Source of the DNA: Alphaproteobacteria bacterium | Lineage (GTDB): Bacteria; Pseudomonadota; Alphaproteobacteria; JAAEOK01 | DNA: 64,000 bases | Reading direction: 5' to 3' | Assembly: GCA_024244705.1 (NCBI GenBank) | Contig: JAAEOK010000082.1 | Location: forward strand, 1 to 64,000 | Shown here: in pieces, positions 1-64,000 of the stretch | Layout: each line of letters opens with the position of its first letter | Numbering within the stretch: position 1 is the stretch's first letter | Translations under genes and position numbers: made by a program | Notes under the pieces: model-generated | What the model was told of the DNA's origin: nothing | Databases searched by the model: none | The model's input: only the letters and a program-made list of their open reading frames with translations

Positions 1-44
1 GTCCGGCCGCACCAAAATCGTCTCGAAGTGAAACCGGAGAACCC

Positions 45-209
45 ATGGCAAACCTCCATCCGTTTGCCATCTTGAATCAGAAAAACACCGTTCCGGAAAG
101 CCCCTATATGAGTCCCACTCACAGAGACTTGGTATTAGTGACGAGACCGCCGAAAGCAGCAATCGCCGGGCAATATCTGCTGTCAGGGGCAAAACAGACC
201 TACCGCTAA
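45..209 (+). CDS. small hypothetical ORF, 54 aa
   Basis: This short open frame starts with ATG four bases after a GGAGA and ends with TAA. It encodes a 54-residue protein with no signal peptide, membrane segment or motif that I recognise. It lies at the left edge of an accessory segment, so it could be a small real gene or the tail of a decayed one. Apart from it I see nothing in bases 1-357. Confidence 0.25.
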   Translation: MANLHPFAILNQKNTVPESPYMSPTHRDLVLVTRPPKAAIAGQYLLSGAKQTYR

Positions 210-357
210 CGCGACTGGGAGTCCGGCAATAGTCGCCAGCCGCTTTTCAAATGGTCGACTTTGAATTTGTCGGCGCAACCCACTGCGGCGGATACTGAAC
301 GGTCAATCCTATGCTATAAGAAGAACACTTTGAATTTCGCTTCAAGAGAGTACGCGC

Positions 358-996
358 ATGAGTATGAAAGCAGCAGAACGATCAGCTGGCTCAGATCTGG
401 TACTTGCCACGCAGGGACAGAAGTTTGGAACAATCCTCGCCGACCCGCCATGGCAGTTCCAAAATCGAACTGGCAAGATTGCTCCTGAGCATCGTCGACT
501 ATCGCGCTATCCGACGCTTACACTGGAAGACATTTGCGCACTGCCCGTATCAGGTTTGGCAGCCGAAATGGCGCATCTCTACCTCTGGGTGCCAAACGCA
601 TTGTTACCTGAAGGCCTTCGTGTGATGACGGCCTGGGGCTTTCAGTATAAATCGAACATCGTGTGGCACAAGATTCGGAAAGACGGTGGATCTGACGGTC
701 GGGGCGTCGGTTTTTATTTCCGTAACGTCACTGAGCTTCTCCTCTTTGGAACGCGTGGCAAGAACGTCCGGACCTTCGATCCAGGAAGACGTCAAGTGAA
801 TATGATCGAGGCTCGAAAGCGGGAACACAGCCGCAAGCCGGACGAGCAATATGACATTGTCGAGAAGTGCAGCCCTGAGCCTCGCATCGAACTCTTCGCC
901 CGCGGTGGCCGAGAAGATTGGACAGTTTGGGGCAATCAATCGGTAGAATACGTACCGACCTGGTCGACGATTAGATACCGGGAAGTCGCCGTCTAG
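358..996 (+). CDS. MT-A70 family adenine-N6 methyltransferase
   Basis: A 212-aa SAM-dependent methyltransferase of the MT-A70 family, which methylates N6 of adenine in DNA (prokaryotic members) or RNA. The catalytic DPPW motif is at residues 29-32, after a TILA strand. A conserved block with EHSRKPDE near residues 156-163 and the RIELFAR...WGNQ ending near 176-193 are typical of the family. An ATG preceded by AGAGAG supports the start. The gene converges on an unknown gene that is the second of a two-gene operon with a DGQHR protein; only 5 bp separate the stop codons. The trio sits in an AT-richer accessory segment, so a role in DNA modification, perhaps with defence, is likely but inferred. 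No cognate restriction nuclease is recognisable. Confidence 0.9.
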   Translation: MSMKAAERSAGSDLVLATQGQKFGTILADPPWQFQNRTGKIAPEHRRLSRYPTLTLEDICALPVSGLAAEMAHLYLWVPNALLPEGLRVMTAWGFQYKSNIVWHKIRKDGGSDGRGVGFYFRNVTELLLFGTRGKNVRTFDPGRRQVNMIEARKREHSRKPDEQYDIVEKCSPEPRIELFARGGREDWTVWGNQSVEYVPTWSTIRYREVAV

Positions 997-1001
997 TATG
1001 A

Positions 1002-2345
1002 TTACCCCGGACAAAGGGCCCAGAGCCCGACCCGCTCATGGCTGCAAAGGACGCTGAACCGGTCGCCGAGATTGGTAGCGATACCAGTGGCAGTCTGCAT
1101 AGACCTTGGATCTGCGTCACCAAGTCGCGCAATATCGTCGATCGCATCTCTCACGTCGGCCCAAAGGTCGCTCAACGTTTCGGGTGGCACCTCGATGGCC
1201 CAAAGTCCCCGCGTTTCGCCAATCGGCCTCCACCAAAATTCCAATTCGTTCTCGCGGAAACCTGCCTTCTGGAGCAAATCGTTCGCGGAACCTGTCGCAA
1301 TCCGAAGAAGCAAGACCGCTCGGGATGTCACCGAAAACACGTCTATCGCTTGGCCAATGGGGGCGTTAGTAGAGTAGTGGAAGATAGTCGGATCTTTTGG
1401 GACCTGGCGCCGCAGTAGGAAATCACGCCAACGTTTTGCAGCCGACTGAGATAGTCCTCGGGCGGCAAGTATCTGGTCTACCAATCGAACGAACTCTCGA
1501 TTGCCGCGGTCGGCGATTGTGCCTGTTGAACCGGCGAAGTGCCGTTCCAAGGCGTACCGCAGGATGTGTCGGTCAATCTCCTCAAAACTTGATGGGATGC
1601 TCGGCTCAAGTGCCGCCCAGAGGTCTTGCACAAAACCAAGCCTGGCGGTTGGAGTAATCGTCCACGTGGACGGAATACCATCAGGCCGATAACTAGACTC
1701 GTTTCTTGCGTCCCGATCTCTTGTCGCAAGATTTAGATCCATACCCCACTGTTGGAACCAGTCTTGAGCTTGGGGCGCCAGAGTTTGGCTACCACCAACT
1801 GGTAGAAACCAATCGTCGAGGGTATGGCCTTCCGGCCGAACAAGCCTCGCAAACAACGCACCAGACGAAGGTTGTTGACTCCAATATTTCAAGGCCGCCC
1901 AAGCTATTTGGTGAGTGCCCAAATTCGTGGTGAGGCGGGCCGTCGCATTGACGTCGCTGACAATAAAGTGCCTGTGATTGAAGACCCCAATACCAGCTCC
2001 CGCGAGCAGCGACATACCAGCTCGCAGTTCTGCGTAGTAGGCCAAGTGCAGAGCCCGGTGAGCGTCGCCGGTCATTAGACACGCGACCGTGCGCCCCACG
2101 TATCCCCATGCATCATTGGCGTGGAGCACCGCGCTGGCCGCGATATATTGGGCCAAATTTCTCTTCTGCCGTTGAGTGAGTGGGTGGTCTCTTTTCAGCC
2201 TCTCGACGACGCTTTTTGCATATCGATTGGTTTTTCCGATCCACCGGGAATCTCTCACGAACCGTTTCAGACCGGCGAATGTATCCTGTATGTCCGACCG
2301 CGAAAGTGCCGCGATTGGCGTTTGATCTGCAACGGGGAGCGTCAT
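1002..2345 (-). CDS. uncharacterised protein, partner of DGQHR protein
   Basis: A 447-aa soluble protein that I do not recognise. It starts with ATG overlapping the stop of the upstream DGQHR gene by four bases (ATGA), so the two are probably translationally coupled. Around residues 78-128 there is a helical stretch with AYYAELRAG followed by NHRH, which vaguely recalls HEPN/YaaC-like domains (an Arg followed by a downstream His). This resemblance is weak and I would not name it HEPN on this basis. The C-terminal half has no membrane segments or evident catalytic motif. Its location opposite an MT-A70 methyltransferase suggests a role in DNA modification or phage resistance. This is inference from context only. 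Confidence 0.75.
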   Translation of the reverse strand: MTLPVADQTPIAALSRSDIQDTFAGLKRFVRDSRWIGKTNRYAKSVVERLKRDHPLTQRQKRNLAQYIAASAVLHANDAWGYVGRTVACLMTGDAHRALHLAYYAELRAGMSLLAGAGIGVFNHRHFIVSDVNATARLTTNLGTHQIAWAALKYWSQQPSSGALFARLVRPEGHTLDDWFLPVGGSQTLAPQAQDWFQQWGMDLNLATRDRDARNESSYRPDGIPSTWTITPTARLGFVQDLWAALEPSIPSSFEEIDRHILRYALERHFAGSTGTIADRGNREFVRLVDQILAARGLSQSAAKRWRDFLLRRQVPKDPTIFHYSTNAPIGQAIDVFSVTSRAVLLLRIATGSANDLLQKAGFRENELEFWWRPIGETRGLWAIEVPPETLSDLWADVRDAIDDIARLGDADPRSMQTATGIATNLGDRFSVLCSHERVGLWALCPG

Positions 2346-3859
2346 GTCCGCTCCTCGTCTACAAAATGTTTAGCTGCGTCAGCCACCTCACCTTTGCCTT
2401 TAGCTAAGTGTTCCAGGAGCTGTGTACGAAGCTCTTTGTATCCACTGCTTCCCCTGAAAACGAGCTTCGCCCGGCGATCTTGTTCCTCTAACTCTGGCGC
2501 CGAGCTCGTCCGCCAGTCGAAACCGGCGAGCGACTGGCCGACTGATTTGAGGAAAGGAGCGAAATCCTGCTTTTCAAGAGTCTTCAGATGGCCCTCAACG
2601 GACTTGACCGGGTCAGAGGGCGCGCGTTCATTCGGAATCCAATTGTTTAGTTTCAGCACAGTCGCCCGGATGTAGCAAAGGTCGTTCACAACCTGGAGGT
2701 AGCCGCGCACGCCCTGATCGGTCGCAATCAGCGAGAACGGACCGTAAAAGGCTAAATCGTCCTTGAATGTTCTCTTCTCTGGGCGTTGCCGCAACTTTTC
2801 GGCCCAATCCGCCGTTGATGCTTGGACGGCGGTCTTAAAAATGTTCCAAATGAAGATCAGGAACGCGGACTGTTGGGCTCTACTCCAGCCCAACACCTCG
2901 CCGACACGCTTTGAGCGTCCACCAAAGAGACCGCCAGCTTTGCCTGCTCGGCCCTCCCAGGGTCGAACGAATGTGGCGATAAGTGACTTGACCCAGGCGC
3001 TCTGCGAAACCCAAGGAATTTGGCGCTCGCCGAGCATATTGATACGATCATACCAAGGGCTCGAAGGATGTGACCAGAGGATCTCTGTCAGTTCCTGTGC
3101 CCGGGTCTCTCGGTAGATAGCGTGTCCCTCAGCTCGGTCGAGCCAGTCTTCGCTGCGAAGCAACGGATAGAGGTCGAACGCCAAGCTGGCGTTAATCCGC
3201 TTAGGTTTGATGTTGATGGTCCAGAAAAGATAGGCCTGCCAACTAATATCCAGGCCAACAAAGGCCACAACGGGGAGTTCAAAGCCGGCGATCTGCGAGC
3301 TGTTGTCGAAGGCCCAAAGTCGGTGCTGGCCATCGATCACTTCGAAAGGCGGCAACTTGGTCGGCGACCAGTCCGCAGTCCACTTCGCGTAGGGAAGCTG
3401 TAGCGTGCAGATACCATCAGCGTCTAACATTACAGCCAGGTCGCGATTTTCGATCATCGCTCCGCCGCGTTCACTGCCCTTGACCAGAATATTTAAAACC
3501 ACCGCTGTCGGCAGCCATCCGGGTTTTCTTAGGTCGTTAAACTCTACACTTAGACGCTTTGTCTTGCTTAGTGTCGACCAAGGGTAGCCGTATTCCACAA
3601 ACCGGCTGATTTCTTCTGACCGTCCAGGGTCATGTTGACGCTGGATGCCAAGGTCAGCGGTACGAGGCTGGGCGTTCTTAGCCTGGCGACGGACGATCCC
3701 GGACAAGCTTCGTAGCTCTCGGGCTGGCAACGAAAATATGTAAAAGTGCGGAGGCGGTTTGGTACGGTATTCAGTGGGATCAAAGTCAATCTTATTCCAA
3801 CCAGGCAACCACTGGCGGACCTTCAATGCTTGGATTTGGCGAAGTTTGGCTTCAGGCAT
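2342..3859 (-). CDS. DGQHR domain-containing protein (DndB-like superfamily)
   Basis: A 505-aa protein with the defining IDGQHR motif at about residues 175-180, preceded by PPFEV and followed by RLWAFD. This places it in the DGQHR superfamily, which includes DndB of DNA phosphorothioation systems and DpdB-type proteins of deazaguanine DNA modification systems. Related folds occur in ParB/Srx-like proteins. The ATG at 3859 is preferred to the TTG one codon upstream. It is the first gene of a two-gene operon with the unknown 447-aa protein. None of dndA/C/D/E or the dpd genes are visible, so this is not a standard Dnd or Dpd locus. With a neighbouring MT-A70 methyltransferase, a modification or defence role is plausible. 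Confidence 0.85.
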   Translation of the reverse strand: MPEAKLRQIQALKVRQWLPGWNKIDFDPTEYRTKPPPHFYIFSLPARELRSLSGIVRRQAKNAQPRTADLGIQRQHDPGRSEEISRFVEYGYPWSTLSKTKRLSVEFNDLRKPGWLPTAVVLNILVKGSERGGAMIENRDLAVMLDADGICTLQLPYAKWTADWSPTKLPPFEVIDGQHRLWAFDNSSQIAGFELPVVAFVGLDISWQAYLFWTINIKPKRINASLAFDLYPLLRSEDWLDRAEGHAIYRETRAQELTEILWSHPSSPWYDRINMLGERQIPWVSQSAWVKSLIATFVRPWEGRAGKAGGLFGGRSKRVGEVLGWSRAQQSAFLIFIWNIFKTAVQASTADWAEKLRQRPEKRTFKDDLAFYGPFSLIATDQGVRGYLQVVNDLCYIRATVLKLNNWIPNERAPSDPVKSVEGHLKTLEKQDFAPFLKSVGQSLAGFDWRTSSAPELEEQDRRAKLVFRGSSGYKELRTQLLEHLAKGKGEVADAAKHFVDEERT

Positions 3860-3862
3860 CAA

Positions 3863-4039
3863 CCAGAACCCTGCGTGTATAGTCCATCAACCTCTTTCGA
3901 CCTACGATCGGCTATTATCGGCTTGCCATTGCAAACATCCAGTATTCTAACAGAGAAGTCGGTCGTTTTGACCATCGACTATTCACTGTTGAATCTAGAT
4001 TGAACCGCCACGTATTGGATTCAGTCCAATGTCCACCTA
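3863..4039. other. AT-rich intergenic region at right edge of accessory segment
   Basis: This region presumably holds the promoter of the leftward DGQHR operon. I could not identify convincing -35 and -10 boxes. Base composition is clearly AT-richer than the DNA to the right, and the change occurs at about 4030-4150, next to the remnant reading frame. Confidence 0.4.
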
Positions 4040-4252
4040 AGGTCGGGAACGGACTTTGAACGATCCCATCAGGAATATCTGGTCCGGGCCAAAGCAGACA
4101 AATTAGAGTCAAAGCGAACCACCTTGTTCGACGGCGTCTCCCGTCACACGCGGGAGGGTATGGCGTTCAAGCGCTTGGCCGAACGCGAGGGCTTCCACGA
4201 GGCGGCGGCGCTGCGCGACAGTGGCCAAGCGATCCCGGACGGGACCGAGTGA
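4040..4252 (+). pseudogene. 3'-terminal remnant of an unidentified gene
   Basis: A protein-like frame with no usable start runs to a TGA at 4250-4252. It encodes about 70 residues of typical high-GC protein sequence with a charged amphipathic helix pattern (for example LVRAKADKLESKRTT, then FKRLAEREGF, ending IPDGTE). The frame is open from 4004, but the first residues look random, so the genuine part probably starts near 4040. It looks like the C-terminal end of a metabolic enzyme whose 5' part was lost when the accessory segment to the left arrived or rearranged. I could not identify the family. Confidence 0.5.
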
Positions 4253-4485
4253 TGTGGCAACGAATGCGGCCGTTCGGCGCCGACCTTTTCGGCGTCGAAT
4301 AGCTGTCGTTCCGAACGTGCTTATCCGTTTTGCCGCTATATGCCGACGCTATCCGGCCCCTTGTCGTATTGCGCGAGATGACCAACAGCGGACATTCTCC
4401 AAATGTTACCTTCCAAAAGCATGTACGATGGGGGCAGGCTATCTTGCCGGCCAAATACGACTGCAATAACGAAAGAGGAATCAGG

Positions 4486-4971
4486 ATGAACCGACGTGCC
4501 GTTCTAACGATCGCAGCTTCGTGCGTAATGGGATTGACGCTGTTTGCCGGAAGCGCAAGTACACAACAACCTTCCGATATCGAGGCGATCAAGGCCGCGC
4601 ACCAAGCTTTCTATACGGCGCTTTCCGCGAAGGACGCCAAAGCGATGGAGGCGGTATGGGCAAACAAGCCGTATGTCACCAATATCGGTCCAACGGCTGA
4701 GACGATAGCCGTCGGATACGCGAATGCTGTGACCGAGTATTGGCCGGCCACATTCGATTTGTTCTCGCAAATTGATGTTTCTCCGTTGTCGATCGCTCAC
4801 ATTCAGGTCGGCGAGAAGCTGGCTTCGGTCGTGGGCACCGAAAGCGTTGTCCTGCTGCGTAAGGGCGGCGGCGAGCCTCTAGAATTCGAAGCCCTTGTCA
4901 CGAATGTCTTTGAGGAGGACGGCGATCGTTGGCTGATGATTTCTCATCAAGCGCAAACCGTCAAAAAATAG
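4486..4971 (+). CDS. secreted SnoaL/NTF2-like protein
   Basis: A 161-aa protein with an N-terminal signal peptide (about residues 1-27: positive n-region, hydrophobic TIAASCVMGLTLFA, small residues before the cut). It then shows an NTF2/SnoaL-like pattern: a helix with AIKAAHQAFYTALSAKDAKAMEAVWA, then the strands of a cone-shaped barrel. The ATG at 4486 is chosen because AGAGGA lies six bases upstream and it gives a clean signal peptide; longer in-frame starts do not. Such proteins are often small periplasmic ligand-binding or SnoaL-type proteins with unknown ligands. Nothing nearby gives it a specific job. Confidence 0.75.
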   Translation: MNRRAVLTIAASCVMGLTLFAGSASTQQPSDIEAIKAAHQAFYTALSAKDAKAMEAVWANKPYVTNIGPTAETIAVGYANAVTEYWPATFDLFSQIDVSPLSIAHIQVGEKLASVVGTESVVLLRKGGGEPLEFEALVTNVFEEDGDRWLMISHQAQTVKK

Positions 4972-5128
4972 AATTTGAACCCCAAACACGGGCCAATCCG
5001 AGTACCTCGCGAGATCGCTTTGCTATATGGGGAATTTGGCTATTGGGGCTCTGCCGCCAGCCGACCACTTCGGCATCCGCGTCCTAGTGACCGACTTCCA
5101 TTGTGGGTCGAAGGCCGAAGACAGTCGA

Positions 5129-5494
5129 TCATCCAAGCGCCTCGAAATGGTCCTCCCGGAGGCGCACGGTTCTGTCGGACTGCAGCACCCACAACTCTCG
5201 CGTGATTTCGCCATGCGCCTTGTTCATGTTCCATTTGGAGGAGAGGACGGCGGACTCGTCGTCGATCACGTCGATATTGGGGTCGATATAGGCGACATCG
5301 GAAAACCCGTCTTCGACCAACTTCGTCCAGAAAGCCTCGATTTCCGCCCGCCCGGTGAACGTGCCGAACGGCGTCGCGACCATGACGGCGTCCTCCTCAT
5401 AGCAAGAGGCACAGCCGGCCGCATCGCCGCTATTGAAGAAATTTCGCCACCTCTCGCTGGCGGCGATCGTGGCTTCTTCCATCGGGTGGGTCAT
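5129..5494 (-). CDS. SnoaL/SgcJ-type NTF2-like protein
   Basis: A 121-aa cytoplasmic NTF2-like protein of the kind annotated as SgcJ/EcaC or DUF4440 family. An N-terminal helix (ATIAASERWRNFFNSGDA) is followed by CYEEDAVMVATPFG, the usual small-molecule-pocket strand, and then GRAEIEAFW. The ATG has a good CAGGAGA Shine-Dalgarno sequence. It is a second NTF2-like gene within 1 kb of the secreted one, in the opposite orientation and dissimilar in sequence, so it is not an obvious duplicate. Its role is unknown; members include isomerases, cyclases and simple binding proteins. Confidence 0.75.
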   Translation of the reverse strand: MTHPMEEATIAASERWRNFFNSGDAAGCASCYEEDAVMVATPFGTFTGRAEIEAFWTKLVEDGFSDVAYIDPNIDVIDDESAVLSSKWNMNKAHGEITRELWVLQSDRTVRLREDHFEALG

Positions 5495-5653
5495 GACCGT
5501 CTCCTGCGTTTACTGTTTCCGCCACCCTTGCTGCTCGGCGATTCGCCAACGACCGGCAGGGTGACCCAATGACTCACGATACCAAAGATGGGCCGGGTTT
5601 GCGTGTACCGCGGCGCGCGGTCCGCAGCCGCCCGCACCGTCGAAGCCGGTTCT

Positions 5654-6691
5654 TCAGGGCACCGGTTGATCTACGGTCTTATAGGCCTCAACCAGACTGG
5701 GAGAATCTTCGCAGCGTGTGCGCGGCAGGCCGTCATGCACCTCGAGCCACGGCATCGCACTTTCGACACCCAAATGGTAGGTCGGCGCATAGCCCTTCGG
5801 GTCGTCCAGGCTGGCGGTGAAGATCATGGTCCACTTCGTCCACTGCCCGACCAATCCCCGGTACACCAAACCGGTCCCGCAATCAGCGCAAAAACCCCGC
5901 TCGGCGATTTTCGAGGATTGATAAAATTTGGGTTCGCCCGCGATGAACCGAACCGATTCCGTAAGAAACGTCGTGCCCGCGACGATCGGCGCGCCGGTGA
6001 ATTTTTGGCACATCCGACAGTGGCAAAACATCGAGCCCAACTCCGGCTCGGTGATCTCGTAACGAACCGTGCCGCATAGGCATCCGCCGGCGATGCGAAT
6101 TGTTGTCTCGGCGGGCATGTCGATGAAAGGTCGGAAGGCGACCTTTGGCGACGATTTCGAGGACCCCGCGCTGTAGTGATAGGCGCGGATCGGCTTGGCG
6201 ATATTCTTCACCTGATGGGCGCCCAAATCGGTGAACGGGTGCTCGATCTCGCCGTCGACGTGGGTGAACACAAGACTTGAGACGCACACGCCGTTCGGTT
6301 CGGCCAATTCCTGGAGACGGGCGGCGACATTGACCCCATCGCCATAGATGTCGTCGCCCTCGATCAGCACATCGCCGAGATTGATACCGATACGGAACCT
6401 GATTTGCTGGTCTTCGGGCATCTCCGCATTGCGCCCGACCATACCTTTCTGAATTGCGACGGCGCACTCGACCGCATCGACAACGCTTCGAAATTCGACC
6501 AGGATTCCATCGCCCATGAGCTTGACGATACGACCTTGGTATTGACCGATGGTTGGATCGATCAACCCATAGCGGTGACTCTGCAAGGCATGCAGCGTGC
6601 CGGTTTCATCCTCGCCCATGAGGCGGCTATAGCCGACCACGTCGGCGACCAGGATCGCCGCCAGCTTTCTTTCGATCTTGTCCTGCGACAT
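5654..6691 (-). CDS. class III adenylate/guanylate cyclase fused to GFA domain
   Basis: A 345-aa single reading frame with two unrelated domains. Residues 8-175 are a class III nucleotide cyclase catalytic domain: metal-binding Asp17 in LVADVVGYSRLM, Asp61 in GDGILVEF, and the IYGDGVNVAARL helix at 115-126. Residues about 198-330 are a GFA (glutathione-dependent formaldehyde-activating, CENP-V-like) zinc domain with Cys204/Cys206, Cys223/Cys225/Cys228 and Cys268/Cys271, the family's two-zinc pattern. Cyclases of this alphaproteobacterial type usually carry a C-terminal TolB/TPR region, as the one at 46632 does; a GFA partner is unusual. The linker (residues 176-195) is Ser/Lys/Pro-rich. It is divergent from the MFS gene at 6771. 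A thiol- or aldehyde-responsive cyclase is possible but speculative. Confidence 0.85.
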   Translation of the reverse strand: MSQDKIERKLAAILVADVVGYSRLMGEDETGTLHALQSHRYGLIDPTIGQYQGRIVKLMGDGILVEFRSVVDAVECAVAIQKGMVGRNAEMPEDQQIRFRIGINLGDVLIEGDDIYGDGVNVAARLQELAEPNGVCVSSLVFTHVDGEIEHPFTDLGAHQVKNIAKPIRAYHYSAGSSKSSPKVAFRPFIDMPAETTIRIAGGCLCGTVRYEITEPELGSMFCHCRMCQKFTGAPIVAGTTFLTESVRFIAGEPKFYQSSKIAERGFCADCGTGLVYRGLVGQWTKWTMIFTASLDDPKGYAPTYHLGVESAMPWLEVHDGLPRTRCEDSPSLVEAYKTVDQPVP

Positions 6692-6770
6692 GGCCGCCGA
6701 CCTCTGTCCTATTCTCGGTTGCCGTTCAGCCTAGTGAATTCGGCCAAATCTGTCGAACGGCCAGAGCGCC

Positions 6771-8244
6771 ATGGCGGCCACGCGACTGGTCCCGGACCTC
6801 GTGCGCTTGCCTTCGGACGCGCGAGCGGGGAAACTCGATGAACCTAGCGGCACCCAAGTTGCAACCCGCCGAGGATGGCCGGTGATCAACGACACAAACC
6901 GCAAGTGGTGGATCTTGGCCGCGATGGGCGGCTCCCTGGGGCTGGTCGTGCTCGACGAGACGATCGTCGGCGTCGCGCTGCCGACCATTCGGCAAGACCT
7001 GGCCATGACCGTGGTCGCCTCCCACTGGATCATCAGCGCCTATTTGGTGGTTTTCACCGGGCTCGCCGCGGCGTCGGGGAAGACCGGCGACATGGTCGAT
7101 ATCAGGTCCTTCTTCGTCGCCGGCGTGATGATTTTCGGGTTTTCGTCCATGGCTTGCGGCTTCGCCCAGAACGGCGCCTGGCTGATCACCGCGCGTGCCA
7201 TTCAGGGCATCGGTGCCGCGATCATTTTCCCGACCTCGGTGGCCATGCTGACCAAGGTCTTTCCGCCGGAGCAGCGCGGCCTGGCGTTCGGCATCCACGT
7301 CGCCTGCGGCGGCACTTTCATGGCGCTGGGGCCGTTGGCCGGCGGCTTCATGATCGACGTTCTGTCGTGGCGCTGGATTTTCTGGATCAACCTGCCGGTG
7401 GCGGCCGCGGTCGTCGTGATCGTGTGGACGGGCTGGGCCGGGGCGACTCGCGCCACCGGCGCGGCGCGTTTCGACTACGCCGGCCTGGTCACACTCGTTT
7501 TCGGGCTGGTCGCCATCGTGCTCGGGCTCATGCAGGGCGGCGACTGGGGCTGGTCGGCGCCGGCGACCCTGGCGGCGCTGGTCGGCGGTACCGTTCTGCT
7601 CGCCGCCTTCGTCGCCATCGAGGCGCGCAAGTCGGCGCCACTGATCGAAGTCCGGCTGTTCCGCAACGCCACTTTCAGCGGTGCCAACCTGGCGATCTTT
7701 GCCGGGCAGTTCGGCCAGATTGCCGTCGTCGTCTTCATCGCCATCTATCTCCAGCACGTGCTCGGAATGAGCCCGCTGAACGCGGGGCTCGCTTTGCTGC
7801 CGGGGGTGTTAGCGCTGCCCTTCGCCCCCATTGTCGCCGGCCGGCTCAGCGACCGTTTCGGCGCGCGCCGGCCGGTGCTGGTCGGCGGATTTCTCTTCGC
7901 GCTGTCCTTGTTCGGTATCGCCTTTGCCGTCTCGGCAGAAAGCTATGGCTTGCTTGTGGTGCCTTTGATCGTATGGGGTTGCACCATGCCGATGCTCTAC
8001 GTGCCGACGCGGCGAGCGGTCATGGCAACCGTTCCGGCGTCGGAGCACGGCGAGGCGGGTGGGATCAATCTGAACTGCCCAATTGCTCGGCGGCACCATC
8101 GGCATGGCGGTCTGCGGCACGCTGTTTACGATGACTGGCGATTATCGCGTCCTCTTCCTGACCTCGGGCGCCCTCGCGATGGTGGTCTTGGTCATCGCCT
8201 GGTTCACCATCGAGCGCCCTGCCGACGGCCAGCCCGCCGGATAG
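6771..8244 (+). pseudogene. DHA2-family MFS efflux transporter, frameshifted near C-terminus
   Basis: An EmrB/QacA-type (DHA2, 14-TM) drug:H+ antiporter. It has the LDETIVGVALPTI motif of the first helix, then GIGAAIIFPTS and GPLAGG (motif C region), and about 13 hydrophobic segments up to EHGEAGGINL. At 8073-8074 the frame is lost. Removing one A restores a family-like ending (QLLGGTIGMAVCGTLF through a last membrane helix) with a TAG at 8242-8244. As sequenced, the frame instead runs on to 8390 with an Arg-rich nonsense tail. A GTG at 6882, seven bases after GAGG, is a good alternative start and gives a more usual N-terminus. The cause is either a real one-base insertion or a sequencing error. 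Confidence 0.8.
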
Positions 8245-8328
8245 TCGAATTCCCGGCGAGGCAACCTGTCTCACATTGTGAAGGCCTGCCCGCCTCCGAC
8301 CTGGGTTTCCAGTTCGCGCGCGCCGTGT

Positions 8329-8717
8329 CTATCCCTCCACCGGGCAACGCACGGAGAGCTCGACGGCACAACGCGCGTCGAGTGTGTTGAAGGTCGCATC
8401 GCGCTTGCAATCCCAGCCGCGATAGATCTCTTCCGTCCGCTTCGGGCAATGGGTCGGGCATTGCGGTCGGCGGGCGGCCGCTCCGGCCTCGCCGGCGGCG
8501 ACCGCGCAGACCCGGTTGCCGAAATCCTGCGCCCCGCAAACCCGCGGCAGTTTCCTACGATTTCCACGTTCGCCGCGTAGATGGTGATGACGTCGCCGCA
8601 ATCGAGAGTGTTCGGGATGGCCGCCGCATCGGCCGGCACGACGTAGTCGGGGAAGACGAAGGCGCCCATCTCGTTGACGAATGCCACCGCCGCGCAGCCG
8701 GCAACCGCGCCAGCCAT
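8329..8717 (-). pseudogene. small Cys-rich exported protein, probably frameshifted
   Basis: Two minus-strand frames together look like one small secreted protein. The first (from ATG 8717) gives a hydrophobic Ala/Val-rich start, then a sensible run ending in NVEIVGNCRG. The protein-like sequence then moves to another frame with CGAQDFGNRVCAV and a Cys-spaced ending (CPTHCPKRT, WDCKRD, CAVELSVRCPVEG), stopping at 8329. The switch lies near 8545 and needs one extra base. Even cysteine spacing suggests disulfides in the periplasm. I do not recognise the family, and the true start is uncertain because no Shine-Dalgarno precedes 8717. Confidence 0.45.
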
Positions 8718-8767
8718 CAGAATAACGCGCCACTACGAGCGGTAGCCAAAACCTGACCCGGAAATTC

Positions 8768-9319
8768 TCACAGCGTTCGCACCAGTTCGGACGCAAAAAT
8801 CACTGCAAAGCAGATTCCCGCGGCGAACAGGGCGCGGAGGAACCGTCGTCTCTTCAACTCGCGCAGTTTCGACACCTTGAGCAGTTCGAAAGCGACCTCA
8901 TTGATCGGGTCGCAGCGATCCGCACAGTCCCGAATTTCCTCGACGCTGCCATATTTTTTCGGGTCGACATAAAGGATGTGCTGCAAATTCGCGGTTTGCT
9001 CATTGGCGAGTTTCGGCGCCTTTTTTCGCGACGGGTATAGGACCTAGCCGAACAGCAGTATTGGCAGAATGACGATGCCCCAGGCGATTAGGATGCCGAT
9101 AAGCACTCCGTCGGAGGATTTGGGGATCGAGTCGTCGATATTGCCGATAATTCCCAACGCGAAGATGTATCCAATCCCAACGATCTGCGACTTCGTATCG
9201 TAAGCACGCACAGTCGTTTGCGCCTCGTTCAAACTATCGCGCAGCAGGCCCAGAGATTGTGGATTCGCCGGTTCCATTCTTGCTCTCGCCAAATCACCGA
9301 TCGAAAGCGTCACTATCAT
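8768..9319 (-). pseudogene. three-TM protein, Pycsar-effector-like (DUF5706-like), with in-frame amber stop
   Basis: The frame from 9319 to 8768 is 184 codons long and is interrupted only by a TAG at 9044-9046. Read through, it gives one coherent protein. A helix with NEAQTTVRAYDTKSQ leads into TM1 (VGIGYIFALGIIGNI). TM2 (LIGILIAWGIVILPILLFG) ends exactly at the amber codon and is followed by VLYPSRKKAPK. A cytoplasmic loop comes next, then TM3 near the C-terminus after LKRRRF. This layout (AxDTK helix, two TMs, loop, KxxxxR helix, last TM) resembles the PycTM/DUF5706 membrane-effector domain. The family call is tentative. The amber makes the gene inactive unless suppressed or a sequence error. 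No PycC-type cyclase is adjacent. Confidence 0.6.
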
Positions 9320-9378
9320 TATTGCGCCAATCGTTCAAACTCGGTGCAAAATCGGACGCGACGGAACGGAGGCGTGAC

Positions 9379-10104
9379 ATGGGCCAAGACGAACAACCTA
9401 GGGGGGTCGTCATCACCGGCGCCGCGGGCGATCTGGGCGGCGCTCTGGCCGCCAGCTACGCCGCCGAGGGGTTCGTCGTTTATGGCGCCGATATTCGCCC
9501 CGTTGCCGCGGCGGAATCGATTGTCGCGATCGAGACCGACGTCACCGATCGCGATGCGGTCAACGATCTCGCGCGGCGCGCAGGCGGCGGGACGCGGCTC
9601 TGCACGTGGATCAACTGTGCCGGCATCTTCGCGCCGGCACGGATCCGCGACGCCGACCCCACCGTCTGGGAGCGCATCATCGCGGTCAACCTGACCGGAA
9701 CCTTTCATGGTTGCGCGGCCGCGCTCGGCATTCTCGGGGAGGCCGGCGGCGGCAGAATCGTCAATGTCGGATCGCTATCCGGTCATGTCGGCGGCACCGG
9801 TGTCCACCCGGCCTATGGCGCCTCCAAGGCCGGCGTCCACGCGCTGACCAAATCCTATGCCCTCGAGGGTGCAAGATTCGGCATTTGCTGCAACGCCGTC
9901 GCCCCCGGCGTTCTAGAAGGCGAAATGGGCAGCCAATTTTCCGAGGGCCAACGGCAGCGCCTGATCGACTCGAATCCGCTCCGTCGGTTGGGGACGATGG
10001 ACGATGTCGTCGACGCGGTTCGGTTCCTCGCCGACCCCGTGCGCGCCGCCTATCTCAACGGTGTCATCCTACCGATCAACGGCGGCGCTTACATGCCGTC
10101 TTGA
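9379..10104 (+). CDS. SDR-family NAD(P)-dependent oxidoreductase
   Basis: A 241-aa classical short-chain dehydrogenase. It has the TGAAGDLGG cofactor-binding loop (residues 13-21), NCAG at 79-82 and a Ser at about 132-134. The catalytic YGASK has Tyr146 and Lys150. The ending INGGAYMPS is usual for the family. The acidic/basic ending of the second strand (GADIRP) leaves NAD(H) versus NADP(H) open, with the Asp favouring NAD(H). The ATG at 9379 is chosen over upstream starts because GGAGG lies six bases before it and the Rossmann strand then begins properly. The gene stands alone, so the substrate is unknown. Confidence 0.9.
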   Translation: MGQDEQPRGVVITGAAGDLGGALAASYAAEGFVVYGADIRPVAAAESIVAIETDVTDRDAVNDLARRAGGGTRLCTWINCAGIFAPARIRDADPTVWERIIAVNLTGTFHGCAAALGILGEAGGGRIVNVGSLSGHVGGTGVHPAYGASKAGVHALTKSYALEGARFGICCNAVAPGVLEGEMGSQFSEGQRQRLIDSNPLRRLGTMDDVVDAVRFLADPVRAAYLNGVILPINGGAYMPS

Positions 10105-10122
10105 GTATTTGCGGACACGGCG

Positions 10123-11505
10123 CTAGCGCCGGCTCAGCACCTCTTCGAACATGCCGTCCGCGCGACTGCGCTCGCCGATGGCGACCAGTTTGCCGTCCTT
10201 CAGCGCATAGTGAGAGGTGCCACCCGGGTTGCGCTCGGTGACCTTGTGCCAAACGATCCGGATATCGTCGCCATGAACGGACAGCGATATATCGCTCTCA
10301 TAGGTCCACGCATTAGGCCAGCCGGTCTTGAGCTGACAGCCATCCTTGACGTCGACCTCGGTCTCGACGACCGCGTTGCCGACATAGAAGAAAGGCGCCT
10401 GCCGCTCTTTGATGGATATCGTTCCCGACGTCGACTGGACCTCGCATTCGAGGTCCGCCTTGCCGTTGGCCCGCCATCGTCCGATCAGTAGCTTGTCGAG
10501 CTCCGGCTCGCTGATCCCTGTCGGTGTCGCGCCGTCCTTGACCGGCGACCGTTGGATCTTCTGCGTCGGAATGTCCAATTCTACCGTCTTCGGAACCGCT
10601 GGCTTCGGAACCGCGGCCACCTGCACTTCTTCGACCGGCGCCGGGGGCGAGATCGCTTCCGCCGTCGGCTCGGCCGCGAGCTCTTGCTCGAATACGATTC
10701 TTTCTTCTGCCGACGGCCTCAGAGTGGGGGTAATGGCCGGCTGCGGGGGCGCCTCGGCGACTACCGGTGGCTTCTCGGCGGCGGCTTCCGCGGTCGTTTC
10801 GGCGCTGTCGGCGGCCTCCGTCGAGCCCTCCTCCCATGGCGCTTCATCGGCCGCCTCGGCAACCGCGGGCAATGCCTCGGGCGGGCTGGCCGTCGGCTCC
10901 GGCGGTGCCGCAGCTTCGGGCGCCGCCTCGGCGACTTCGGGCGCCGGATCAGCGACTTCGGGCGCCGGATCAGCGACTTCGGGCGCCGCCTCGGCGACTT
11001 CGGGTGCCGGTTCAGAGACTTCAGGCGCCGGCGCCGCGGCCGGTTGTTCCTGGCTTGCCGGCGTCTCGGGCGCCGCCGCCTGCTGGGCCGACTCCGTTTC
11101 CTCCTCGGCATCCAACTGCTCGAGCGCCACCGCCGGACCGGTTACCGATAATGCGGCGATCTTGCCCGCGCCGGTTTCGCCCTCGCAAACCGCGCCCCAG
11201 GTGATTTCGCCGGTACAGACCGCTCCATTGCAGCGGATCTTGGCGCTCCCGCCCGCCGGCACGGACTTTCTGCTGATGAAGTCGCCGGCCCATTCGTAAG
11301 TCACGATCAGGTCGGTCTCGCAAATATTGGAAAACGAGAGCTCGCGCACGACGTTGTCTTCGATCGCGACGACTCGCCCGCCCCCGGCGGATATGCACTC
11401 GGCACCCCCGTCGTTGGTCGGCGTACAGGCCAACGCGACACCACTCGCCAATCCGGCGCCCGCGGCGGCGCAGATGGCTACAAACATCCCTTTCCGGATA
11501 GACAA
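10123..11505 (-). CDS. secreted Pro/Ala-rich protein with C-terminal conserved domain
   Basis: About 460 aa. After a signal peptide (hydrophobic FVAICAAAGAGLASGVALA), a Cys-containing N-terminal domain follows (cysteines in ACTPTN, AECISAG, NICETD, IRCNGAVC, GAVCEG). The middle is a long low-complexity Pro/Ala/Glu linker with a repeated APEV(A/S)xx unit, and a C-terminal domain of about 110 residues begins near LIGRWRANGKADLECEV. The linker probably spans the periplasm or envelope. A TTG at 11505, six bases after AAGGGAG, gives a compact signal peptide; ATG at 11487 is an alternative, and an open frame continues to 11574. I do not recognise the end domains; LIGRW suggests a lipocalin-like beta barrel but this is not established. 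Confidence 0.75.
   Translation of the reverse strand: MSIRKGMFVAICAAAGAGLASGVALACTPTNDGGAECISAGGGRVVAIEDNVVRELSFSNICETDLIVTYEWAGDFISRKSVPAGGSAKIRCNGAVCTGEITWGAVCEGETGAGKIAALSVTGPAVALEQLDAEEETESAQQAAAPETPASQEQPAAAPAPEVSEPAPEVAEAAPEVADPAPEVADPAPEVAEAAPEAAAPPEPTASPPEALPAVAEAADEAPWEEGSTEAADSAETTAEAAAEKPPVVAEAPPQPAITPTLRPSAEERIVFEQELAAEPTAEAISPPAPVEEVQVAAVPKPAVPKTVELDIPTQKIQRSPVKDGATPTGISEPELDKLLIGRWRANGKADLECEVQSTSGTISIKERQAPFFYVGNAVVETEVDVKDGCQLKTGWPNAWTYESDISLSVHGDDIRIVWHKVTERNPGGTSHYALKDGKLVAIGERSRADGMFEEVLSRR
10910..11035 (+). repeat. six 21-bp tandem coding repeats
   Basis: Six consecutive 21-bp units sharing the core GACTTCGGGCGCCG, given here on the plus strand. The second and third units are identical; the others differ by a few bases. 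On the minus strand they encode a seven-residue Ala/Pro/Glu/Val repeat in the linker of the secreted protein. Slippage could change its length between strains. Confidence 0.85.
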
Positions 11506-11645
11506 GGCCGGCTCCCTTACCTGCTTTCCCCGATCGACGAAGTATACAAGAGGATGCGTCGGCGCGTCGCGCAAAAGTTCATGATTCGACGCCGGTTCCG
11601 GAAAAGATCACCGCGAATGCACGGCGTCGATTCGGCGGCCCGCAT

Positions 11646-12569
11646 TCAGCCGCCGGCGCCGATGGCCTCGATGTCGAACGGGGTGTCCTGATACAAAGCG
11701 CTGATCCAATTGCCGAATATGAGATAACCGTAAGGTCGCCATATGTTTCTCGGTTCGGCCGCCGGGTCGTCGTTGGGGAAGTAATTGGCCGGAAGCTGGA
11801 TATCCATCCCCGCCTCGACGTCGCGTTGGTATTCCTGGCGCAGCGTGTCCAAATCGTATTCGAAATGATTGAAAACGTAGAGGTCGCCGCGTTCGTTGTG
11901 CTCGATGACGGCGACGCCGGAATCGGCGGATTCGATGAGGATGGCGAGCTTGGCGTGGGCTTCGACATCGGCGCGTCGGGTTTCCGTGTGGCGCGACACG
12001 GGCATCGGAAACCGCTCGGGAAAACCCAACAGCGTCCGCCTTCCCTGCGCGACCACGTCCTGCTCGAACACGCCGAAGGCCTTCTGCGGCAGCTCGAATT
12101 TGGGGATACCGAATTCGTGGTAGAGCGCGGCCTGGGCACCCCAGCAGATGTTCAGGCTGCGGGTCACGTTGCGCCGCGACCACTCGAAAATACCGCGTAG
12201 CTCGGCCCAATAATCGACATCCTCGAACGCCATGCGCTCGACCGGCGCGCCGGTAATCACCAGGCCGTCGAACTTCTCATCCATGACTTCCCGGTGAGTC
12301 TTGTAAAACGTCTTCAGATGGCTTGGGCTGATGTTGCTCGGCGTATAGGTCGACGTCGTCAGCAGCGTCAAATCGACCTGCAGCGGCGTATGCGACAGCA
12401 ATCGCGCCAACTGGATTTCTGTCTGGACCTTCTTCGGCATCAGATTGAGCAAAAGGATCCGCAGCGGTCGGATGTCCTGCCGCAGCGCTTGGTGGCTGTC
12501 GATGATCTCGACGCCCTCTCCCTCAAGCACGCGGCGCGCCGGCAAGTCATCCGGGATCTTGATTGGCAT
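11646..12569 (-). CDS. metAA: homoserine O-acetyltransferase, MetA family
   Basis: A 307-aa MetA-family enzyme that acylates L-homoserine as the first committed step of methionine synthesis. The catalytic Cys142 lies in NICWGAQ and the His235/Glu237 pair in FNHFEYD. Residue 111 is Glu (TGAPVER), the residue known in this family to select acetyl-CoA; succinyl-CoA users such as E. coli MetA have Gly there. I therefore call it an acetyltransferase despite the historical name homoserine O-succinyltransferase. It is full length and starts at a clear ATG. The 207 bp upstream shows no convincing SAM-II riboswitch. It has no methionine-pathway neighbours in the window. Confidence 0.93.
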   Translation of the reverse strand: MPIKIPDDLPARRVLEGEGVEIIDSHQALRQDIRPLRILLLNLMPKKVQTEIQLARLLSHTPLQVDLTLLTTSTYTPSNISPSHLKTFYKTHREVMDEKFDGLVITGAPVERMAFEDVDYWAELRGIFEWSRRNVTRSLNICWGAQAALYHEFGIPKFELPQKAFGVFEQDVVAQGRRTLLGFPERFPMPVSRHTETRRADVEAHAKLAILIESADSGVAVIEHNERGDLYVFNHFEYDLDTLRQEYQRDVEAGMDIQLPANYFPNDDPAAEPRNIWRPYGYLIFGNWISALYQDTPFDIEAIGAGG

Positions 12570-12776
12570 CGTCGGTGCTGACCCTCTACAAGCTTAGGTT
12601 CGGCGGCGCATACGCGGCATACGCCGTCGGCTCGACGTAGCAAGCACAGCCCGGCGCCAAAATCAACGCCGGCTCGGCCGTGGAGACCAAACCCCCCTGG
12701 GATCCACGCTCGCGACGATTGTCACGGTTAACTAGATCGGCTCATTGGCCTTTCAAGTCGAGGAAGGGCAACTAGG

Positions 12777-13238
12777 TCAGCACTCGGGAACTTGGCGCCC
12801 TTCCGGTAGTCGGGTCGCGGCGTCGCCACAGGCGAGGTCGATTTGATACTGGTACAGGGTAGCCCCGGAAAGGTCCGCGCCACGTAGGTCGGTGGCGATG
12901 AGATTGGCGCCGCGAAGATCGGCGCCGCGCAAATTGGCCTGCCTGAGATCGGCCTTGTAGAGGTCGGCGCCAAGCAGGATAGCCTCCGGCAATTCGGCTC
13001 GCGACAGGTCGGCCCGGCTCAGATCGGCCCGGTAGAGAAAGGCGCCCTTCAGATTGGCCTGATCGGGATTGACCCGTTCCAATTCGATACCCGCGAGTTC
13101 GGCCCCGGCGAGCCGGCATTCCGAACAGTTTCCGGTCGAACGAAGCCGCATCACATCGCCGGCCTCGAACGCGCCGGCGCCCGCCAGCGGAACGGTTAGG
13201 GCCGTCGCCATGGCAACCAAGAACGTGAGCGTCCGCAT
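12777..13238 (-). CDS. exported pentapeptide-repeat protein
   Basis: A 153-aa protein with a signal peptide (residues 1-23, ending AGA). A short Cys-x2-Cys segment (NCSECRL) comes next, then about 16 pentapeptide repeats of the A(D/N)LxX type from residue 43 to about 130 (for example ANLKG, ADLSR, ADLYK, ANLRG). These form a right-handed quadrilateral beta helix. The C-terminus has two further cysteines, so disulfides are likely in the periplasm. Unlike Qnr proteins it is exported, so gyrase protection is unlikely. It is divergent from the PEP mutase-family gene, and the shared 141-bp region contains a LexA-like box. Confidence 0.88.
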   Translation of the reverse strand: MRTLTFLVAMATALTVPLAGAGAFEAGDVMRLRSTGNCSECRLAGAELAGIELERVNPDQANLKGAFLYRADLSRADLSRAELPEAILLGADLYKADLRQANLRGADLRGANLIATDLRGADLSGATLYQYQIDLACGDAATRLPEGRQVPEC

Positions 13239-13302
13239 CGATTCGACCGCAACCTCAATTGCGCTTCATCCACTTTACCACCAATCGACCAGGCGGCGCG
13301 TG

Positions 13303-13336
13303 TTGCACACGGCGGCTGTTTGTTCTATTTTTGTTC
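13303..13336 (+). promoter_or_regulatory. promoter with alphaproteobacterial LexA (SOS) box
   Basis: The sequence GTTCTATTTTTGTTC at 13322-13336 fits the alphaproteobacterial LexA consensus GTTC-N7-GTTC exactly. A possible -35 (TTGCAC, 13303-13308) is followed after 17 bases by TATTTT (13326-13331), which lies inside the box, as expected for a repressed promoter. It is 44 bp before the start of the PEP mutase-family gene and 84 bp from the divergent pentapeptide gene. The match is seen; regulation is inferred. Confidence 0.5.
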
Positions 13337-13379
13337 TATCGCTCTTAACCATCGATGGGCGCATTGCCAAACAACGTTA

Positions 13380-14243
13380 ATGGAGCAAGCCGTGGACGAC
13401 GACCTGCAGGCCAAGGCAAGACGGTTTCATGACCTCCATCACGGCGACGGCGCCTTTATCATGCCCAACGCCTGGAACGCGGGCAGCGCGCGCATCCTCG
13501 CGGCGGGCGGATTCGAGGCGCTGGGGACGACCAGCGCCGGTGTCACCTACGGCCGCGGTGTCCCCGAGTACGAATACCGCGTGCCGGGTGAGGAGATGTT
13601 GGAGGCGTTCGGCCACATCGCCGCCGCCGTCGATGTGCCGGTCAACGGCGACCTCGAGGCGGGCTACGGCGACTCGCCGGAAGCGGTCGCCGAGACGATC
13701 CGTCAATCGGTCGCCCACGGCATGGTCGGCGGCGGCATCGAGGACCATACCGGTGACCCGGCGTCACCGCTCTACGACGCCGAGCACGCGGCCGATCGCA
13801 TCCGCGCCGCGCGGGCGGCCGCGGACGACACGGGCATTCCTTACACGCTGACCGCGCGCGCCGAATGCTATCTCGTTAGCCACCCCGACCCCTTCGCCGA
13901 ATCGGTCCGCCGCCTCAACCTCTATCGCGAGGCCGGAGCGGATTGCCTCTACGCGCCGGGGACCAAGGACAAGGACACCATCGCCGCCCTGGTTCGCGAG
14001 GTCGACGGGCCGGTCAATGTGGTCATGGGCCTCGCCGGCGTCGCCCTGTCGGCTCGCGAGCTCGAGGATCTCGGCGTCAAACGCATCAGCATCGGCGGGT
14101 CGCTGGCCCGCGCGGCGATGGCCGTGGTTCGCGACGCAGCCCGGGAAATGGCCGAAGCGGGCACGTTCACATTCGCCGCCGATGCCATCCCCGACGCCCA
14201 ACTGTCGGAAATTTTCAGGCGCTACGAGACCCCCGACTCTTAA
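13380..14243 (+). CDS. isocitrate lyase/PEP mutase family protein
   Basis: A 287-aa TIM-barrel enzyme of the PEP mutase/isocitrate lyase superfamily, close to the stand-alone group that includes oxaloacetate decarboxylases and carboxyvinyl-phosphonate mutase-like lyases. The start segment (FIMPNAWNAGSARILAAGG), the GDLEAGYG metal-site strand, GGGIEDHTGD and the TARAEC strand are typical. The isocitrate lyase KKCGH loop is absent, so it is not a glyoxylate-shunt enzyme. The ATG at 13380 gives the expected N-terminus. Substrate is unknown. A LexA-like box lies directly upstream, which is unexpected for a metabolic enzyme. Confidence 0.88.
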   Translation: MEQAVDDDLQAKARRFHDLHHGDGAFIMPNAWNAGSARILAAGGFEALGTTSAGVTYGRGVPEYEYRVPGEEMLEAFGHIAAAVDVPVNGDLEAGYGDSPEAVAETIRQSVAHGMVGGGIEDHTGDPASPLYDAEHAADRIRAARAAADDTGIPYTLTARAECYLVSHPDPFAESVRRLNLYREAGADCLYAPGTKDKDTIAALVREVDGPVNVVMGLAGVALSARELEDLGVKRISIGGSLARAAMAVVRDAAREMAEAGTFTFAADAIPDAQLSEIFRRYETPDS

Positions 14244-14431
14244 GTGCGCGGAGACAACGGCGGCTCGGCCGCCCGGCGACCAGACCGCGGCATATTCGAG
14301 ACGGGCCGGCACCGCATTCGCAACGTCTGCGGTTGGTTCGGAAAAAAGTCACGGAGATTCAACGGAACCGACAAGTTGACGTCGCGATGGGTGGGTATCG
14401 TGGCTGCATCCATCAACACGGAGGAACGCCC

Positions 14432-14659
14432 ATGCTCGTCAAAGAAAATGCCCGGCTGATTGTCCGCGCGGTTCACGTCTTTCGCGACGTCGAACGCGCC
14501 GAGACTTGGCTCAAGGCGCCCAACGCCTTGCTCCAGGGCGAAACGCCGCTGGAGGCGCTGAAAACCGTCGGCGGCGCGGCGCGGGTCGAACGACAGCTCA
14601 ATTGGTACGCCGGCGACCGCGTCAAATCCGATAAAACGGATCATCTCCGCTCCGCCTGA
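14432..14659 (+). CDS. short MbcA/ParS/Xre antitoxin-type domain protein
   Basis: A 75-aa protein consisting only of the MbcA/ParS/Xre C-terminal (toxin-binding, DUF2384) domain. It has a helix with VFRDVERAETWLKAPNALL, then GETPLEALKTVGGAARVE and a last helix with LNWYAGD. Full antitoxins of this family are usually 110-150 aa with an N-terminal helix-turn-helix that is lacking here. GGAGG lies eight bases before the ATG. No RES-domain toxin is next to it, so it is an orphan or a remnant. The adjacent genes (PEP mutase family, DUF1194) are unrelated. Confidence 0.7.
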   Translation: MLVKENARLIVRAVHVFRDVERAETWLKAPNALLQGETPLEALKTVGGAARVERQLNWYAGDRVKSDKTDHLRSA

Positions 14660-14746
14660 CCCGGCGCGCGCGTCCACCCGGTGGGCGGTAGGCCGCCGTC
14701 GGCCCGCCTTGTATAGTGGCTCCCTTACCCGCCGGGGACGCCTGCC

Positions 14747-15598
14747 ATGGTCGCGCTCGTTCGCCCGTTGGCCGCCGCAATCGCCGTGGTCGCGCTCGCC
14801 GGGCCGGCGCGCGCCCAATCGCCGGTCCCGGTCGATGTCGCTTTGGTGCTCGCGGTTGACGCCTCGGGCAGCATCGATGCCGCCGAATTCGATCTACAGA
14901 AGGACGGCATCGCCGGTGCCATCACCGATCCGCTGGTGCTGTCGGCGATCGTCAGCGGACCGTTCCAGCGCCTGGCCATCGCCTATGTCGAATGGGGCGG
15001 GCCGGCGATGGCCGAGACCGTGGTCGGCTGGCATATCGTCGAGGACCGGCCATCCGCCGAGATGTTCGCCGCCGCGGTGCGCGGCGCCGGCCGTTCGCTG
15101 CAGAGCTACAACGCGATCGGCGATGCGATCGTCCACGGTGCGGCGCTGATCGAACACTGCCCGTGCGAGGCGTTTCGCGCCGTCATCGACGTCTCCGGCG
15201 ACAACCCGGACAACCGCAGCGTCGTCCCGGCGCTCGTCGCGCGCGAGCTGGCCGCCGCCGCCGGCATTACCATCAACGCGCTGGCGATCCTCGAGGGCGG
15301 GCCCGTCGGGGCTTCGGGGCGGCCCTATCTGGTCGAGAATTACGAGGCCGAAGTGATCGCCGGACCGGGCGCGTTCGTCATCGCGGCCGAGGATCGGGCC
15401 GACTTCGCCACCGCCCTGCGGCGCAAGATGATCCTGGAGATAGCCGGCACCATGCCGGGCAATATGACCGCGGCCGCGATTGGCAGATCGGGCCAGCGCC
15501 TGTATGAAGCGTCCTTGATGCCTACCACGATGCGTCGGCGCGGGATCACCGGGCGCGGACGGTCGCTCGGTTGTACTGTGAATGGATACGCATGCTAA
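14747..15598 (+). CDS. DUF1194 family exported vWA-like protein
   Basis: A 283-aa exported protein. The signal peptide covers residues 1-23 (ends ARAQ). A von Willebrand A-like fold follows, with the MIDAS metal motif DASGS in LVLAVDASGSID, and a conserved SGDNPDN motif in the middle. This is the DUF1194 family, common in alphaproteobacteria with no assigned role. It is full length, with a short divergent tail after the domain. It is monocistronic, and no obvious partner (AAA ATPase or other vWA protein) is beside it. Confidence 0.85.
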   Translation: MVALVRPLAAAIAVVALAGPARAQSPVPVDVALVLAVDASGSIDAAEFDLQKDGIAGAITDPLVLSAIVSGPFQRLAIAYVEWGGPAMAETVVGWHIVEDRPSAEMFAAAVRGAGRSLQSYNAIGDAIVHGAALIEHCPCEAFRAVIDVSGDNPDNRSVVPALVARELAAAAGITINALAILEGGPVGASGRPYLVENYEAEVIAGPGAFVIAAEDRADFATALRRKMILEIAGTMPGNMTAAAIGRSGQRLYEASLMPTTMRRRGITGRGRSLGCTVNGYAC

Positions 15599-15661
15599 CA
15601 TGCGATTAGCTGCGGATTCGGAGCGAATGCCCGGCCGACACCGGACGGTGGGAGTAGTGGC

Positions 15662-16945
15662 ATGGAGGCCTCGAGCGTAACGACGATAAGCGGCCGCGCC
15701 CGTGTGGCCAGCATGATCGGCAACGCGCTGGAATGGTACGACTTTGCCATCTATGGCTATTTCGCCGCCATTATCGGCCGCCAGTTCTTTCCCAACGAGG
15801 ATCCGGCGGTCTCGGTAATCTCCGCTTTCGGTGTTTTTGCGATTGGTTTCCTCGCGCGCCCCGGTGGCTCGATCCTGTTCGGAAACCTCGGCGACCGCGT
15901 GGGCCGGCGCCGCGTACTGATCGTTTCCGTTCTTGCGATGGCTGGCCCAACCACCCTCATTGGGCTGATGCCGACCTACGAAGCTATCGGCTTCTGGGCC
16001 CCGGCCATCCTGATTATCCTGCGGCTCTTGCAAGGGCTTTCGGTCGGCGGAGAGATGACCGGTTCGATCACGTTCATGGTCGAAGGCGCGCCGAGCGGCC
16101 GTCGCGGCCTGGCCGGCAGTTGATCCTATCTCGGCGTCGGCATTGGGTTCCTGCTTGGTTCGGCGGCCGGATCATTGGTCACCGGCCTGCTCAGCCCGCC
16201 GGCGGTCGCAGATTGAGGCTGGAGAATTCCGTTCCTCTGCGGCTCCGTCATCGCCGTATGTGGCTATGTGATCCGGCGCCATGGCCTGTCGGAGGGCTAT
16301 CAACCGAAAGATACCGGCGCCCCCTGGTACACAGGACCGCTACGCCAAGCGGTGACCAAGCATGGCCGGCAGATGATTCAAGCAATTGGAATTGCCGCTT
16401 TTTTCGCCGGCGGCTTCTATCTGATCTTCGTTTATCTGACGACCTATTTGACCAGTGTTGTCGGCGACCCCGCGGCCGATGCCTTCGACATCAACTCTAT
16501 CAATATGGTCATCTATGCGGCGCTCTCAGTGGCCGGCGGCCTGCTCGGAGATCGCTTCGGGTTCGGGCGGGTGCTGCTGTCGACGGCGATCGCGGGGCTG
16601 GTCCTTGCGTGGCCGCTGTTTTGGCTTGTCGACCATGGCAATCCGGTGCTGGCGTTTCTTGGCCAGTTCGGCTTCGTACTGATCCTGGCACCCTATGGCG
16701 GGCTGTTCGCAACGACCATGGCGCTTCTGTTCCCGCCCGCCGTGCGCATGAGCGGCTTCTCGGTCTCTTACAATGTCGCCTTCGCCATTCTGGGCGGAAC
16801 CGCGCCTTTGGTTGCGAGCTATTTGGTACACCGCGGCGCGGGCGATCTCTCACCCGCTTACGTCTTGATGATATGCGCCGCAATTTCGATCGCATCGCTC
16901 GCCTGGGCCTGGCGCGACCTGCCGACATCCAACAAATCGGCTTAG
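15662..16945 (+). pseudogene. MHS-family MFS transporter with two in-frame UGA codons at Trp positions
   Basis: A 427-codon frame covers a complete 12-TM metabolite:H+ symporter (the ProP/ShiA/KgtP-like family): NALEWYDFAIYGYFA at the start, GRRRVL in loop 2-3, GLSVGGE in helix 4, and a last helix before LPTSNKSA. The frame never shifts, but TGA occurs at 16121-16123 and 16214-16216. Both fall where family members have Trp (G-S-W-S and A-D-W-G-W-R-I-P-F). Eight other Trp residues are encoded by TGG. Two independent TGG-to-TGA changes, or programmed readthrough, would explain this. Other genes here stop at TGA, so the standard code applies and the gene is probably dead. Confidence 0.8.
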
Positions 16946-17059
16946 CCTATTCGTTCGCGGCTAGTCCTCGACATATCGTGGGGGTGGATGTCGCGTCCGG
17001 TTCACCTGCCGACGCAGAGGCCCGATACGCCATGCTGGCGCCGTTCTCGAACATGCGCC

Positions 17060-18004
17060 CTAATATTCGAGCTTCGGATCGACGCGGTTCAAGAGCGGCT
17101 TGCCGGCGACGAAGCGCTCGATGTTCTTGAACACGAGGTCGAGCGTCATGCCGAGCATCGTCGACGGATTGAGGCAGACGAAATTGGTTCCCTCCGCGGC
17201 ATGCCCTTCGAGCGACTTGATATGCGGCAATTCGTGGGCGCGGTCCTCTTCGAGCAACGCCCGGGTCGTCCGGTCGTGGCGTTCTCGCATATTGAACCAA
17301 TTGCCCTTGGCCGGCTCGTTCCAGTGTTCGATCTTCTTGGCGCTGATCGAGGCCTTGTGGACCATGGGGATGTGATAATCCTCCATCGCGTTCTCGATGT
17401 GGATCTTCCAGTTGCAGTCGACCTCATGGATCTTGCGCCGGGTGCAGACCAGGTTTTCGCAACCGTAGGACGCCATGGTCTCCGGAAAATCGCCGAGATA
17501 GTCGAGCAGCGGCCCGGCGTCGTGGTCGAAGTTGACGAAGATGAAGCCGCCCCAGGTTTCGAGGCGCAATTCGATGAGCCCGTTGTCCTCGAGCCGGAAG
17601 TCTTCGGTTTGGTCCATGCCGCCGGCCCCCTTGAGCCGCCCGTCGAGGTCGTAGGACCAGCCGTGATAGGGGCAGACGAACGAACGGCAATTGCCCTCGC
17701 CGCTCATCACCATCGCGCCGCGGTGCCGGCACGTATTGGCAAGCGCACGCACCCGGCCATCCTTGCCGCGCACGATTATGATCGGCACGCCGACAAAGGT
17801 CACCGTGAAGAAGTCGCCTGGTTCCGGAATACGGTCGACTCGGCCGAAGAAATTCCACACCTTCATGAACAGGTTTTTAATTTCGGCACGATGATAATCC
17901 TCCGACGTGTAACACCACGCCGGCAGCGTTTCCGCCTCGGTGACCGGCAGCCGCGATTTGGCATAGGTCGCGGGGTCGAACATGATCTCCGGGGATACTT
18001 GCAT
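17060..18004 (-). pseudogene. Rieske oxygenase alpha subunit, truncated and joined to a 2-hydroxyacid dehydrogenase tail
   Basis: Residues 1-289 are the N-terminal two thirds of an aromatic-ring-hydroxylating dioxygenase alpha subunit. The Rieske [2Fe-2S] ligands are Cys92/His94 and Cys111/His114, and the first mononuclear-iron histidines are His211 and His216 (AMEDYHIPMVH). From about residue 290 the sequence is no longer oxygenase-like. It ends FKNIERFVAGKPLLNRVDP plus four residues, which is the standard C-terminus of D-isomer 2-hydroxyacid dehydrogenases. The oxygenase therefore lacks its last 80-100 residues, including the iron-binding Asp. A deletion between two genes, or an assembly chimera, is the likely cause. 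The protein should be catalytically dead. Confidence 0.8.
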
Positions 18005-18112
18005 CCTGTCATCCTCCCTGCACCTCTGTCGCTGGGCCGTCCCGACGCGACGCCACTCCGGTCGACGGGTGGGCCCGCGGGCGGTCCTTCGCCGCTATTG
18101 TTATCGACGTTA

Positions 18113-18126
18113 ATTGATTAATCAAT
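18113..18126. promoter_or_regulatory. 14-bp perfect palindrome, candidate operator
   Basis: ATTGATTAATCAAT lies in the 212-bp region between the leftward Rieske remnant and the rightward ABC operon. It is a perfect inverted repeat in GC-rich surroundings. The two-base spacing between half sites excludes a canonical FNR box (which needs four). MarR- or GntR-type operators look similar. No regulator gene is adjacent. Confidence 0.4.
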
Positions 18127-18216
18127 CAATGTTGGGTTTTCGCCCATGCGCCGGTGGTGCTATCATCCGCCGGGCACAGAAAATGCCGAGCCATCACAGG
18201 CAGGGAGGACTGAGGA

Positions 18217-19428
18217 ATGCGCAAGTTTACAGCAATGGTCGGGGCGGTCGCGCTGGTTGCGGCAGTGGGTGCTCTTGGCGCCAAGAGCCAGGCCGCCGAT
18301 CCGATCAAGATCGGCGAAATCAACAGCTACACCGCCCTCGCCGATTTCACGCAGCCCTACAAGAAGGGCTGGGAAATGGCGGTCGAGGAGATCAATGCGA
18401 GCGGCGGCGTACTCGGCCGTCCGCTGGAGGTGATCGCCCGCGATGACGGCGGCAAGCCCGGCAACGCGGTCAAGATCGCCGAGGAATTGGTGACCAAGGA
18501 GGGGGTCGACATACTGGTTGGGACCTTCTTTTCCCACATCGGCGTCGCCGTCACCAACTATTCGAAACAGAAGGAGAAATTGTTCCTCGCGACCGAGCCG
18601 ATGAGCGATGACATCGTGTGGAAGCAGGGTCATCGCTATACCTTCCGGCTACGGCCGAGCACCTATATCCAGTCGGCGATGCTGGCCGAAGAGGCGGCGA
18701 AGCTGCCGGCCAAGCGCTGGGCAATCGTGGCGCCGAACTACAAGTTCGGCCAGGACGCGGTTGCCGCCTTCAAGAAGGTCATGATGGAGAAGCGGCCGGA
18801 CGTCGAATTCGTCGAGGAACAATGGCCGGCGCTGTTCAAGATCGATCCCGGCGCCACCGTTCAGGCCTTGGCCCAGGCCAAGCCCGACGGTATCTATAGC
18901 GCGCTGTTCAGCCGCGACCTGGCGGCCTTCGTCCGCGAAGCCGAACTGCGCGGCCTGTTGACCGACGACCTCACCGTCGTCGGGCTGTTGACCGGTGAGC
19001 CGGAATATATCGACCCGATGGGCGAAGAAGCGCCCAAGAACTGGATCGTCACCGGCTATCCCTGGTATGCGATCACCGATCCCGAGCACAAGAAATTCAT
19101 CGAAGATTATCAGGCCAAGTACAATGAGACGCCGCGGATGGGGAGCCTCGTCGGCTATGTCTCGATGTATGCGGTCAAGGCGGCGATCGAAGCCGCCGGC
19201 GTTGTCGAACAGGAGGCGGTTATCGACGCCATGGAAGGTCTGACCTTCGATTCGATCGTCGGGCCGATCACCTTCCGGGCCAACGACCACCAGTCGACGA
19301 TGGGCACCTGGGTCGGCCGCACCGCGGTCAAGGACGGACGGCCGATGATGGTCGACTGGAGCTACGAGAGCGGGCCGGCCTACTTCCCCAGCGACGACGA
19401 AATCGCGGAGATGAGGGGCTCGAACTAG
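18217..19428 (+). CDS. branched-chain amino acid-type ABC transporter substrate-binding protein
   Basis: A 403-aa periplasmic binding protein of the LivK/type I family. The signal peptide is residues 1-27 (cut after SQA), followed by IKIGEINSYT, the usual first strand. The conserved NASGGVLGRPLEVIARDDGGKPGNAV block and the second-lobe sequence follow. It heads a four-gene operon with a fused permease and two ATPases. A strong intrinsic terminator just after its stop probably limits readthrough, so the binding protein is made in excess. The ligand may be an amino acid, urea, amide or aromatic acid; the neighbouring broken Rieske gene would fit an aromatic compound but proves nothing. Confidence 0.92.
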   Translation: MRKFTAMVGAVALVAAVGALGAKSQAADPIKIGEINSYTALADFTQPYKKGWEMAVEEINASGGVLGRPLEVIARDDGGKPGNAVKIAEELVTKEGVDILVGTFFSHIGVAVTNYSKQKEKLFLATEPMSDDIVWKQGHRYTFRLRPSTYIQSAMLAEEAAKLPAKRWAIVAPNYKFGQDAVAAFKKVMMEKRPDVEFVEEQWPALFKIDPGATVQALAQAKPDGIYSALFSRDLAAFVREAELRGLLTDDLTVVGLLTGEPEYIDPMGEEAPKNWIVTGYPWYAITDPEHKKFIEDYQAKYNETPRMGSLVGYVSMYAVKAAIEAAGVVEQEAVIDAMEGLTFDSIVGPITFRANDHQSTMGTWVGRTAVKDGRPMMVDWSYESGPAYFPSDDEIAEMRGSN

Positions 19429-19442
19429 CGCACTCCGACTGG

Positions 19443-19478
19443 CGGCGTGGCGCCCACCGATAGCGCCACGCCGTTTTT
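19443..19478 (+). terminator. intrinsic terminator/attenuator after substrate-binding gene
   Basis: An 11-bp perfect stem (19443-19453 with 19463-19473), a 9-base loop and a run of five T. It lies between the binding-protein stop and the permease start, so it likely acts as a partial terminator inside the operon. Confidence 0.85.
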
Positions 19479-19505
19479 CCTGCACGGCTTTGCATTGGGG
19501 GACCG

Positions 19506-21359
19506 GTGAGCTTTTACCTTGTCCAGTTCCTGACCGGTCTGGCGAGCGCCTCTTCCTTGTTCCTGGTCGCCTCGGGGCTGTCGATCATTTTCGGCGTCAC
19601 ACGGGTGGTGAATTTCGCCCACGGCTCGTTCTACATGCTGGGCGCCTTCATCGCCTATTCGCTGGTCACTACCCTGCCCTCCGGACCGCTCGGGTTTTGG
19701 GGCGGCGTGATCGTGTCGGCCCTGATCGTCGGCGTCGTCGGCGTCGTCATGGAAGTGACGATTCTGCGCCGAATCTATCAGTCGCCGGAGCTTTTCCAGC
19801 TGGTCGCCACCTTCGGTGTCGTGCTGCTGGTCAAGGATGTCGCGCTCTTCATTTGGGGACCCGAGGACAAGCTCGGCCCGCGGGCGCCGGGCTTCGATGG
19901 CGCGGTCGACATCTTCGGCACCAAGTTGCCCGAATACGACCTCGTCATGATCGTCCTCGGCTTCGTCGTCCTCGGCGCCCTGTGGCTCCTCTTCCACCGC
20001 ACCCGCTGGGGCGCCCTGGTCCGCGCCGCCACCGAGGACCGGGAGATGCTGGGAGCGCTCGGCATCAACCAGGTCATGCTGTTCACCGCCGTCTTCTTCC
20101 TCGGCTCGGTGCTCGCCGGCCTTGGCGGCGCATTGCAACTGCCGCGATCATCGGTCAGCCACCACATGGATTTGGCGATCATCGCGACCGTTTTCGTCGT
20201 CGTCGTGGTCGGTGGCATGGGAAGCATCCTCGGTGCCTTTCTCGCCGCCGTCATCATCAGCGAGCTCAACGCCTTCGGCATCCTGGTCTTTCCCAAGATC
20301 ACCCTGGTTCTGATGTTCCTCGTCATGGTCGCGGTGCTCGTCATCCGGCCCTGGGGCCTGCTCGGCAAACCGGAGAGCGAGGCCGGCGGCGAACAATACG
20401 ATGACGAGACGCTGGGCCGGCTGCCGGGCCGGCTGACGCGGTGGTTGCTGGCCGGCGTTTTCGTTCTGTTGCTGGCGCTGCCGGCCATCGTGCAGCCCTT
20501 CTACCTGGTGCTGATGACGGAGGTCTTCATCTTCGCGCTGTTCGCCGCCAGCCTTCACTTCATCATGGGCAATGGCGGCATGGTCTCGTTCGGCCACGCC
20601 GCCTATTTCGGGCTCGGCGCCTATGGCGCGGCGGTGTTCCTGATCTACGGCTCGACGCCGATGGAGCTGGCGGTCTTCCTCGCGCCCGCGGTCGCCGGCC
20701 TGGGCGCGCTTATCTTCGGCTGGTTCTGCGTCCGCCTGTCCGGGGTCTATATGGCGATGCTCAGCCTCGCCTTCGCCCAGATCGTGTGGTCGATCATCTT
20801 TCAATCGAGCGAGATCACCGGCGGCGAAGACGGCATGGTCGGGGTGTGGCCGGCGGGTTGGGCGAGCGGTCGCATGACTTTCTATTATTTGACCCTGATC
20901 ATCTCTACCGGCGGCGTGTTGGCGCTGTGGCGGATGCTGTTCTCGCCCTTCGGCTACTCGGTCCGCGCCGGCCGCGATTCGCCGCTCCGAGTGGAATCGA
21001 TCGGCATCAACTTCCGCGGCCAGAAATGGCTCGCCTTCGTCATCGCCGGTGTTTTCGCCGGCCTGGCGGGCGGACTCTATGCGTTTTCCAAAGGGATCGT
21101 CGACCCGACCACGGTCGATATTCCGCGCTCGATCGACGCCCTCATGATGGTCCTGATCGGCGGCGTGCAGACCCTCATCGGACCCCTGGTCGGCGCCCTC
21201 ACATTTGTCGTCCTGGAGGACCGGCTGGCGACGTTCGAGTTCTGGCGTGCCATATTCGGCATCATCATCATCGCCATCTGCGTCGCCATGCCCAAGGGCA
21301 TCGTCGGTTCGACCGGCGCCTTGTTCGCCCGGCTGACAGGACGCGAGCGGGCGCCATGA
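19506..21359 (+). CDS. fused LivH-LivM branched-chain ABC permease
   Basis: A 617-aa protein joining both permeases of a Liv-type transporter. Residues 1-285 are LivH-like (SGLSIIFGVTRVVNFAHG near the start, the conserved EAA-like loop with ALGINQ, then GGMGSILGAFLAA). Residues about 305-610 are LivM-like (NGGMVSFGHAAYFGLGAYGAA, then RDSPLRVESIGIN, and GPLVGALTFVVLED). Usually these are two genes of about 290 and 330-400 aa; here one polypeptide supplies the heterodimer. The start is GTG at 19506. The stop overlaps the ATG of the next gene (ATGA). Confidence 0.92.
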   Translation: MSFYLVQFLTGLASASSLFLVASGLSIIFGVTRVVNFAHGSFYMLGAFIAYSLVTTLPSGPLGFWGGVIVSALIVGVVGVVMEVTILRRIYQSPELFQLVATFGVVLLVKDVALFIWGPEDKLGPRAPGFDGAVDIFGTKLPEYDLVMIVLGFVVLGALWLLFHRTRWGALVRAATEDREMLGALGINQVMLFTAVFFLGSVLAGLGGALQLPRSSVSHHMDLAIIATVFVVVVVGGMGSILGAFLAAVIISELNAFGILVFPKITLVLMFLVMVAVLVIRPWGLLGKPESEAGGEQYDDETLGRLPGRLTRWLLAGVFVLLLALPAIVQPFYLVLMTEVFIFALFAASLHFIMGNGGMVSFGHAAYFGLGAYGAAVFLIYGSTPMELAVFLAPAVAGLGALIFGWFCVRLSGVYMAMLSLAFAQIVWSIIFQSSEITGGEDGMVGVWPAGWASGRMTFYYLTLIISTGGVLALWRMLFSPFGYSVRAGRDSPLRVESIGINFRGQKWLAFVIAGVFAGLAGGLYAFSKGIVDPTTVDIPRSIDALMMVLIGGVQTLIGPLVGALTFVVLEDRLATFEFWRAIFGIIIIAICVAMPKGIVGSTGALFARLTGRERAP

Positions 21360-22132
21360 CCGAGCTCGCTGTCAGCGACCTGCACAAATCCTTCGGCGGC
21401 GTCAAGGCGCTCAACGGCATCGGGTTCACCCTCGGTGCCGGCGAACTCCTGGCCATGATCGGCCCCAACGGCGCCGGCAAGACGACATGCTTCAACTGCG
21501 TCAACGGCCAACTCCATCCCGACACCGGTTCGGTCCGCTTCGACGAACACGAGCTCGTCGGCCTGGCGCCGCGCGAGATCTGGCGCCTCGGGATCGGCCG
21601 CACCTTTCAGATCACCGCTACTTTCGGCTCGATGACGGTGGCCGAAAACGTGCAAGTGGCATTGCTGTCCCACCACCGGCGGATTCGTGCCTTGTGGCCG
21701 CTGGCGACACGGATGTACCGCGACGAGGCATTGGCCCTTCTCGACGCGGTCGGCATGGCGGACCAGGCCGCTCGGCAGTGCGGCGTGTTGGCCTATGGCG
21801 ACCTCAAGCGGGTCGAGTTGGCGGTGGCATTGGCCCACGATCCGCGGTTGCTGCTGATGGACGAACCGACCGCCGGTATGGCGCCGAAGGAGCGCATCGC
21901 ATTGATGCAGCTGACCGCGCAAATCGTCAATCAGCGCGACATCAGCGTGCTGTTCACCGAACACGACATGGACGTCGTGTTCGCCAATGCCGATCGGATC
22001 ATCGTCCTCAACCGCGGCGAGGTGATCGCCGAGGGCACGCCCGAGGCGGTGCGCGAGAATCCGATGGTGCAGGAGATCTATCTCGGCGCCGGCAGCATGT
22101 TCGGCGCCGCCGCGGAATTCGGCAATGCTTAG
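21356..22132 (+). CDS. ABC transporter ATP-binding protein, LivG type
   Basis: A 258-aa ATPase. Walker A is GPNGAGKTT, the Q-loop follows GRTFQ, and Walker B is LLLMDEPTAG. The H-loop His is in LFTEHDMD. The signature region reads LAYGDLKRVELA instead of LSGGQ; LivG proteins commonly have a similar LPYGxQR form. The C-terminal extension typical of LivG is present. The start overlaps the permease stop, and the end overlaps livF by eight bases, so the three genes are co-translated. Confidence 0.92.
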   Translation: MTELAVSDLHKSFGGVKALNGIGFTLGAGELLAMIGPNGAGKTTCFNCVNGQLHPDTGSVRFDEHELVGLAPREIWRLGIGRTFQITATFGSMTVAENVQVALLSHHRRIRALWPLATRMYRDEALALLDAVGMADQAARQCGVLAYGDLKRVELAVALAHDPRLLLMDEPTAGMAPKERIALMQLTAQIVNQRDISVLFTEHDMDVVFANADRIIVLNRGEVIAEGTPEAVRENPMVQEIYLGAGSMFGAAAEFGNA

Positions 22133-22826
22133 CGTCGCTGGAATCGACACCTTCTACGGCCGCGCCCAGATATTGGTCGATGTTTCCCTGGACGTCGCCG
22201 CCGGCGAGGTCGTCGCGCTGCTCGGCCGCAATGGCGCCGGCAAGACGACGACGCTCAAGAGCATCATGGGATTGGTTAGGCCCGCGCGCGGCGAGATCCA
22301 TTTCGACGGCACGCGAATAAGCGGCCGGCGGTCGTTCGAGATCAGCCGGCTCGGCCTCGGTTACGTGCCCGAGGAACGGCGCATTTTCACCGACCTCACG
22401 GTCGACGAAAACCTCGAAGTGGCGCGCCAGCCGCCGCGCGCCGACGCGCCGGCCTGGACCGTCGAGCAGCTCTTCGACCTGTTCCCCAACCTCGCCGAAA
22501 TGCGTGGGCGGTCGGCGCGGGCGATGTCCGGCGGCGAACAGCAGATGCTGACCATCGCGCGCACGCTGATGGGAAACCCGCGGGCGATCCTGCTCGACGA
22601 GCCGTCGGAAGGGCTGGCGCCGGTGATCATCGAGCAAATGGCGAGCACGGTGCGCGAGCTCAAATCGGAGGGCATGACCGTGCTGCTGTCCGAACAGAAC
22701 CTGCATTTCGCCGGCCTCGTCGCCGATCGCGCGGTGATCATCGAATCGGGCCACATTCGCTATCAGGGCACGATGGCGGAGCTCGCCGCCGACGAAGAGG
22801 TGCGCGCGGCCTATCTCATGGTGTGA
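22125..22826 (+). CDS. ABC transporter ATP-binding protein, LivF type
   Basis: A 233-aa ATPase, the second nucleotide-binding subunit of the Liv-type transporter. Walker A is GRNGAGKTT, the signature is MSGGEQQM, and Walker B is AILLDEPSEG followed by LAPVI, the LivF pattern. The switch region reads SEQNLHFA, with Gln in place of the usual His of ABC ATPases, a common LivF variant. It is the last gene of the operon and its stop lies inside the stem of a terminator hairpin. Confidence 0.92.
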   Translation: MLSVAGIDTFYGRAQILVDVSLDVAAGEVVALLGRNGAGKTTTLKSIMGLVRPARGEIHFDGTRISGRRSFEISRLGLGYVPEERRIFTDLTVDENLEVARQPPRADAPAWTVEQLFDLFPNLAEMRGRSARAMSGGEQQMLTIARTLMGNPRAILLDEPSEGLAPVIIEQMASTVRELKSEGMTVLLSEQNLHFAGLVADRAVIIESGHIRYQGTMAELAADEEVRAAYLMV

Positions 22827-22860
22827 CCGCGCGAACTCGAACCGTCCGCGGTCACCATTT
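22823..22860 (+). terminator. probable terminator of the Liv-type operon
   Basis: A 9-bp perfect stem (22823-22831 with 22847-22855) encloses a 15-base loop and is followed by CATTTT. The stem begins one base before the livF stop codon. Confidence 0.6.
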
Positions 22861-22996
22861 TACCATAAGCCGCGACTGGAGCGCATAGGTGACACCCTCA
22901 CCGCGCCATTGACCGCGGTCGCGATATCCGATTGAAGAGAGGCATGGGCGGCGTCCGCGCATGGACCATCCGCCACCGGAGAGGTGCCGACGCGAT

Positions 22997-23965
22997 ATGA
23001 CCGTCGCCGTCCAATCGAAGGCCCCGGTCCAGGGTATATTGTGCGTTCTCGTGGCGACCATCGTTTTGTCGCTGCAGGATTCGATCATCAAGTTTCTGAG
23101 CCCCAGCTTTCCACTGCACGAAATCGTCTTGTGGCGGGCAACCATCGCCATCGGCCTGACCGTCGTCTTCGCCTATTTCGAAGGCGGCATCCATGTGCTC
23201 AAGACGCGACGCCTGGGCCTGCATCTGCTGCGCGGGTTCTTGCTGGTTATCGCCAACCTGACCTTTTTTCTTGGCCTGGCGGCGATACCACTGGCCGAAG
23301 CGGTGGCGATATTCTTCGTCGCCCCCCTGTTCATCACCGCGTTGTCGGTTCCGATCCTCGGCGAGCATGTCGGCATCAAGCGATGGCTGGCCGTCGTCAC
23401 GGGCTTGGTCGGTGTCATCATCATCGTGCGCCCCGCCGATGACGTGTTCGAATTCGCCACCCTGCTGCCGGTGGCCGCCGCCCTTGCCTACGCCGCGATG
23501 CAGATGACAACACGCCGCCTCGGTGTCACCGATCGCGCCTCGACCTTGTCCTTCTACATTCAGATCTGCTTCTTCACCGCGAGCATCGCCATCGGCCTCG
23601 TCGTCGGCGACGGCCGCTACGCGAGCGGCGGGCACGCAAGCGTCGAATTCCTGTTGCGCGCCTGGTCATGGCCCGACACCGGCCACTTCCTGTTGCTGTC
23701 GCTGAACGGCCTCTTGATCGCCATCGGCGCCTACATGCTGTCTCAGGCCTACCGGATCGCCGAGGCCAACGTCATCGCGCCGTTCGAGTACGTGGCGCTG
23801 CCGATGGCAATATTCTGGGGGTTCATGATCTGGGGCGACCTGCCCGACGGCTGGGCGTTCGTCGGCATCTCCCTGATCATCGGCAGTGGATTGTTCGTTT
23901 TCTACCGCGAAGCCCGCAAGGGGCGAACGATCGCCGCCGCCAGGCCGGGCAGCAGAATTCGATAG
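22997..23965 (+). CDS. EamA/DMT-family transporter
   Basis: A 322-aa membrane protein with ten predicted helices and two EamA repeats. The first repeat has FLGLAAIPLAEAVAIFF and ends GVIIIVRP; the second has AYRIAEANVIAPFEYVALP and ends IIGSGLFVFYRE. This is the RhaT/YdcZ-like drug/metabolite transporter superfamily; the substrate cannot be told from sequence. The ATG at 22997 is preferred over one 12 codons upstream because it gives a short cytoplasmic N-terminus. It stands between the Liv operon and the redox cluster. Confidence 0.88.
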   Translation: MTVAVQSKAPVQGILCVLVATIVLSLQDSIIKFLSPSFPLHEIVLWRATIAIGLTVVFAYFEGGIHVLKTRRLGLHLLRGFLLVIANLTFFLGLAAIPLAEAVAIFFVAPLFITALSVPILGEHVGIKRWLAVVTGLVGVIIIVRPADDVFEFATLLPVAAALAYAAMQMTTRRLGVTDRASTLSFYIQICFFTASIAIGLVVGDGRYASGGHASVEFLLRAWSWPDTGHFLLLSLNGLLIAIGAYMLSQAYRIAEANVIAPFEYVALPMAIFWGFMIWGDLPDGWAFVGISLIIGSGLFVFYREARKGRTIAAARPGSRIR

Positions 23966-24061
23966 CAGGCGGGCGCCGGATCACGGCCGTCGCCTTGTCG
24001 GAACCGGTCGGCTCGTTTATTAGAGGGATCGCAGTCGTCATTTGTGAAAGCCACCGGGACC

Positions 24062-25363
24062 ATGACCCTGAGAGTCGCCATCGTTGGATCGGGGCCGAGC
24101 GGATTTTACGCCGCCGACGCTCTGGTGCGCGGCCGCGACGACATCGAGGTCGATATCATCGAACGGCTGCCGACGCCCTATGGCCTGATCCGCGGCGGGG
24201 TCGCGCCCGACCATCAGACGACCAAAAACGTGTCGCGCAATTTCGAGAAGACGGCGATGCGCGACAACGTGCGCTATTACGGCAATGTTTGCGTTGGCGA
24301 CGATTTGGGCCTGGACGAACTGCGTGTCATCTACGATGCCGTCATCCTCGCCGTCGGTGCTCCCCACGACAATTTGCTGACCATCCCCGGCAGCGATTTG
24401 CCCGGGGTCATCGGATCGGCGGCTTTCGTCGGCTGGTACAACGGCCATCCCGACTTCACCGATCTCGACCCGCCTCTCGATCATCAGGCGGTCGCCGTCA
24501 TCGGCAACGGCAATGTGGCGATCGACGTGGCGCGCGTGCTGACCAAGCCGAACGACGTCCTGGCCACGACCGATATCGCCCACCACGCCATCGCCGCGAT
24601 TGCCGAGGCGCCGATCACGGATGTCTATATGATCGGGCGCCGCGGGCCCGTCGAAGCCAAGTTCACCAACGTCGAGCTTCGCGAAATGGGCGATCTGCCG
24701 GGCTGCATTCCGGTCGTCGATGCCGACCACCTGCCGGATTCGATCGACGTCGAGATGTCCGACCGCGATTTGCGGCTGAAGGCCAAGAACCTGGAAACCC
24801 TGCGCGGTTTCACCGAGTTGCATGACCGCGAACACGAGCGGCGGGTCCATTTCATGTTCTACGCGGCGCCGGTGGCGGTGCTCGGCGACGACCGGGTCAC
24901 CGGCCTGAGGCTCGAACGGACCAAGGTCGTCGATGGCCGCGCCATGGGTACCGGCGAGTTCTTCGATATCGAATGCGGCCTCGTCGTACCGGCGATCGGC
25001 TACCGGTCGATGGCGATCGAAGGCGTCGAATTCAATCACGAGCGCGGCCTGATCGACAGCGACGACGGCCGCGTCGAACGTGGGCTCTATGTCGTCGGAT
25101 GGGTCAAGCGGGGGCCGACCGGTGTCATCGCGACCAACCGGCCGGACGGCAAGATCGCAGCCGATCTCATTTTCGAAGATTTCGCCGACGGCGACCGGCC
25201 GGGCCATGCCGCGCTCGAAGACCTGCTGCGGGGGCGTGGGGTCAAGTGGGTGACCTTCGAGGCGTGGAAGACGATCGAGGCGGCGGAGGTCGCCGCCGCG
25301 ACCAGCGGCGCACCGCGGCGCAAATTCACGACGATCGAGGACATGCTGTCGGCGCTCGATTAG
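24062..25363 (+). CDS. FprA-like ferredoxin--NADP+ reductase (adrenodoxin reductase type)
   Basis: A 433-aa two-dinucleotide-domain flavoprotein. The FAD-binding GSGPSGFYAADAL motif is near residue 10, followed by PTPYGLIRGGVAPDH, the adrenodoxin-reductase signature. The NADP-binding GNGNVAIDVARVL motif comes near residue 155, then GRRGP with the Arg pair that binds the 2' phosphate, and the C-terminal GWVKRGPTGVIATNR. This family passes electrons between NADPH and ferredoxin. Directly downstream are a flavodoxin-fold protein, KorAB and an aldehyde:ferredoxin oxidoreductase, all ferredoxin users, which supports the role. No ferredoxin gene is seen here. Confidence 0.88.
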   Translation: MTLRVAIVGSGPSGFYAADALVRGRDDIEVDIIERLPTPYGLIRGGVAPDHQTTKNVSRNFEKTAMRDNVRYYGNVCVGDDLGLDELRVIYDAVILAVGAPHDNLLTIPGSDLPGVIGSAAFVGWYNGHPDFTDLDPPLDHQAVAVIGNGNVAIDVARVLTKPNDVLATTDIAHHAIAAIAEAPITDVYMIGRRGPVEAKFTNVELREMGDLPGCIPVVDADHLPDSIDVEMSDRDLRLKAKNLETLRGFTELHDREHERRVHFMFYAAPVAVLGDDRVTGLRLERTKVVDGRAMGTGEFFDIECGLVVPAIGYRSMAIEGVEFNHERGLIDSDDGRVERGLYVVGWVKRGPTGVIATNRPDGKIAADLIFEDFADGDRPGHAALEDLLRGRGVKWVTFEAWKTIEAAEVAAATSGAPRRKFTTIEDMLSALD

Positions 25364-25467
25364 GACACGGCGACGGCCCGCGCCCGCCGGCCATCTTCGA
25401 GCCAGGTGGGTGAAGGCCGGCCGTAATTCCCGGAACCGAATTGAATCGACGAAAGGCAGGGCCGATC

Positions 25468-26211
25468 ATGCTCAATGAACAGCAGGAGAAATGGTGCGCC
25501 GAAAGCAAATGGGACTTTTCGGACCTCAAGGCGTTGTTCCTCAACTGCACGCTCAAGAAGTCGCCCGAAATGTCGCATACCGACGGCCTGGTGCGCATGT
25601 CGAAGGCCATCATGGAGAAAAACGGCGTGCAGGTCGACGAGTTGCGCCCGGTCGACCACGACATCGCCTATGGTGTCTACGGCGACATGACGGAGCATGG
25701 TTGGGACAAGGACGACTGGCCGCGGATTTACGAAAAAGTCAAAGCCGCTCATATCCTTGTCATTACCTCGCCAATTTGGCTGGGCGAGAAATCCTCGGTC
25801 TGCACCAAGGTGATCGAACGCCTCTATTCGACCTCGAGCGACCTCAACGACCGCGGCCAGTACGCCTATTACGGCCGGGTTGGCGGCTGCCTCATCACCG
25901 GCAACGAAGACGGCGCCAAACACTGCGCTATGAACATTCTCTACTCGCTGCAGCATCTGGGCTACGTCATCCCGCCGCAGGCGGATGCTGCCTGGCTCGG
26001 CGAGGCCGGTCCCGGCCCGTCCTATCTCGACCCGGATTCCGGCGGGCCGGAGAACGAGTTCACCAACCGCAACACCACGTTCATGACCTGGAACCTGCTG
26101 CACATGGCCCGGATGATCACCGACGCCGGGGGCATTCCGGCCCACGGCAACCAGCGCTCGGCTTGGGAGGCGGGCTGCCGTTTTGACAACCCCAACCCGC
26201 TTTACCGCTGA
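25468..26211 (+). CDS. flavodoxin-fold NAD(P)H-dependent oxidoreductase
   Basis: A 247-aa protein of the NADPH-dependent FMN reductase/flavodoxin-like family. The first strand and FMN phosphate loop are in LKALFLNCTLKKSPEMSHT. The second FMN loop is in VITSPIWLGEKSSVCTKVIERLY, and the isoalloxazine contact is around GGCLITGNEDGAKH. The ATG at 25468 is chosen over a TTG nine codons upstream. It sits between the FprA-like reductase and korA, so it may be an electron carrier or small reductase in the same network. Confidence 0.82.
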   Translation: MLNEQQEKWCAESKWDFSDLKALFLNCTLKKSPEMSHTDGLVRMSKAIMEKNGVQVDELRPVDHDIAYGVYGDMTEHGWDKDDWPRIYEKVKAAHILVITSPIWLGEKSSVCTKVIERLYSTSSDLNDRGQYAYYGRVGGCLITGNEDGAKHCAMNILYSLQHLGYVIPPQADAAWLGEAGPGPSYLDPDSGGPENEFTNRNTTFMTWNLLHMARMITDAGGIPAHGNQRSAWEAGCRFDNPNPLYR

Positions 26212-26517
26212 TGGCCGAGAGGTGCGCGTCGTTGGCCCGGGGTTGACCCGCACCCGGCGTCGCCATATGACTGGGTTGCTTCTTCGAAGGTATGCACTGC
26301 TGACAGGCGCATGGAGATTCCGGTAAACCGAGAACGGCGACGGCGCTGACGTCTCATATGCCTGAGATCGTCGGCGCCGGATCGAGATAATCCTTGATCC
26401 GGGATTCATGCGGTATTAAGTCGATTCTGTTACACAGCGAGTCGCATCCCATCGAGTCGCACACCGCGTGATGAATGGTCGCGGGCGAAGGGACCCGCGG
26501 GACGAGGGTTGGAACCG
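26212..26517. other. 306-bp intergenic region before korA
   Basis: No gene is visible. It has a direct repeat of CGAGTCGCA (near 26439 and 26454). A stretch near 26405 (CATGCGGTATTAAGTCGATTCTGTT) loosely matches one upstream of ctaA near 39080. It presumably holds the korA promoter, which I could not locate. Confidence 0.4.
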
Positions 26518-28386
26518 ATGAACGTTGCCCCGGCGGTACCGCGGCCGCAGGCACCCCGCGAGGAACTCGAAAGCGTAACCGTCCGCTTTGCCGGCGATTC
26601 CGGCGACGGCATGCAGCTGACCGGCTCGCAATTTACCTTGGCGACGGCGCTCGCCGGCAACGACCTGGCGACATTCCCCGACTTCCCGGCCGAGATCCGT
26701 GCGCCCGCCGGGACGACCTATGGCGTTTCGGCATTCCAGGTCAATTTCGGCGCCCGCGAGATTCGCACCTCGGGCGATGCGCCAGACGTCCTGGTGGCGA
26801 TGAACCCGGCGGCGCTGAAGGTCAATCTCGACGACATGTGCACCGGCGGGCTGATCTTCGTCGACACCGGCGCGTTTACCAAGCGCAACCTGCAGAAGGC
26901 GACCTTCGACGACAACCCGCTCGAGGATTCAAGCCTCGCCAAATTCCGCATCATGCCGATCGACATGTCGGCCCAGACCTTGGGCGCGGTCAAACCCTAT
27001 GGCCTCAGTAATAAGGAGGCGTTGCGCTGCAAGAACATGTGGGCGTTGGGGCTGGTCTATTGGCTCTATGACCGCGATATACGGCCGAGCGCCGATTGGC
27101 TGAGACAGAAATTTGCCGCGCGGCCCGAGCTCGCCGACGCCAACATTGCGGCGATGAAAGCGGGACACGCCTTCGGTGAGACCGCGGAGATGCCGGGCGA
27201 GATAAGTGCCTATACGGTACCCCCGGCGAAGATCGAGCCGGGGGAATACCGGGCGGTGACCGGCACCGAGGCGCTGGCCTGGGGCCTGGTCGTCGGTGCC
27301 CATCTCGCCGACCTCAAGCTGGTCTTCTGTTCCTATCCGATCACCCCCGCTTCGGCGGTGCTGCACACCCTGGCCAATCTGCGCCAGCATGGGGTGGTGA
27401 CGTTCCAAGCCGAGGACGAGATCGCCGCCGTTGGCGCGGCGATCGGCGCCTCCTTCGCCGGCTCCATCGGCGTGACGTCGAGCTCCGGCCCGGGGATCGC
27501 GCTCAAGGGCGAGGCCATCGGGCTGGCGATCGCCACCGAACTGCCATTAGTCGTGATCAATTCCCAGCGCGCCGGCCCGTCGACCGGCATGCCGACCAAG
27601 ACCGAGCAATCGGACCTCTATCAGGCGGTCTACGGCCGCAACGGCGACAGCCCGATGTCGGTCATGGCGGCGCGGTCGCCGGGCGATTGCTTCGAAGTCG
27701 CCGTCGAGGCGGTCCGCCTGTCGACCAAGCACATGACGCCGGTGATGCTGCTGAGCGACGGCTATATCGCCAATGCCGCGGAGCCGTGGCGCATTCCCGA
27801 TGTTACCGGTTTGCGACGCTTCGACCGCATGTTCCACAAGGAAATCGAGGGATTTCATCCTTTCATCCGTCATCCGGAAACGCTGGCTAGGCCGTGGGCG
27901 CCCCCCGGCGTGCCCGGCCTCGAACATCGCATCGGCGGGCTCGAGCGCGACTATGACAGCGGTGACGTATCCTACGATCCGGCCAACCACCAGCGCATGA
28001 CCGACGTGCGCGCGGCCAAGGTCGAGCTGATCGGCCGTGACATCCCACCCCAAAACGTCGAGCTCGGCTCGGACAGCGGCCGGCTGGCGATCGTCGGCTG
28101 GGGATCGACCTTCGGGTCGATCAACCGCGCGGTCGAAAACCTGATCGATGCCGGCCTCGAAGTCGCCCACATCCATTTGCGCCACATCTGGCCGTTGCCG
28201 CCGAACCTGCACACCCTGCTCGACAGCTACGACAAGGTCCTGGTACCGGAAATGAATTCGGGCCAGCTACGCACCGTGCTGCGCGCGGAATACCTGGTTC
28301 CGGCGCACGGGCTCAACAAGGTGACGGGGCAACCCTTCCGCATTTCCGAAATCGAAGAGGCGGCGCGCCGCCTGCTGGAGGACTGA
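26518..28386 (+). CDS. korA: 2-oxoacid:ferredoxin oxidoreductase, alpha (gamma-alpha fused) subunit
   Basis: A 622-aa subunit. The N-terminal gamma domain (about residues 20-200) begins VTVRFAGDSGDGMQLTG, followed by FPAEIRAPAGTTYGVSAFQ. The alpha domain starts near residue 245 with AWGLVVGAHLADLKLVFCSYPITPAS and includes AEDEIAAVGAAIGAS and GMPTKTEQSDL. The C-terminal domain ends LNKVTGQPF. This two-subunit KorAB architecture oxidises 2-oxoglutarate or another 2-oxoacid to the acyl-CoA and reduces ferredoxin. KorB follows one base after the stop codon. Confidence 0.92.
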   Translation: MNVAPAVPRPQAPREELESVTVRFAGDSGDGMQLTGSQFTLATALAGNDLATFPDFPAEIRAPAGTTYGVSAFQVNFGAREIRTSGDAPDVLVAMNPAALKVNLDDMCTGGLIFVDTGAFTKRNLQKATFDDNPLEDSSLAKFRIMPIDMSAQTLGAVKPYGLSNKEALRCKNMWALGLVYWLYDRDIRPSADWLRQKFAARPELADANIAAMKAGHAFGETAEMPGEISAYTVPPAKIEPGEYRAVTGTEALAWGLVVGAHLADLKLVFCSYPITPASAVLHTLANLRQHGVVTFQAEDEIAAVGAAIGASFAGSIGVTSSSGPGIALKGEAIGLAIATELPLVVINSQRAGPSTGMPTKTEQSDLYQAVYGRNGDSPMSVMAARSPGDCFEVAVEAVRLSTKHMTPVMLLSDGYIANAAEPWRIPDVTGLRRFDRMFHKEIEGFHPFIRHPETLARPWAPPGVPGLEHRIGGLERDYDSGDVSYDPANHQRMTDVRAAKVELIGRDIPPQNVELGSDSGRLAIVGWGSTFGSINRAVENLIDAGLEVAHIHLRHIWPLPPNLHTLLDSYDKVLVPEMNSGQLRTVLRAEYLVPAHGLNKVTGQPFRISEIEEAARRLLED

Positions 28387-28387
28387 G

Positions 28388-29410
28388 ATGAGCGCGCCCA
28401 AGCTGCCCGAGACGCTGACGGCGAAGGATTACGCCTCCGACCAGGACGTCCGCTGGTGCCCCGGTTGCGGCGATTACGCGATCCTGAAAGGCGTGCTGAA
28501 GACTTTGGCCGACCTGCAGGTGCCGCGCGAGAAGACCGTATTCATCTCGGGCATCGGCTGCGCCGCGCGCTTCCCCTACTACGTCTCGACCTATGGCTTC
28601 CACACCATTCATGGCCGCGCGCCGACCATCGCGACCGGCGCCAAGCTGGCCAATCCCGAGCTCGATATCTGGGTGGTCAGCGGAGACGGCGACGCGCTGT
28701 CGATCGGCGGCAATCACATGCTGCACATCCTGCGGCGCAATCCGAACATGCAGATCCTGCTGTTCAACAATCAGATCTATGGCCTGACGAAGGGCCAATA
28801 TTCGCCGACCTCGAAAGTCGGCACGCGGTCGCCGTCGACGCCCCGCGGGTCGGTCGACAGCCCGGTATCGGCGGCGCAGTTCGCGCTCGGTGCCAACGCG
28901 CGCTTCGTCGCCCGCGCCATCGATACCGACCAGAAGCACTTGCCGGAGACCCTCAAGCGTGCCCACACCCATGACGGTGCCTCGTTCGTCGAGATCTTCC
29001 AGAACTGCATCGTCTACAACGACGGCGTGTTTTCGGCCTTTACCGAGCGCGCCCATGCGGCCGACACCCAGATCCATGTCGAGCACGGCAAGCCGCTGAT
29101 ATTCGGCGCCGACCGCGACAAGGGCCTGCGCCTGGTCCCCGGCACGCTCGATGTCGAGGTGGTCACGATCGGCGACAACGGCTTCACCGAAAAGGATGTC
29201 ATGTTCCACGACGAGACCAACCACTGGCTGGCAGCGTTGCTGGCGGCGATGGAACCGCCCAACTTCCCGGTCGCCGTCGGTGTGCTGTATTGCGACCCGG
29301 CGACCCCCTACGAGGCCAATTTCCCCCAGAACACGCCGCTCGGCGGATCGGTGACCAGCAATGACGACCTCAACGGGATGCTGCGATCCGGCCATACCTG
29401 GACGGTATAA
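28388..29410 (+). CDS. korB: 2-oxoacid:ferredoxin oxidoreductase, beta subunit
   Basis: A 340-aa thiamine-diphosphate subunit. The WCPGCGDYAILKG motif near residue 20 supplies [4Fe-4S] cysteines. The ThDP/Mg motif is in SGDGDALSIGGNHMLH...NPNMQILLFNNQIYG, and GLTKGQYSPTS matches the 2-oxoglutarate/2-oxoacid group. Together with KorA it forms a CoA-dependent oxidoreductase. The substrate (2-oxoglutarate, pyruvate or a branched or aryl oxoacid) is not decided by sequence alone. Confidence 0.92.
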   Translation: MSAPKLPETLTAKDYASDQDVRWCPGCGDYAILKGVLKTLADLQVPREKTVFISGIGCAARFPYYVSTYGFHTIHGRAPTIATGAKLANPELDIWVVSGDGDALSIGGNHMLHILRRNPNMQILLFNNQIYGLTKGQYSPTSKVGTRSPSTPRGSVDSPVSAAQFALGANARFVARAIDTDQKHLPETLKRAHTHDGASFVEIFQNCIVYNDGVFSAFTERAHAADTQIHVEHGKPLIFGADRDKGLRLVPGTLDVEVVTIGDNGFTEKDVMFHDETNHWLAALLAAMEPPNFPVAVGVLYCDPATPYEANFPQNTPLGGSVTSNDDLNGMLRSGHTWTV

Positions 29411-29457
29411 GCCTCGGCGTTCCAATCCGCGGCGCCGAACGCCGACCTGAATTCACC

Positions 29458-30657
29458 GTGATCGTCCGCCTTTTTTTCGTCGCCGCCTTCGCGATTTGTT
29501 CGGTGACGTCGCTGGCGGCCGAGGACGCACCCCTCATCGTCGGCGCCGTGTTGTCCGAGACCGGCAAGTTTTCGACCAACGGCAAACATGCCGGCATTGG
29601 CTACGATTTGGCGGTCCAGCGGATCAACGCCCTGGGCGGCGTCCGTGTCGGAGATCGCACCCACCGCCTGGAGATCGCTTATTACGACGACGAATCGACG
29701 CCGGTTCGCGGTGCCGCCCTGGCCGAGCGGCTGATCAAACAGGACGGCGTCAAATTCATGCTCGGCCCGTACAGCTCGGCCCTGACCCAGGCGATCGCTC
29801 CGATCACCGAGGCCTATAGCATACCGATGGTGGAGGGAAACGGCTCCGCCCGTTCTCTGTTCACGCAGGGCTACAGGTACCTATTCGCGGTCCTTTCGAC
29901 ATCGGAGGAATACTTTTCGAGCGCGATCGATCTGCTCGCCGATTTGGCCGAAAGCGGCGGGCGGGCGCCGTCGTCGGTGCGCATCGCGCTCGCCACGGAG
30001 AACGACCCGGCGTCCCAGGATGTGCGTGCCGGCGTCCTTACCGATGCCGCCCGCTACGGCATGGAAATCGTCATCGACGACAAGCTGCCGCCGGACGTCA
30101 ACGACATGACCGCGATCCTGACCAAGGTCAAGGCGCTGCGGCCCGATGCCCTTCTGGTTTCCGGGCATTCGCGCGGCGCGACGATCGCCGTCCGCCAGGT
30201 CGCCGAGATGCGGGTCGCCGTACCGGCCCTGATCGTGACCCATTGCGACGCCGCCGACATCATCGGCAAGTTCGGCGGCGACGCGGAGGACGTGATTTGT
30301 CCCGCGCAGTGGGACCGCAGCCTGCCCTACTCCGGCCGCTGGTTCGGCGGTGCCGAGGACTACGCCGTTGCGTTCGAGCGCGCGTTCGGTTACGCCCCGC
30401 CTTATCAGGCCGCGGAATCCTCGGCAGCCGTGCTGACCCTGGTCGACGCGATCGAACGCGCCGGATCCTTGGACGGCGGCGCCGTCCGGGACGCGCTGGC
30501 GGCGACCGATCTCGCCACCTTCTTCGGCCGCATCCGTTTCGACGCCAGCGGCAAGAATATCGCCAAACCGATGGTCTTGTACCAGGTCCAGGACGGCGTG
30601 TTCCGGGTCGTCGCGCCGGCGGAGTGGGCGTCGGCCAAGCCTGTCTTTCCGCGCTAA
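29458..30657 (+). CDS. orphan branched-chain-type ABC substrate-binding protein
   Basis: A 399-aa periplasmic type I binding protein. The signal peptide is residues 1-21 (ends SLAAED), then LIVGAVLSETGKFSTNGKHAGIGYDLAVQRINALGG, the typical first lobe. The start is GTG at 29458. It lies between KorB and the aldehyde oxidoreductase and has no permease or ATPase beside it. It may use the Liv-type permease at 19506, or act as a sensor-type binding protein. Its ligand would be a good clue to the substrate of the redox cluster. Confidence 0.87.
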   Translation: MIVRLFFVAAFAICSVTSLAAEDAPLIVGAVLSETGKFSTNGKHAGIGYDLAVQRINALGGVRVGDRTHRLEIAYYDDESTPVRGAALAERLIKQDGVKFMLGPYSSALTQAIAPITEAYSIPMVEGNGSARSLFTQGYRYLFAVLSTSEEYFSSAIDLLADLAESGGRAPSSVRIALATENDPASQDVRAGVLTDAARYGMEIVIDDKLPPDVNDMTAILTKVKALRPDALLVSGHSRGATIAVRQVAEMRVAVPALIVTHCDAADIIGKFGGDAEDVICPAQWDRSLPYSGRWFGGAEDYAVAFERAFGYAPPYQAAESSAAVLTLVDAIERAGSLDGGAVRDALAATDLATFFGRIRFDASGKNIAKPMVLYQVQDGVFRVVAPAEWASAKPVFPR

Positions 30658-30938
30658 GGGCGTGGCCCGCGAACGCTCTTTCATTTCGGTATCGCCCATG
30701 GCGCCGCCATCGATCGGGAATACGCCGATCAACCGGCGCCAAACGCTCCAATCCCGCTTGACCGAACCGGTGATTGTCATAGTTGTAAGGAAACAACAGC
30801 CGTCCGATAGTATGGGTCCGTGCATGAGGGTGGCGTGATCGGCCCGAATGGGCGATATAGCGGCATCATGCGACTATGCATTTGGGCCGGCGAAGGGCCG
30901 GACCTTTCGGAACAACGCGTTTTCAGGGTGAAATCGAT

Positions 30939-32660
30939 ATGCGCAGATACCTTCACATCAAGCTCGACGATCGGTCCGTCGAAACACAGGAATTGGAGGG
31001 CGAGGACGTCATCCGCGTCGGTCGCCATTTTATCGCCAAGACCCTGCTCGAACGCGGCGCGGCGACCGTCGATCCGTTGTCCCCGGAAAACCCGCTGATC
31101 TTTTCAGCCGGGCCGTTTGCCGGCACCAACTTTTCCAATGCCAACCGGCTCAGCGTCGGCTGCAAGAGCCCGCTCACCGGCGGCATCAAGGAGGCCAATG
31201 CCGGCGGCACCTTCGCCTTCGCCCTCGGCCAGCTCGAGATCTCCGGCTTCACGCTCTACGGCGCCGCCGACGATTGGGTCGTCATCCACATCCCCAAGGA
31301 CGGCGACATCACATACGAAAACGCCGCCCCCTACATGGGCAAAGGCGCCTTCGAGACGGCGAAGTTATTGTTCGATAAATACGGCGACAAGGTCAGCCTC
31401 GGCATTTGCGGCCCGGTCGGCGAGTACCTCGGCTTGGTCGCCGGTATCTCGTTCACCGACCCCGAAGGGCGTCCGACACGGCTCGCCGCCCGCGGCGGTG
31501 TCGGCGCGGTGATGGGCAGCAAGAAGGTCAAGGCGATCGTCGTCGACCGCGACAAGATGCCGACCTTCAACGACCGCAAGAAGGTGATGGGCGCGGTCCG
31601 CGAATACGGCAAGCGGCTGGGCGAAGAACCGGCGATCCAGACCTTCAGCGATTATGGCACCGCGATGATGGCCGATTTCACCAACAAGATCGGCGGCCTG
31701 CCGACCCGCAACTTCAGCGCCGGCCAGGTGGTCGATGCCACGGAGAAGACCTTCGAGCTCGGCGGCGACCATATTCGCGAGCGCAACCTGGCGCGCGGCG
31801 GCGAGCCGACCCATGCCTGCATGCCGGGCTGCATGATCAAATGCAGCAACATCTACGCCGACGAGAACGGCGAGGAGATGTGCTCGCCGGTCGAATACGA
31901 GACCCTCGGCCTGCTCGGCAGCAATTGCGGGCTCGACGATCCCGACGATGTCGCACTGCTCAACAATATCGCCAACGATCTCGGCATCGACACCATCGAG
32001 CTCGGCGCCACGTTGGGTGTGCTGATGGAGGCCGGCGAGGGCGCCTTCGGCGATCGCGCCTTCATGGCGGCGGCCCTCGACGACATTCGCCACGGCACCG
32101 AACGCGGCCGCATCCTGGCCCAGGGCACCGCCCGGGTTGGCGAGCATTACAACGTGGCGCGCGTCCCGGTGATCAAGAAGCAGGGCATCAGCGCCTACGA
32201 CCCGCGGGTTATCGAGGTCACCGGTATTTCGATGATGGTGACGGCGCAGGGCGCCGACCACACGACCGGCAACCTGCCCCACTTCCGCAGCGCCGACAAG
32301 ACAACGGAGGAACTGGTCGAGGTCAGCTACGAGACCCAGGTCGCCTGCGCGGTCGCCGATTCCTTGGGCCTGTGCCTGTTCGGCCGCTCGGTCACGGCGA
32401 AGAGCGGCGAGCTCATCGTCAACGCCCTCAACGACGCCCACGGCACCGCCTACGACACGTCGTTCCTAGAGGACCTCGGCCGCGAGGCGCTGCGCATGGA
32501 ATGGGAGTTCAACAAGCAGGCCGGGTTCACCGAAGATGATGATGAACTGCCGGAGTTCTTCTTCACCGAGGCGCTCGATCCGGCGGGCAAGGTCGCCCGC
32601 CATCACAGCGCCGACATCAACCGCCACCTGCGGCCGCTGGCCGAGTCCGGCGGCGCCTAG
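30939..32660 (+). CDS. tungsten-dependent aldehyde:ferredoxin oxidoreductase family protein
   Basis: A 573-aa AOR-family enzyme binding a tungsten (or molybdenum) bis-pterin and one [4Fe-4S] cluster. The N-terminal pterin domain has PLIFSAGPFAGT and RLSVGCKSPLTGGIKEANAGG. Cluster ligands are Cys294, Cys298 and Cys302 (ACMPGCMIKC) and Cys479 in ADSLGLC. It is slightly shorter than the 600-residue archaeal enzymes. ATG at 30939 is preferred, with AGGGTGA upstream. Such enzymes oxidise aldehydes to acids with ferredoxin as acceptor, which fits the neighbouring KorAB and FprA-like genes. No moa/moe or tungstate transporter genes are nearby. Confidence 0.92.
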   Translation: MRRYLHIKLDDRSVETQELEGEDVIRVGRHFIAKTLLERGAATVDPLSPENPLIFSAGPFAGTNFSNANRLSVGCKSPLTGGIKEANAGGTFAFALGQLEISGFTLYGAADDWVVIHIPKDGDITYENAAPYMGKGAFETAKLLFDKYGDKVSLGICGPVGEYLGLVAGISFTDPEGRPTRLAARGGVGAVMGSKKVKAIVVDRDKMPTFNDRKKVMGAVREYGKRLGEEPAIQTFSDYGTAMMADFTNKIGGLPTRNFSAGQVVDATEKTFELGGDHIRERNLARGGEPTHACMPGCMIKCSNIYADENGEEMCSPVEYETLGLLGSNCGLDDPDDVALLNNIANDLGIDTIELGATLGVLMEAGEGAFGDRAFMAAALDDIRHGTERGRILAQGTARVGEHYNVARVPVIKKQGISAYDPRVIEVTGISMMVTAQGADHTTGNLPHFRSADKTTEELVEVSYETQVACAVADSLGLCLFGRSVTAKSGELIVNALNDAHGTAYDTSFLEDLGREALRMEWEFNKQAGFTEDDDELPEFFFTEALDPAGKVARHHSADINRHLRPLAESGGA

Positions 32661-32672
32661 TCCGGTGGCTTT

Positions 32673-33989
32673 CTAGGCCAGCGCGGCCAACCGATCGTGA
32701 GCCCAGCGGCTGCGCGGGCGTAGTACGGCGCGTTCGGCGAGCAGGCTGCGGGCTAGTTCCGTGCGCCCGTCGCGGATCGCGGCATCGATCAGGATCTGCT
32801 GGAAGACGTCCTGCTGCGCGTGGCTGCCGCCGAGCGGCGCCATCTCGTGCCTCATGGGCAGCAACCGATCCACCGCCTTGCCGCACGCTCCCTCACCATA
32901 GGCGAGCAAGCCTTCGGCGAGCGGCACGGTAAGCGATGCCGTCACCCCGGCGGCGTCGGCACCGCCGGCGGCGGCGAAACGCTTCAGGGAATCGAGATAG
33001 GTCCGGGCTGAGGCGATCCGTCCGGCCCCGGTGAAGGCGAGCATGAAATGGGCGTCGGTGAAGGGCAGGACGTGGTCGTCCTTGCGCTGCTCGGCGATGT
33101 CGGCCAGTGCCTCCCAGCGGCCGCCGATATCGACGCCGAGCAGCTCCAGCCGCATCAGCATTGAGGCGGCATTCTGGACATCGAGATAGAAGCCGGTCTC
33201 ATCGACCCTGACCTCGCGGTCATAGATATCGAGCACGCGGTCGAAATCGCCGAGTTCGAGGGAGAACAGGGCGGCATGCCACCACAGATGATCCTTGAAC
33301 GGGTTGCGGTCGTCCCAGGTGCCGAACGGCTGATCGAGCCACTGCGTGCCCTCCTCGTGGCGGCACTGCATTTCGAGGACATGGGCCACCGCGTGCACCG
33401 CCCACAGATCCTCGCGGTTCAGCTCCACCGCGTGGCGGCCGTAGCGTTCGGCCTCGGCGTAGTCGCCGCACTCCTCGAGGCCGAAGGCCAGCATGCCGAG
33501 AACGAAACCATAGCCCGGCATCGCCGGGTCGAGCCGTCCGGCGGCGGCCGCCGGCAGATCGCGTAGGGCGGCACGACGGCCCTGCCAGAAACTCATGAAA
33601 TGGTGCAGGCGGAGGGCCAACAGGTCGCCCGGCGCCTCGATCAGGATCTCCTCCCACAGCCGACAGGCGTCGCCGACGCGGCCCGCCGCCCAATGCTCGA
33701 GTGCCGCCACGTGCCCGGCCTCGCGGGCCGTCGCATCGCCGGCGAGCGCCTTCGCCGCGGCGACCACGCCGGCGACCTTGTCGGCGATCTCGACGGTGCC
33801 GAGCTGCATCAGCATATAGCCGCGAAAGCACAGGCCCATGAGGAACTGCGGGTCCGCCCCCAACGCCGCCTTGACGTGCGCCTGGGCGGCGAGGCGGTAT
33901 TCGAGATAGGCCATCAGCGCGGTGTCGTAGGCGGCGACCGCCGCGGGCGCGCGGGTGGTGACTATCAATCCAAGGGCGTCGGTCTGCAT
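32673..33989 (-). CDS. TPR protein, TTC38 family
   Basis: A 438-aa soluble helical-repeat protein like TTC38/YcfD-type tetratricopeptide proteins. It has about ten helix pairs, including AERYGRHAVELNREDLWAVHAVAHVLEM and the conserved HLWWHAALFSLELGDFD block. The ATG at 33989 follows from family alignment; longer frames upstream are not protein-like. The start is 31 bp after the acyl-CoA dehydrogenase stop, so they are probably an operon. The function is unknown; members often accompany fatty acid or amidohydrolase genes. Confidence 0.82.
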   Translation of the reverse strand: MQTDALGLIVTTRAPAAVAAYDTALMAYLEYRLAAQAHVKAALGADPQFLMGLCFRGYMLMQLGTVEIADKVAGVVAAAKALAGDATAREAGHVAALEHWAAGRVGDACRLWEEILIEAPGDLLALRLHHFMSFWQGRRAALRDLPAAAAGRLDPAMPGYGFVLGMLAFGLEECGDYAEAERYGRHAVELNREDLWAVHAVAHVLEMQCRHEEGTQWLDQPFGTWDDRNPFKDHLWWHAALFSLELGDFDRVLDIYDREVRVDETGFYLDVQNAASMLMRLELLGVDIGGRWEALADIAEQRKDDHVLPFTDAHFMLAFTGAGRIASARTYLDSLKRFAAAGGADAAGVTASLTVPLAEGLLAYGEGACGKAVDRLLPMRHEMAPLGGSHAQQDVFQQILIDAAIRDGRTELARSLLAERAVLRPRSRWAHDRLAALA

Positions 33990-34020
33990 GGGCGGGCTCC
34001 CGGGTCGATTTCGATTGCGC

Positions 34021-35208
34021 TCAGCGCCCGGCATCGCCGCCGCGGGTTTGCGGCAGCTTGCGTCCGAGGAGTCCGCCGGCCACGACCGTGCGCAGGATTT
34101 GCGCCGTACCGCCGCCGATGGTGAACATGCGGGCATCGCGGACCATGCGTTCGAGCGGCAGATCGCGGCCATAGCCGGCCGCGCCGAACATCTGCAACGC
34201 GTCGTTGGTCACCTTCTGCGCCATTTCGGAGGCGAAGATCTTGGCCTGGGCCGCCTGTACCATGTCCGGAAACCCGTCGCCGGCGCCGGCCGCCGCCTTG
34301 CAGATCATCAGCCGGGCCGCCGCGAGCTCGGTCGCCATGTCGGCGAGCATCCACTGCAGGCCCTGGAATTCGGCGATCGGACGCCCGAACTGGTGCCGCG
34401 TCTTGACCCGCTCCAGCGCCAGCTCGTAGGCGCCCTGGGCGAGGCCGAGCGCGACCGTGGCGGCACCGACACGCTGCCCGTTATAAGCACTCATCAAATT
34501 GGCGAAGCCGCGCGCGAAGCCGTCGGGCGGCACCAGCACCATGTCCTCGGGCACCGCGAGGTCCTCGAAGACGATCTCGGTCTCGGGAATGCCGCGGAGC
34601 CCCATGGCGTAGGACCGTTGGCCGACCCGCAGGCCTTCGGCCTCGCCGCGGACGGCGAGAAAACCGGCGATTCCCAGCTCGTCGCCGTGCTCATCGTAAA
34701 CCCGGGCGAAGATCACATGGAGCCGCGACACGCCGCCGCCGGTGATCCAGTGCTTCTTGCCGTTGAGGACATAACCGCCGCCGCGCCGGTCGGCGCGCGT
34801 CGTCATTTCGTTGGCCGCGCTGCCGGCCTCCGGCTCGGTGATACAGATGGCGGGCTTGTCGCCGGCGAGGACGAGTTCGGCGGCGAGACGCTTCTGCTTC
34901 TCGCTACCGTATTTCATGATGGCGCCGATGCCGCCCATATTGCCCTCGACCACGATCCGCGCGGTGACGCCGCAGACCTTGGCCATTTCCTCGATCACCA
35001 CGACGGTGTCGAGATAGGACCGCCCTTGGCCGCCGTATTCGACCGGGATGGTCATGCCCATGAAACCGGCCGCGGTCAGTTTCTCGACATTGTCCCAGGG
35101 GTAGGATTCGCTGCGGTCAACCTCGGCCGCGCGCGCGCGAATTGCCGATTCGGCGAGGTCGCGGGCGGCCTGCTGCAGGTTCCGTTGGTCGTCGGTCAGC
35201 TCGAACAT
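34021..35208 (-). CDS. acyl-CoA dehydrogenase
   Basis: A 395-aa FAD flavoprotein of the acyl-CoA dehydrogenase family. It has the N-terminal helical domain, then ITEPEAGSAANEM (FAD and substrate binding), WITGGGVS, and the C-terminal helical domain with RHQFGRPIAEFQGLQWMLADM and LQMFGAAGYGRDLPLERMVRDARMFTIGGGTAQI. The catalytic base is at the usual Glu position region before the C-terminal helix only if ERMVRDAR is shifted; I could not place it with certainty. It is followed by the TPR gene. Upstream lies the 70-bp direct repeat bordering the inserted segment. Confidence 0.9.
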   Translation of the reverse strand: MFELTDDQRNLQQAARDLAESAIRARAAEVDRSESYPWDNVEKLTAAGFMGMTIPVEYGGQGRSYLDTVVVIEEMAKVCGVTARIVVEGNMGGIGAIMKYGSEKQKRLAAELVLAGDKPAICITEPEAGSAANEMTTRADRRGGGYVLNGKKHWITGGGVSRLHVIFARVYDEHGDELGIAGFLAVRGEAEGLRVGQRSYAMGLRGIPETEIVFEDLAVPEDMVLVPPDGFARGFANLMSAYNGQRVGAATVALGLAQGAYELALERVKTRHQFGRPIAEFQGLQWMLADMATELAAARLMICKAAAGAGDGFPDMVQAAQAKIFASEMAQKVTNDALQMFGAAGYGRDLPLERMVRDARMFTIGGGTAQILRTVVAGGLLGRKLPQTRGGDAGR

Positions 35209-35253
35209 GGGCGCACTCCCAACCGCTCTCCGGGCGATCGCGAAACCTGCAGG

Positions 35254-35323
35254 ATGGGGTGACGGCGCGGGCGAGGCAAGCCTTCGCGAAAGGCCCTACA
35301 TGTACCCTTCGACGCGGAGCCGT
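35254..35323 (+). repeat. 70-bp direct repeat, left copy
   Basis: Identical, base for base, to 38077-38146. Its right part is a copy of the last 28 bases of cysD. It also contains the inverted repeat GCCTTCGCGAAAGGC. It marks the left end of the inserted segment. Confidence 0.95.
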
Positions 35324-35540
35324 AGCGCTCCGTGAACGGAGTATGTGCGGATGTGCACACCATACCGGTTGACTTTCGTTGCCGTCCGTCAATAGCGTCG
35401 GTTGTACTAATCGAAAGTTTTCCAATCGGGGCCGTGAGTTCAGCGCGCAAAATGCATTGGCCAATCTGAAAAAACACGGACGCACACAGTCCTTGGACAA
35501 CTGGACTGCAATTGCGGTCTTGCCAGGTCGCTGGTTAGGC

Positions 35541-36638
35541 ATGGTTCTCCTGAACAAGTTTGTGCTGATATTCGCATTCCTGCTCCTGGGAATTTCTGTG
35601 CCGTCGTTATCGCGCGGGTCGGCCGCCTCCTTCGATGAAGCTGTGGACAGGCTCGAAGCAGGGGAGTTCGAACTCGCTCAATCTCTTTTGTCAGCATCCG
35701 TCATGGACGGCGACACCCGAGCGGCGGCTCTGTTGGGCTATCTACTGGCAGAGGGGACAATTCTGGACGGCGAATATGAGAAAGGGATCCGTCTGCTGGA
35801 ATTGGCCGCCGAGGACGGTGAACCATCAGCCCTTTACTGGCTAGGGAGCACCTTGCTGTCTGTCCAAGAGGGGCAATCCGATTTACCCACGTTAGCGAAG
35901 ATTGAAAATCCGCGTGACGTTGGTCTCCAATATCTGCACCTGGCGGCAGATGCCGGCCATCCAGACGCGATGTATCTGTTGGGTGAAACCTACTTGGCAA
36001 CGTCCGACCCTGGGGATAGCAACGAAATCGCAAGACACTGGCTTGAGAAGGCTGCGGCAAACGGACGCATTCTGGCCAGTTCACGCATCGCCATCATTCC
36101 TGCCTTACAGGGCCAGCGTCTGACAACCGAGCAAATCGGCAAGATGGTGGAGATTGCCCCCGACGGTGACGCGGTGCTTCATACGGCTCTTGCGTCTGCA
36201 TACCTGAACCGAGCCAAGGACGACCACGACACCGAGCAGGGCCTAATGTGGCTCAACGTCGCCATCATGGGCACACCCCAGGCGGCCCTGACGCCACTGG
36301 CTCAACTGCTTGCGCAATACCAGTTGGGAGCCCACGCCGCCTCAAATCCAATGGCGGAATTGCTGGCGCAAAATAAACCGATCGACGCTCGCATCCTCGC
36401 CAACGCAAGACGCGACGCCGAGGCGTGGCTTTTGAGCGCGGCGGGACGGGGAGATTCTCTTCTATCATCTGCGTCGGCCTGGTGCCAGCGGGAAAGGCCC
36501 GGCTCGGTCGAGTGTATTGGCCAATCGATAGTAAGACACCGAATGTGCCAAGTCCCGTATTTCCCAGGCTATTTTCAGGACTACTACTTGTCCTCTGCAT
36601 ACGACAAATGTCGCAGATCACTCGAAGCCAAAGACTGA
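35541..36638 (+). CDS. exported Sel1-like repeat protein
   Basis: A 365-aa protein. A signal peptide or anchor (LLNKFVLIFAFLLLGISVPS) leads to helical Sel1/TPR-like repeats: FDEAVDRLEAGEFELAQSLL, then AAALLGYLLAEGTILDGEYEKG, ALYWLGSTLL, GLQYLHLAADAGHPDAMYLLGE and HWLEKAAANGRI. The C-terminus has four to five cysteines, likely forming disulfides. The ATG at 35541 is chosen because it begins the signal peptide. It lies inside the segment between the 70-bp repeats and is followed 28 bp later by the Hint gene. Sel1 proteins often act as adaptors in secretion or signalling. Confidence 0.78.
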   Translation: MVLLNKFVLIFAFLLLGISVPSLSRGSAASFDEAVDRLEAGEFELAQSLLSASVMDGDTRAAALLGYLLAEGTILDGEYEKGIRLLELAAEDGEPSALYWLGSTLLSVQEGQSDLPTLAKIENPRDVGLQYLHLAADAGHPDAMYLLGETYLATSDPGDSNEIARHWLEKAAANGRILASSRIAIIPALQGQRLTTEQIGKMVEIAPDGDAVLHTALASAYLNRAKDDHDTEQGLMWLNVAIMGTPQAALTPLAQLLAQYQLGAHAASNPMAELLAQNKPIDARILANARRDAEAWLLSAAGRGDSLLSSASAWCQRERPGSVECIGQSIVRHRMCQVPYFPGYFQDYYLSSAYDKCRRSLEAKD

Positions 36639-36666
36639 TTCAATCAAACGGAAGGAGCCACTAGGT

Positions 36667-37962
36667 ATGGTATTAATTGCACAAACTCATCCTCCGAAAA
36701 CAATGATTGAGAGTATGGCAGGTCTTGTGACGGAATTGCTCGGAGAATTAAACAACCCTGTAATTGGTGTTGAGCAGTTTGTGGAAATTTTTCACGTCGA
36801 ACGTGCAAATAGAGCCACAGAAACATTAGCAAGTGTCGGCGTACCTGGGGAACGAATTCAAGCTCTCGACCTATTTACCTTAGGCATCATAGACGAGGTT
36901 ATTGCTAAGACGAACACGCCCGGTGCGCCTATCGGCAGGGATGCAACTGTCACGATGGTTCACGCCCGTCGGTTCGGAGAAATCATGAAGCTAGAATTCG
37001 ATACGTTGATCAGTGCCGGGTTAGACAACGACACAGCACTTCGGCTGGCCTATGACAAGGCCTACGCCCAATACGATCCCGCCGAAATGGAAACCGGGAT
37101 CATTATTACGGGTGGGATGGACGACGACGATCCCAACGCAATTAGGCTTAGTCCGGCCGATTTTTGCTTCGCGGCCGGGACGTCGATCAAGCTCGCGGAC
37201 GGATCGGAAAAGCCGATCGAACGGATTAGGGTCGGCGACATGGTCATGGCCTTCGATCCTGAGCACGACAACGGTCGTGGCGGCTTGGTGCCGAAGCGCG
37301 TGACCCGCACCTATGTCAATCATAACCAAAGGGTCATCGACTTCCACGGCACGCTGGTCACCCCCGGCCATGTTTATCTGACGGACGGCGGAATCTTCAA
37401 ACCGCTCATGGACATCATCCGCGAGGACGGCGTCGTCATCCGCGACGATGGCTGCCGCATTCGTGCGGCGACTAACTGCGAGGTCGGCAGCGAAGGGGAC
37501 CAATTTGTGCAGATCGCCTACATAACTGAATGGGGGCGGCGAGACTGGAAAGCCACCCGCGCCCGTGCCGGAACGCTCCGGTTGAAACCCGATGGGACGG
37601 CGACCTCGTTCATCGACTATATCGAGCGCCACCGATACACGCTCCTGCCGAATGGCTTGATCGTTCGCGACGGGGAACAACCGCATCCCTTACCCTATTG
37701 CGGGCCGGCACCAAGACCGGAGGACTACGTGCTTCAAAAGAGCGGGCTGACCTTGGCCGATCTCTATGACGACGGCGGCGACGGCAGGACGGTGCCGCCG
37801 CGACCTTCGGTAATCGCTGGCGGCGGACTATCGAACCTGTCCGACTGGTCCGATGTGATAAGCGTGTCCGGCGGCGACAGGTCAAATGCCCAGGACGAAG
37901 CCGATGGCCGAGTGCAGGTCGAAGCCGTACAACACCAAAGAGCAGGCGAGGTTGTTCACTGA
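36667..37962 (+). CDS. Hint (hedgehog/intein-type) domain protein
   Basis: A 431-aa protein. Residues 1-160 are an unrecognised, AT-rich-coded helical N-terminal region. A Hint autoprocessing domain starts at Cys167 (DFCFAAGTSIKLADGSEKPI, the N-terminal splice/cleavage block) and has RVGDMVMAFD and the TPGHVYLTDGG block (232-242), whose His assists the N-S acyl shift. The domain ends without an Asn-plus-nucleophile junction that I can identify, so N-terminal cleavage is more likely than splicing. The last 40 residues look out of frame or unconstrained. GGAAGGAG precedes the ATG. Such proteins in alphaproteobacteria are often secreted. Function unknown. Confidence 0.8.
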   Translation: MVLIAQTHPPKTMIESMAGLVTELLGELNNPVIGVEQFVEIFHVERANRATETLASVGVPGERIQALDLFTLGIIDEVIAKTNTPGAPIGRDATVTMVHARRFGEIMKLEFDTLISAGLDNDTALRLAYDKAYAQYDPAEMETGIIITGGMDDDDPNAIRLSPADFCFAAGTSIKLADGSEKPIERIRVGDMVMAFDPEHDNGRGGLVPKRVTRTYVNHNQRVIDFHGTLVTPGHVYLTDGGIFKPLMDIIREDGVVIRDDGCRIRAATNCEVGSEGDQFVQIAYITEWGRRDWKATRARAGTLRLKPDGTATSFIDYIERHRYTLLPNGLIVRDGEQPHPLPYCGPAPRPEDYVLQKSGLTLADLYDDGGDGRTVPPRPSVIAGGGLSNLSDWSDVISVSGGDRSNAQDEADGRVQVEAVQHQRAGEVVH

Positions 37963-38076
37963 CTTTCGGTGCCGGGTCAATCGAATTCGATCGTCGCGGA
38001 TCGCACCGCGTCCAAGTTCAGGAGACACAAGAGATGTTTGTCAAGGCGAGCTCAGTAGCGCCGCCAGGGAGTCAGC

Positions 38077-38146
38077 ATGGGGTGACGGCGCGGGCGAGGC
38101 AAGCCTTCGCGAAAGGCCCTACATGTACCCTTCGACGCGGAGCCGT
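38077..38146 (+). repeat. 70-bp direct repeat, right copy, overlapping cysD 3' end
   Basis: Identical to 35254-35323. Bases 38119-38146 are the 3' end of cysD including its stop codon. Bases 38103-38117 form an inverted repeat (GCCTT...AAGGC) just downstream of that stop, which could be the cysD terminator hairpin, though no T tract follows. Confidence 0.95.
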
Positions 38147-38916
38147 TCGAAGGCGTCCTCGCTCTCATGGTCCATGGCGCGGCCGGAACGCTCGGCGACC
38201 TTGGTGTCGCGAAGTTCGTCGATGATCTCCTCGATCGACGTCGCCGTGCTGGCGACCGGCGCGGTGATGTCCTCGTCGCCGAGCGAGCGATAGCGCTTGC
38301 CGTCGGTGGCGAAGTAGAGGCCGATCGTCGGGATGCCCTCGCGCAAGGTGTAACGCCAGATATCGATCTCGGTCCAGTGCAGCAGGGGATGGATGCGGAC
38401 GTGGGTGCCGGGCGGAAAATCGGTCTTGAACTGATCCCAGAACTCGGGCGGCTGGTCGCGAAAGTCCCACTGGCCGTGATCGCCGCGCGGACTGAACACC
38501 CGTTCCTTGGCGCGGGTCGCTTCCTCGTCGCGGCGGATGCCGGCGATGACCCCGGTGAAGCCGCCGTCCTCGATGACCTTCTTGAGCCCCGCCGTCTTGC
38601 GCGCCGCCGACCGCGCCGCCGGGGGCAGCGACTGGTCCATGTCCTCGATCGGCGGACATTGGCCCTGGATGAGCATCAGCTCCCATTCCTCCACGTAACG
38701 GTCGCGGAATTCGTACATCTCCTTGAACTTCTTTCCGGTATCGACGTGGATCACGGGGAATGGGACATGGCCGAAGAAGGCCTTCTTGGCGAGCCACACC
38801 ATGACGTTCGAATCCTTGCCCAGCGACCACAACATGCCGATCTTGTCGAGGCGGTTGTAGGCTTCGCGCAGGATGAAGATGCTTTGGCTCTCGAGGGCAT
38901 CGAGATCTTGGGCCAT
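38119..38916 (-). CDS. cysD: sulfate adenylyltransferase subunit 2
   Basis: A 265-aa PP-loop ATP pyrophosphatase, the catalytic subunit that makes adenylyl sulfate from ATP and sulfate. The SLGKDS PP-loop is near residue 36, followed by VMVWLAKKAFFG. The conserved HVDTGKKFKEMYEFRD, GIRRDEEATRAKERVFSPRGDHGQWD and the C-terminal LRVEGYM are all present. The ATG at 38916 matches the family's N-terminus. Its partner cysN (or cysNC), normally directly downstream, is absent: the 3' end instead borders the inserted segment, and before that the acyl-CoA dehydrogenase gene. CysN must be encoded elsewhere. Confidence 0.92.
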   Translation of the reverse strand: MAQDLDALESQSIFILREAYNRLDKIGMLWSLGKDSNVMVWLAKKAFFGHVPFPVIHVDTGKKFKEMYEFRDRYVEEWELMLIQGQCPPIEDMDQSLPPAARSAARKTAGLKKVIEDGGFTGVIAGIRRDEEATRAKERVFSPRGDHGQWDFRDQPPEFWDQFKTDFPPGTHVRIHPLLHWTEIDIWRYTLREGIPTIGLYFATDGKRYRSLGDEDITAPVASTATSIEEIIDELRDTKVAERSGRAMDHESEDAFERLRVEGYM

Positions 38917-39006
38917 GATCGCTTCCGTGGTCTGGTGTCGCTTCCCGGGGGATCGGGCGCGCACGTTAATCAGCCCGTGCCGGGTCGTCAACGGCGCTGC
39001 GGCACA

Positions 39007-39226
39007 ATACCAAGGCTCGATGATAGGAACCCACCTCACCGCGGGGATTTTGTCCGCTCACTAGAGCCTTGTCGGATCATATGGGATCAATTCTGTTGCG
39101 GATTGGGCGGCCATCCGCGGCATTGCCGCCCTCGCCCGATGCGTCGGCATCGCGCTTCGCACCGCGCCTGCCCGGATGACCCGATTTGCGCCCATGAGAT
39201 GAGTCCCTATCATCGAGTCTTGGTAT
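39007..39226. repeat. 33-bp imperfect inverted repeats in the cysD-ctaA intergenic region
   Basis: Bases 39007-39039 and the reverse complement of 39194-39226 match at 28 of 33 positions, both beginning ATACCAAG and sharing CTCGATGATAGG. They flank about 154 bp with no gene. This could be a small non-autonomous transposable element (MITE-like) or a repeated intergenic sequence. The whole 38917-39301 gap holds nothing else that I can support. Confidence 0.55.
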
Positions 39227-39301
39227 AAGGGCGCAACCCGGTTGCCGTCGCGATGGCGCTCGACTACCAATCGTCGATATTGCCTACTGGAAACGCCGCC
39301 C

Positions 39302-40351
39302 ATGTCCGTGCAATTCGTCCCACCGCCGCCCCGCTACCGGGCGATCGCAATCTGGCTCTTGCTGTGCTGCGCGATGATTTTCGCCATGGTCGTCATCGGC
39401 GGCATCACCCGGTTGACCGAGTCGGGGCTGTCGATGGTCGAATGGCGGCCGCTGATCGGCTGGCTGCCGCCGTTGACCGAGGCGGCATGGCACGAGGTGT
39501 TCGTCAAATACCAGGCCTCGCCGCAGTTCGAGAAGGTCAATGCCGGGATGTCGCTGGACGACTTCCAGACCATCTTCTGGTGGGAGTACATCCACCGTCT
39601 GTGGGGGCGGCTGATCGGCGTCGTCTTTTTGCTGCCGTTCCTGTGGTTTCTGGTCCGCGGCTATCTCGACCGCGCGCTCGCACCCAAGCTCGTCATCATG
39701 TTCGTCCTCGGCGGTTTGCAGGGCCTGCTCGGCTGGTACATGGTCAAGAGCGGCCTCGTCGACCGGCCCGAGGTCAGCCAATACCGCCTCGCCGCCCATC
39801 TCGGCCTGGCGGTGGTCATCTACGGCTACATGCTGTGGGTCGCCCTCGGCCTGTTGACGCGGCCGGCGACCAGTTTCGGCCCCTCGCATCGCACCGCCGC
39901 CGTGCTGCCGTTTCTGGTCTTCGTGACCCTGGTCTCCGGCGGCTTCGTCGCCGGGCTCGACGCGGGTCTCGCCTACAACACCTTCCCGCTGATGGGTGAC
40001 GCGGTGGTGCCGGAAGCGTACTTCGCCATGGAGCCCGCCATCGTCAATGTTTTCGAGAACATCGCCGCCGTGCAATTCAATCACCGGCTGTTGGCGATCG
40101 TGACCCTGGCCGCGACCCTGGCCTATGTTTGCTTCGCGGGGATCTACGGGATCGAGGGGCGGGCGCGCGCTCTCGCCGCGGCCATTGCAATATTCGCCTG
40201 CATCCAGGTCGGGCTCGGTATCGCGACGCTGCTGTTGTTCGTTCCGCTGCCCTTGGCCGTCGCCCATCAGGCGGGCGCGCTGGTATTGTTTACCTTGGCC
40301 GTGTGGCTCGTCGTCGAATTGCGTCACGGTCAACCGAAATCGGCGTTTTAG
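39302..40351 (+). CDS. ctaA: heme A synthase (COX15/CtaA family)
   Basis: A 349-aa, eight-helix membrane protein that hydroxylates heme O to heme A for aa3-type cytochrome oxidases. The four conserved histidines are in EYIHRLWGR, RLAAHLGLA, FNHRLLA and AVAHQAGA. The GGITRLTESGLSMVEW motif after the first helix is diagnostic of the alphaproteobacterial/COX15 class, and the loop QLPLIGWLPP-like sequence is present (RPLIGWLPPLTEAAW). The ATG at 39302 is preferred over an upstream start. No cytochrome oxidase genes are in the window. Confidence 0.93.
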   Translation: MSVQFVPPPPRYRAIAIWLLLCCAMIFAMVVIGGITRLTESGLSMVEWRPLIGWLPPLTEAAWHEVFVKYQASPQFEKVNAGMSLDDFQTIFWWEYIHRLWGRLIGVVFLLPFLWFLVRGYLDRALAPKLVIMFVLGGLQGLLGWYMVKSGLVDRPEVSQYRLAAHLGLAVVIYGYMLWVALGLLTRPATSFGPSHRTAAVLPFLVFVTLVSGGFVAGLDAGLAYNTFPLMGDAVVPEAYFAMEPAIVNVFENIAAVQFNHRLLAIVTLAATLAYVCFAGIYGIEGRARALAAAIAIFACIQVGLGIATLLLFVPLPLAVAHQAGALVLFTLAVWLVVELRHGQPKSAF

Positions 40352-40419
40352 AGCGCAACCAATTGGCCACATTGGGGCCATGATTGAAGCTTACCCTGAG
40401 GCGAATGAGGAGAACCGCC

Positions 40420-40722
40420 ATGCGCAAAATCGCCCCTGCTCTCTTCGCCTCGAGCCTGCTCCTCTCCACTTCCGCCTGGGCCCAATCGTCCGAGCCGCGC
40501 GGCCTCGACGATTATCTCGACCCCGAAACGCGGGAACAGGCCGAACAGATGATGCGCGAGAGCGTCGAGCGCATGCTCGACGCCATGCAGCTGTTCCTCG
40601 AGGCCGTCCCGCAATACGACCCACCGGAGATGACGCCCGAAGGCGATATCATCATCCGACGGCGCAACCCGCGCCCGGCGCCGATCATCGAATACGACGA
40701 GACCGAAGAATCGACGACCTAG
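40420..40722 (+). CDS. small exported protein of unknown function
   Basis: A 100-aa protein. A signal peptide ends at SAWA (about residue 22), followed by an acidic helix (ETREQAEQMMRESVERMLDAMQLFLEAV) and a Pro/Arg-rich tail (RRRNPRPAP). GAGGAGA precedes the ATG at 40420. Similar small periplasmic proteins with a Glu/Met-rich helix occur across Rhodospirillales. I know no function. It follows ctaA by 68 bp in the same direction and may be co-transcribed with it. Confidence 0.72.
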   Translation: MRKIAPALFASSLLLSTSAWAQSSEPRGLDDYLDPETREQAEQMMRESVERMLDAMQLFLEAVPQYDPPEMTPEGDIIIRRRNPRPAPIIEYDETEESTT

Positions 40723-40755
40723 ATCGTTCTTGAGATCGGTCGAAGCGGCTCCTCT

Positions 40756-41544
40756 CTAGTGTCGGGCCGCCGGCGCCAGCAAGGACAGCGCGAACAACGT
40801 TGTCGCCGCGACCACGATCGTCGGCCCCGTCGGCGTATCCCATTGGGCTGATCCGGCGAGGCCGAGGACCGAGGCCAGGGCGCCGATGCCGCCGGCGAGC
40901 AATGCCATCTGTTCGGGCGTGCGGGCGAAGCGCCGCGCCGTCGCGGCCGGAATAATCAGCAGCGAGGTGATCAGCAAGACGCCCACGATCTTGACCGCGG
41001 CGGCGATGACGGTGGCGATCAAGAACATCAACGCAAGGCGAACCGCATCGACGGGAACGCCGTCGACCCGGGCCAGATCCTCGTCGACCGAAAGCGCCAG
41101 CAACCAGCGCCACAGGAATGCCAGGGCGGCGATGACGATCGCGCCGCCGCCATAGATCCAAACCAGGTCTCTTCCGTCGACGGCTAGAATATCGCCGAAC
41201 AGATAGGACAGAAGATCGATACGAACGGTCTCGAACGAGGCGATGACGATAATGCCGATCGCCAGCGCGCTGTGGGCCAGGATGCCGAGCAGCGTATCGC
41301 TGGCCAAGGTACGCTGGCGTTGCAGGGCGACCAGAAAAATCGCGAACAGGGTGCAGGCGATAACGATGCCGACATTGAGATCGATGCCGAGGATCAGCCC
41401 GAGCGCGACGCCAAGCAGCGCCGAATGCGACAACGCGTCGCCGAAATAGGCCATACGCCGCCACACAATGAAGCAGCCGACGGCGCCGGCAACCAGCGAC
41501 ACGCCGACCGCCGCGGCGAGTGCGCGGAGCAGAAAATCATCCAT
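40756..41544 (-). CDS. znuB: zinc ABC transporter permease
   Basis: A 262-aa membrane permease of the ABC-3 metal family with about eight helices. FIVWRRMAYFGDALSHSALLGVALG near the start is the family signature, and the EAA-like loop with LLITSLLIIPAATARRFA is present. The start overlaps the znuC stop by eight bases. It is the last gene of the leftward zur-znuC-znuB operon, divergent from znuA. It moves Zn2+ across the inner membrane. Confidence 0.92.
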   Translation of the reverse strand: MDDFLLRALAAAVGVSLVAGAVGCFIVWRRMAYFGDALSHSALLGVALGLILGIDLNVGIVIACTLFAIFLVALQRQRTLASDTLLGILAHSALAIGIIVIASFETVRIDLLSYLFGDILAVDGRDLVWIYGGGAIVIAALAFLWRWLLALSVDEDLARVDGVPVDAVRLALMFLIATVIAAAVKIVGVLLITSLLIIPAATARRFARTPEQMALLAGGIGALASVLGLAGSAQWDTPTGPTIVVAATTLFALSLLAPAARH

Positions 41545-42340
41545 GGTCGTGGTGGGCCGCGTCGGACGGCGGCGCGCGGCGCTGGCCGACGATGTTGCCG
41601 GCGGCGTCGTGATCGTGATCGTGGTCGTGGACGTAGATCGCCACCTGGCGCGCGGCCTCGGGCCCGAACAGTTCGATATAGGCGGGGTCTTGGGCGACCG
41701 CATCGGGATGGCCGGTGCAGCAGACATGGCGGTTGAGGCAGACGACCCGGTCGGTCGAAGCCATGACCAGATGGAGATCGTGCGAAACCAGCAGGACACC
41801 GCAGCCGCGCCGGTCGCGAAGTTCCGCGATCAAACGGTAGAGGTTCGTTTGGCCACCGATGTCGACGCCCTGGACCGGCTCGTCGAGAACGAGCAGGTCG
41901 GGGTCGCGCATTAGCGCCCGTGCCAGTAAGACGCGCTGGAACTCGCCGCCGGAAATGCTTTGGATCGGTGCATCGACGACACCGGCGGCTCCGGTTTCGG
42001 CGAGCGCGGCCTCGATCCGGGCCCGACCCGTCGGCCCGGCAAGGGCGAGAAAGCGGCTGACCGACAAGGGCAATACCGGATCGATATGAAGCCTCTGTGG
42101 GGCGTAGCCGATCCGCAAGCCGGAGCGGCGATCGATCCGCCCGGTTACCGGCCGCAGCAAACCCAGGAGGGTTCGTACGAGCACCGTCTTGCCGGCACCA
42201 TTGGGGCCGATAACGGTAACGATCTCGCCCGCGCGGACGGCGACCGAGACCTGAGTGATGACCGTGCGCCCGGCGATGCGGACATCGATCGCCTCCGCAC
42301 GCACCAAGAAGTCGGGGTCAGTGGGTGGCGGAATCGTCAT
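41537..42340 (-). CDS. znuC: zinc ABC transporter ATP-binding protein
   Basis: A 267-aa ATPase. Walker A is GPNGAGKT, the signature is ISGGEFQRVLLARAL, Walker B is LLVLDEPVQGVD, and the H-loop is VSHDLHLVMA. GVDIGGQ after Walker B and CCTGHP are ZnuC-like. The C-terminus carries a His/Asp-rich run (YVHDHDHDHDA) likely to bind zinc. It overlaps zur by 23 bases and znuB by eight. Confidence 0.92.
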   Translation of the reverse strand: MTIPPPTDPDFLVRAEAIDVRIAGRTVITQVSVAVRAGEIVTVIGPNGAGKTVLVRTLLGLLRPVTGRIDRRSGLRIGYAPQRLHIDPVLPLSVSRFLALAGPTGRARIEAALAETGAAGVVDAPIQSISGGEFQRVLLARALMRDPDLLVLDEPVQGVDIGGQTNLYRLIAELRDRRGCGVLLVSHDLHLVMASTDRVVCLNRHVCCTGHPDAVAQDPAYIELFGPEAARQVAIYVHDHDHDHDAAGNIVGQRRAPPSDAAHHDHG

Positions 42341-42848
42341 CGGCGGACGCCGGCCGGTCGCCGCATTGCGGGCACAGGCCGAGCACTTCGACGGTCGAAC
42401 GCTCGACGCTGAATCCGGCGCCACCGGCGCTCCGCCGTATCGCGCCATCGACCTTGGGATCGTGAAGCTCGGCGGACGCGCCACAGCCATGACAGATGAG
42501 GAACTGCCCGCGATGGGGCTGGCCCGGCGCCGGACAGCCGACGAAGGCGTTCAACGACTCGATGCGGTGGACGAGGCCCTGGGCAAGCAGGAAATCGAGG
42601 GCACGATAAACCGTCGGCGGGGCCGCGCTCCGGCCGCTTTCACCGAGCGCGGCCAGCAACTCATAGGCACCGACCGGTCGGTGCTCGGCCCACACAAGCT
42701 CGAGGATTCGTTGGCGGGTTCCGGTCAACCTGGCGCCGCGCCGCCGGCACAGATCGGCCGCCGACGCCAGCGCCGCTTCGACGCACCTGCGGTGATCGTG
42801 TCCCGGTCTGGCGAAACGCGCCACCGGCGGCGATTCGGGAATGCTCAT
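42318..42848 (-). CDS. zur: zinc uptake regulator, Fur family
   Basis: A 176-aa Fur-family repressor. The winged-helix domain includes RLTGTRQRILELVWAEHRPVGAYELLAAL and PPTVYRALDFLLAQGLVHRIESLNAFVGC. Structural-zinc cysteines are in CHGC and CPQC. Its place at the head of znuCB, with a Zur-box-like palindrome upstream, makes it Zur rather than Fur or Mur. The ATG at 42848 matches the usual N-terminus. It should repress zur-znuC-znuB and znuA when zinc is plentiful. Confidence 0.9.
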   Translation of the reverse strand: MSIPESPPVARFARPGHDHRRCVEAALASAADLCRRRGARLTGTRQRILELVWAEHRPVGAYELLAALGESGRSAAPPTVYRALDFLLAQGLVHRIESLNAFVGCPAPGQPHRGQFLICHGCGASAELHDPKVDGAIRRSAGGAGFSVERSTVEVLGLCPQCGDRPASADDDSATH

Positions 42849-42881
42849 CGGTTTGCCCCGGAGCAGCGGAAGGTGACAATA

Positions 42882-42896
42882 TGTTATACTATAACA
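42882..42896. promoter_or_regulatory. Zur-box-like palindrome between zur and znuA
   Basis: TGTTATACTATAACA is a perfect 15-bp inverted repeat around a central C. It lies 34 bp upstream of zur and 41 bp upstream of znuA, in the 88-bp divergent region. The position and the GTTATA half sites fit alphaproteobacterial Zur operators, so one site could control both directions. Confidence 0.75.
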
Positions 42897-42936
42897 ATTA
42901 GGAATCCGCGCGGCAAAAAGGTATCTTGGGGCGGCA

Positions 42937-43842
42937 ATGAAACGCAGCTTTACCATGATATGGATGATCGCCGTCGCGGCGGTGGCGGGTACTGGCGCAG
43001 CCCAGGCCGAATTGCCGCGCGTCGTCGTCAGCATCGAACCCCTTCATGCGCTGGTTTCAGGCATCATGGATCGGGTCGCGATACCCGAGCTCTTGGTGCG
43101 GGGGACGGTTTCTCCCCACGACTATCGCTTGCGTTCGTCGCAGAAGCGCAAGCTGAGCGAGGCCGATTTGGTCATTTGGGCCGGCGACGGTCTCGACGAT
43201 TTCATGGCCGAGGCGGTTGCCGATCTGCCGGAGACGACGCGGGTCATCAAGATCACCGACCTCGATCTGCCGGTCAAACTGCCGCTACGCACGACCGGAA
43301 TGTGGACCAAGGATCCGGTGCCAGAGGACGGTACGGTCGACCCCCATTTGTGGCTGGATACCGACAACGCCGCGGCGCTCGTCGACGCGTTCAGCCGCGC
43401 GCTCATCGAAATCGATCGCACCCACAAGATCGATTACGGACGCAATGCCCGGACCATCAATGCCCGGCTCGGCGGCCTGCACCGGCAGCTGCGGCGCGCG
43501 CTCGGGCCCTATCGCGGGATACCGTTCGTCACCCAGCACGACGCGCTGCAGTACCTGGAGCAGAAATACGGTCTCGAGGCGATCGGCGCGCTGATGACCG
43601 GTCCGGTGTCTCTGGGATCGACCGACCATATCGATGAATTGATCGAAGAGGCGGAAGCCCTCGACGCGCGCTGCGTGTTGGTTCAGCCGCAATTCGAGGA
43701 CCTCATGAATGGCGGCGTGGCCGAGGGCGACGCGTTGCGTGCGGTCGAGATCGACCCCCTGCACTCCGACCAGCGGGGTCTTAACGCTTATTTCGAGATG
43801 ATGCGCACACTGCCCAAGGCGGTCGCCGCCTGCATCGGATAA
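42937..43842 (+). CDS. znuA: zinc ABC transporter substrate-binding protein
   Basis: A 301-aa cluster A-I periplasmic zinc-binding protein. The signal peptide is residues 1-24 (ends AAQA). Ligand histidines are in EPLHALVSG, VSPHDYRLR, VDPHLWLD and TQHDALQYLE. The long His/Asp-rich loop seen in many ZnuA proteins is replaced by a short acidic segment (KDPVPEDGTVD). It is divergent from zur and shares its palindrome. It delivers zinc to ZnuBC. Confidence 0.92.
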   Translation: MKRSFTMIWMIAVAAVAGTGAAQAELPRVVVSIEPLHALVSGIMDRVAIPELLVRGTVSPHDYRLRSSQKRKLSEADLVIWAGDGLDDFMAEAVADLPETTRVIKITDLDLPVKLPLRTTGMWTKDPVPEDGTVDPHLWLDTDNAAALVDAFSRALIEIDRTHKIDYGRNARTINARLGGLHRQLRRALGPYRGIPFVTQHDALQYLEQKYGLEAIGALMTGPVSLGSTDHIDELIEEAEALDARCVLVQPQFEDLMNGGVAEGDALRAVEIDPLHSDQRGLNAYFEMMRTLPKAVAACIG

Positions 43843-43852
43843 TCAAAACGGT

Positions 43853-45784
43853 TCAATCGCCGATTTCGCCGCCATCCTGCTTGGTGATGGCAACGACCGA
43901 CGGCCGCGGCGGCAACGACGGGTCGAAATCGGGCCATCGCGTCGAAGGCCGGTCGAACGTCGACCGCTTTTCGTCGGCCGGATGCTGCACCGAAACGAAC
44001 AATGTGCGGCCGTCCGGGGTGAATTCCGGCCCCGCCATCTCGGCCCCCCGCGGGCAGCCGAAAAAGAACCGGGTCAGCGCCCTGCCCTCGCCGTCCAGGT
44101 CACAGGCATAGAGCCCATCGGGAATCTTTGTTTTGCCGTGGCGGCCCTGGTCGGTCGCGATCCACAGTCGGCCGCGCCGATCGAAAGTACAATTGTCGGG
44201 GGCCGCCAGCCAGCCACGATCCGAGACCGCCGTGTGGTATGTGGCATCGGCTTCGGCGGCGCGCGGATCACCGGCCAGGAGCAAGATCTCCCATCCGAAT
44301 GCGCCGGCGCCGTGGTCGCGGTCGCCGTCGAGCCCTGGCGGCAACAACTCGACGATATGGCCATAGGGGTTGGGACCGCGCGGATTGACGGCATCGGCCC
44401 GTCCCGAAGAACGTTTGGAATTCTTCGACAGCATCACGTAGACCCGCCCGGTCACCGGGTTGACCTCGACGTCTTCGGGCCGATCCATCGGTGTCGCGCC
44501 CAACAACTCGGCGGCGCGGCGCGCCTCGATGACGACGTCGGCTTGGCTGGCGAATCCGTTGGCGGCTATCAGCGGTCCGCTGCCGAATACCAGGGGTAGC
44601 CATGCGACCTTGCCGTCGTCCGCGAATTGGGCGACTGATAACACGCCTTGATCGAGAAGATCCCGGTTTCGCGCCGGGGTCTCCGGATCGAAGACGTCGT
44701 CGCTGACGAATCGATAGAGATACTGAAAAACGGCGTCGTCGCCGCTATAGACGACGACCCGTCCGCTCTTGTCGAGCCAAGTCGCCGCCGCCTCGTGCAT
44801 GAAGCGGCCGAGGGCGGTCCGTTTGACCGGCACCGAATTGGGGTCGTAGGGGTCGTACTCGACCACCCAGCCGAAACGGTTGGGTTCGTTGGGCGCGATC
44901 CCGAGATCGAAGCGGTCATCGAATCGACGCCAACCGAACAGACCCTTCTCCTTCACCCCGTAGCGGCGATAGTGGCTGGCCTGATCGCGGTCGGCGATGG
45001 CGCCGCCGAAATAGTAATGAAAGTTCTCCTCACAAATCAGGATGGTGCCCCACGGCGTCTTGCCGCCGCCGCAATTGTTGACGGTTCCCAACACCCTGGT
45101 GCCGCTCGGATCGGCCGGCGTTTTCATCCGCGCGTGTCCCGCTGCCGGGCCCGAGACGCTGACCGGCGTCATCGCCGTGATGCGGCGTCCATAGGGGCTG
45201 TCGGCCACGACCCGCCAGCCGTCCTTGCCGCGCCTGACCTCGACCACCGAATGGCCGGTCGCCTGCATTTCGATTTCGACTTGGGCGCGGGTTAGCCTGT
45301 CCTGGGCTTGGCCCCTGTTCTTGAAGCCCGGCCACATCATGTGGGCCAACGTGTATTCGTTGTTGACGCACAGCAAACCATGATCGGACGCCTGCGAACC
45401 GAGCGGCAACGGCATATAGGCGATGAAGTCGTTGTTGTAGCCGAACTGCCGGGCCTGCGCCGCCGCGGTCTGCCGGCCCGGGTCAAAGTCCGGCGCACCG
45501 GTAACGATCGGATCCCCCCAGCGGACAAGAACCGTCGCCCGGTAGCCGGGAGCGACCCGATGTTTGCCGTCGAGGATCCGCTCCGGTTCGATGAAGGTCA
45601 GGCTGGAGGACGCCCCCGCGGCCGACGCGATCCGCGTCGCGATCGTCGTGCCCAGGCCGCCCACCGTCGACAGCACCGCCGCACCGGCACCCAACCCGGT
45701 TAGCGCCTGGCGACGGCTGAAACGTGCCGCGGCGACTTCAGCCAACGACGGATTGGCGCAACCAGGCTTCCGATCCTTGCCCAT
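43853..45784 (-). CDS. PhoX-family protein (DUF839), Tat-exported
   Basis: A 643-aa protein of the PhoX/DUF839 family of calcium-dependent alkaline phosphatases. A twin-arginine signal (FSRRQALTGLGAGAAVLS) exports it folded. The beta-propeller region has GYNNDFIAYMPL, LLCVNNEYTLAHMMWPG, GTVNNCGGGKTPWGTILICEENFHYYF and ASQADVVIEARRAAELLGATPMDRPEDVE, all hallmarks of the family. The ATG at 45784 starts the Tat signal. It would release phosphate from organic esters in the periplasm. No Pho box was found upstream; a 13-bp near-palindrome (TATTCTAAGAATA, 45809-45821) lies there instead. Confidence 0.9.
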   Translation of the reverse strand: MGKDRKPGCANPSLAEVAAARFSRRQALTGLGAGAAVLSTVGGLGTTIATRIASAAGASSSLTFIEPERILDGKHRVAPGYRATVLVRWGDPIVTGAPDFDPGRQTAAAQARQFGYNNDFIAYMPLPLGSQASDHGLLCVNNEYTLAHMMWPGFKNRGQAQDRLTRAQVEIEMQATGHSVVEVRRGKDGWRVVADSPYGRRITAMTPVSVSGPAAGHARMKTPADPSGTRVLGTVNNCGGGKTPWGTILICEENFHYYFGGAIADRDQASHYRRYGVKEKGLFGWRRFDDRFDLGIAPNEPNRFGWVVEYDPYDPNSVPVKRTALGRFMHEAAATWLDKSGRVVVYSGDDAVFQYLYRFVSDDVFDPETPARNRDLLDQGVLSVAQFADDGKVAWLPLVFGSGPLIAANGFASQADVVIEARRAAELLGATPMDRPEDVEVNPVTGRVYVMLSKNSKRSSGRADAVNPRGPNPYGHIVELLPPGLDGDRDHGAGAFGWEILLLAGDPRAAEADATYHTAVSDRGWLAAPDNCTFDRRGRLWIATDQGRHGKTKIPDGLYACDLDGEGRALTRFFFGCPRGAEMAGPEFTPDGRTLFVSVQHPADEKRSTFDRPSTRWPDFDPSLPPRPSVVAITKQDGGEIGD

Positions 45785-45942
45785 CGCAAGGGCACTCCGT
45801 TCTTCCAATATTCTAAGAATAGGCACCAATCGCAGACATTGCACAAAATAATGTCCGTTGTATGACGAGCGGTACACACTAGATACAATCTTCGAGAGCC
45901 GATAGGAAAGCGGCTGTTTCGCAGTGCGGAGGAACGCGGCCG

Positions 45943-46587
45943 ATGCGCGTGGTCTTGATCTTGGTAGCACTGATGCTCGCGACGAGCGGCGCGGCGCGCG
46001 GCGATCCCGACTCGCCGCCCGACCAGTCGTTCGACATCGTCCGCGAAGGCTCGACGATCGGGTTGCGGACGACCCGATTTCAACACGACGGCGACGACCT
46101 GGTGGTCGAGACCGAGACCCAGATCAAGGTCAAGATCGCCTTCGTGACCGTCTACAAACGGTCCGAACATCAACGCGAGGTGTGGCGCGACGGACAATTG
46201 ATCGACTTCACCAGCAGCGTCGACGACGATGGCGACAAATATCGTGTCACCGCGTCGCGGCAGGCGAATGGATTGGAGGTTCAGGGCGAGACCGGCGCCT
46301 ACATCGCCCCCGAAGGTACCTTGCCGCTGACGATGTGGAATCCCGCGACCGCCACCGCCGCAAACCTTATCGACATCAAGCGCGGCGGGTTGCTCGAGGT
46401 CGCCACCGAACCGAAGGGGTCGGAGCAGCTCAACGTCAACGGTATCGGCGTATCGGCCGCGCGCCATGCGATGACGGGCGACGAAGAAATCGATCTGTGG
46501 TACGACGCCGACGGCAATATGGTCTTGGTTCGTACCGAGGCCCGCGATGGCTCGATGATCGAGATTCGCCGCCGTCCCGGCGACTGA
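45943..46587 (+). CDS. DUF6134 family exported protein
   Basis: A 214-aa protein. Signal peptide residues 1-20 (ends ARGD), then a beta-rich domain: FDIVREGSTIGLRTTRFQHDGDDLVVETETQIKVKIAFVTVYK, with later GTLPLTMWNP and WYDADGNMVLVRTEARDG. The beginning matches DUF6134, a family of exported alphaproteobacterial proteins of unknown role. GCGGAGGA lies upstream of the ATG. It is divergent from PhoX and followed 44 bp later by a cyclase. Confidence 0.78.
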   Translation: MRVVLILVALMLATSGAARGDPDSPPDQSFDIVREGSTIGLRTTRFQHDGDDLVVETETQIKVKIAFVTVYKRSEHQREVWRDGQLIDFTSSVDDDGDKYRVTASRQANGLEVQGETGAYIAPEGTLPLTMWNPATATAANLIDIKRGGLLEVATEPKGSEQLNVNGIGVSAARHAMTGDEEIDLWYDADGNMVLVRTEARDGSMIEIRRRPGD

Positions 46588-46631
46588 TCGAGTCCTTCGC
46601 GAAACCGGGCCGCCGCCGTACACTCCCTTCC

Positions 46632-48386
46632 ATGACGACCCCCAATAGGCGCTTGGCCGCCATTCTCGCCGCCGACGTGGTGGGCTATTCCCGGCTGATG
46701 CGCGACAATGAAGCCGATACCCTGGCGGCGCTGCGGCAGTATCGCAGGGAGCTTTTCGAGCCGGCGGTGACTGCCCATCGCGGCACTGTCATCAAGAGCA
46801 TGGGGGACGGGTGGCTGGTCGAATTTGGCAGCGTCGTCGACGCCGTCGACTGCGCGACCAAGGTTCAGACCGCGCTTGCCGATTTGCCGGCGATTCGCGT
46901 CAGGATGGGAATTCATATCGGCGATATCGTTCACGAGGACGAGGATATCTATGGCGACGGGGTCAACATCGCCGCACGCCTGCAGGAAATCGCCGATCCG
47001 GGGTCGATCGTCCTTTCGGCCGCGGCCCATGACGGCATCGCCGGTAACAACCAGGCTAGATTTGTCGACGACGGCACGCGACGGCTCAAGAATATCGATC
47101 GGCCCGTTCAAACCTTCCGGTGGCACGGGGAACACCCGCTGCCGCCGGAACGGGCAGCTGCCGAGGTGGTGCCGGCGGGCCACGATGACAAGCCGTCGAT
47201 CGCCGTCCTCCCATTCACCAACATGTCCGGGGACGCGGAACAGGAATACTTCTCGGACGGTATTACCGAGGACATCATCACGGCCCTGGCGAAGTATCAC
47301 TGGTTTTATGTCGTCGCGCGCAATACCACGTTCACCTACAAGGGCATGGCCGTCGATGTCGCCGAAATTGGCGGCAAGCTCGGCGCCCGCTACGTGGTCG
47401 AGGGAAGCGTCCGCAAGGTGGGCGATCGGGTTCGCGTCAGCGCCCAATTGATCGACGCCGCGACCGGCAACCACCTGTGGGCCGATCGCTTCGATCGCGA
47501 CCTGGCCGATATCTTCGCGGTCCAGGATGAGATAACGCGCGCGATCGTGGGCGAGCTGACACCTCAATTCATGACCGCCGAGGTGCGGCGCGCGCGGCGC
47601 AAGACCGACGGCGAGCTCGACGCTTGGGATCTGGTCATGCGCGGCCGCGAGCACCTTTGGCGGATCAACCGCGAGGACAATACGAAGGCCCAGGATTTGT
47701 TCGAGCGGGCGATTGCGCAGGCGCCGGAAAGCAGCCTTGGTCGGGTCGAACTGGTTCAGTCCCTTTTGTGGAAACTCAATTTCGGTTGGACCGACGACCG
47801 CGCTGGTACGATAGAACAAATGGGCCGGATGGCAGAGTTGGCGGTCACCGCCGACCCCGACGACGCTTACGCATTGGCGGCGCTTTCCTTCGGCATGACC
47901 TACAAGGAACAGATAACGGACGCGGTCGAGATCGCGCAGCGGGCGGTGGCGGCCAACCCCAATCTCGCCATCGCGCATACCGCACTCGGCTTCGCAAACG
48001 TGTTTGGCGGCAACTACGAAGAGGGTATCGAATCGGTCCGACAAGCTATTGCGCATAGCCCCCGCGACCCCTTCTTGGCGACCATGCTCGCCACGTTGGG
48101 TATCGGCTACTACCTCGTCGAGCGCTACGGGGACTCGGCAAAAACGGCGCGCCAATTGATGCTCGAGCAGCCCGACATGCCGACCGGCTACCGCCAGCTG
48201 GCGGCAAGTCTGGCCAAGCTTGGCGATGTCGAAGAAGCGCGCTCCATCATCGAGAAAGAGGTTCTGCGGTTGATTCCGGGCCATACCGCGACGCAATCGG
48301 GCCGGCAACTGCCCTTCGGTCGCAACGAGATGGCCCGCCGCCACTGGATCGACGGCCTGGTCGACGCAGGGCTGTCACGAGGATGA
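46632..48386 (+). CDS. class III adenylate cyclase with TolB-like and TPR regions
   Basis: A 584-aa protein. Residues 6-170 are a class III cyclase domain (LAADVVGYSRLM, then SMGDGWLVEF, and DIYGDGVNIAARL). Residues about 195-320 are a TolB-like/FlgO-like module (SIAVLPFTNMSGDAEQEYFSDGITEDIITALAK and GARYVVEGSVRKVGDRVRVSAQLIDA). The remainder is TPR repeats. This is the standard layout of cyclases found in many copies in Rhizobiales and Rhodospirillales. It makes cAMP or cGMP in response to unknown cues. The start ATG 46632 is after the DUF6134 stop; the frame stays open further upstream but that part is a shadow. Confidence 0.9.
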   Translation: MTTPNRRLAAILAADVVGYSRLMRDNEADTLAALRQYRRELFEPAVTAHRGTVIKSMGDGWLVEFGSVVDAVDCATKVQTALADLPAIRVRMGIHIGDIVHEDEDIYGDGVNIAARLQEIADPGSIVLSAAAHDGIAGNNQARFVDDGTRRLKNIDRPVQTFRWHGEHPLPPERAAAEVVPAGHDDKPSIAVLPFTNMSGDAEQEYFSDGITEDIITALAKYHWFYVVARNTTFTYKGMAVDVAEIGGKLGARYVVEGSVRKVGDRVRVSAQLIDAATGNHLWADRFDRDLADIFAVQDEITRAIVGELTPQFMTAEVRRARRKTDGELDAWDLVMRGREHLWRINREDNTKAQDLFERAIAQAPESSLGRVELVQSLLWKLNFGWTDDRAGTIEQMGRMAELAVTADPDDAYALAALSFGMTYKEQITDAVEIAQRAVAANPNLAIAHTALGFANVFGGNYEEGIESVRQAIAHSPRDPFLATMLATLGIGYYLVERYGDSAKTARQLMLEQPDMPTGYRQLAASLAKLGDVEEARSIIEKEVLRLIPGHTATQSGRQLPFGRNEMARRHWIDGLVDAGLSRG

Positions 48387-48476
48387 CGGCCGACACGGCA
48401 GCGTTGCCGCATTGCCGCGGCCCGCGCATACGATCATAATCGTGCGGCCGATCACTACCGCCGTGAAGCTTCCCGC

Positions 48477-49250
48477 ATGTTTCGAGAAAATGCCCTGAAA
48501 AAGCGACTCGCCGCCGGCCAGCGCGCTCTAGGCTGCTGGTTGTTTACCGGCGACGTGGCGGCCGCCGAAATCCTCGGCAGCGCCGGGTATGATTTCATCC
48601 TCATCGACCACGAACACGGACCGGGAGATCCGCTGTCGGCGGTCGGCCAGCTGCGCGCGTTATCGGCGTCGCCGTCGACCGTGCTCATGCGGGTGCCGTG
48701 GAACGACCCGGTTCATATCAAGCGCGCGCTCGATATCGGCGTCGAAGGGTTGATGATCCCAATGGTCGAGACCGCCGACCAGGCGCGCGCCGCGGTCGCC
48801 GCCTGCCGCTACCCGCCGGACGGCATACGCGGTTGCGCGTCGTCGGTCGTCCGGGCGTCGAATTACGGTCTCGCCAACGACGAATATCTGCGCCGGGCCA
48901 ATGATGAAGTCCTCATCATGTGCCAGATCGAATCGGTGCGGGCGGTCGACAATATCGCCGAGATCGCCGCCGTCGACGGCGTCGATGCCCTGTTCATCGG
49001 CCCCAACGACTTGGCCGCCAGCATCGGCCGACCGGGTCGGACCGGCGAACCGGAACCGCGCGCCTTGATCGAACGTGCCGAGGCGGCGATCAAGGCGGCG
49101 GGCCAAAAAATGGCCGCCGTCCCCTATGCCGGCATGACCTGGGCCGAGCTGTTCGCGCGCGGCTATGACCTGGTCCCGGGCGACAGCGACGTCACCTTGC
49201 TGCGCGACGGCGCGCGCGCCAGCATGGCCGTCCACCGCGACAATCAGTGA
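48477..49250 (+). CDS. HpcH/HpaI family aldolase
   Basis: A 257-aa class II, metal-dependent aldolase/citrate lyase-like enzyme. The catalytic His45 is in LIDHEHGPGD and Arg72 in LMRVPWND. The metal ligands lie in CQIESVRAVDN and LFIGPNDLAASIG. Members cleave 4-hydroxy-2-oxo acids such as 2,4-dihydroxyhept-2-ene-1,7-dioate or 2-keto-3-deoxy-rhamnonate into pyruvate and an aldehyde. No neighbouring sugar or aromatic genes define the substrate. It probably forms an operon with the next reductase gene, nine bases away. Confidence 0.9.
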   Translation: MFRENALKKRLAAGQRALGCWLFTGDVAAAEILGSAGYDFILIDHEHGPGDPLSAVGQLRALSASPSTVLMRVPWNDPVHIKRALDIGVEGLMIPMVETADQARAAVAACRYPPDGIRGCASSVVRASNYGLANDEYLRRANDEVLIMCQIESVRAVDNIAEIAAVDGVDALFIGPNDLAASIGRPGRTGEPEPRALIERAEAAIKAAGQKMAAVPYAGMTWAELFARGYDLVPGDSDVTLLRDGARASMAVHRDNQ

Positions 49251-49258
49251 GGTCCGAT

Positions 49259-50275
49259 ATGACGACCCCGATAAATCGACAATGGCGGCTCAAGAGCCGC
49301 CCGCCCGGCGAACCGAGCCCGGATAATTTCGAACTTCACGAAGCACCGCTGCCGATACCGGGTGACGGCGAGGCGCTGGTGCGGAGCCTTTACCTCTCAC
49401 TCGACCCCTATATGCGCGGGCGCATGCGCGACGCGAAATCTTATGTTCCCCCGGTGCCACTGGGGGCGGTGATGACCGGCGGCGTGGTCGGCGAGGTCGT
49501 CGAATCGCGCGATCCGGCGCTCAAACCGGGCGACATCGTCGAAGGCCTGCTCGGTTGGCAGGAATACGGAACCCTGCCGGCCAAGCAATTGCGTCCTGTC
49601 GACCCGTCCTTGGCACCCATTTCGACCGCGCTCGGCATCCTCGGCATGCCTGGCATTACCGCCTATTTCGGACTGCTCGAGATCGGCGCATTGAAAGACG
49701 GCGAAACCGTCGTCGTCTCGGCGGCATCCGGCGCGGTCGGCGGGATCGTCGGCCAACTGGCCAAGATCAAGGGGTGCCGCACCGTCGGTACCGTCGGCAG
49801 CGCCGCCAAGGCGGCCTATGTCGTCGACGAACTCGGCTACGACGCCGCGATCCTTTACAAGACGGCGGACGATCTCGACGCCGAGATCGCGGCCGCCTGT
49901 CCCGACGGCGTCGACGTCTATTTCGACAATGTCGGCGGCGTCGTGTCGGACGCCGTCCTGCGCCGTATCAATGTCGGCGCACGCATTCCCGTGTGCGGAC
50001 AAATCTCGCAATACAACCTGGAAAAGCCGGAAATGGGTCCGCGCCTGACCGGGCTGCTGCTGGTCAACCGGGCGCGGATGCAAGGCTTCATCGTCTTCGA
50101 TTTCGCCAAGCGCTATGGCGAGGCGCTCGAGGCCTTGGCCGGCTGGCTGAGTGACGGCCGGCTGAAATATCGCGAAGACATCATCGACGGCTTCGAGAAT
50201 ATGCCGGCGGCATTGATCCGCCTGTTGCGCGGCGAGAATTTCGGCAAACAGCTGGTCCGCATCGCCGCCTCGTGA
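49259..50275 (+). CDS. NADP-dependent medium-chain reductase (zinc-independent MDR)
   Basis: A 338-aa medium-chain dehydrogenase/reductase of the leukotriene B4/curcumin reductase (CurA-like, YncB) family. It has LYLSLDPYMRGRMRD and GDIVEGLLGWQEYG near the N-terminus, the GMPGITAYFGLLEIG segment, and the nucleotide loop SGAVGGIVGQLAKIKGC. The lack of zinc-ligand cysteines agrees with a zinc-free enoyl or double-bond reductase. GAGG precedes the ATG at 49259. The aldolase stop is eight bases upstream, so co-transcription is likely. Confidence 0.9.
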   Translation: MTTPINRQWRLKSRPPGEPSPDNFELHEAPLPIPGDGEALVRSLYLSLDPYMRGRMRDAKSYVPPVPLGAVMTGGVVGEVVESRDPALKPGDIVEGLLGWQEYGTLPAKQLRPVDPSLAPISTALGILGMPGITAYFGLLEIGALKDGETVVVSAASGAVGGIVGQLAKIKGCRTVGTVGSAAKAAYVVDELGYDAAILYKTADDLDAEIAAACPDGVDVYFDNVGGVVSDAVLRRINVGARIPVCGQISQYNLEKPEMGPRLTGLLLVNRARMQGFIVFDFAKRYGEALEALAGWLSDGRLKYREDIIDGFENMPAALIRLLRGENFGKQLVRIAAS

Positions 50276-50488
50276 GTTTTCGGGATCGAACTCACGTAAT
50301 CGTGAGCGCAAGGCCGGCCGGTCGGCGCAATTCCGCTCGCGGTTCTGCCCAAAGCATTGAAATAACTTGTTTCTCAAGGGGAAATTAGGAGTTTCCTGGC
50401 ACTCACAAAAAATTTATCATGGGTACGTCATTAGGCCCACGAGGTAACGAGGGGCCTCGCAAATAAGGGGCTGGGAGGACGCCGGGCC

Positions 50489-50962
50489 ATGCAATTGACC
50501 CGTTATACCGACTATTCGCTGCGTGTACTGATGTATCTCGGCCTTCACCGCGATCGCCTCGTCACGATCAGCGAAATGGCGGAAATTTACGGTATTTCAC
50601 GGAACCATCTGGTCAAGGTCGTGCACAACCTGGCCCGCGCCCGCTATATCCACACGGTGCGCGGCAAAGGCGGCGGCATGAAATTGGCCCATGAACCGGT
50701 CGATATCAATGTCGGGGAGGTGGTGCGGCGCACCGAAAAGGGGCTCGAAATTATCGATTGCGCGGCATTGAACTGCCGCCTGGAGCCGGCATGCCGACTG
50801 AAGACGGCACTCGACCGGGCCCGCGACGCGTTCGTCGAGGTTCTCGACGGGTATTCCCTGGCCGACCTCCTGATCGAGCGCGATGCATTGGCCGCGCTTC
50901 TCGAACCGGCCGCGGCGCCACCGCCACGGCGGGCGCGCCAGGCACGGAGCGCCGCCTCGTAG
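50489..50962 (+). CDS. nsrR: Rrf2-family regulator, NsrR-like
   Basis: A 157-aa winged-helix repressor. The N-terminus MQLTRYTDYSLRVLMYLGLH, the recognition segment ISRNHLVKVVHNLARARYI and the wing GKGGGMKLA are NsrR-like. The Fe-S cysteines are Cys91, Cys96 and Cys102, the exact NsrR spacing (IscR differs). NsrR represses NO-detoxification genes and is released by nitric oxide. No hmp, hcp or nor genes are adjacent. The 213-bp upstream gap is AT-rich near 50350-50420 and probably holds its promoter. Confidence 0.85.
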   Translation: MQLTRYTDYSLRVLMYLGLHRDRLVTISEMAEIYGISRNHLVKVVHNLARARYIHTVRGKGGGMKLAHEPVDINVGEVVRRTEKGLEIIDCAALNCRLEPACRLKTALDRARDAFVEVLDGYSLADLLIERDALAALLEPAAAPPPRRARQARSAAS

Positions 50963-50975
50963 CAGCGTCACCCCT

Positions 50976-51869
50976 TTAGGTCGCCAAGCGCCCGCGTTCG
51001 GCGGCGAAGGCATCGAAGAAATAGTCGAGGACCGCGCGGATGCGCGGCGTGCGTCTCAGGTCGCGATGGGTGAGCACCCACAGGCCGGATACAAGATCGG
51101 CGCGCAGCGGCCACAAACGTTCGAGCCCATCGTCACCAACCACGAAACAGGGCAACAAGCCAATGCCGAGTCCGGCGCGGACGGCGTCGTGCTGGACCAC
51201 GAAGCTGTTGCTGCGAAGCACCACATTGCCGCCATCGTCATAGCGTTTCAGCCACCGCGCGACGGCGAGGTGGGCCAAGCTGTCGTCACATGCGATCAGC
51301 CGATGGCGGCGCAGATCGCTGGGCCGGGAGGGGCGCCCCATGCGGGCCAGATACTCGGTCGCGGCATAGGCGGCGATGGCGATATCGGCGGCCCGTCGAC
51401 CGACCATATCGCCTTCCGGATCCCGGCTCGGCCGGATCGCGATGTCGGCCTCGCGCCGCGACAGATTGAAGAAACGGTTGGCGACGATCATCTCGAGGCG
51501 GATTTCCGGGTAGGCGGCGGCGAACCCGTTCCACTGGCGCGCGATGAGGAACTGGGCGATGTCCTCGGTCGTCGTCATGCGGACGACCCCAGACAACCCG
51601 GGATCGGCGCTCATGATGTGGCGCTCGACACGATGGATTCCGTCTTCCACGTCGGCCAGCGCCGCCTGGACCGCTTCGCCGGAGGGCGTCAGGACGTAAC
51701 CCTCCGACCGGCGGTCGAAGAGCCGCACCCCCGCCGCCGCCTCGAGGGCCGCGATGCGGCGAAACACGGTCGAATGATGGACGCCGAGGGCGCGCGCCGC
51801 GGGGGCCAACCCGCCGTGCCGGGCAACGGCGGCGAAGTAGCGATAGCCATCCCAATCGAGATTGTGCAT
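50976..51869 (-). CDS. LysR-family transcriptional regulator
   Basis: A 297-aa LysR regulator. The N-terminal helix-turn-helix is in WDGYRYFAAVARHGGLAPAARALGVHHSTVFRRIAALEAAAG, followed by a substrate-binding domain (SGVVRMTTTEDIAQFLI, and RAGLGIGLLPCFVVGDD). ATG at 51869 fits the family. It is divergent from doxX, with 106 bp between, so it likely controls the doxX-GST pair as well as itself. The inducer is unknown; a quinone or electrophile would fit the targets. Confidence 0.9.
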   Translation of the reverse strand: MHNLDWDGYRYFAAVARHGGLAPAARALGVHHSTVFRRIAALEAAAGVRLFDRRSEGYVLTPSGEAVQAALADVEDGIHRVERHIMSADPGLSGVVRMTTTEDIAQFLIARQWNGFAAAYPEIRLEMIVANRFFNLSRREADIAIRPSRDPEGDMVGRRAADIAIAAYAATEYLARMGRPSRPSDLRRHRLIACDDSLAHLAVARWLKRYDDGGNVVLRSNSFVVQHDAVRAGLGIGLLPCFVVGDDGLERLWPLRADLVSGLWVLTHRDLRRTPRIRAVLDYFFDAFAAERGRLAT

Positions 51870-51926
51870 TTTTGCAAACAATAATGACAAAAATACCGAC
51901 TTTATTTGCAGATAAGCACACACTAA

Positions 51927-51938
51927 TTGACCGGTCAA
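51927..51938. promoter_or_regulatory. 12-bp perfect palindrome upstream of doxX
   Basis: TTGACCGGTCAA lies 37 bp before the doxX start, in the region shared with the divergent LysR gene. It could be the LysR site or a TetR-type operator. The LysR consensus T-N11-A is not clearly fulfilled by it. Confidence 0.4.
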
Positions 51939-51975
51939 CGGGAGATCCCGAGACACTCGCACGACGGAGAAAGCT

Positions 51976-52419
51976 ATGCCCATCAATTCGACCGATGCCG
52001 CCCGCGCGGCCTTCCTGCTTCGCATCACGCTGGGGGTGATGTTCCTGGCCCACGGCGTCGTCTTGAAATGGTTCGTCTTTACCCTGCCCGGAACCGCCGC
52101 CTATTTCGAAAGCCTCGGTCTCCCAGGCCTACTGGCCTATGCGGTGTTTGCGGCCGAGGCCGGCGGCGGCGTGCTGCTGATTCTCGGCATCGCGACGCGC
52201 TGGGTGGCGCTCGCCGTGATCCCGATTCTGCTCGGCGCAACCTGGACCCATGCCGGCAACGGTTGGGTGTTTTCGGATGCCGGCGGTGGCTGGGAGTACC
52301 CGGCCATGCTCGTCATCCTCGCCATCGTCCAGGCCCTGCTCGGCGCCGGCGCCTATGCGTTGCGCCCCGGCGCGATCACCCTATCGAAATCGGCCGCGGC
52401 GTCGGCAGCCGGCCGCTAG
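51976..52419 (+). CDS. DoxX family membrane protein
   Basis: A 147-aa protein with four transmembrane helices of the DoxX type: LRITLGVMFLAHGVVLKWFVF, AYAVFAAEAGGGVLLILG, WVALAVIPILLGATWTHAG and ILAIVQALLGAGAYAL. GGMFLAHG-like and LAxxExxGG motifs are typical. Members take part in quinone, thiosulfate or redox-stress processes, often next to glutathione transferases, as here. It is followed 22 bp later by a glutathionyl-hydroquinone reductase. Confidence 0.88.
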   Translation: MPINSTDAARAAFLLRITLGVMFLAHGVVLKWFVFTLPGTAAYFESLGLPGLLAYAVFAAEAGGGVLLILGIATRWVALAVIPILLGATWTHAGNGWVFSDAGGGWEYPAMLVILAIVQALLGAGAYALRPGAITLSKSAAASAAGR

Positions 52420-52441
52420 AGCATCAGTGGAGGACCTCGAT

Positions 52442-53416
52442 ATGCCCATCAAAGCCATGGTCGACGGAATCTGGCATCCCCAAATCGAGGACAGCCCGGC
52501 CTTCCGCGCGCGGCGCGTCGAGGAGCGGAAACGGGCCTTCCACGGCCGCATCACGACCGACGGCGAGACGGGTTTTCCGGCCGAGCCCGGCCGCTACCAT
52601 CTCTATGTCTCCTACGCCTGCCCGTGGGCTCATAAGACCGTCATTTACCGCTCGCTCAAGGGGCTCCGGAAAATCGTCCCGATGTCGGTCCTCGACCCCC
52701 GCTGGAGCGGGCCCAACGGATGGACTTTCGGAAACCAGGACGACGCGACCACCGGCATTACGCGCGACCATGCCAACGGCTTCGCCTTCCTGCACGAGGT
52801 CTATCGCCAAGCCAAGCCGGATTTCACCGGCAAGGTCACCGTGCCCGTCCTCTTCGACCGCAAGACCGGGACCATCGTCAGCAATGAATCCAGTGAAATC
52901 ATCCGCATGTTCGACGATGCCTTCGCCGCCATCGCGCCGGAAACGCCGAATTTTCGCCCCGAGCGGCTGCGTCCCGCGATCGAAGCGCTCAATGGCTTCG
53001 TCCTCGACCGTATCTGCTTGGGCGTCTATCGCGCCGGGTTCGCCGACGACCAGGCGTCATATGACAAGGCGGTCGGTGACCTGTTCGGGGCGCTCGACGA
53101 AATGGAAGCGCGCCTCGCCGATCGCGACTTTCTTTTCGCCGGAACCGTAACCGAAACCGATCGGCATCTGTTCGCCACTTTAATTCGGTTCGACGCCGTC
53201 TATCACGGTGCGCTGCGTTGTAACCTCAGACGGCTCGTCGACCACCCCAACCTGTGGACGTATACCCGCCGCCTTTATGCGCTACCCGGCGTTGCCGCGA
53301 CGGTTCGCCTCGACCACGTCAAGCGCCACTACTACGACGATCTCGGTCTGGTCGATCCGACCATCGTTCCGGCCGGACCGGCGCTCGAATTCGGCACCGC
53401 CAAGGCGGCGGCGTAG
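52442..53416 (+). CDS. glutathionyl-hydroquinone reductase (Xi-class GST)
   Basis: A 324-aa Xi-class glutathione transferase like E. coli YqjG and yeast ECM4. The catalytic Cys is in YVSYACPWAHKTVIYR. The N-terminal extension with FPAEPGRYHLYVS, the PVLFDRKTGTIVSNESSEIIRMF segment that binds glutathione, and the C-terminal LIRFDAVYHGALRCN block are diagnostic. It reduces glutathionyl-hydroquinones. The ATG at 52442 follows GGAGG at about ten bases. The pair with DoxX under a LysR regulator suggests quinone detoxification. Confidence 0.92.
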   Translation: MPIKAMVDGIWHPQIEDSPAFRARRVEERKRAFHGRITTDGETGFPAEPGRYHLYVSYACPWAHKTVIYRSLKGLRKIVPMSVLDPRWSGPNGWTFGNQDDATTGITRDHANGFAFLHEVYRQAKPDFTGKVTVPVLFDRKTGTIVSNESSEIIRMFDDAFAAIAPETPNFRPERLRPAIEALNGFVLDRICLGVYRAGFADDQASYDKAVGDLFGALDEMEARLADRDFLFAGTVTETDRHLFATLIRFDAVYHGALRCNLRRLVDHPNLWTYTRRLYALPGVAATVRLDHVKRHYYDDLGLVDPTIVPAGPALEFGTAKAAA

Positions 53417-53456
53417 GATCGGTCGAAGACGTTTCCCGAGGGTCCGGACGTCACCA

Positions 53457-53771
53457 CTATACGGTGCCCTTCGCCAAGGCCGCTATTCGGCTGCGGATGG
53501 CGTCGAGGCGCTCCTCCACATCGCGCATGCTGCCCTGCGCGATTTCGCGTTCGCGGCCGGCAAGCGCCTGGTTGGCGGCCAGCGCCTTGAGCGCCGTCTC
53601 GGTGTCGCGCGAGCGGCCGCCGGCGCGCTCGAGCGCGTCGCGATGACGCCGCGCCTGGTGGTCGAATTCGCCGAGCGACGCGGCGAGCTCACGGGCCTGA
53701 ACCTCGAGCCGCGCGAGCTCGGCTTCCAACGCCGCCGCCTCGGTGCGTAGCTTTTCCAGCTCCGAAATCAT
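53457..53771 (-). CDS. small coiled-coil protein
   Basis: A 104-aa protein that is almost entirely heptad-repeat coiled coil: ISELEKLRTEAAALEAELARLEV, then LAASLGEFDHQARRHRDAL and VEERLDAIRSRIAAL. It is very rich in Ala, Glu, Leu and Arg, with no signal peptide. The ATG at 53771 follows an AAAAAGG. It diverges from the GlxA regulator. No family or role is recognised. Confidence 0.6.
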   Translation of the reverse strand: MISELEKLRTEAAALEAELARLEVQARELAASLGEFDHQARRHRDALERAGGRSRDTETALKALAANQALAGREREIAQGSMRDVEERLDAIRSRIAALAKGTV

Positions 53772-53898
53772 CCTTTTTCCGTCATTTGAATCGCCACGCC
53801 ACCCCAACAACATTGTAGCATAATCGAAATTTTTGTCGTAGAAGCGACATAACCCCGGGCGTGACCCGGGGTCATCCGGCGGCCAGGGAGAACCGTCC

Positions 53899-54885
53899 AT
53901 GCCGGAGGGCAACTCGGCGCAGGCACCACAGGAAGCCGCGACCTGCAGGAAGATCGCCTTCTTCCTTATTCCCAATTTCTCGATGATCGCACTGATCTCC
54001 GCCATCGAGCCGTTGCGGGTCGCCAACCGGATGAGCGGCCGCGAGCTTTACCGGTGGCTGATGTTCTCGACCGATGGCGGACCGGTGACGGCGAGTAGCG
54101 GTATCGAGGTCAAGGTCGACTGTCCCATCGCCGAGGTCGAAACCTGCCGCATCGTCTTTGTCTGCGGCGGTGTCGAGATTCGCCGATTCGACGATCGCAA
54201 GACCTTTTCATGGTTGCGCCGCCTCGACCGTTACGGCGCCACCGTGGGCGCGCTCTGTACCGGCACCGACGTGCTGGCGCGGGCCGGGCTGCTCGACGGT
54301 CATCGCTGCACCATCCACTGGGAAAACCTGCCCGGGCTGGCCGAGGAATTTCCCGAGCTCGACCTCACCTATGAGTTGTTCGAGATCGACGGAAAACGGA
54401 TGACATGCTCCGGCGGAACCGCGGCCCTCGATCTCATGCTCAACCTGATCGGTCTCGACCACGACCGCGACCTGGCGATAGCGGTATCCGACCAGTTGAT
54501 TCACGAGCGCATCCGCGATTCCCGCGATCACCAGCGCATGACCCTTCGCTCGCGGCTCGGTGTCAGCCACGCCAAGCTGCTGGCGGTGATCTCGCAGATG
54601 GAGGAAAACCAGGAGGAGCCCCTGAGCTGCGCCGAGTTGGCCCAGTTCGTCGGCCTCTCGACACGCCAGATGGAACGCCTGTTCCGCAAATATTTCAAGC
54701 GCACGCCGACCCGTTTCTACCTCGAACTTCGCCTCGACCGCGCGCGGCTGCTGCTGTCGCAAACGACGATGCCGGTCCTCGACGTGGCGTTGGCCTGCGG
54801 CTTCGTCTCGGCGTCCCATTTCAGCAAATGTTACCGCGAACACTTTGGCCGTACGCCGCGCGAGGAACGTCGCCTGGTGCATTAA
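53899..54885 (+). CDS. GlxA family AraC-type regulator (GbdR/CdhR-like)
   Basis: A 328-aa regulator. Residues about 15-200 are a DJ-1/PfpI-like amidotransferase domain (KIAFFLIPNFSMIALISAIEPLRVAN, and GALCTGTDVLARAGLLDG with the elbow Cys). Residues about 220-325 are an AraC double HTH domain (LSCAELAQFVGLSTRQMERLFRKYFKRTPTRFYLELRL, and VALACGFVSASHFSKCYREHFGRTPREER). GlxA relatives such as GbdR and CdhR activate glycine betaine or carnitine catabolism. It lies just beyond the end of the corrinoid gene cluster, in convergent orientation, so it is a good candidate for its regulator. Confidence 0.9.
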   Translation: MPEGNSAQAPQEAATCRKIAFFLIPNFSMIALISAIEPLRVANRMSGRELYRWLMFSTDGGPVTASSGIEVKVDCPIAEVETCRIVFVCGGVEIRRFDDRKTFSWLRRLDRYGATVGALCTGTDVLARAGLLDGHRCTIHWENLPGLAEEFPELDLTYELFEIDGKRMTCSGGTAALDLMLNLIGLDHDRDLAIAVSDQLIHERIRDSRDHQRMTLRSRLGVSHAKLLAVISQMEENQEEPLSCAELAQFVGLSTRQMERLFRKYFKRTPTRFYLELRLDRARLLLSQTTMPVLDVALACGFVSASHFSKCYREHFGRTPREERRLVH

Positions 54886-54975
54886 AGCGATCGGCGCAGG
54901 CGTCGATATCGAACCGCGCCGCCGGCAACCTCAGACCCCGCGAAAGCGAAGAAACGATGGCAAACGCCGGCGGCG

Positions 54976-56979
54976 TTAACCGCTCCGCCGGCGGCCGCGG
55001 CGGCGCTCGCGGGCATCGGCGAGCTGTTTGGGCTCGGGCAGCTTGACCGCTTGAGCGAGGTGGGGAAACGAATGGGACGAATGGGGAATCCCCATGGCGC
55101 CGACGAAATGCGCCTGGAAGGTCGGTTCGACTGCGGTCTCGACCTTTTCGACGCGGCGAATGACTTGTTCGATCTCGTCCCGCGCCCGCTGGTTGAGCAG
55201 AGCGATCAGGGCCCCGGTGCCGGCCGCGTTGCCCGCCGACGACACTTTCTTGAGGTCGCAGTCGGGGATGAGGCCCAGTACCATCGCGTATTTGACATCG
55301 ATATGGCTGCCGAAGGCGCCGGCCAGAACGATGCGGTCCACGGCCTCGATACCGAGCCGGTCCATCAACAGCCGCGCGCCGGCATAGAGCGCCGCCTTGG
55401 CAAGCTGGATCGCGCGGACATCGTTCTGGGTGATGCGCACGCGCGGCTCGCCGTCCCGCAGCAGATAGGCAAAGGTGCGACCGTCGCTCTCGATCCGCGG
55501 ACTGCGCGCGGCCATTTCGCCGTCGATGGTGCCGTCGGTGGAAAGGATTCCGGCGAGGTACATCTCGGCCAGAACCTCGATGATGCCGGAGCCGCAAATA
55601 CCGGTCACCCCGGTCTGGGCGGTCGCGGCATCGAATCCGTCCTCGTTCGACCACAAGTCGCAGCCGATAACCTTGTAGCGCGGCTCCAAGGTTTCGGGCT
55701 CGATGCGCACCCGCTCGATGGCACCGGGCGCGGCACGTTGACCGGCGGCGATTTGCGCGCCCTCGAAGGCGGGCCCGGTCGGCGACGACGCCGCCAACAG
55801 CTTGTCCTTGTTGCCGAGGACGATCTCCGCATTGGTGCCGACATCGACGACCAACATGATCTCATCGGACAAATGCGGCCCCTCGGACAGGATCACACCC
55901 GCGGTGTCGGCCCCCACGTGCCCGGCTATGCAGGGCAGGAAATAGGCGCGCCCGTCCGGATTGATGTTGCAGTCGATCTCGGTGGCCCACAGGGTTATGC
56001 CGGAATTGGCCGCCAGCGCGAATGGCGCGCCGCCGAGCTCGGTCGGGTCAATGCCGAGCAACAGGTGATGCATGATCGGATTGCCGACAAAGGTGGCATT
56101 CAGAATTTCGACGATATCGACCCGGGCCACCGCTGCGACTTCGTCGATCAGCGCGTTGATCGCGGTGCGCACTTCGCGGGTCATCTCGGCGTCGCCGCCG
56201 GGGTTCATCATGACGTAGGACACGCGGCTCATCAGATCCTCGCCGAAGCGGATCTGGGGGTTCATCCGGCCGGCCGAGGCGACCACCTTTCCGGTCGACA
56301 GATTGGCCAAATGGGCGGCGATCGTGGTCGAGCCGACGTCGACCGCCAGGCCGAAGGCGCGGTCGTGGAACCCCGGCCAAATATAGGTAATGCGTTGCCC
56401 GCGGTGGACGGCGACGGTGACTTTCCAGTTGCCCTCGCGCAAGGTCTTTTGCAGCTTCTGCAAGGTGCGGAGATCGCACTCCAAAGCCGGCAGATCCCAC
56501 TGCGCCGCCAACGCGCGCTGCAAGCGTTCGAGGTCGCCGGTGGGATTGTGCATGTCGGGTTCTTCGACCTCGACATAGTGGAGGCGGATGGCGGGGTCGA
56601 CATGGATGTCACGGGCCTCCGCCCGCTTGCGCACGACCTGTTTGTGAACCTGGCTTTCCGGCGGCACATCGACCACGAGGTCGCCGGTGATCACCGCCTG
56701 ACAGCTCAGCCGCCGGTCGGCCGCCAAATTCCGGCGATCGGCGTAGTTCTGCTCGACTTCGTTTATCGAGCTCAGATTCTCGGCGCTGCTGGTGATCCCA
56801 TGCTTGGCGAAGGATCCCTCGCTAACCGTGATCTGGCAGCGACCGCACAGCGCCCGCCCGCCGCACACCGAATCGATATCGACTCCGAGCTGGCGGGCGG
56901 CGGTGAGAACGGCGGTCCCGGTGGGGAACCGGCCCCGCTTCCCGGACGGGACGAAAACGACGAGCGCGTCGTCAGGCAC
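54976..56979 (-). CDS. corrinoid reductive activator (ASKHA/RACo/RamA-like)
   Basis: A 667-aa protein. Residues 1-100 are a plant-type [2Fe-2S] ferredoxin domain with Cys39, Cys45, Cys48 and Cys93. A middle domain follows, and from about residue 215 an ASKHA-type ATPase domain (LAVDVGSTTIAAHLA, DVGTNAEIVLG, GICGSGIIEVLAEM, LAGAFGSHIDVKYAMVLG). This is the architecture of RACo and related activators, which use ATP to re-reduce cob(II)alamin that has become oxidised in corrinoid methyltransferase systems. Its start overlaps the methyltransferase gene by eight bases. It is the last gene of the corrinoid operon. Confidence 0.9.
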   Translation of the reverse strand: MPDDALVVFVPSGKRGRFPTGTAVLTAARQLGVDIDSVCGGRALCGRCQITVSEGSFAKHGITSSAENLSSINEVEQNYADRRNLAADRRLSCQAVITGDLVVDVPPESQVHKQVVRKRAEARDIHVDPAIRLHYVEVEEPDMHNPTGDLERLQRALAAQWDLPALECDLRTLQKLQKTLREGNWKVTVAVHRGQRITYIWPGFHDRAFGLAVDVGSTTIAAHLANLSTGKVVASAGRMNPQIRFGEDLMSRVSYVMMNPGGDAEMTREVRTAINALIDEVAAVARVDIVEILNATFVGNPIMHHLLLGIDPTELGGAPFALAANSGITLWATEIDCNINPDGRAYFLPCIAGHVGADTAGVILSEGPHLSDEIMLVVDVGTNAEIVLGNKDKLLAASSPTGPAFEGAQIAAGQRAAPGAIERVRIEPETLEPRYKVIGCDLWSNEDGFDAATAQTGVTGICGSGIIEVLAEMYLAGILSTDGTIDGEMAARSPRIESDGRTFAYLLRDGEPRVRITQNDVRAIQLAKAALYAGARLLMDRLGIEAVDRIVLAGAFGSHIDVKYAMVLGLIPDCDLKKVSSAGNAAGTGALIALLNQRARDEIEQVIRRVEKVETAVEPTFQAHFVGAMGIPHSSHSFPHLAQAVKLPEPKQLADARERRRGRRRSG

Positions 56980-57868
56980 GACGGCGACGCCCTTCGCGAC
57001 GACGCGGTTCGGCGCCTTCGGCGAGTGGTTCGCGGAACTTGCGAATCCAGGCCCGGCAGTCGCGGTCGCGGCCCATAACGATATTGGCCCCCATCACCGC
57101 GGTCATTTCCTCGGTGTGGAGCGGGTTGGTGATGGCCGAGGTCAACCCGGCGCCAATCGACATCGACAGAAATGCCGCGTTGAGGCCGTGGCGGTTTGGC
57201 AGTCCGAAGCTGAAATTCGACGCACCGCACGTCGTATTGACCTGCAATTCCTCGCGCAGGCGGCGGATCAACCGCATCAATTGGCGGCCCGCATCGCCGA
57301 GTGCGCCGACCGGCATGACCAGCGGGTCGACAACGATATCGGCGTGCGAGATGCCGAAATCCTCGGCTCGCTCGACGATCTTCTTGGCGACTTCGAATCG
57401 GACATCGGGATCCTCGGAGATGCCGGTCTCGTCGTTGGAGATGGCGACCACCGCCGCACCGTATTTTTTGACCAGGGGCAACACCGTCTCAAGGCGTTCA
57501 TCCTCGCCGGTCACCGAATTGACCAGCGCCTTGCCTTGATAGACCGAGAGGCCGGCCTCCAACGCCGCGACGATCGACGAATCGATCGACAACGGGACAT
57601 CGGTCAGCGATTGCACCAGCTGAACGCACTCGGCGAGGATTCGCGGCTCGTCGGCGAGCGGAATGCCGGCGTTGACGTCGAGCATCTGCGCGCCGGCTTC
57701 GACCTGGGCGATGGCGTCGGCCGTGACCCGGCTGTAGTCGCCGTGGCGCATCTCCTCGGCCAGCAACTTGCGGCCGGTCGGGTTGATGCGCTCGCCGATG
57801 ATGACGAACGGCCGGTCGAAACCGATCACGACCTCCTTGGTCGCGGAACTTAGGATGGTATCGGTCAT
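56972..57868 (-). CDS. methyltetrahydrofolate:corrinoid methyltransferase
   Basis: A 298-aa pterin-binding TIM-barrel methyltransferase like MetH domain 2/AcsE/MtvA. FVIIGERINPTGRK opens the pterin site, then AQMLDVNAGIPLADE, PLSIDSSIVAALEAGL, VNSVTGEDERL, and NVSFGLP-like NFSFGLPNRHGLN. Substrate is (methyl)tetrahydrofolate; the partner is the corrinoid protein encoded at 60407. In a catabolic direction it transfers the methyl group from the corrinoid to tetrahydrofolate. It overlaps the activator gene by eight bases and is 13 bp after the MetF-like gene. Confidence 0.92.
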   Translation of the reverse strand: MTDTILSSATKEVVIGFDRPFVIIGERINPTGRKLLAEEMRHGDYSRVTADAIAQVEAGAQMLDVNAGIPLADEPRILAECVQLVQSLTDVPLSIDSSIVAALEAGLSVYQGKALVNSVTGEDERLETVLPLVKKYGAAVVAISNDETGISEDPDVRFEVAKKIVERAEDFGISHADIVVDPLVMPVGALGDAGRQLMRLIRRLREELQVNTTCGASNFSFGLPNRHGLNAAFLSMSIGAGLTSAITNPLHTEEMTAVMGANIVMGRDRDCRAWIRKFREPLAEGAEPRRREGRRRRA

Positions 57869-57881
57869 TGGAGGCCTTCTC

Positions 57882-58967
57882 CTATGCTTGCTCGCTGCTG
57901 CCCGCCGCCGGGGTCGTTTGTTCCCCGGCGTGGGCAACGATTTCGGATACGGTTTCGACGACAAACGGATCGTCGGGCTTGGGTTCCTTGGTCCACGGCC
58001 GGCGGCCCTTGAGCACACCCGACTCGTGAACGATCTCCGCGACCAGCTCTTCTTGGCGATAGGCCATGACGTGGACCCCGGCGACGCCCGGGATTTCGCG
58101 CACCTCTTGGATAATGTCAATGCATAGCTGCTTGCCTTCACGCTTTTGTTTTTCCGCCCCTTCGAGGCGGGCAATCACGGCATCGGGAATGTGAATGCCG
58201 GGAACATTGGAGCGGATCCATTTCGCCGCCCGGGCCGAGGCCAATGGTCCGGCGCCGACCAGGATAAAGCATTCCTTATCGAGGCCCATGTCGCGCACAC
58301 GGTCCATATAGGCCCTCAACATGGGTACGTCGAAACAGTACTGGCTCTGCACGAACTGAGCGCCGGCGGCGATTTTCTTGGCCAGGCGGTATGGCCGGAA
58401 GTCATAGGGCGGCGCGAAGGGGTTGATGGCGGCGCCGAGAAAGACCTGCGGTGGCAGATCGATCTTGCGGCCGGAAAGAAATTGCGATTCGTCACGCATG
58501 GTGCGGATGGTCTCCAGCAGCGACATGCAATCGAAATCGAATACCGGCTTGGCGCCCGGTTGATCGCCGGCCTGGACCCCGTCCCCGGTCAGGCACAGGA
58601 CGTTGCCCACACCCATCGCCGACGCACCCAGCACATCGCCCTGGATCGCGATCCGGTTTCGGTCGCGACAGGAGATCTGCATGATCGGCGCATAGCCGAC
58701 ACGGGTAAGCAGGGCGCAGATACCGACGCTCGACATGTGGCAGTTGGCGCCGGAGCCATCGGTGGCATTGATGCCGTCGACCCAACCATCGAACACCGCA
58801 CCGCGGTCGTAAACCTCCTGGGGGTCGGCGGAATCCGGCGGATTGAGCTCGGCTGTGACGGCGAATTCGCCGCGTCGCAGGATGCGTTCGAGCCGTCCGC
58901 GCGAGCTATGTCCCGGAAGCGGATCGAGCGGCGCCTCGGGATCATGGAACAGAAAGTCGCCGGTCAT
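57882..58967 (-). CDS. methylenetetrahydrofolate reductase-like protein
   Basis: A 361-aa MetF-family (beta/alpha)8 flavoprotein domain. FAVTAELNPPDSADP at the N-terminus supplies the catalytic Glu; NATDGSGANCHMSS, MQISCRDRNRIAIQGDVLGASAMGVGNVLCLTGD, and the later GAQFVQSQYCFDV are typical of this subfamily. In the catabolic direction it would oxidise methyl-H4folate to methylene-H4folate. ATGA overlap with the MetV-like gene (4 bases) shows tight coupling. The ATG at 58967 fits the family. It differs from the biosynthetic MetF in length and in the paired MetV-like partner. Confidence 0.9.
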   Translation of the reverse strand: MTGDFLFHDPEAPLDPLPGHSSRGRLERILRRGEFAVTAELNPPDSADPQEVYDRGAVFDGWVDGINATDGSGANCHMSSVGICALLTRVGYAPIMQISCRDRNRIAIQGDVLGASAMGVGNVLCLTGDGVQAGDQPGAKPVFDFDCMSLLETIRTMRDESQFLSGRKIDLPPQVFLGAAINPFAPPYDFRPYRLAKKIAAGAQFVQSQYCFDVPMLRAYMDRVRDMGLDKECFILVGAGPLASARAAKWIRSNVPGIHIPDAVIARLEGAEKQKREGKQLCIDIIQEVREIPGVAGVHVMAYRQEELVAEIVHESGVLKGRRPWTKEPKPDDPFVVETVSEIVAHAGEQTTPAAGSSEQA

Positions 58968-59503
58968 GACCGCGGCTCCGGCGCGCCGGCCTCCCGCGCC
59001 CGCGCGGCCTCGGCGGTAACCCGCAGCCACGACGACGTGTTCCACAGGCTCTGATCGGCCGGTTTCTGCACTTCCATGATGCTGTCGCCATCGCGCATTT
59101 GGCGACTGCCCAACCATGCCTGGACCCAGACGCACGGCATCTCGGGCTCGACCTCGCAGTGGCCGTTTTCGCGCACCCCGCCACAAGGCCCATTGCGTAG
59201 GCCCTTGGGGCAGTTCATCGGGCACGACATGCCGGTCGTCGACAATGCGCACTGGCCGCACATCCGGCAATCGAAGAGCAGCGATTTGACCGCTCTTTCG
59301 ACCGCCACTACCGGCCGCTCGACGCGGCGATAGCCGATCGCGTTCCACAGCGGATGGAGGTGCAGCATGGCATCGGCAAACGTGCGGTAGATGGTTTCGA
59401 GGAAGCGGGCGTGGCGGACCGACCACAGCCGGATCGAGTAGCGCGCCCGCGTGCGCCCGACCTGGCTGACCCCCGAGGGTTCGTACGCCGAGGCGCTTGT
59501 CAT
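58964..59503 (-). CDS. MTHFR C-terminal domain protein (MetV-like)
   Basis: A 179-aa protein of the methylenetetrahydrofolate reductase C-terminal domain family, like MetV of acetogens. A dense cysteine cluster (Cys79, 82, 85, 94, 98, 107, 116, 124; in FDCRMCGQCAL, CPMNCPKGLRNGPCGG and GHCEVEPEMPC) binds Fe-S or zinc. MetV partners MetF so that it can use ferredoxin- or other low-potential electrons. The stop overlaps the start of the MetF-like gene. The start is two bases upstream of the 100-aa gene's stop, i.e. adjacent in the same operon. Confidence 0.87.
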   Translation of the reverse strand: MTSASAYEPSGVSQVGRTRARYSIRLWSVRHARFLETIYRTFADAMLHLHPLWNAIGYRRVERPVVAVERAVKSLLFDCRMCGQCALSTTGMSCPMNCPKGLRNGPCGGVRENGHCEVEPEMPCVWVQAWLGSRQMRDGDSIMEVQKPADQSLWNTSSWLRVTAEAARAREAGAPEPRS

Positions 59504-59504
59504 A

Positions 59505-59807
59505 TCAGACCGCCTCTTGTCCGCCCGCGGCGACCAATCGCGTTAGTCGTTCATCGTCGTATTCGGCCTCAAGCGCTGCCGCGGCCTTTCCGGCTTCCGC
59601 GTCGACGTCGTCGGCGCAATCGACGGGCTCGGCACGCCGCCATTCGGCAAGGTAGGAATCGGTGTCGCTCAACTTGGCCTTCAACGCAGCGCGGTCGATC
59701 GATTTCTCGAAGCGTTCCGACAACGGCACGCGCGCCGTACGACGACCCGCTTTGACCGTGACCTGCGCCGGAATGTCACGCCAATAGACGATCGTCAACT
59801 TCGCCAT
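59505..59807 (-). CDS. Virulence_fact (PF13769-type) small protein
   Basis: A 100-aa protein whose N-terminal MAKLTIVYWRDIPAQVTVKAGRRTARVPLSERFEKSIDRAA matches the family annotated 'virulence factor'. This name is historical and there is no virulence context here. The helical C-terminus is Ala/Glu-rich. It overlaps the upstream DUF1638 gene by 32 bases and ends one base before the MetV-like start. Its fixed place in the corrinoid operon implies a role in methyl transfer or as a subunit of the MetFV complex, but this is unproved. Confidence 0.82.
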   Translation of the reverse strand: MAKLTIVYWRDIPAQVTVKAGRRTARVPLSERFEKSIDRAALKAKLSDTDSYLAEWRRAEPVDCADDVDAEAGKAAAALEAEYDDERLTRLVAAGGQEAV

Positions 59808-60402
59808 TCTCGTTCCTCGGTTCGAGAAAGGCGGCAAGGCCGCCCATCCCGGTGAATCGGTATTCGTAACAAAGGCCGAGACGTTCCGCGGCCTGCTGCG
59901 CCTTGGCCGCCAACGTCGCGTCCTCGACCTGGGCCAAATAAACCAAACGCCGGTAATTGCCGAAATATTCTTCGAGCAGTTGAGGATAGCGGTCGATGCC
60001 CAGGCCCTTGATGATCAGGGTGTCGAAATGACGCGCCAAATAATCGGTTAGAAAGAATGTCCCCGGTTCCTCGTCCATCATGGCATCGAACTCGGAAAGT
60101 CCGCTGTAGAAGCCGTAGCAATGGGTGCCCGCGATGCGTTCGACGCCCTCCTCTTCGAGTACTGCGTCGAGATGGCCGCCGGTGCCGCAGTCGGCATAAA
60201 GGACCATGATGCGGTCGTAGTCGGGGCGCACCGCGCGAATCTTGTCGCGCACCGCACTTGCAATCCGTTCCGGACGGTTATGCAGGTCGGCCGGCAGACA
60301 GGTCACCGCATAATCGGTCCAGCCATTGGCCTGGATCAGCGCTATGATTTCACGCGCGAGGGCCCCGCACGCGATCAGAATGGTGCGCGGCCGTTCGGGC
60401 AT
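59776..60402 (-). CDS. DUF1638 family protein
   Basis: A 208-aa protein of DUF1638: TILIACGALAREIIALIQ at the start, then LPADLHNRPERIASAVRDKI, the strand-loop IMVLYADCGTGGHLDAVL, GTHCYGFYSGLSEFDAMM, EPGTFFLTDYLARHFD, and LVYLAQVEDATLAAKAQ. The conserved Cys residues (in ACGAL, LYADCG and HCYGF) look like possible metal ligands. Members occur with corrinoid and MttB-like methyltransferases in archaea and bacteria. It begins five bases after the corrinoid gene stop and overlaps the next gene by 32 bases. Molecular function is not known to me. Confidence 0.88.
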   Translation of the reverse strand: MPERPRTILIACGALAREIIALIQANGWTDYAVTCLPADLHNRPERIASAVRDKIRAVRPDYDRIMVLYADCGTGGHLDAVLEEEGVERIAGTHCYGFYSGLSEFDAMMDEEPGTFFLTDYLARHFDTLIIKGLGIDRYPQLLEEYFGNYRRLVYLAQVEDATLAAKAQQAAERLGLCYEYRFTGMGGLAAFLEPRNENGEVDDRLLA

Positions 60403-60406
60403 TCAA

Positions 60407-61123
60407 TTATCCTCCGGCGGAAGCCTGCGCATCGACCGAACCCTGTCGGCGGGCCATGAAGCTCTTGGCCGTCTCGACGGCGACCGCGGCATCGCGGCAA
60501 TAGGCGTCGGCGCCGATGTTCTCGGCGAATTCCTCGTTGAGCGGCGCACCGCCGACGAGCACGATGTAGTCGTTGCGAATACCCATTTCCTTCAAGGTGT
60601 CGATGACGACTTTCATGTACGGCATGGTCGTCGTCAGCAGCGCCGACATGCCGAGAATATCCGGTTGGTGTTCTTCGATCGCCGCGAGGTAGTTTTCGAC
60701 CGGGTTGTTGATGCCGATGTCGATTACCTCGAACCCGGCACCCTCCATCATCATCCCGACCAGGTTCTTGCCGATATCGTGGATGTCCCCCTTCACGGTG
60801 CCGATGACCATCTTGCCCATCTTGGGTGCACCGGTCTCGGCCAGAAGCGGGCGCAATATCTTCATGCCTGTCTTCATCGCATTGGCGGCGAGAAGCACTT
60901 CGGGGACGAACAGAATACCGTCGCGGAAGTCGATGCCGACGATCCGCATGCCTTCGACCAAGGCCTTGGTCAGAGTGTCATAGGGGGTCCAGCCGCGGCC
61001 GAGCAGGATCTGGGTGCCTTCGGCAATCTCATCGGCAAGACCGTCATAGAGGTCCTCATGCATCTGTTGCACGAGTTCGTCGTCGTCCAGCGTGTTCAGG
61101 TCAAGTTCTTGTTCATCAGTCAT
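60407..61123 (-). CDS. corrinoid-binding methyltransferase protein (MtbC/MtgC-like)
   Basis: A 238-aa cobalamin-binding protein. Residues 15-95 are the helical cap domain (B12-binding_2: LLGRGWTPYDTLTKALVEGMRIVGIDFRDGILFVPEVLLAANAMK). Residues 104-235 are the Rossmann-like B12-binding domain with Asp113-x-His115-xx-Gly118 (GDIHDIGKN), where His115 ligates cobalt, then Ser160 and the GGAP loop. It accepts a methyl group from a substrate-specific methyltransferase and passes it to the H4folate methyltransferase. It is the first gene of the seven-gene cluster; 187 bp separate it from the upstream permease. Confidence 0.93.
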   Translation of the reverse strand: MTDEQELDLNTLDDDELVQQMHEDLYDGLADEIAEGTQILLGRGWTPYDTLTKALVEGMRIVGIDFRDGILFVPEVLLAANAMKTGMKILRPLLAETGAPKMGKMVIGTVKGDIHDIGKNLVGMMMEGAGFEVIDIGINNPVENYLAAIEEHQPDILGMSALLTTTMPYMKVVIDTLKEMGIRNDYIVLVGGAPLNEEFAENIGADAYCRDAAVAVETAKSFMARRQGSVDAQASAGG

Positions 61124-61310
61124 GCAAACACACTCCCCCGGCACAATCATGCGGGAATGATGATCTCGACACTCCCGGCATAGGCACTGTTGGCATCCCG
61201 CGCTGTCGCGCCGTAGACATGATATCTCCGGAACACGACATCAACCGCGTCAAAACCCTTTATCAGCAATGAATTGGCGTGGAAATATGAAGATTTCCGC
61301 GAACAGACCG

Positions 61311-62141
61311 CTAGTTCCGGATACCGCGCATCCGCTCGTTGCGACGCCGCAACAACTCGAGGGACGTCAGCAAGGCGATCGATATCGCGACCAGAATGGT
61401 CGCCACCGCCAAAATGGTGGGACTGATCTGTTCTCGGATGCCCGACCACATCTGCCGCGGAATCGTGCGTTCCTCGACGCCGCCCAGGAACAGTACGACG
61501 ACGACCTCGTCGAACGACGTGACAAAGGCGAACAGAGCCCCGGAAATCATCCCCGGCAGCACCAGCGGCATGGTCACCTTGAAGAAGGTACGCGTCGCAT
61601 TCGACCCCAAATTTGCCGACGCGCGGGTCAGCGAATGGTCGAATCCGACAAGTGTCGCGGTCACCGTAATGACGACGAACGGCGTGCCAAGGACGGTGTG
61701 CGCGATGATCAGGCCGGGCAGGTTGTTGGTCAGCCCAAGCTTCACATAAAAGAAATACATGCCGACGGCGGTAATCACGATCGGCACGATCATCGGTGAA
61801 ATGAGGAGGCCCATGATCAGGCTCTTATAGGGTAGGTTCGCCTTGCTGAGCCCGAGCGCCGCGATGGTCCCAAGAGTGGTCGCCAATATGGTCGCGAAGA
61901 AGGCGATGATGACGCTGTTCTTGACCGCCAGCAGCCACAATTCGTTGTCCAGGATGTCCTGGTACCAGCGCATGCTGTAGCCAGGAATCGGATAGGTAAA
62001 ATAGGGCTCGGAATTGAACGACAGCGGAATGATGACCAGGATCGGCAAGATCAGGAACAACAGGATCAGGCCGCAAATCACACGGAAACCGTAATACCAA
62101 GTCCGGCCAAGCGGTCCGACATAGGGTGGTAGAGCGGCCAT
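61311..62141 (-). CDS. ABC transporter permease, PotC-like
   Basis: A 276-aa permease of the polyamine/opine type with six helices. The EAA loop is in SLTRASANLGSNATRTFFKVTMPLVLPGMISG. Its final helix ends near LLRRRNERM. It starts four bases after the PotB-like permease stop. With the PotB-like protein it forms the membrane channel. The substrate class could be polyamines, or quaternary amines and other small cations, given the corrinoid cluster downstream. Confidence 0.9.
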   Translation of the reverse strand: MAALPPYVGPLGRTWYYGFRVICGLILLFLILPILVIIPLSFNSEPYFTYPIPGYSMRWYQDILDNELWLLAVKNSVIIAFFATILATTLGTIAALGLSKANLPYKSLIMGLLISPMIVPIVITAVGMYFFYVKLGLTNNLPGLIIAHTVLGTPFVVITVTATLVGFDHSLTRASANLGSNATRTFFKVTMPLVLPGMISGALFAFVTSFDEVVVVLFLGGVEERTIPRQMWSGIREQISPTILAVATILVAISIALLTSLELLRRRNERMRGIRN

Positions 62142-62145
62142 CGTC

Positions 62146-63423
62146 TTATCCCAGTTTCATGTTGTCGATGCCGACGATACGGTTGTAGATCAAGTAGACC
62201 GCCAACACGCATCCAAGCAGGATTGCGCCGAGCGCCGAGGCGAGGCCCCAATTCAACGACCGGTTGGTGTGGTCGGCAATAAAGTAGCTGATCATCTGAT
62301 CGGTCGGCCCGCCGACCAGCGCCGGCGTGATGTAGTAACCGAGGGCGAGGATGAAGACGAGAATCCCGCCGGCGCCGATGCCGGGTACCGTCTGCGGGAA
62401 GTAAACCCGCCAGAACACGGTCCAATCGGTGCCGCCGAGCGACTTCGCCGCCCGCACATAGGCCGGCGAGATATTCTTCATCACACTGAAGATCGGCAGG
62501 ATCATGAACGGCAACAGGATGTGGGTCATCGCCACGACGACGCCGAATCGATTGAAGATCAGCTGTATTCGCTCGCTGATGATATGAGTGAACACCAAGA
62601 CGTCGTTGAGCACACCTTCGGTCTGCAGCACCACGACCCATGCCGTGGTCCGGACCAGCAACGAGGTCCAGAACGGGAGCAGCACGAAAATCATCAGCAG
62701 GTTGCTCCATTTGAGCGGCAGGTTGGCCAGCAGGAATGAGACCGGATAGCCGAGCAGGACACACATCGCCGTGACCAGCGTGCTGATCCACAGCGTGCGG
62801 ATGAAAACGGTGACATAGATCTTTCGGTTATCCGGAACCGAGACGATCCCGCCGAAATCGTCGTAGGACAGGTCGATCGCCGAAAGATAGTGGACCGGCG
62901 TAATCTTCGAGCCCAACTGCTTGAACGTCGCCCACACCTCGCGGTCGCCCCAATCCTTGTCGATGTCGAGGAAGATCGTCTTCCAATCTTCCTCCTGATA
63001 GGGCCCGGCCTGCATTGTCGAGATCTTGCGCGCCGACTTGGTGAACAGGCTGCGAATGCCACCGGTCTGGAAGTTGAGCTGGGTGGCGACCCCGCCGACC
63101 GTGCGAGCCTTGTAGGCTGCCGCGAGCTCGCCCGCGAACGCGTCATAGACCTCTTTCGGCGGCGACGGTGCACCGCTGGGATCCCAGTTCTGGAGCGCTT
63201 CGACCGTATCCGGGAATGAGTCGACAATTTCCGGATTGTCGACGCTGCGGAACAACATGGTCCCGATCGGCAAGAAGAAGAAGACAACGATGAACAGGAA
63301 AAGCGGCATGACCAGGCCAAAGGCCTTCAATTTGTTGCGCCGCTCGGCCTTCGCCAGCTTCGCCTTGAGCGAACTCGCGTCGGCGACCTGATAGGCGGCG
63401 CTTTGCATCGTCGTGCTGGTCAT
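62146..63423 (-). CDS. ABC transporter permease, PotB-like, with long periplasmic insert
   Basis: A 425-aa permease, longer than the usual 280-300 residues of PotB. After the first helix (LVMPLFLFIVVFFFLPIGTMLF) there is an inserted domain of about 150 residues, probably periplasmic, before the second helix at TLWISTLVTAMCVLLGYPVSFLLA. The EAA loop is in YVRAAKSLGGTDWTVFWRVYFPQTVPGIGAG. This enlarged form is seen in some putrescine/betaine-type systems of alphaproteobacteria. It follows the binding-protein gene, with a terminator hairpin between. Confidence 0.9.
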   Translation of the reverse strand: MTSTTMQSAAYQVADASSLKAKLAKAERRNKLKAFGLVMPLFLFIVVFFFLPIGTMLFRSVDNPEIVDSFPDTVEALQNWDPSGAPSPPKEVYDAFAGELAAAYKARTVGGVATQLNFQTGGIRSLFTKSARKISTMQAGPYQEEDWKTIFLDIDKDWGDREVWATFKQLGSKITPVHYLSAIDLSYDDFGGIVSVPDNRKIYVTVFIRTLWISTLVTAMCVLLGYPVSFLLANLPLKWSNLLMIFVLLPFWTSLLVRTTAWVVVLQTEGVLNDVLVFTHIISERIQLIFNRFGVVVAMTHILLPFMILPIFSVMKNISPAYVRAAKSLGGTDWTVFWRVYFPQTVPGIGAGGILVFILALGYYITPALVGGPTDQMISYFIADHTNRSLNWGLASALGAILLGCVLAVYLIYNRIVGIDNMKLG

Positions 63424-63526
63424 CGCGATCTTCCTCGCAAAACTCGCATACTCACCTTCGGCGCCGACATCCGGGATAATTCCGCCAGCGCCCGGTCACG
63501 CGCCGAATCGTACTGTCAAACGAAAG

Positions 63527-63551
63527 GGAGGGCGGCAAAACCGCCCTCCCG
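63527..63551 (-). terminator. intrinsic terminator/attenuator between binding protein and permease
   Basis: On the minus strand a 10-bp perfect stem (63551-63542 with 63536-63527) with a five-base loop is followed by TTTCGTTT. It lies just after the binding-protein stop, so it would lower expression of the permeases relative to the binding protein. Confidence 0.8.
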
Positions 63552-63557
63552 ATCGAA

Positions 63558-64000
63558 CTACTTAGCCAACCAAGTGGCGAAGCGCTCGTTGAGTTCGTCG
63601 TTGTTGTCGGCCCAGAACTCGAAGTTGTTCTGCAGCGCGCTGCGGAAATTATCCGGCGCCGTCGGCAGGTGCGGTTTCACCTTTTTGCCGACCAACGCGA
63701 AGGAAGATTTCCGGACCGGACCGTAGGAGATGTAGTTGGTCTGGTCGGCCAAACGCTGCGAGTCGGTGGAGAACTTGACGAAATCGAGGATCACGTCGAG
63801 ATTGGGCGCGCCTCTCGGAATCGCCCACAGATCGATGTCCCAGACTTGGCCGTCCCAGACCAGCTGGAAATTCTTGCCCTCCTTGAAGACGGCATTGAAC
63901 AGTCGACCGTTATAGGCCGAGGTCATCGCGACTTCGCCGTCGGCGAGCATTTGTGGCGGCTGGGCTCCGGCTTCCCACCACACGACACTGTCCTTGATGG
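63558..64000 (-). CDS. ABC transporter substrate-binding protein (PotD-like), partial at window edge
   Basis: The C-terminal 147 residues of a periplasmic extracellular solute-binding protein; the gene continues beyond the window. The visible part has WWEAGAQPPQMLADGEVAMTSAYNGR and WDGQVWDIDLWAIPRGAPNLDVILDFVKFSTDSQRLADQTNYISYGP, which match the PotD/spermidine-putrescine binding family. The C-terminus is ERFATWLAK. Ligand identity would require the binding-site residues in the missing N-terminal half. Confidence 0.9.
   Translation of the reverse strand, partial: IKDSVVWWEAGAQPPQMLADGEVAMTSAYNGRLFNAVFKEGKNFQLVWDGQVWDIDLWAIPRGAPNLDVILDFVKFSTDSQRLADQTNYISYGPVRKSSFALVGKKVKPHLPTAPDNFRSALQNNFEFWADNNDELNERFATWLAK

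Follow-up and report, generated by a model that had tools for sequence, protein, structure and literature searches.

Two in-frame TGA codons in an otherwise intact MHS-type transporter gene of an alphaproteobacterium that uses the ordinary genetic code

The locus and its interrupted transporter gene

The stretch of DNA analysed here (64,000 nucleotides, referred to as the window) is part of contig C82 of a draft alphaproteobacterial genome of 4.5 Mb, which comprises 127 contigs and has an estimated contamination of 4.44%. The window contains a frame for an MFS transporter of the MHS type (metabolite/H+ symporter subfamily), located between two genes whose frames are intact. The transporter frame begins with ATG, closes with TAG and is free of frameshifts, in agreement with the initial annotation, which had described it as full length and perfect but for two stops. 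There are exactly two internal stops, both TGA, separated by 93 bases. Elsewhere in the gene Trp is encoded by TGG, at eight codons.

Table 1. Features of the transporter locus (positions refer to the window).
Feature	Position	Strand	Remarks
DUF1194 protein, upstream of the transporter	14747..15598	+	intact; PF06707, E=2.2e-61
MHS-type MFS transporter frame	15662..16945	+	427 codons, two TGA inside
ORF up to the first TGA	15662..16123	+	153 codons; matches MFS profiles in N-terminal part only
In-frame TGA, codon 154	16121..16123	+	Trp in 69/137 relatives
In-frame TGA, codon 185	16214..16216	+	directly 5' of GWRIPF; Trp in 124/137 relatives
Rieske ring-hydroxylating oxygenase alpha subunit, downstream of the transporter	17060..18004	-	frame intact; PF00355 and PF00848

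When both TGA codons are read as Trp, the translated protein matches the NCBIfam model TIGR00883 over residues 20-409 of 427 with E=2.1e-108, at a score (362.9 bits) that lies below the curated cut-off of 443.45. In Pfam, MFS_1 and Sugar_tr are both matched above cut-off. No PDB chain resembling the transporter by sequence was found at E up to 1e-10. The ORF that ends at the first TGA covers roughly the N-terminal third of the protein and is unlikely to work alone. The genome holds two further MHS transporters, which are uninterrupted and 41% identical, so that loss of the transporter described here may be tolerable.

The draft also includes the plastid genome of an alga (G000:C103; 73,181 bases, loci L169-L172, 24-25% GC), which encodes atpB, tatC, rps4, dnaK, rpl2, secY, rpoA and more than 20 tRNAs. 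This contig is a contamination of the bin and hints at an alga-associated sample as the source of the bacterium. The transporter gene and the plastid DNA are on separate contigs.

Conservation of the gene and chance of the two stops

Relatives of the transporter were collected by tblastn and aligned (138 loci), and residues in each column were counted over the 137 loci other than the query's own. Both stops had been placed at conserved Trp positions in the initial annotation. This holds for codon 185, where 91% of the relatives have Trp and the rest have Tyr or Phe, but codon 154 is only half-conserved, with Trp in 50% of the relatives and mainly F, L, M or I in the others. Wherever a relative has Trp in one of these two columns, the codon is TGG without exception. 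The nearest homologue, from genome G337, is 56% identical to the transporter; the closest genomes among those searched belong to the same class, and none is nearer. No synteny was found between the window and the G337 genome, which makes positional orthology unusable. In G337 this MHS transporter lies directly 3' of prfB (L245:6401-8863, G337:C49), an arrangement that differs from that in the genome of the window.

Apart from the two stops, the transporter shows no sign of decay, as judged from conserved columns and branch length. All 58 columns that are conserved at 80% or more match in the transporter with TGA read as Trp, and its amino-acid branch is as long as that of the sister in G337 (0.55 each). 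The faster amino-acid change expected of an old pseudogene, though not required of a young one, is thus absent, and GC3 and codon score lie at the median of the genome. Inactivation, if real, is therefore very recent. The undecayed state also fits a gene that functions, or an error in the consensus, which for this reason stays a serious rival.

The probability of such a pattern was estimated with a simple neutral-decay model of nonsense changes. Both nonsense changes are expected to be TGG to TGA with a probability of ~0.06-0.10 if a G:C>A:T transition bias is included and of 0.02 if it is not, and, at an assumed rate of 0.1 indel per substitution, two nonsense changes occur in the absence of any frameshift with a probability of ~0.05. 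On average, ~38-54 missense changes would come with two neutral nonsense changes, and the probability that none of these falls in the 58 conserved columns is ~0.05-0.06. The joint probability is ~0.001-0.002 with the bias and 0.0003 without it. All of these values are conditional on one gene hand-picked from the window. Two TGG-to-TGA events free of any other lesion had been considered unlikely by chance. Numerically that argument is weak, amounting to ~0.05-0.1 per aspect, and the odds are modest for a gene picked by eye.

Genetic code of the bacterium and search for other interrupted genes

On the bacterial contigs a single tRNA-Trp occurs (C31:202-278), with the anticodon CCA. As read from the sequence, it has a 5-bp anticodon stem (CCGGT/ACCGG) and G24, the position at which the suppressor tRNA-Trp described by Hirsh in 1971 reportedly carries a G24A change. 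A second tRNA-Trp in the bin, also with CCA, belongs to the plastid contig. Among the full-length tRNA matches, to which a partial one at C75 (29.7 bits) does not belong, no UCA, CUA or UUA anticodon occurs, and the tRNA-Trp with a UCA anticodon that the initial annotation had suggested looking for is thus not among them. The tRNA-Sec model gave a single match above cut-off, the tRNA-Ser(CGA) at C77, and selenocysteine was rejected as the meaning of UGA.

The gene for RF2, prfB, is present (L189:1420-2580, G000:C32) and contains the canonical, autoregulatory +1 programmed frameshift site, AGGAGG-CAT-CTT-TGA-C. For this site to work, UGA has to act as a slow stop, which supports an ordinary role for UGA in termination. 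A TAA that a naive frame search placed inside prfB is merely part of the out-of-frame stretch upstream of the programmed frameshift. In the 0.86 Mb sampled for stop usage and coding frames, the window included, TGA is the most frequent stop and ends 345 of 780 coding-like frames.

We searched the whole genome for members of three families, MFS_1 (37 matches), adh_short (SDR, 52) and ABC_tran (95). Besides the transporter, in-frame stops among these ~180 matches were confined to two cases: a weak match that scored below cut-off, and the MFS match at C1:61097-61639, where the one TGA recorded is the terminal stop of the gene, which the match overran by two codons. In addition, the 0.86 Mb were scanned by codon usage for stops with a coding frame on either side, a procedure that recovered 1261 of 1877 simulated TGG-to-TGA changes (67% per site). 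The scan flagged the transporter only after a second TGA was tolerated, and it revealed no second truly interrupted gene in the 0.86 Mb. The other flagged sites, when read by eye, were gene ends, beyond which came either another gene or a non-coding frame; L220, L224, L226 and others, which have two stops of the same type in coding-like frames, were also read as gene ends. Further TGA codons at Trp sites, for which the initial annotation had proposed a genome-wide count, were therefore detected neither in the family matches nor in the scan.

Origin of the two stops

The locus thus combines two stops with an otherwise intact, conserved frame in a genome that uses its ordinary code. The gene is probably a young double-nonsense pseudogene of an MHS-type transporter, and among the four options that had been raised for it, recent inactivation by G-to-A mutation fits best. 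Two G-to-A transitions, each converting TGG (Trp) to TGA, would have occurred very recently in the lineage. With UGA as an ordinary stop, translation would halt after 153 residues and the full transporter would not be made. We infer that the bacterium does carry both TGA codons, which would leave the gene non-functional. Recent nonsense pseudogenes of bacterial transporters similarly retain a full-length conserved frame with a few stops created by G:C>A:T transitions, and the two uninterrupted paralogues elsewhere in this genome also agree with such cases. The present gene differs from them in that both lesions are TGG to TGA, with no frameshift.

A consensus error, for which the initial annotation had only suggested checking read support, is the serious rival, possible but on the whole unlikely. 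One or both TGA would then be miscalled, or would be minority-strain bases in a draft assembly of metagenome type, and the gene would be intact. The fragmentation of the assembly, its estimated contamination and the algal plastid contig in the bin all favour this reading, as do the lack of further decay in the transporter and the spacing of the two sites, which would fall inside one short read. Pseudogenes with internal stops often arise from assembly errors at low coverage (PMC11017572). Those spurious cases resemble the present one in that the internal stops are isolated, the gene is not decayed in other respects and the assembly is a draft, but here the sampled part has no general excess of internal stops. 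With no other interrupted gene in 0.86 Mb or among the family matches, the assembly does not appear to be generally error-rich, and two errors in one gene, both producing TGA at a Trp codon, would be a coincidence.

It is very improbable that the gene is expressed by readthrough, with the near-cognate tRNA-Trp(CCA) inserting Trp at both UGA codons and selection maintaining a low dose of the full transporter. If true, this would be an unusual membrane protein made via two leaky stops. Of the three bacterial stops UGA is the leakiest, Trp is the natural residue at both sites and all the conserved residues are kept. However, the base after UGA is U at one stop and G at the other, and UGA followed by U or G is said, after Poole, Brown and Tate, to be a tighter context in E. 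coli. Moreover, RF2 is intact and no RNA structure was found downstream of the stops (z +0.15 and +0.17). The tRNA-Trp has the ordinary 5-bp anticodon stem, whereas a tRNA-Trp able to read UGA has a stem of 4 bp (PMC13092985). A bacterial stop is read through at a frequency of ~1e-3 to 1e-2 (PMC10057733), and passage through both stops one after the other would yield ~1e-6 to 1e-4 of the protein. Partial readthrough, one of the options raised at the outset, would thus provide trace amounts at most, and it finds no positive support.

That the organism or the source of the contig reads UGA as Trp is suggested only by the two sites themselves, and genome-wide recoding (table 4) is excluded for practical purposes by the CCA tRNA-Trp, the UGA-dependent frameshift in prfB, the stop usage and the other genes. 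Contamination by DNA from such an organism, another of the earlier proposals, is not supported, because the GC3 (0.738) and codon score of the transporter are average for the genome (45th and 49th percentile, respectively, of 373 genes), and a foreign origin was rejected on the same grounds. In Hodgkinia, the known alphaproteobacterial case of recoding, prfB has been lost and the anticodon is UCA (PMC2704378). Hodgkinia and the present bacterium share a GC-rich genome with TGA at conserved Trp sites, but here a single gene is affected, prfB is kept, the tRNA-Trp has CCA and TGA is widely used as a stop.

The case has little importance beyond annotation, in which the gene is best recorded as interrupted, either as a pseudogene or pending reads, and should not be taken as evidence for another genetic code.

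Follow-up and report, generated by a model that had tools for sequence, protein, structure and literature searches.

At the 3' end of cysD, this genome most likely carries a real, foreign, att-flanked small island without an integrase, which is a kind of element that is already known. The island probably entered through site-specific recombination by a tyrosine recombinase at the end of the gene, and it now has no recombinase of its own. It lies in a window of 64,000 nucleotides, the whole stretch of DNA that was analysed, and its features are collected in Table 1.

Table 1. Features of the cysD insert and its flanks, in window coordinates.
Feature	Coordinates	Strand	Evidence and remarks
Acyl-CoA dehydrogenase gene, other flank	34021..35208	-	Profile match
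Distal direct repeat, attL-like; displaced copy of the cysD 3' end beside the acyl-CoA dehydrogenase gene	35254..35323		Repeat search and genome search
Cargo	35324..38076		2,753 bp; GC 56.7%; no second copy in the genome
Subterminal repeat TGACTTTCGTTGCCG, candidate arm-type recombinase site	35370..35384	+	Comparison of the insert ends
Sel1/TPR-repeat protein with signal-peptide-like N-terminus MVLLNKFVLIFAFLLLGISVPSLSRGSA	35541..36638	+	TPR_27 E 2.7e-8, Sel1 E 5.4e-7, phrog_8741 E 6e-12; start chosen by inference, open frame starts at 35379
Hint-domain protein, 431 aa	36667..37962	+	Hom_end_hint E 1.9e-6, under the curated cut-off; alignment with relatives
Subterminal repeat TGACTTTCGGTGCCG, candidate arm-type recombinase site	37960..37974	+	Comparison of the insert ends
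cysD-proximal direct repeat, attR-like; true cysD 3' end	38077..38146		Repeat search
cysD (sulfate adenylyltransferase subunit 2), intact; stop 38119-38121	38119..38919	-	PAPS_reduct E 6e-35
Inverted repeat CCTTCGA-N11-TCGAAGG (7+7 bp), candidate core site	38129..38153		Comparison of the att regions

A repeat search of the window showed that the insert is flanked by two 70-bp direct repeats that agree at every position, and that these can be extended to 74 nt (35250-35323 and 38073-38146) with a single mismatch at the fourth base. In the 4.5-Mb genome, the full-length repeat occurs at two places only, both at the cysD insert, and the next-best match is 26 bp at 88%. In the right copy, the final 25 sense bases of cysD and the stop codon are followed by 42 bp of flanking sequence on the 3' side; the left copy is located 45 bp upstream of the acyl-CoA dehydrogenase gene. 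Joining the flanks in silico yields a seamless locus, in which cysD is followed by 87 bp, from its stop to the start of the acyl-CoA dehydrogenase gene, and both genes point in the same direction. The preliminary description had stated that the two copies are identical, that one of them is the genuine cysD 3' end, and that removal of one repeat together with the cargo recreates the locus, and all three statements stand. The hairpin that it had placed downstream of the gene proved weak, as the repeat contains a short stem (GCCTT-TCGCG-AAGGC) and the folding of its 70 nt does not surpass that of shuffled sequences (z = 0.63). That the event was recent, or that recombination is ongoing, may be inferred only from the identity of these 70 bp.

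The insert is, judged by its composition, foreign DNA. Its GC content compares with 62.9% for the window, and third-position GC is 0.62-0.64 in both cargo genes versus 0.80-0.87 in most surrounding genes. The codon-use distances of the two genes (7.2 and 7.4) lie above those of typical host genes (mean 4.3, sd 1.4), with one host gene still further out at 8.8. A genome search found no second copy of the cargo. Elsewhere in the window, positions 604-3862 form a block of low third-position GC (0.58-0.61) with three minus-strand open frames, one of which matches DndB (PF14072, E 1e-7), while the other two have no Pfam match; this block is possibly a DNA-modification or defence island.

The cargo encodes a Sel1/TPR-repeat protein and a Hint-domain protein, and among these two genes we found no recombinase or recombinase fragment and no relaxase, transposase, conjugation, or replication gene, in agreement with the earlier claim that the insert has no recombinase gene. 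The Hint core of the 431-aa protein runs from a CFAAGT motif through VTPGH to PEDYVL and SGLTL, and its N-terminal part of about 165 aa has no Pfam match and belongs to no known family. Related Hint proteins are present in 8 of the 384 other genomes of the class sample, with at most four matches per genome, and share a PEDY(V/I/L)L motif (loci L151-L158, L130, and L131, together with window positions 36667-37962). In alignments, most members have only the Hint core in common and differ in their N-terminal parts, and the Hint gene of two loci has a gene for a C39-peptidase ABC exporter nearby. From these sequence features, the family looks like a polymorphic secreted-protein family. In most loci read, the third-position GC of the Hint gene lies below that of its neighbours. 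Comparison of the Hint protein with phage, plasmid, and IMG/VR sequences gave partial matches to the Hint core or none. None of 11 related Hint loci has a flanking repeat above chance length, which indicates that the 70-bp repeat belongs to the insertion at cysD and not to the gene family.

Two further repeat patterns resemble recombinase sites. Just inside both insert ends lies a 15-bp direct repeat, TGACTTTCG(T/G)TGCCG, which is similar to an arm-type site; its two copies have the same orientation and are identical at 14 of 15 positions. In null tests that compared the 150-bp inner ends of the insert, a 14/15 match was reached by none of 1000 first-order Markov nulls and by 11 of 2000 random window pairs. 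When the inner ends were compared more loosely, with gaps allowed, the result was marginal: 130 of 3000 shuffles and one in three random window pairs scored as well. Across the genome, TGACTTTCGNTGCCG is matched exactly at the two subterminal sites and nowhere else, and among the IMG/VR matches listed the 15-bp repeat gave scattered single hits only. The second pattern is an inverted repeat that spans the border of the 70-bp block on the side of the gene, its right arm starting exactly at this border; 0.45% of window positions satisfy a search of the same leniency. Such a layout, in which the core lies at the edge facing the gene, arm-type repeats stand to either side of it, and the gene regains its 3' end, is that of a tyrosine-recombinase attP. 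The target-preserving, tyrosine-recombinase-like pattern described initially is supported as an att-like anatomy, with a foreign insert, an intact cysD, and both subterminal and edge repeats. Because these repeats were noticed after the fact, they support the tyrosine-recombinase reading without proving it, and since the insert contains no recombinase or fragment of one, the enzyme class has to be read from such post hoc patterns.

In the sequence of events that we favour, the attP of a circular form would have carried a copy of the last bases of cysD and of the 3' flank, and would have recombined with the chromosomal cysD end. The crossover would have taken place at, or close to, the border of the 70-bp block that faces the gene; cysD would thereby have regained its end from the incoming copy, and the original end would have moved to the distal side. 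The recombinase may afterwards have been lost by deletion, leaving a remnant similar to a cis-mobilizable element (CIME), which is the option we prefer, or it may have acted from elsewhere. The preliminary description had suggested a search of the genome for tyrosine recombinases; this search gave seven hits (PF00589 profile), all on contigs other than that of cysD, and tied none of them to the insert ends. The subterminal repeat was not found near any of the seven, and the att region shares with the compared integrase loci only words of chance-level length (12-18 bp). One of the seven lies beside the tRNA-Val repeat described below, and by its domain make-up at least one other hit appears to resemble the housekeeping recombinases XerC/XerD. 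A pair of one-mismatch hits to the subterminal repeat on contig C42 was considered as a possible helper element, but the region is a housekeeping one with an aminotransferase gene, and the candidate was rejected.

The same genome contains an ordinary integrase-bearing island at a tRNA-Val gene (contig C18), in which a 55-bp repeat of the tRNA-Val 3' end (L125, 2038-2092 and 14562-14616) encloses about 12.5 kb, and a tyrosine recombinase is encoded next to the distal copy. Like the cysD insert, this island is marked by a duplicated gene end, but unlike it, it has its own tyrosine recombinase. The seven PF00589 hits and the tRNA-Val island together show that the host is colonised by tyrosine-recombinase elements, in keeping with the favoured reading of the cysD insert.

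Comparable islands have been described in other bacteria. CIMEs derive by deletion from an ICE or IME and are mobilised in cis once accretion has joined them to such an element at the same site. They retain both attL and attR, have no genes for recombination or transfer, and are 1.2-13 kb long; in Streptococcus salivarius, they occupy the 3' ends of the protein genes rpmG, rpsI, fda, and rplL (PMC7563491, PMC5704250). Many islands reside in protein-coding genes whose sequence is restored (PMC12884075), and tyrosine-integrase islands occur in the 3' ends of protein genes, such as SGI1 at trmE and the dusA islands (PMC8409611). As integrase-less islands in such 3' ends are already on record (PMC7563491), the initial view that protein genes are rarer targets is not supported. 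The cysD insert resembles CIMEs in having attL/attR-like repeats, a content limited to cargo, a length of 2.75 kb, and a location at the 3' end of a protein gene. Both putative att sites are kept as perfect 70-bp repeats, one of which is the genuine gene end, and the two-gene cargo has no recombinase, relaxase, or conjugation gene. Autonomous tyrosine-recombinase elements have an integrase beside an att site, which is absent here. In contrast to the CIMEs described, the cysD insert lies in an unrelated, alphaproteobacterium-like host, has cysD as its target, and is solitary, with no ICE or IME in tandem. Neither the genome nor the class sample yielded a complete element homologous to the insert, and no remnant of an ICE or IME module was found. 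As descent from an ICE or IME is not demonstrable, we do not formally file the insert as a CIME. It shares with SGI1 and the dusA islands the integration at a protein-gene 3' end, but has no integrase or mobilisation gene. A description of the cysD 3' end as an integration site was not found in the literature.

The cysD loci of other species were compared with this one; the collection contains no other genome of the same genus, family, or order, and no second genome showed an empty or differently filled site. At the protein level, the best-matching relatives of cysD share about 80% identity with it. A duplicated cysD end is absent from the 65 testable loci among 80 relative loci, where the longest shared words measure 13-16 bp, and a single relative locus has an integrase match near cysD, about 5 kb away (L081). 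The C-terminus of cysD has no match in phage records. In two IMG/VR contigs with a close cysD relative (L134 and L135), phage-like genes lie upstream of that gene rather than next to its 3' end, and L134 terminates exactly at the cysD stop codon. In 76 of the 80 loci, a cysN(C) relative directly follows cysD. The cysNC gene of this genome is located apart from cysD, on another contig beside leuS (contig C49:7539-9437, L118), with no copy of the repeat. In one relative locus (L028), cysD is followed by korB, with no insert and no adjacent cysN, so this genome is not alone in having cysD and cysN apart. Whether the insertion is tied to this separation was considered, and no support was found, given the repeat-free cysNC locus and the similar split in L028.

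Other routes to the same arrangement are improbable to varying degrees. A staggered double-strand break in the 3' region of cysD may have captured foreign DNA without any recombinase, the direct repeat then being made by fill-in of an overhang of about 70 nt; the location at the end of a gene would follow because only insertions at gene ends survive. This route fits an insert without a recombinase and the repeat-free state of the 11 other loci with related Hint genes, most of which also show lower third-position GC and no nearby match to the integrases of this genome. It is nevertheless unlikely, as a fill-in of 70 nt is long and both the subterminal 15-bp repeat and the inverted repeat at the edge are left unexplained. 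Somewhat less likely still is an assembler merger of the chromosome with a 2.8-kb circular replicon or excised form that carries the repeat. An assembler working with k below 70 would build one and the same graph from the integrated form and from an empty-site chromosome accompanied by a circle, and the consensus cannot separate them; the genome is also fragmented (127 contigs) and has 4.4% contamination. Against this, the repeat lies inside a 125-kb contig, the cargo has no replication gene, and the 70 bp are shorter than the largest k of common assemblers. Had such a merger taken place, the circle, by carrying the cysD end, would nonetheless qualify as an integrating element.

Homologous recombination could also have integrated a non-replicating circle that carries the cysD end, in a Campbell-type event for which 70 bp of perfect homology could suffice. 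This is very improbable, as it does not explain why a small foreign circle should hold a piece of host cysD and its non-coding flank, unless that piece was already an att site. The preliminary description had suggested that the insert may be a new minimal element mobilised in trans. In its boldest form, this idea would make the insert a naturally minimal cassette of two genes that has att and arm sites of its own, remains mobile today, and receives its tyrosine recombinase from elsewhere. We consider this improbable, as no linked helper was found and the related Hint genes elsewhere stand without flanking repeats. Entry by site-specific recombination at the cysD 3' end, with the recombinase since absent from the island, is the reading that we retain.

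If the cassette were mobilised in trans, it would insert at cysD 3' ends and would spread secreted Sel1/Hint-domain proteins. Unless such present-day mobility is shown, the picture of how integrase-less islands work is unchanged. Our analysis adds cysD as a probable attachment site, and it illustrates how the duplication of a gene end can reveal, even in one fragmented assembly, islands without an integrase, which escape island finders that rely on this gene.
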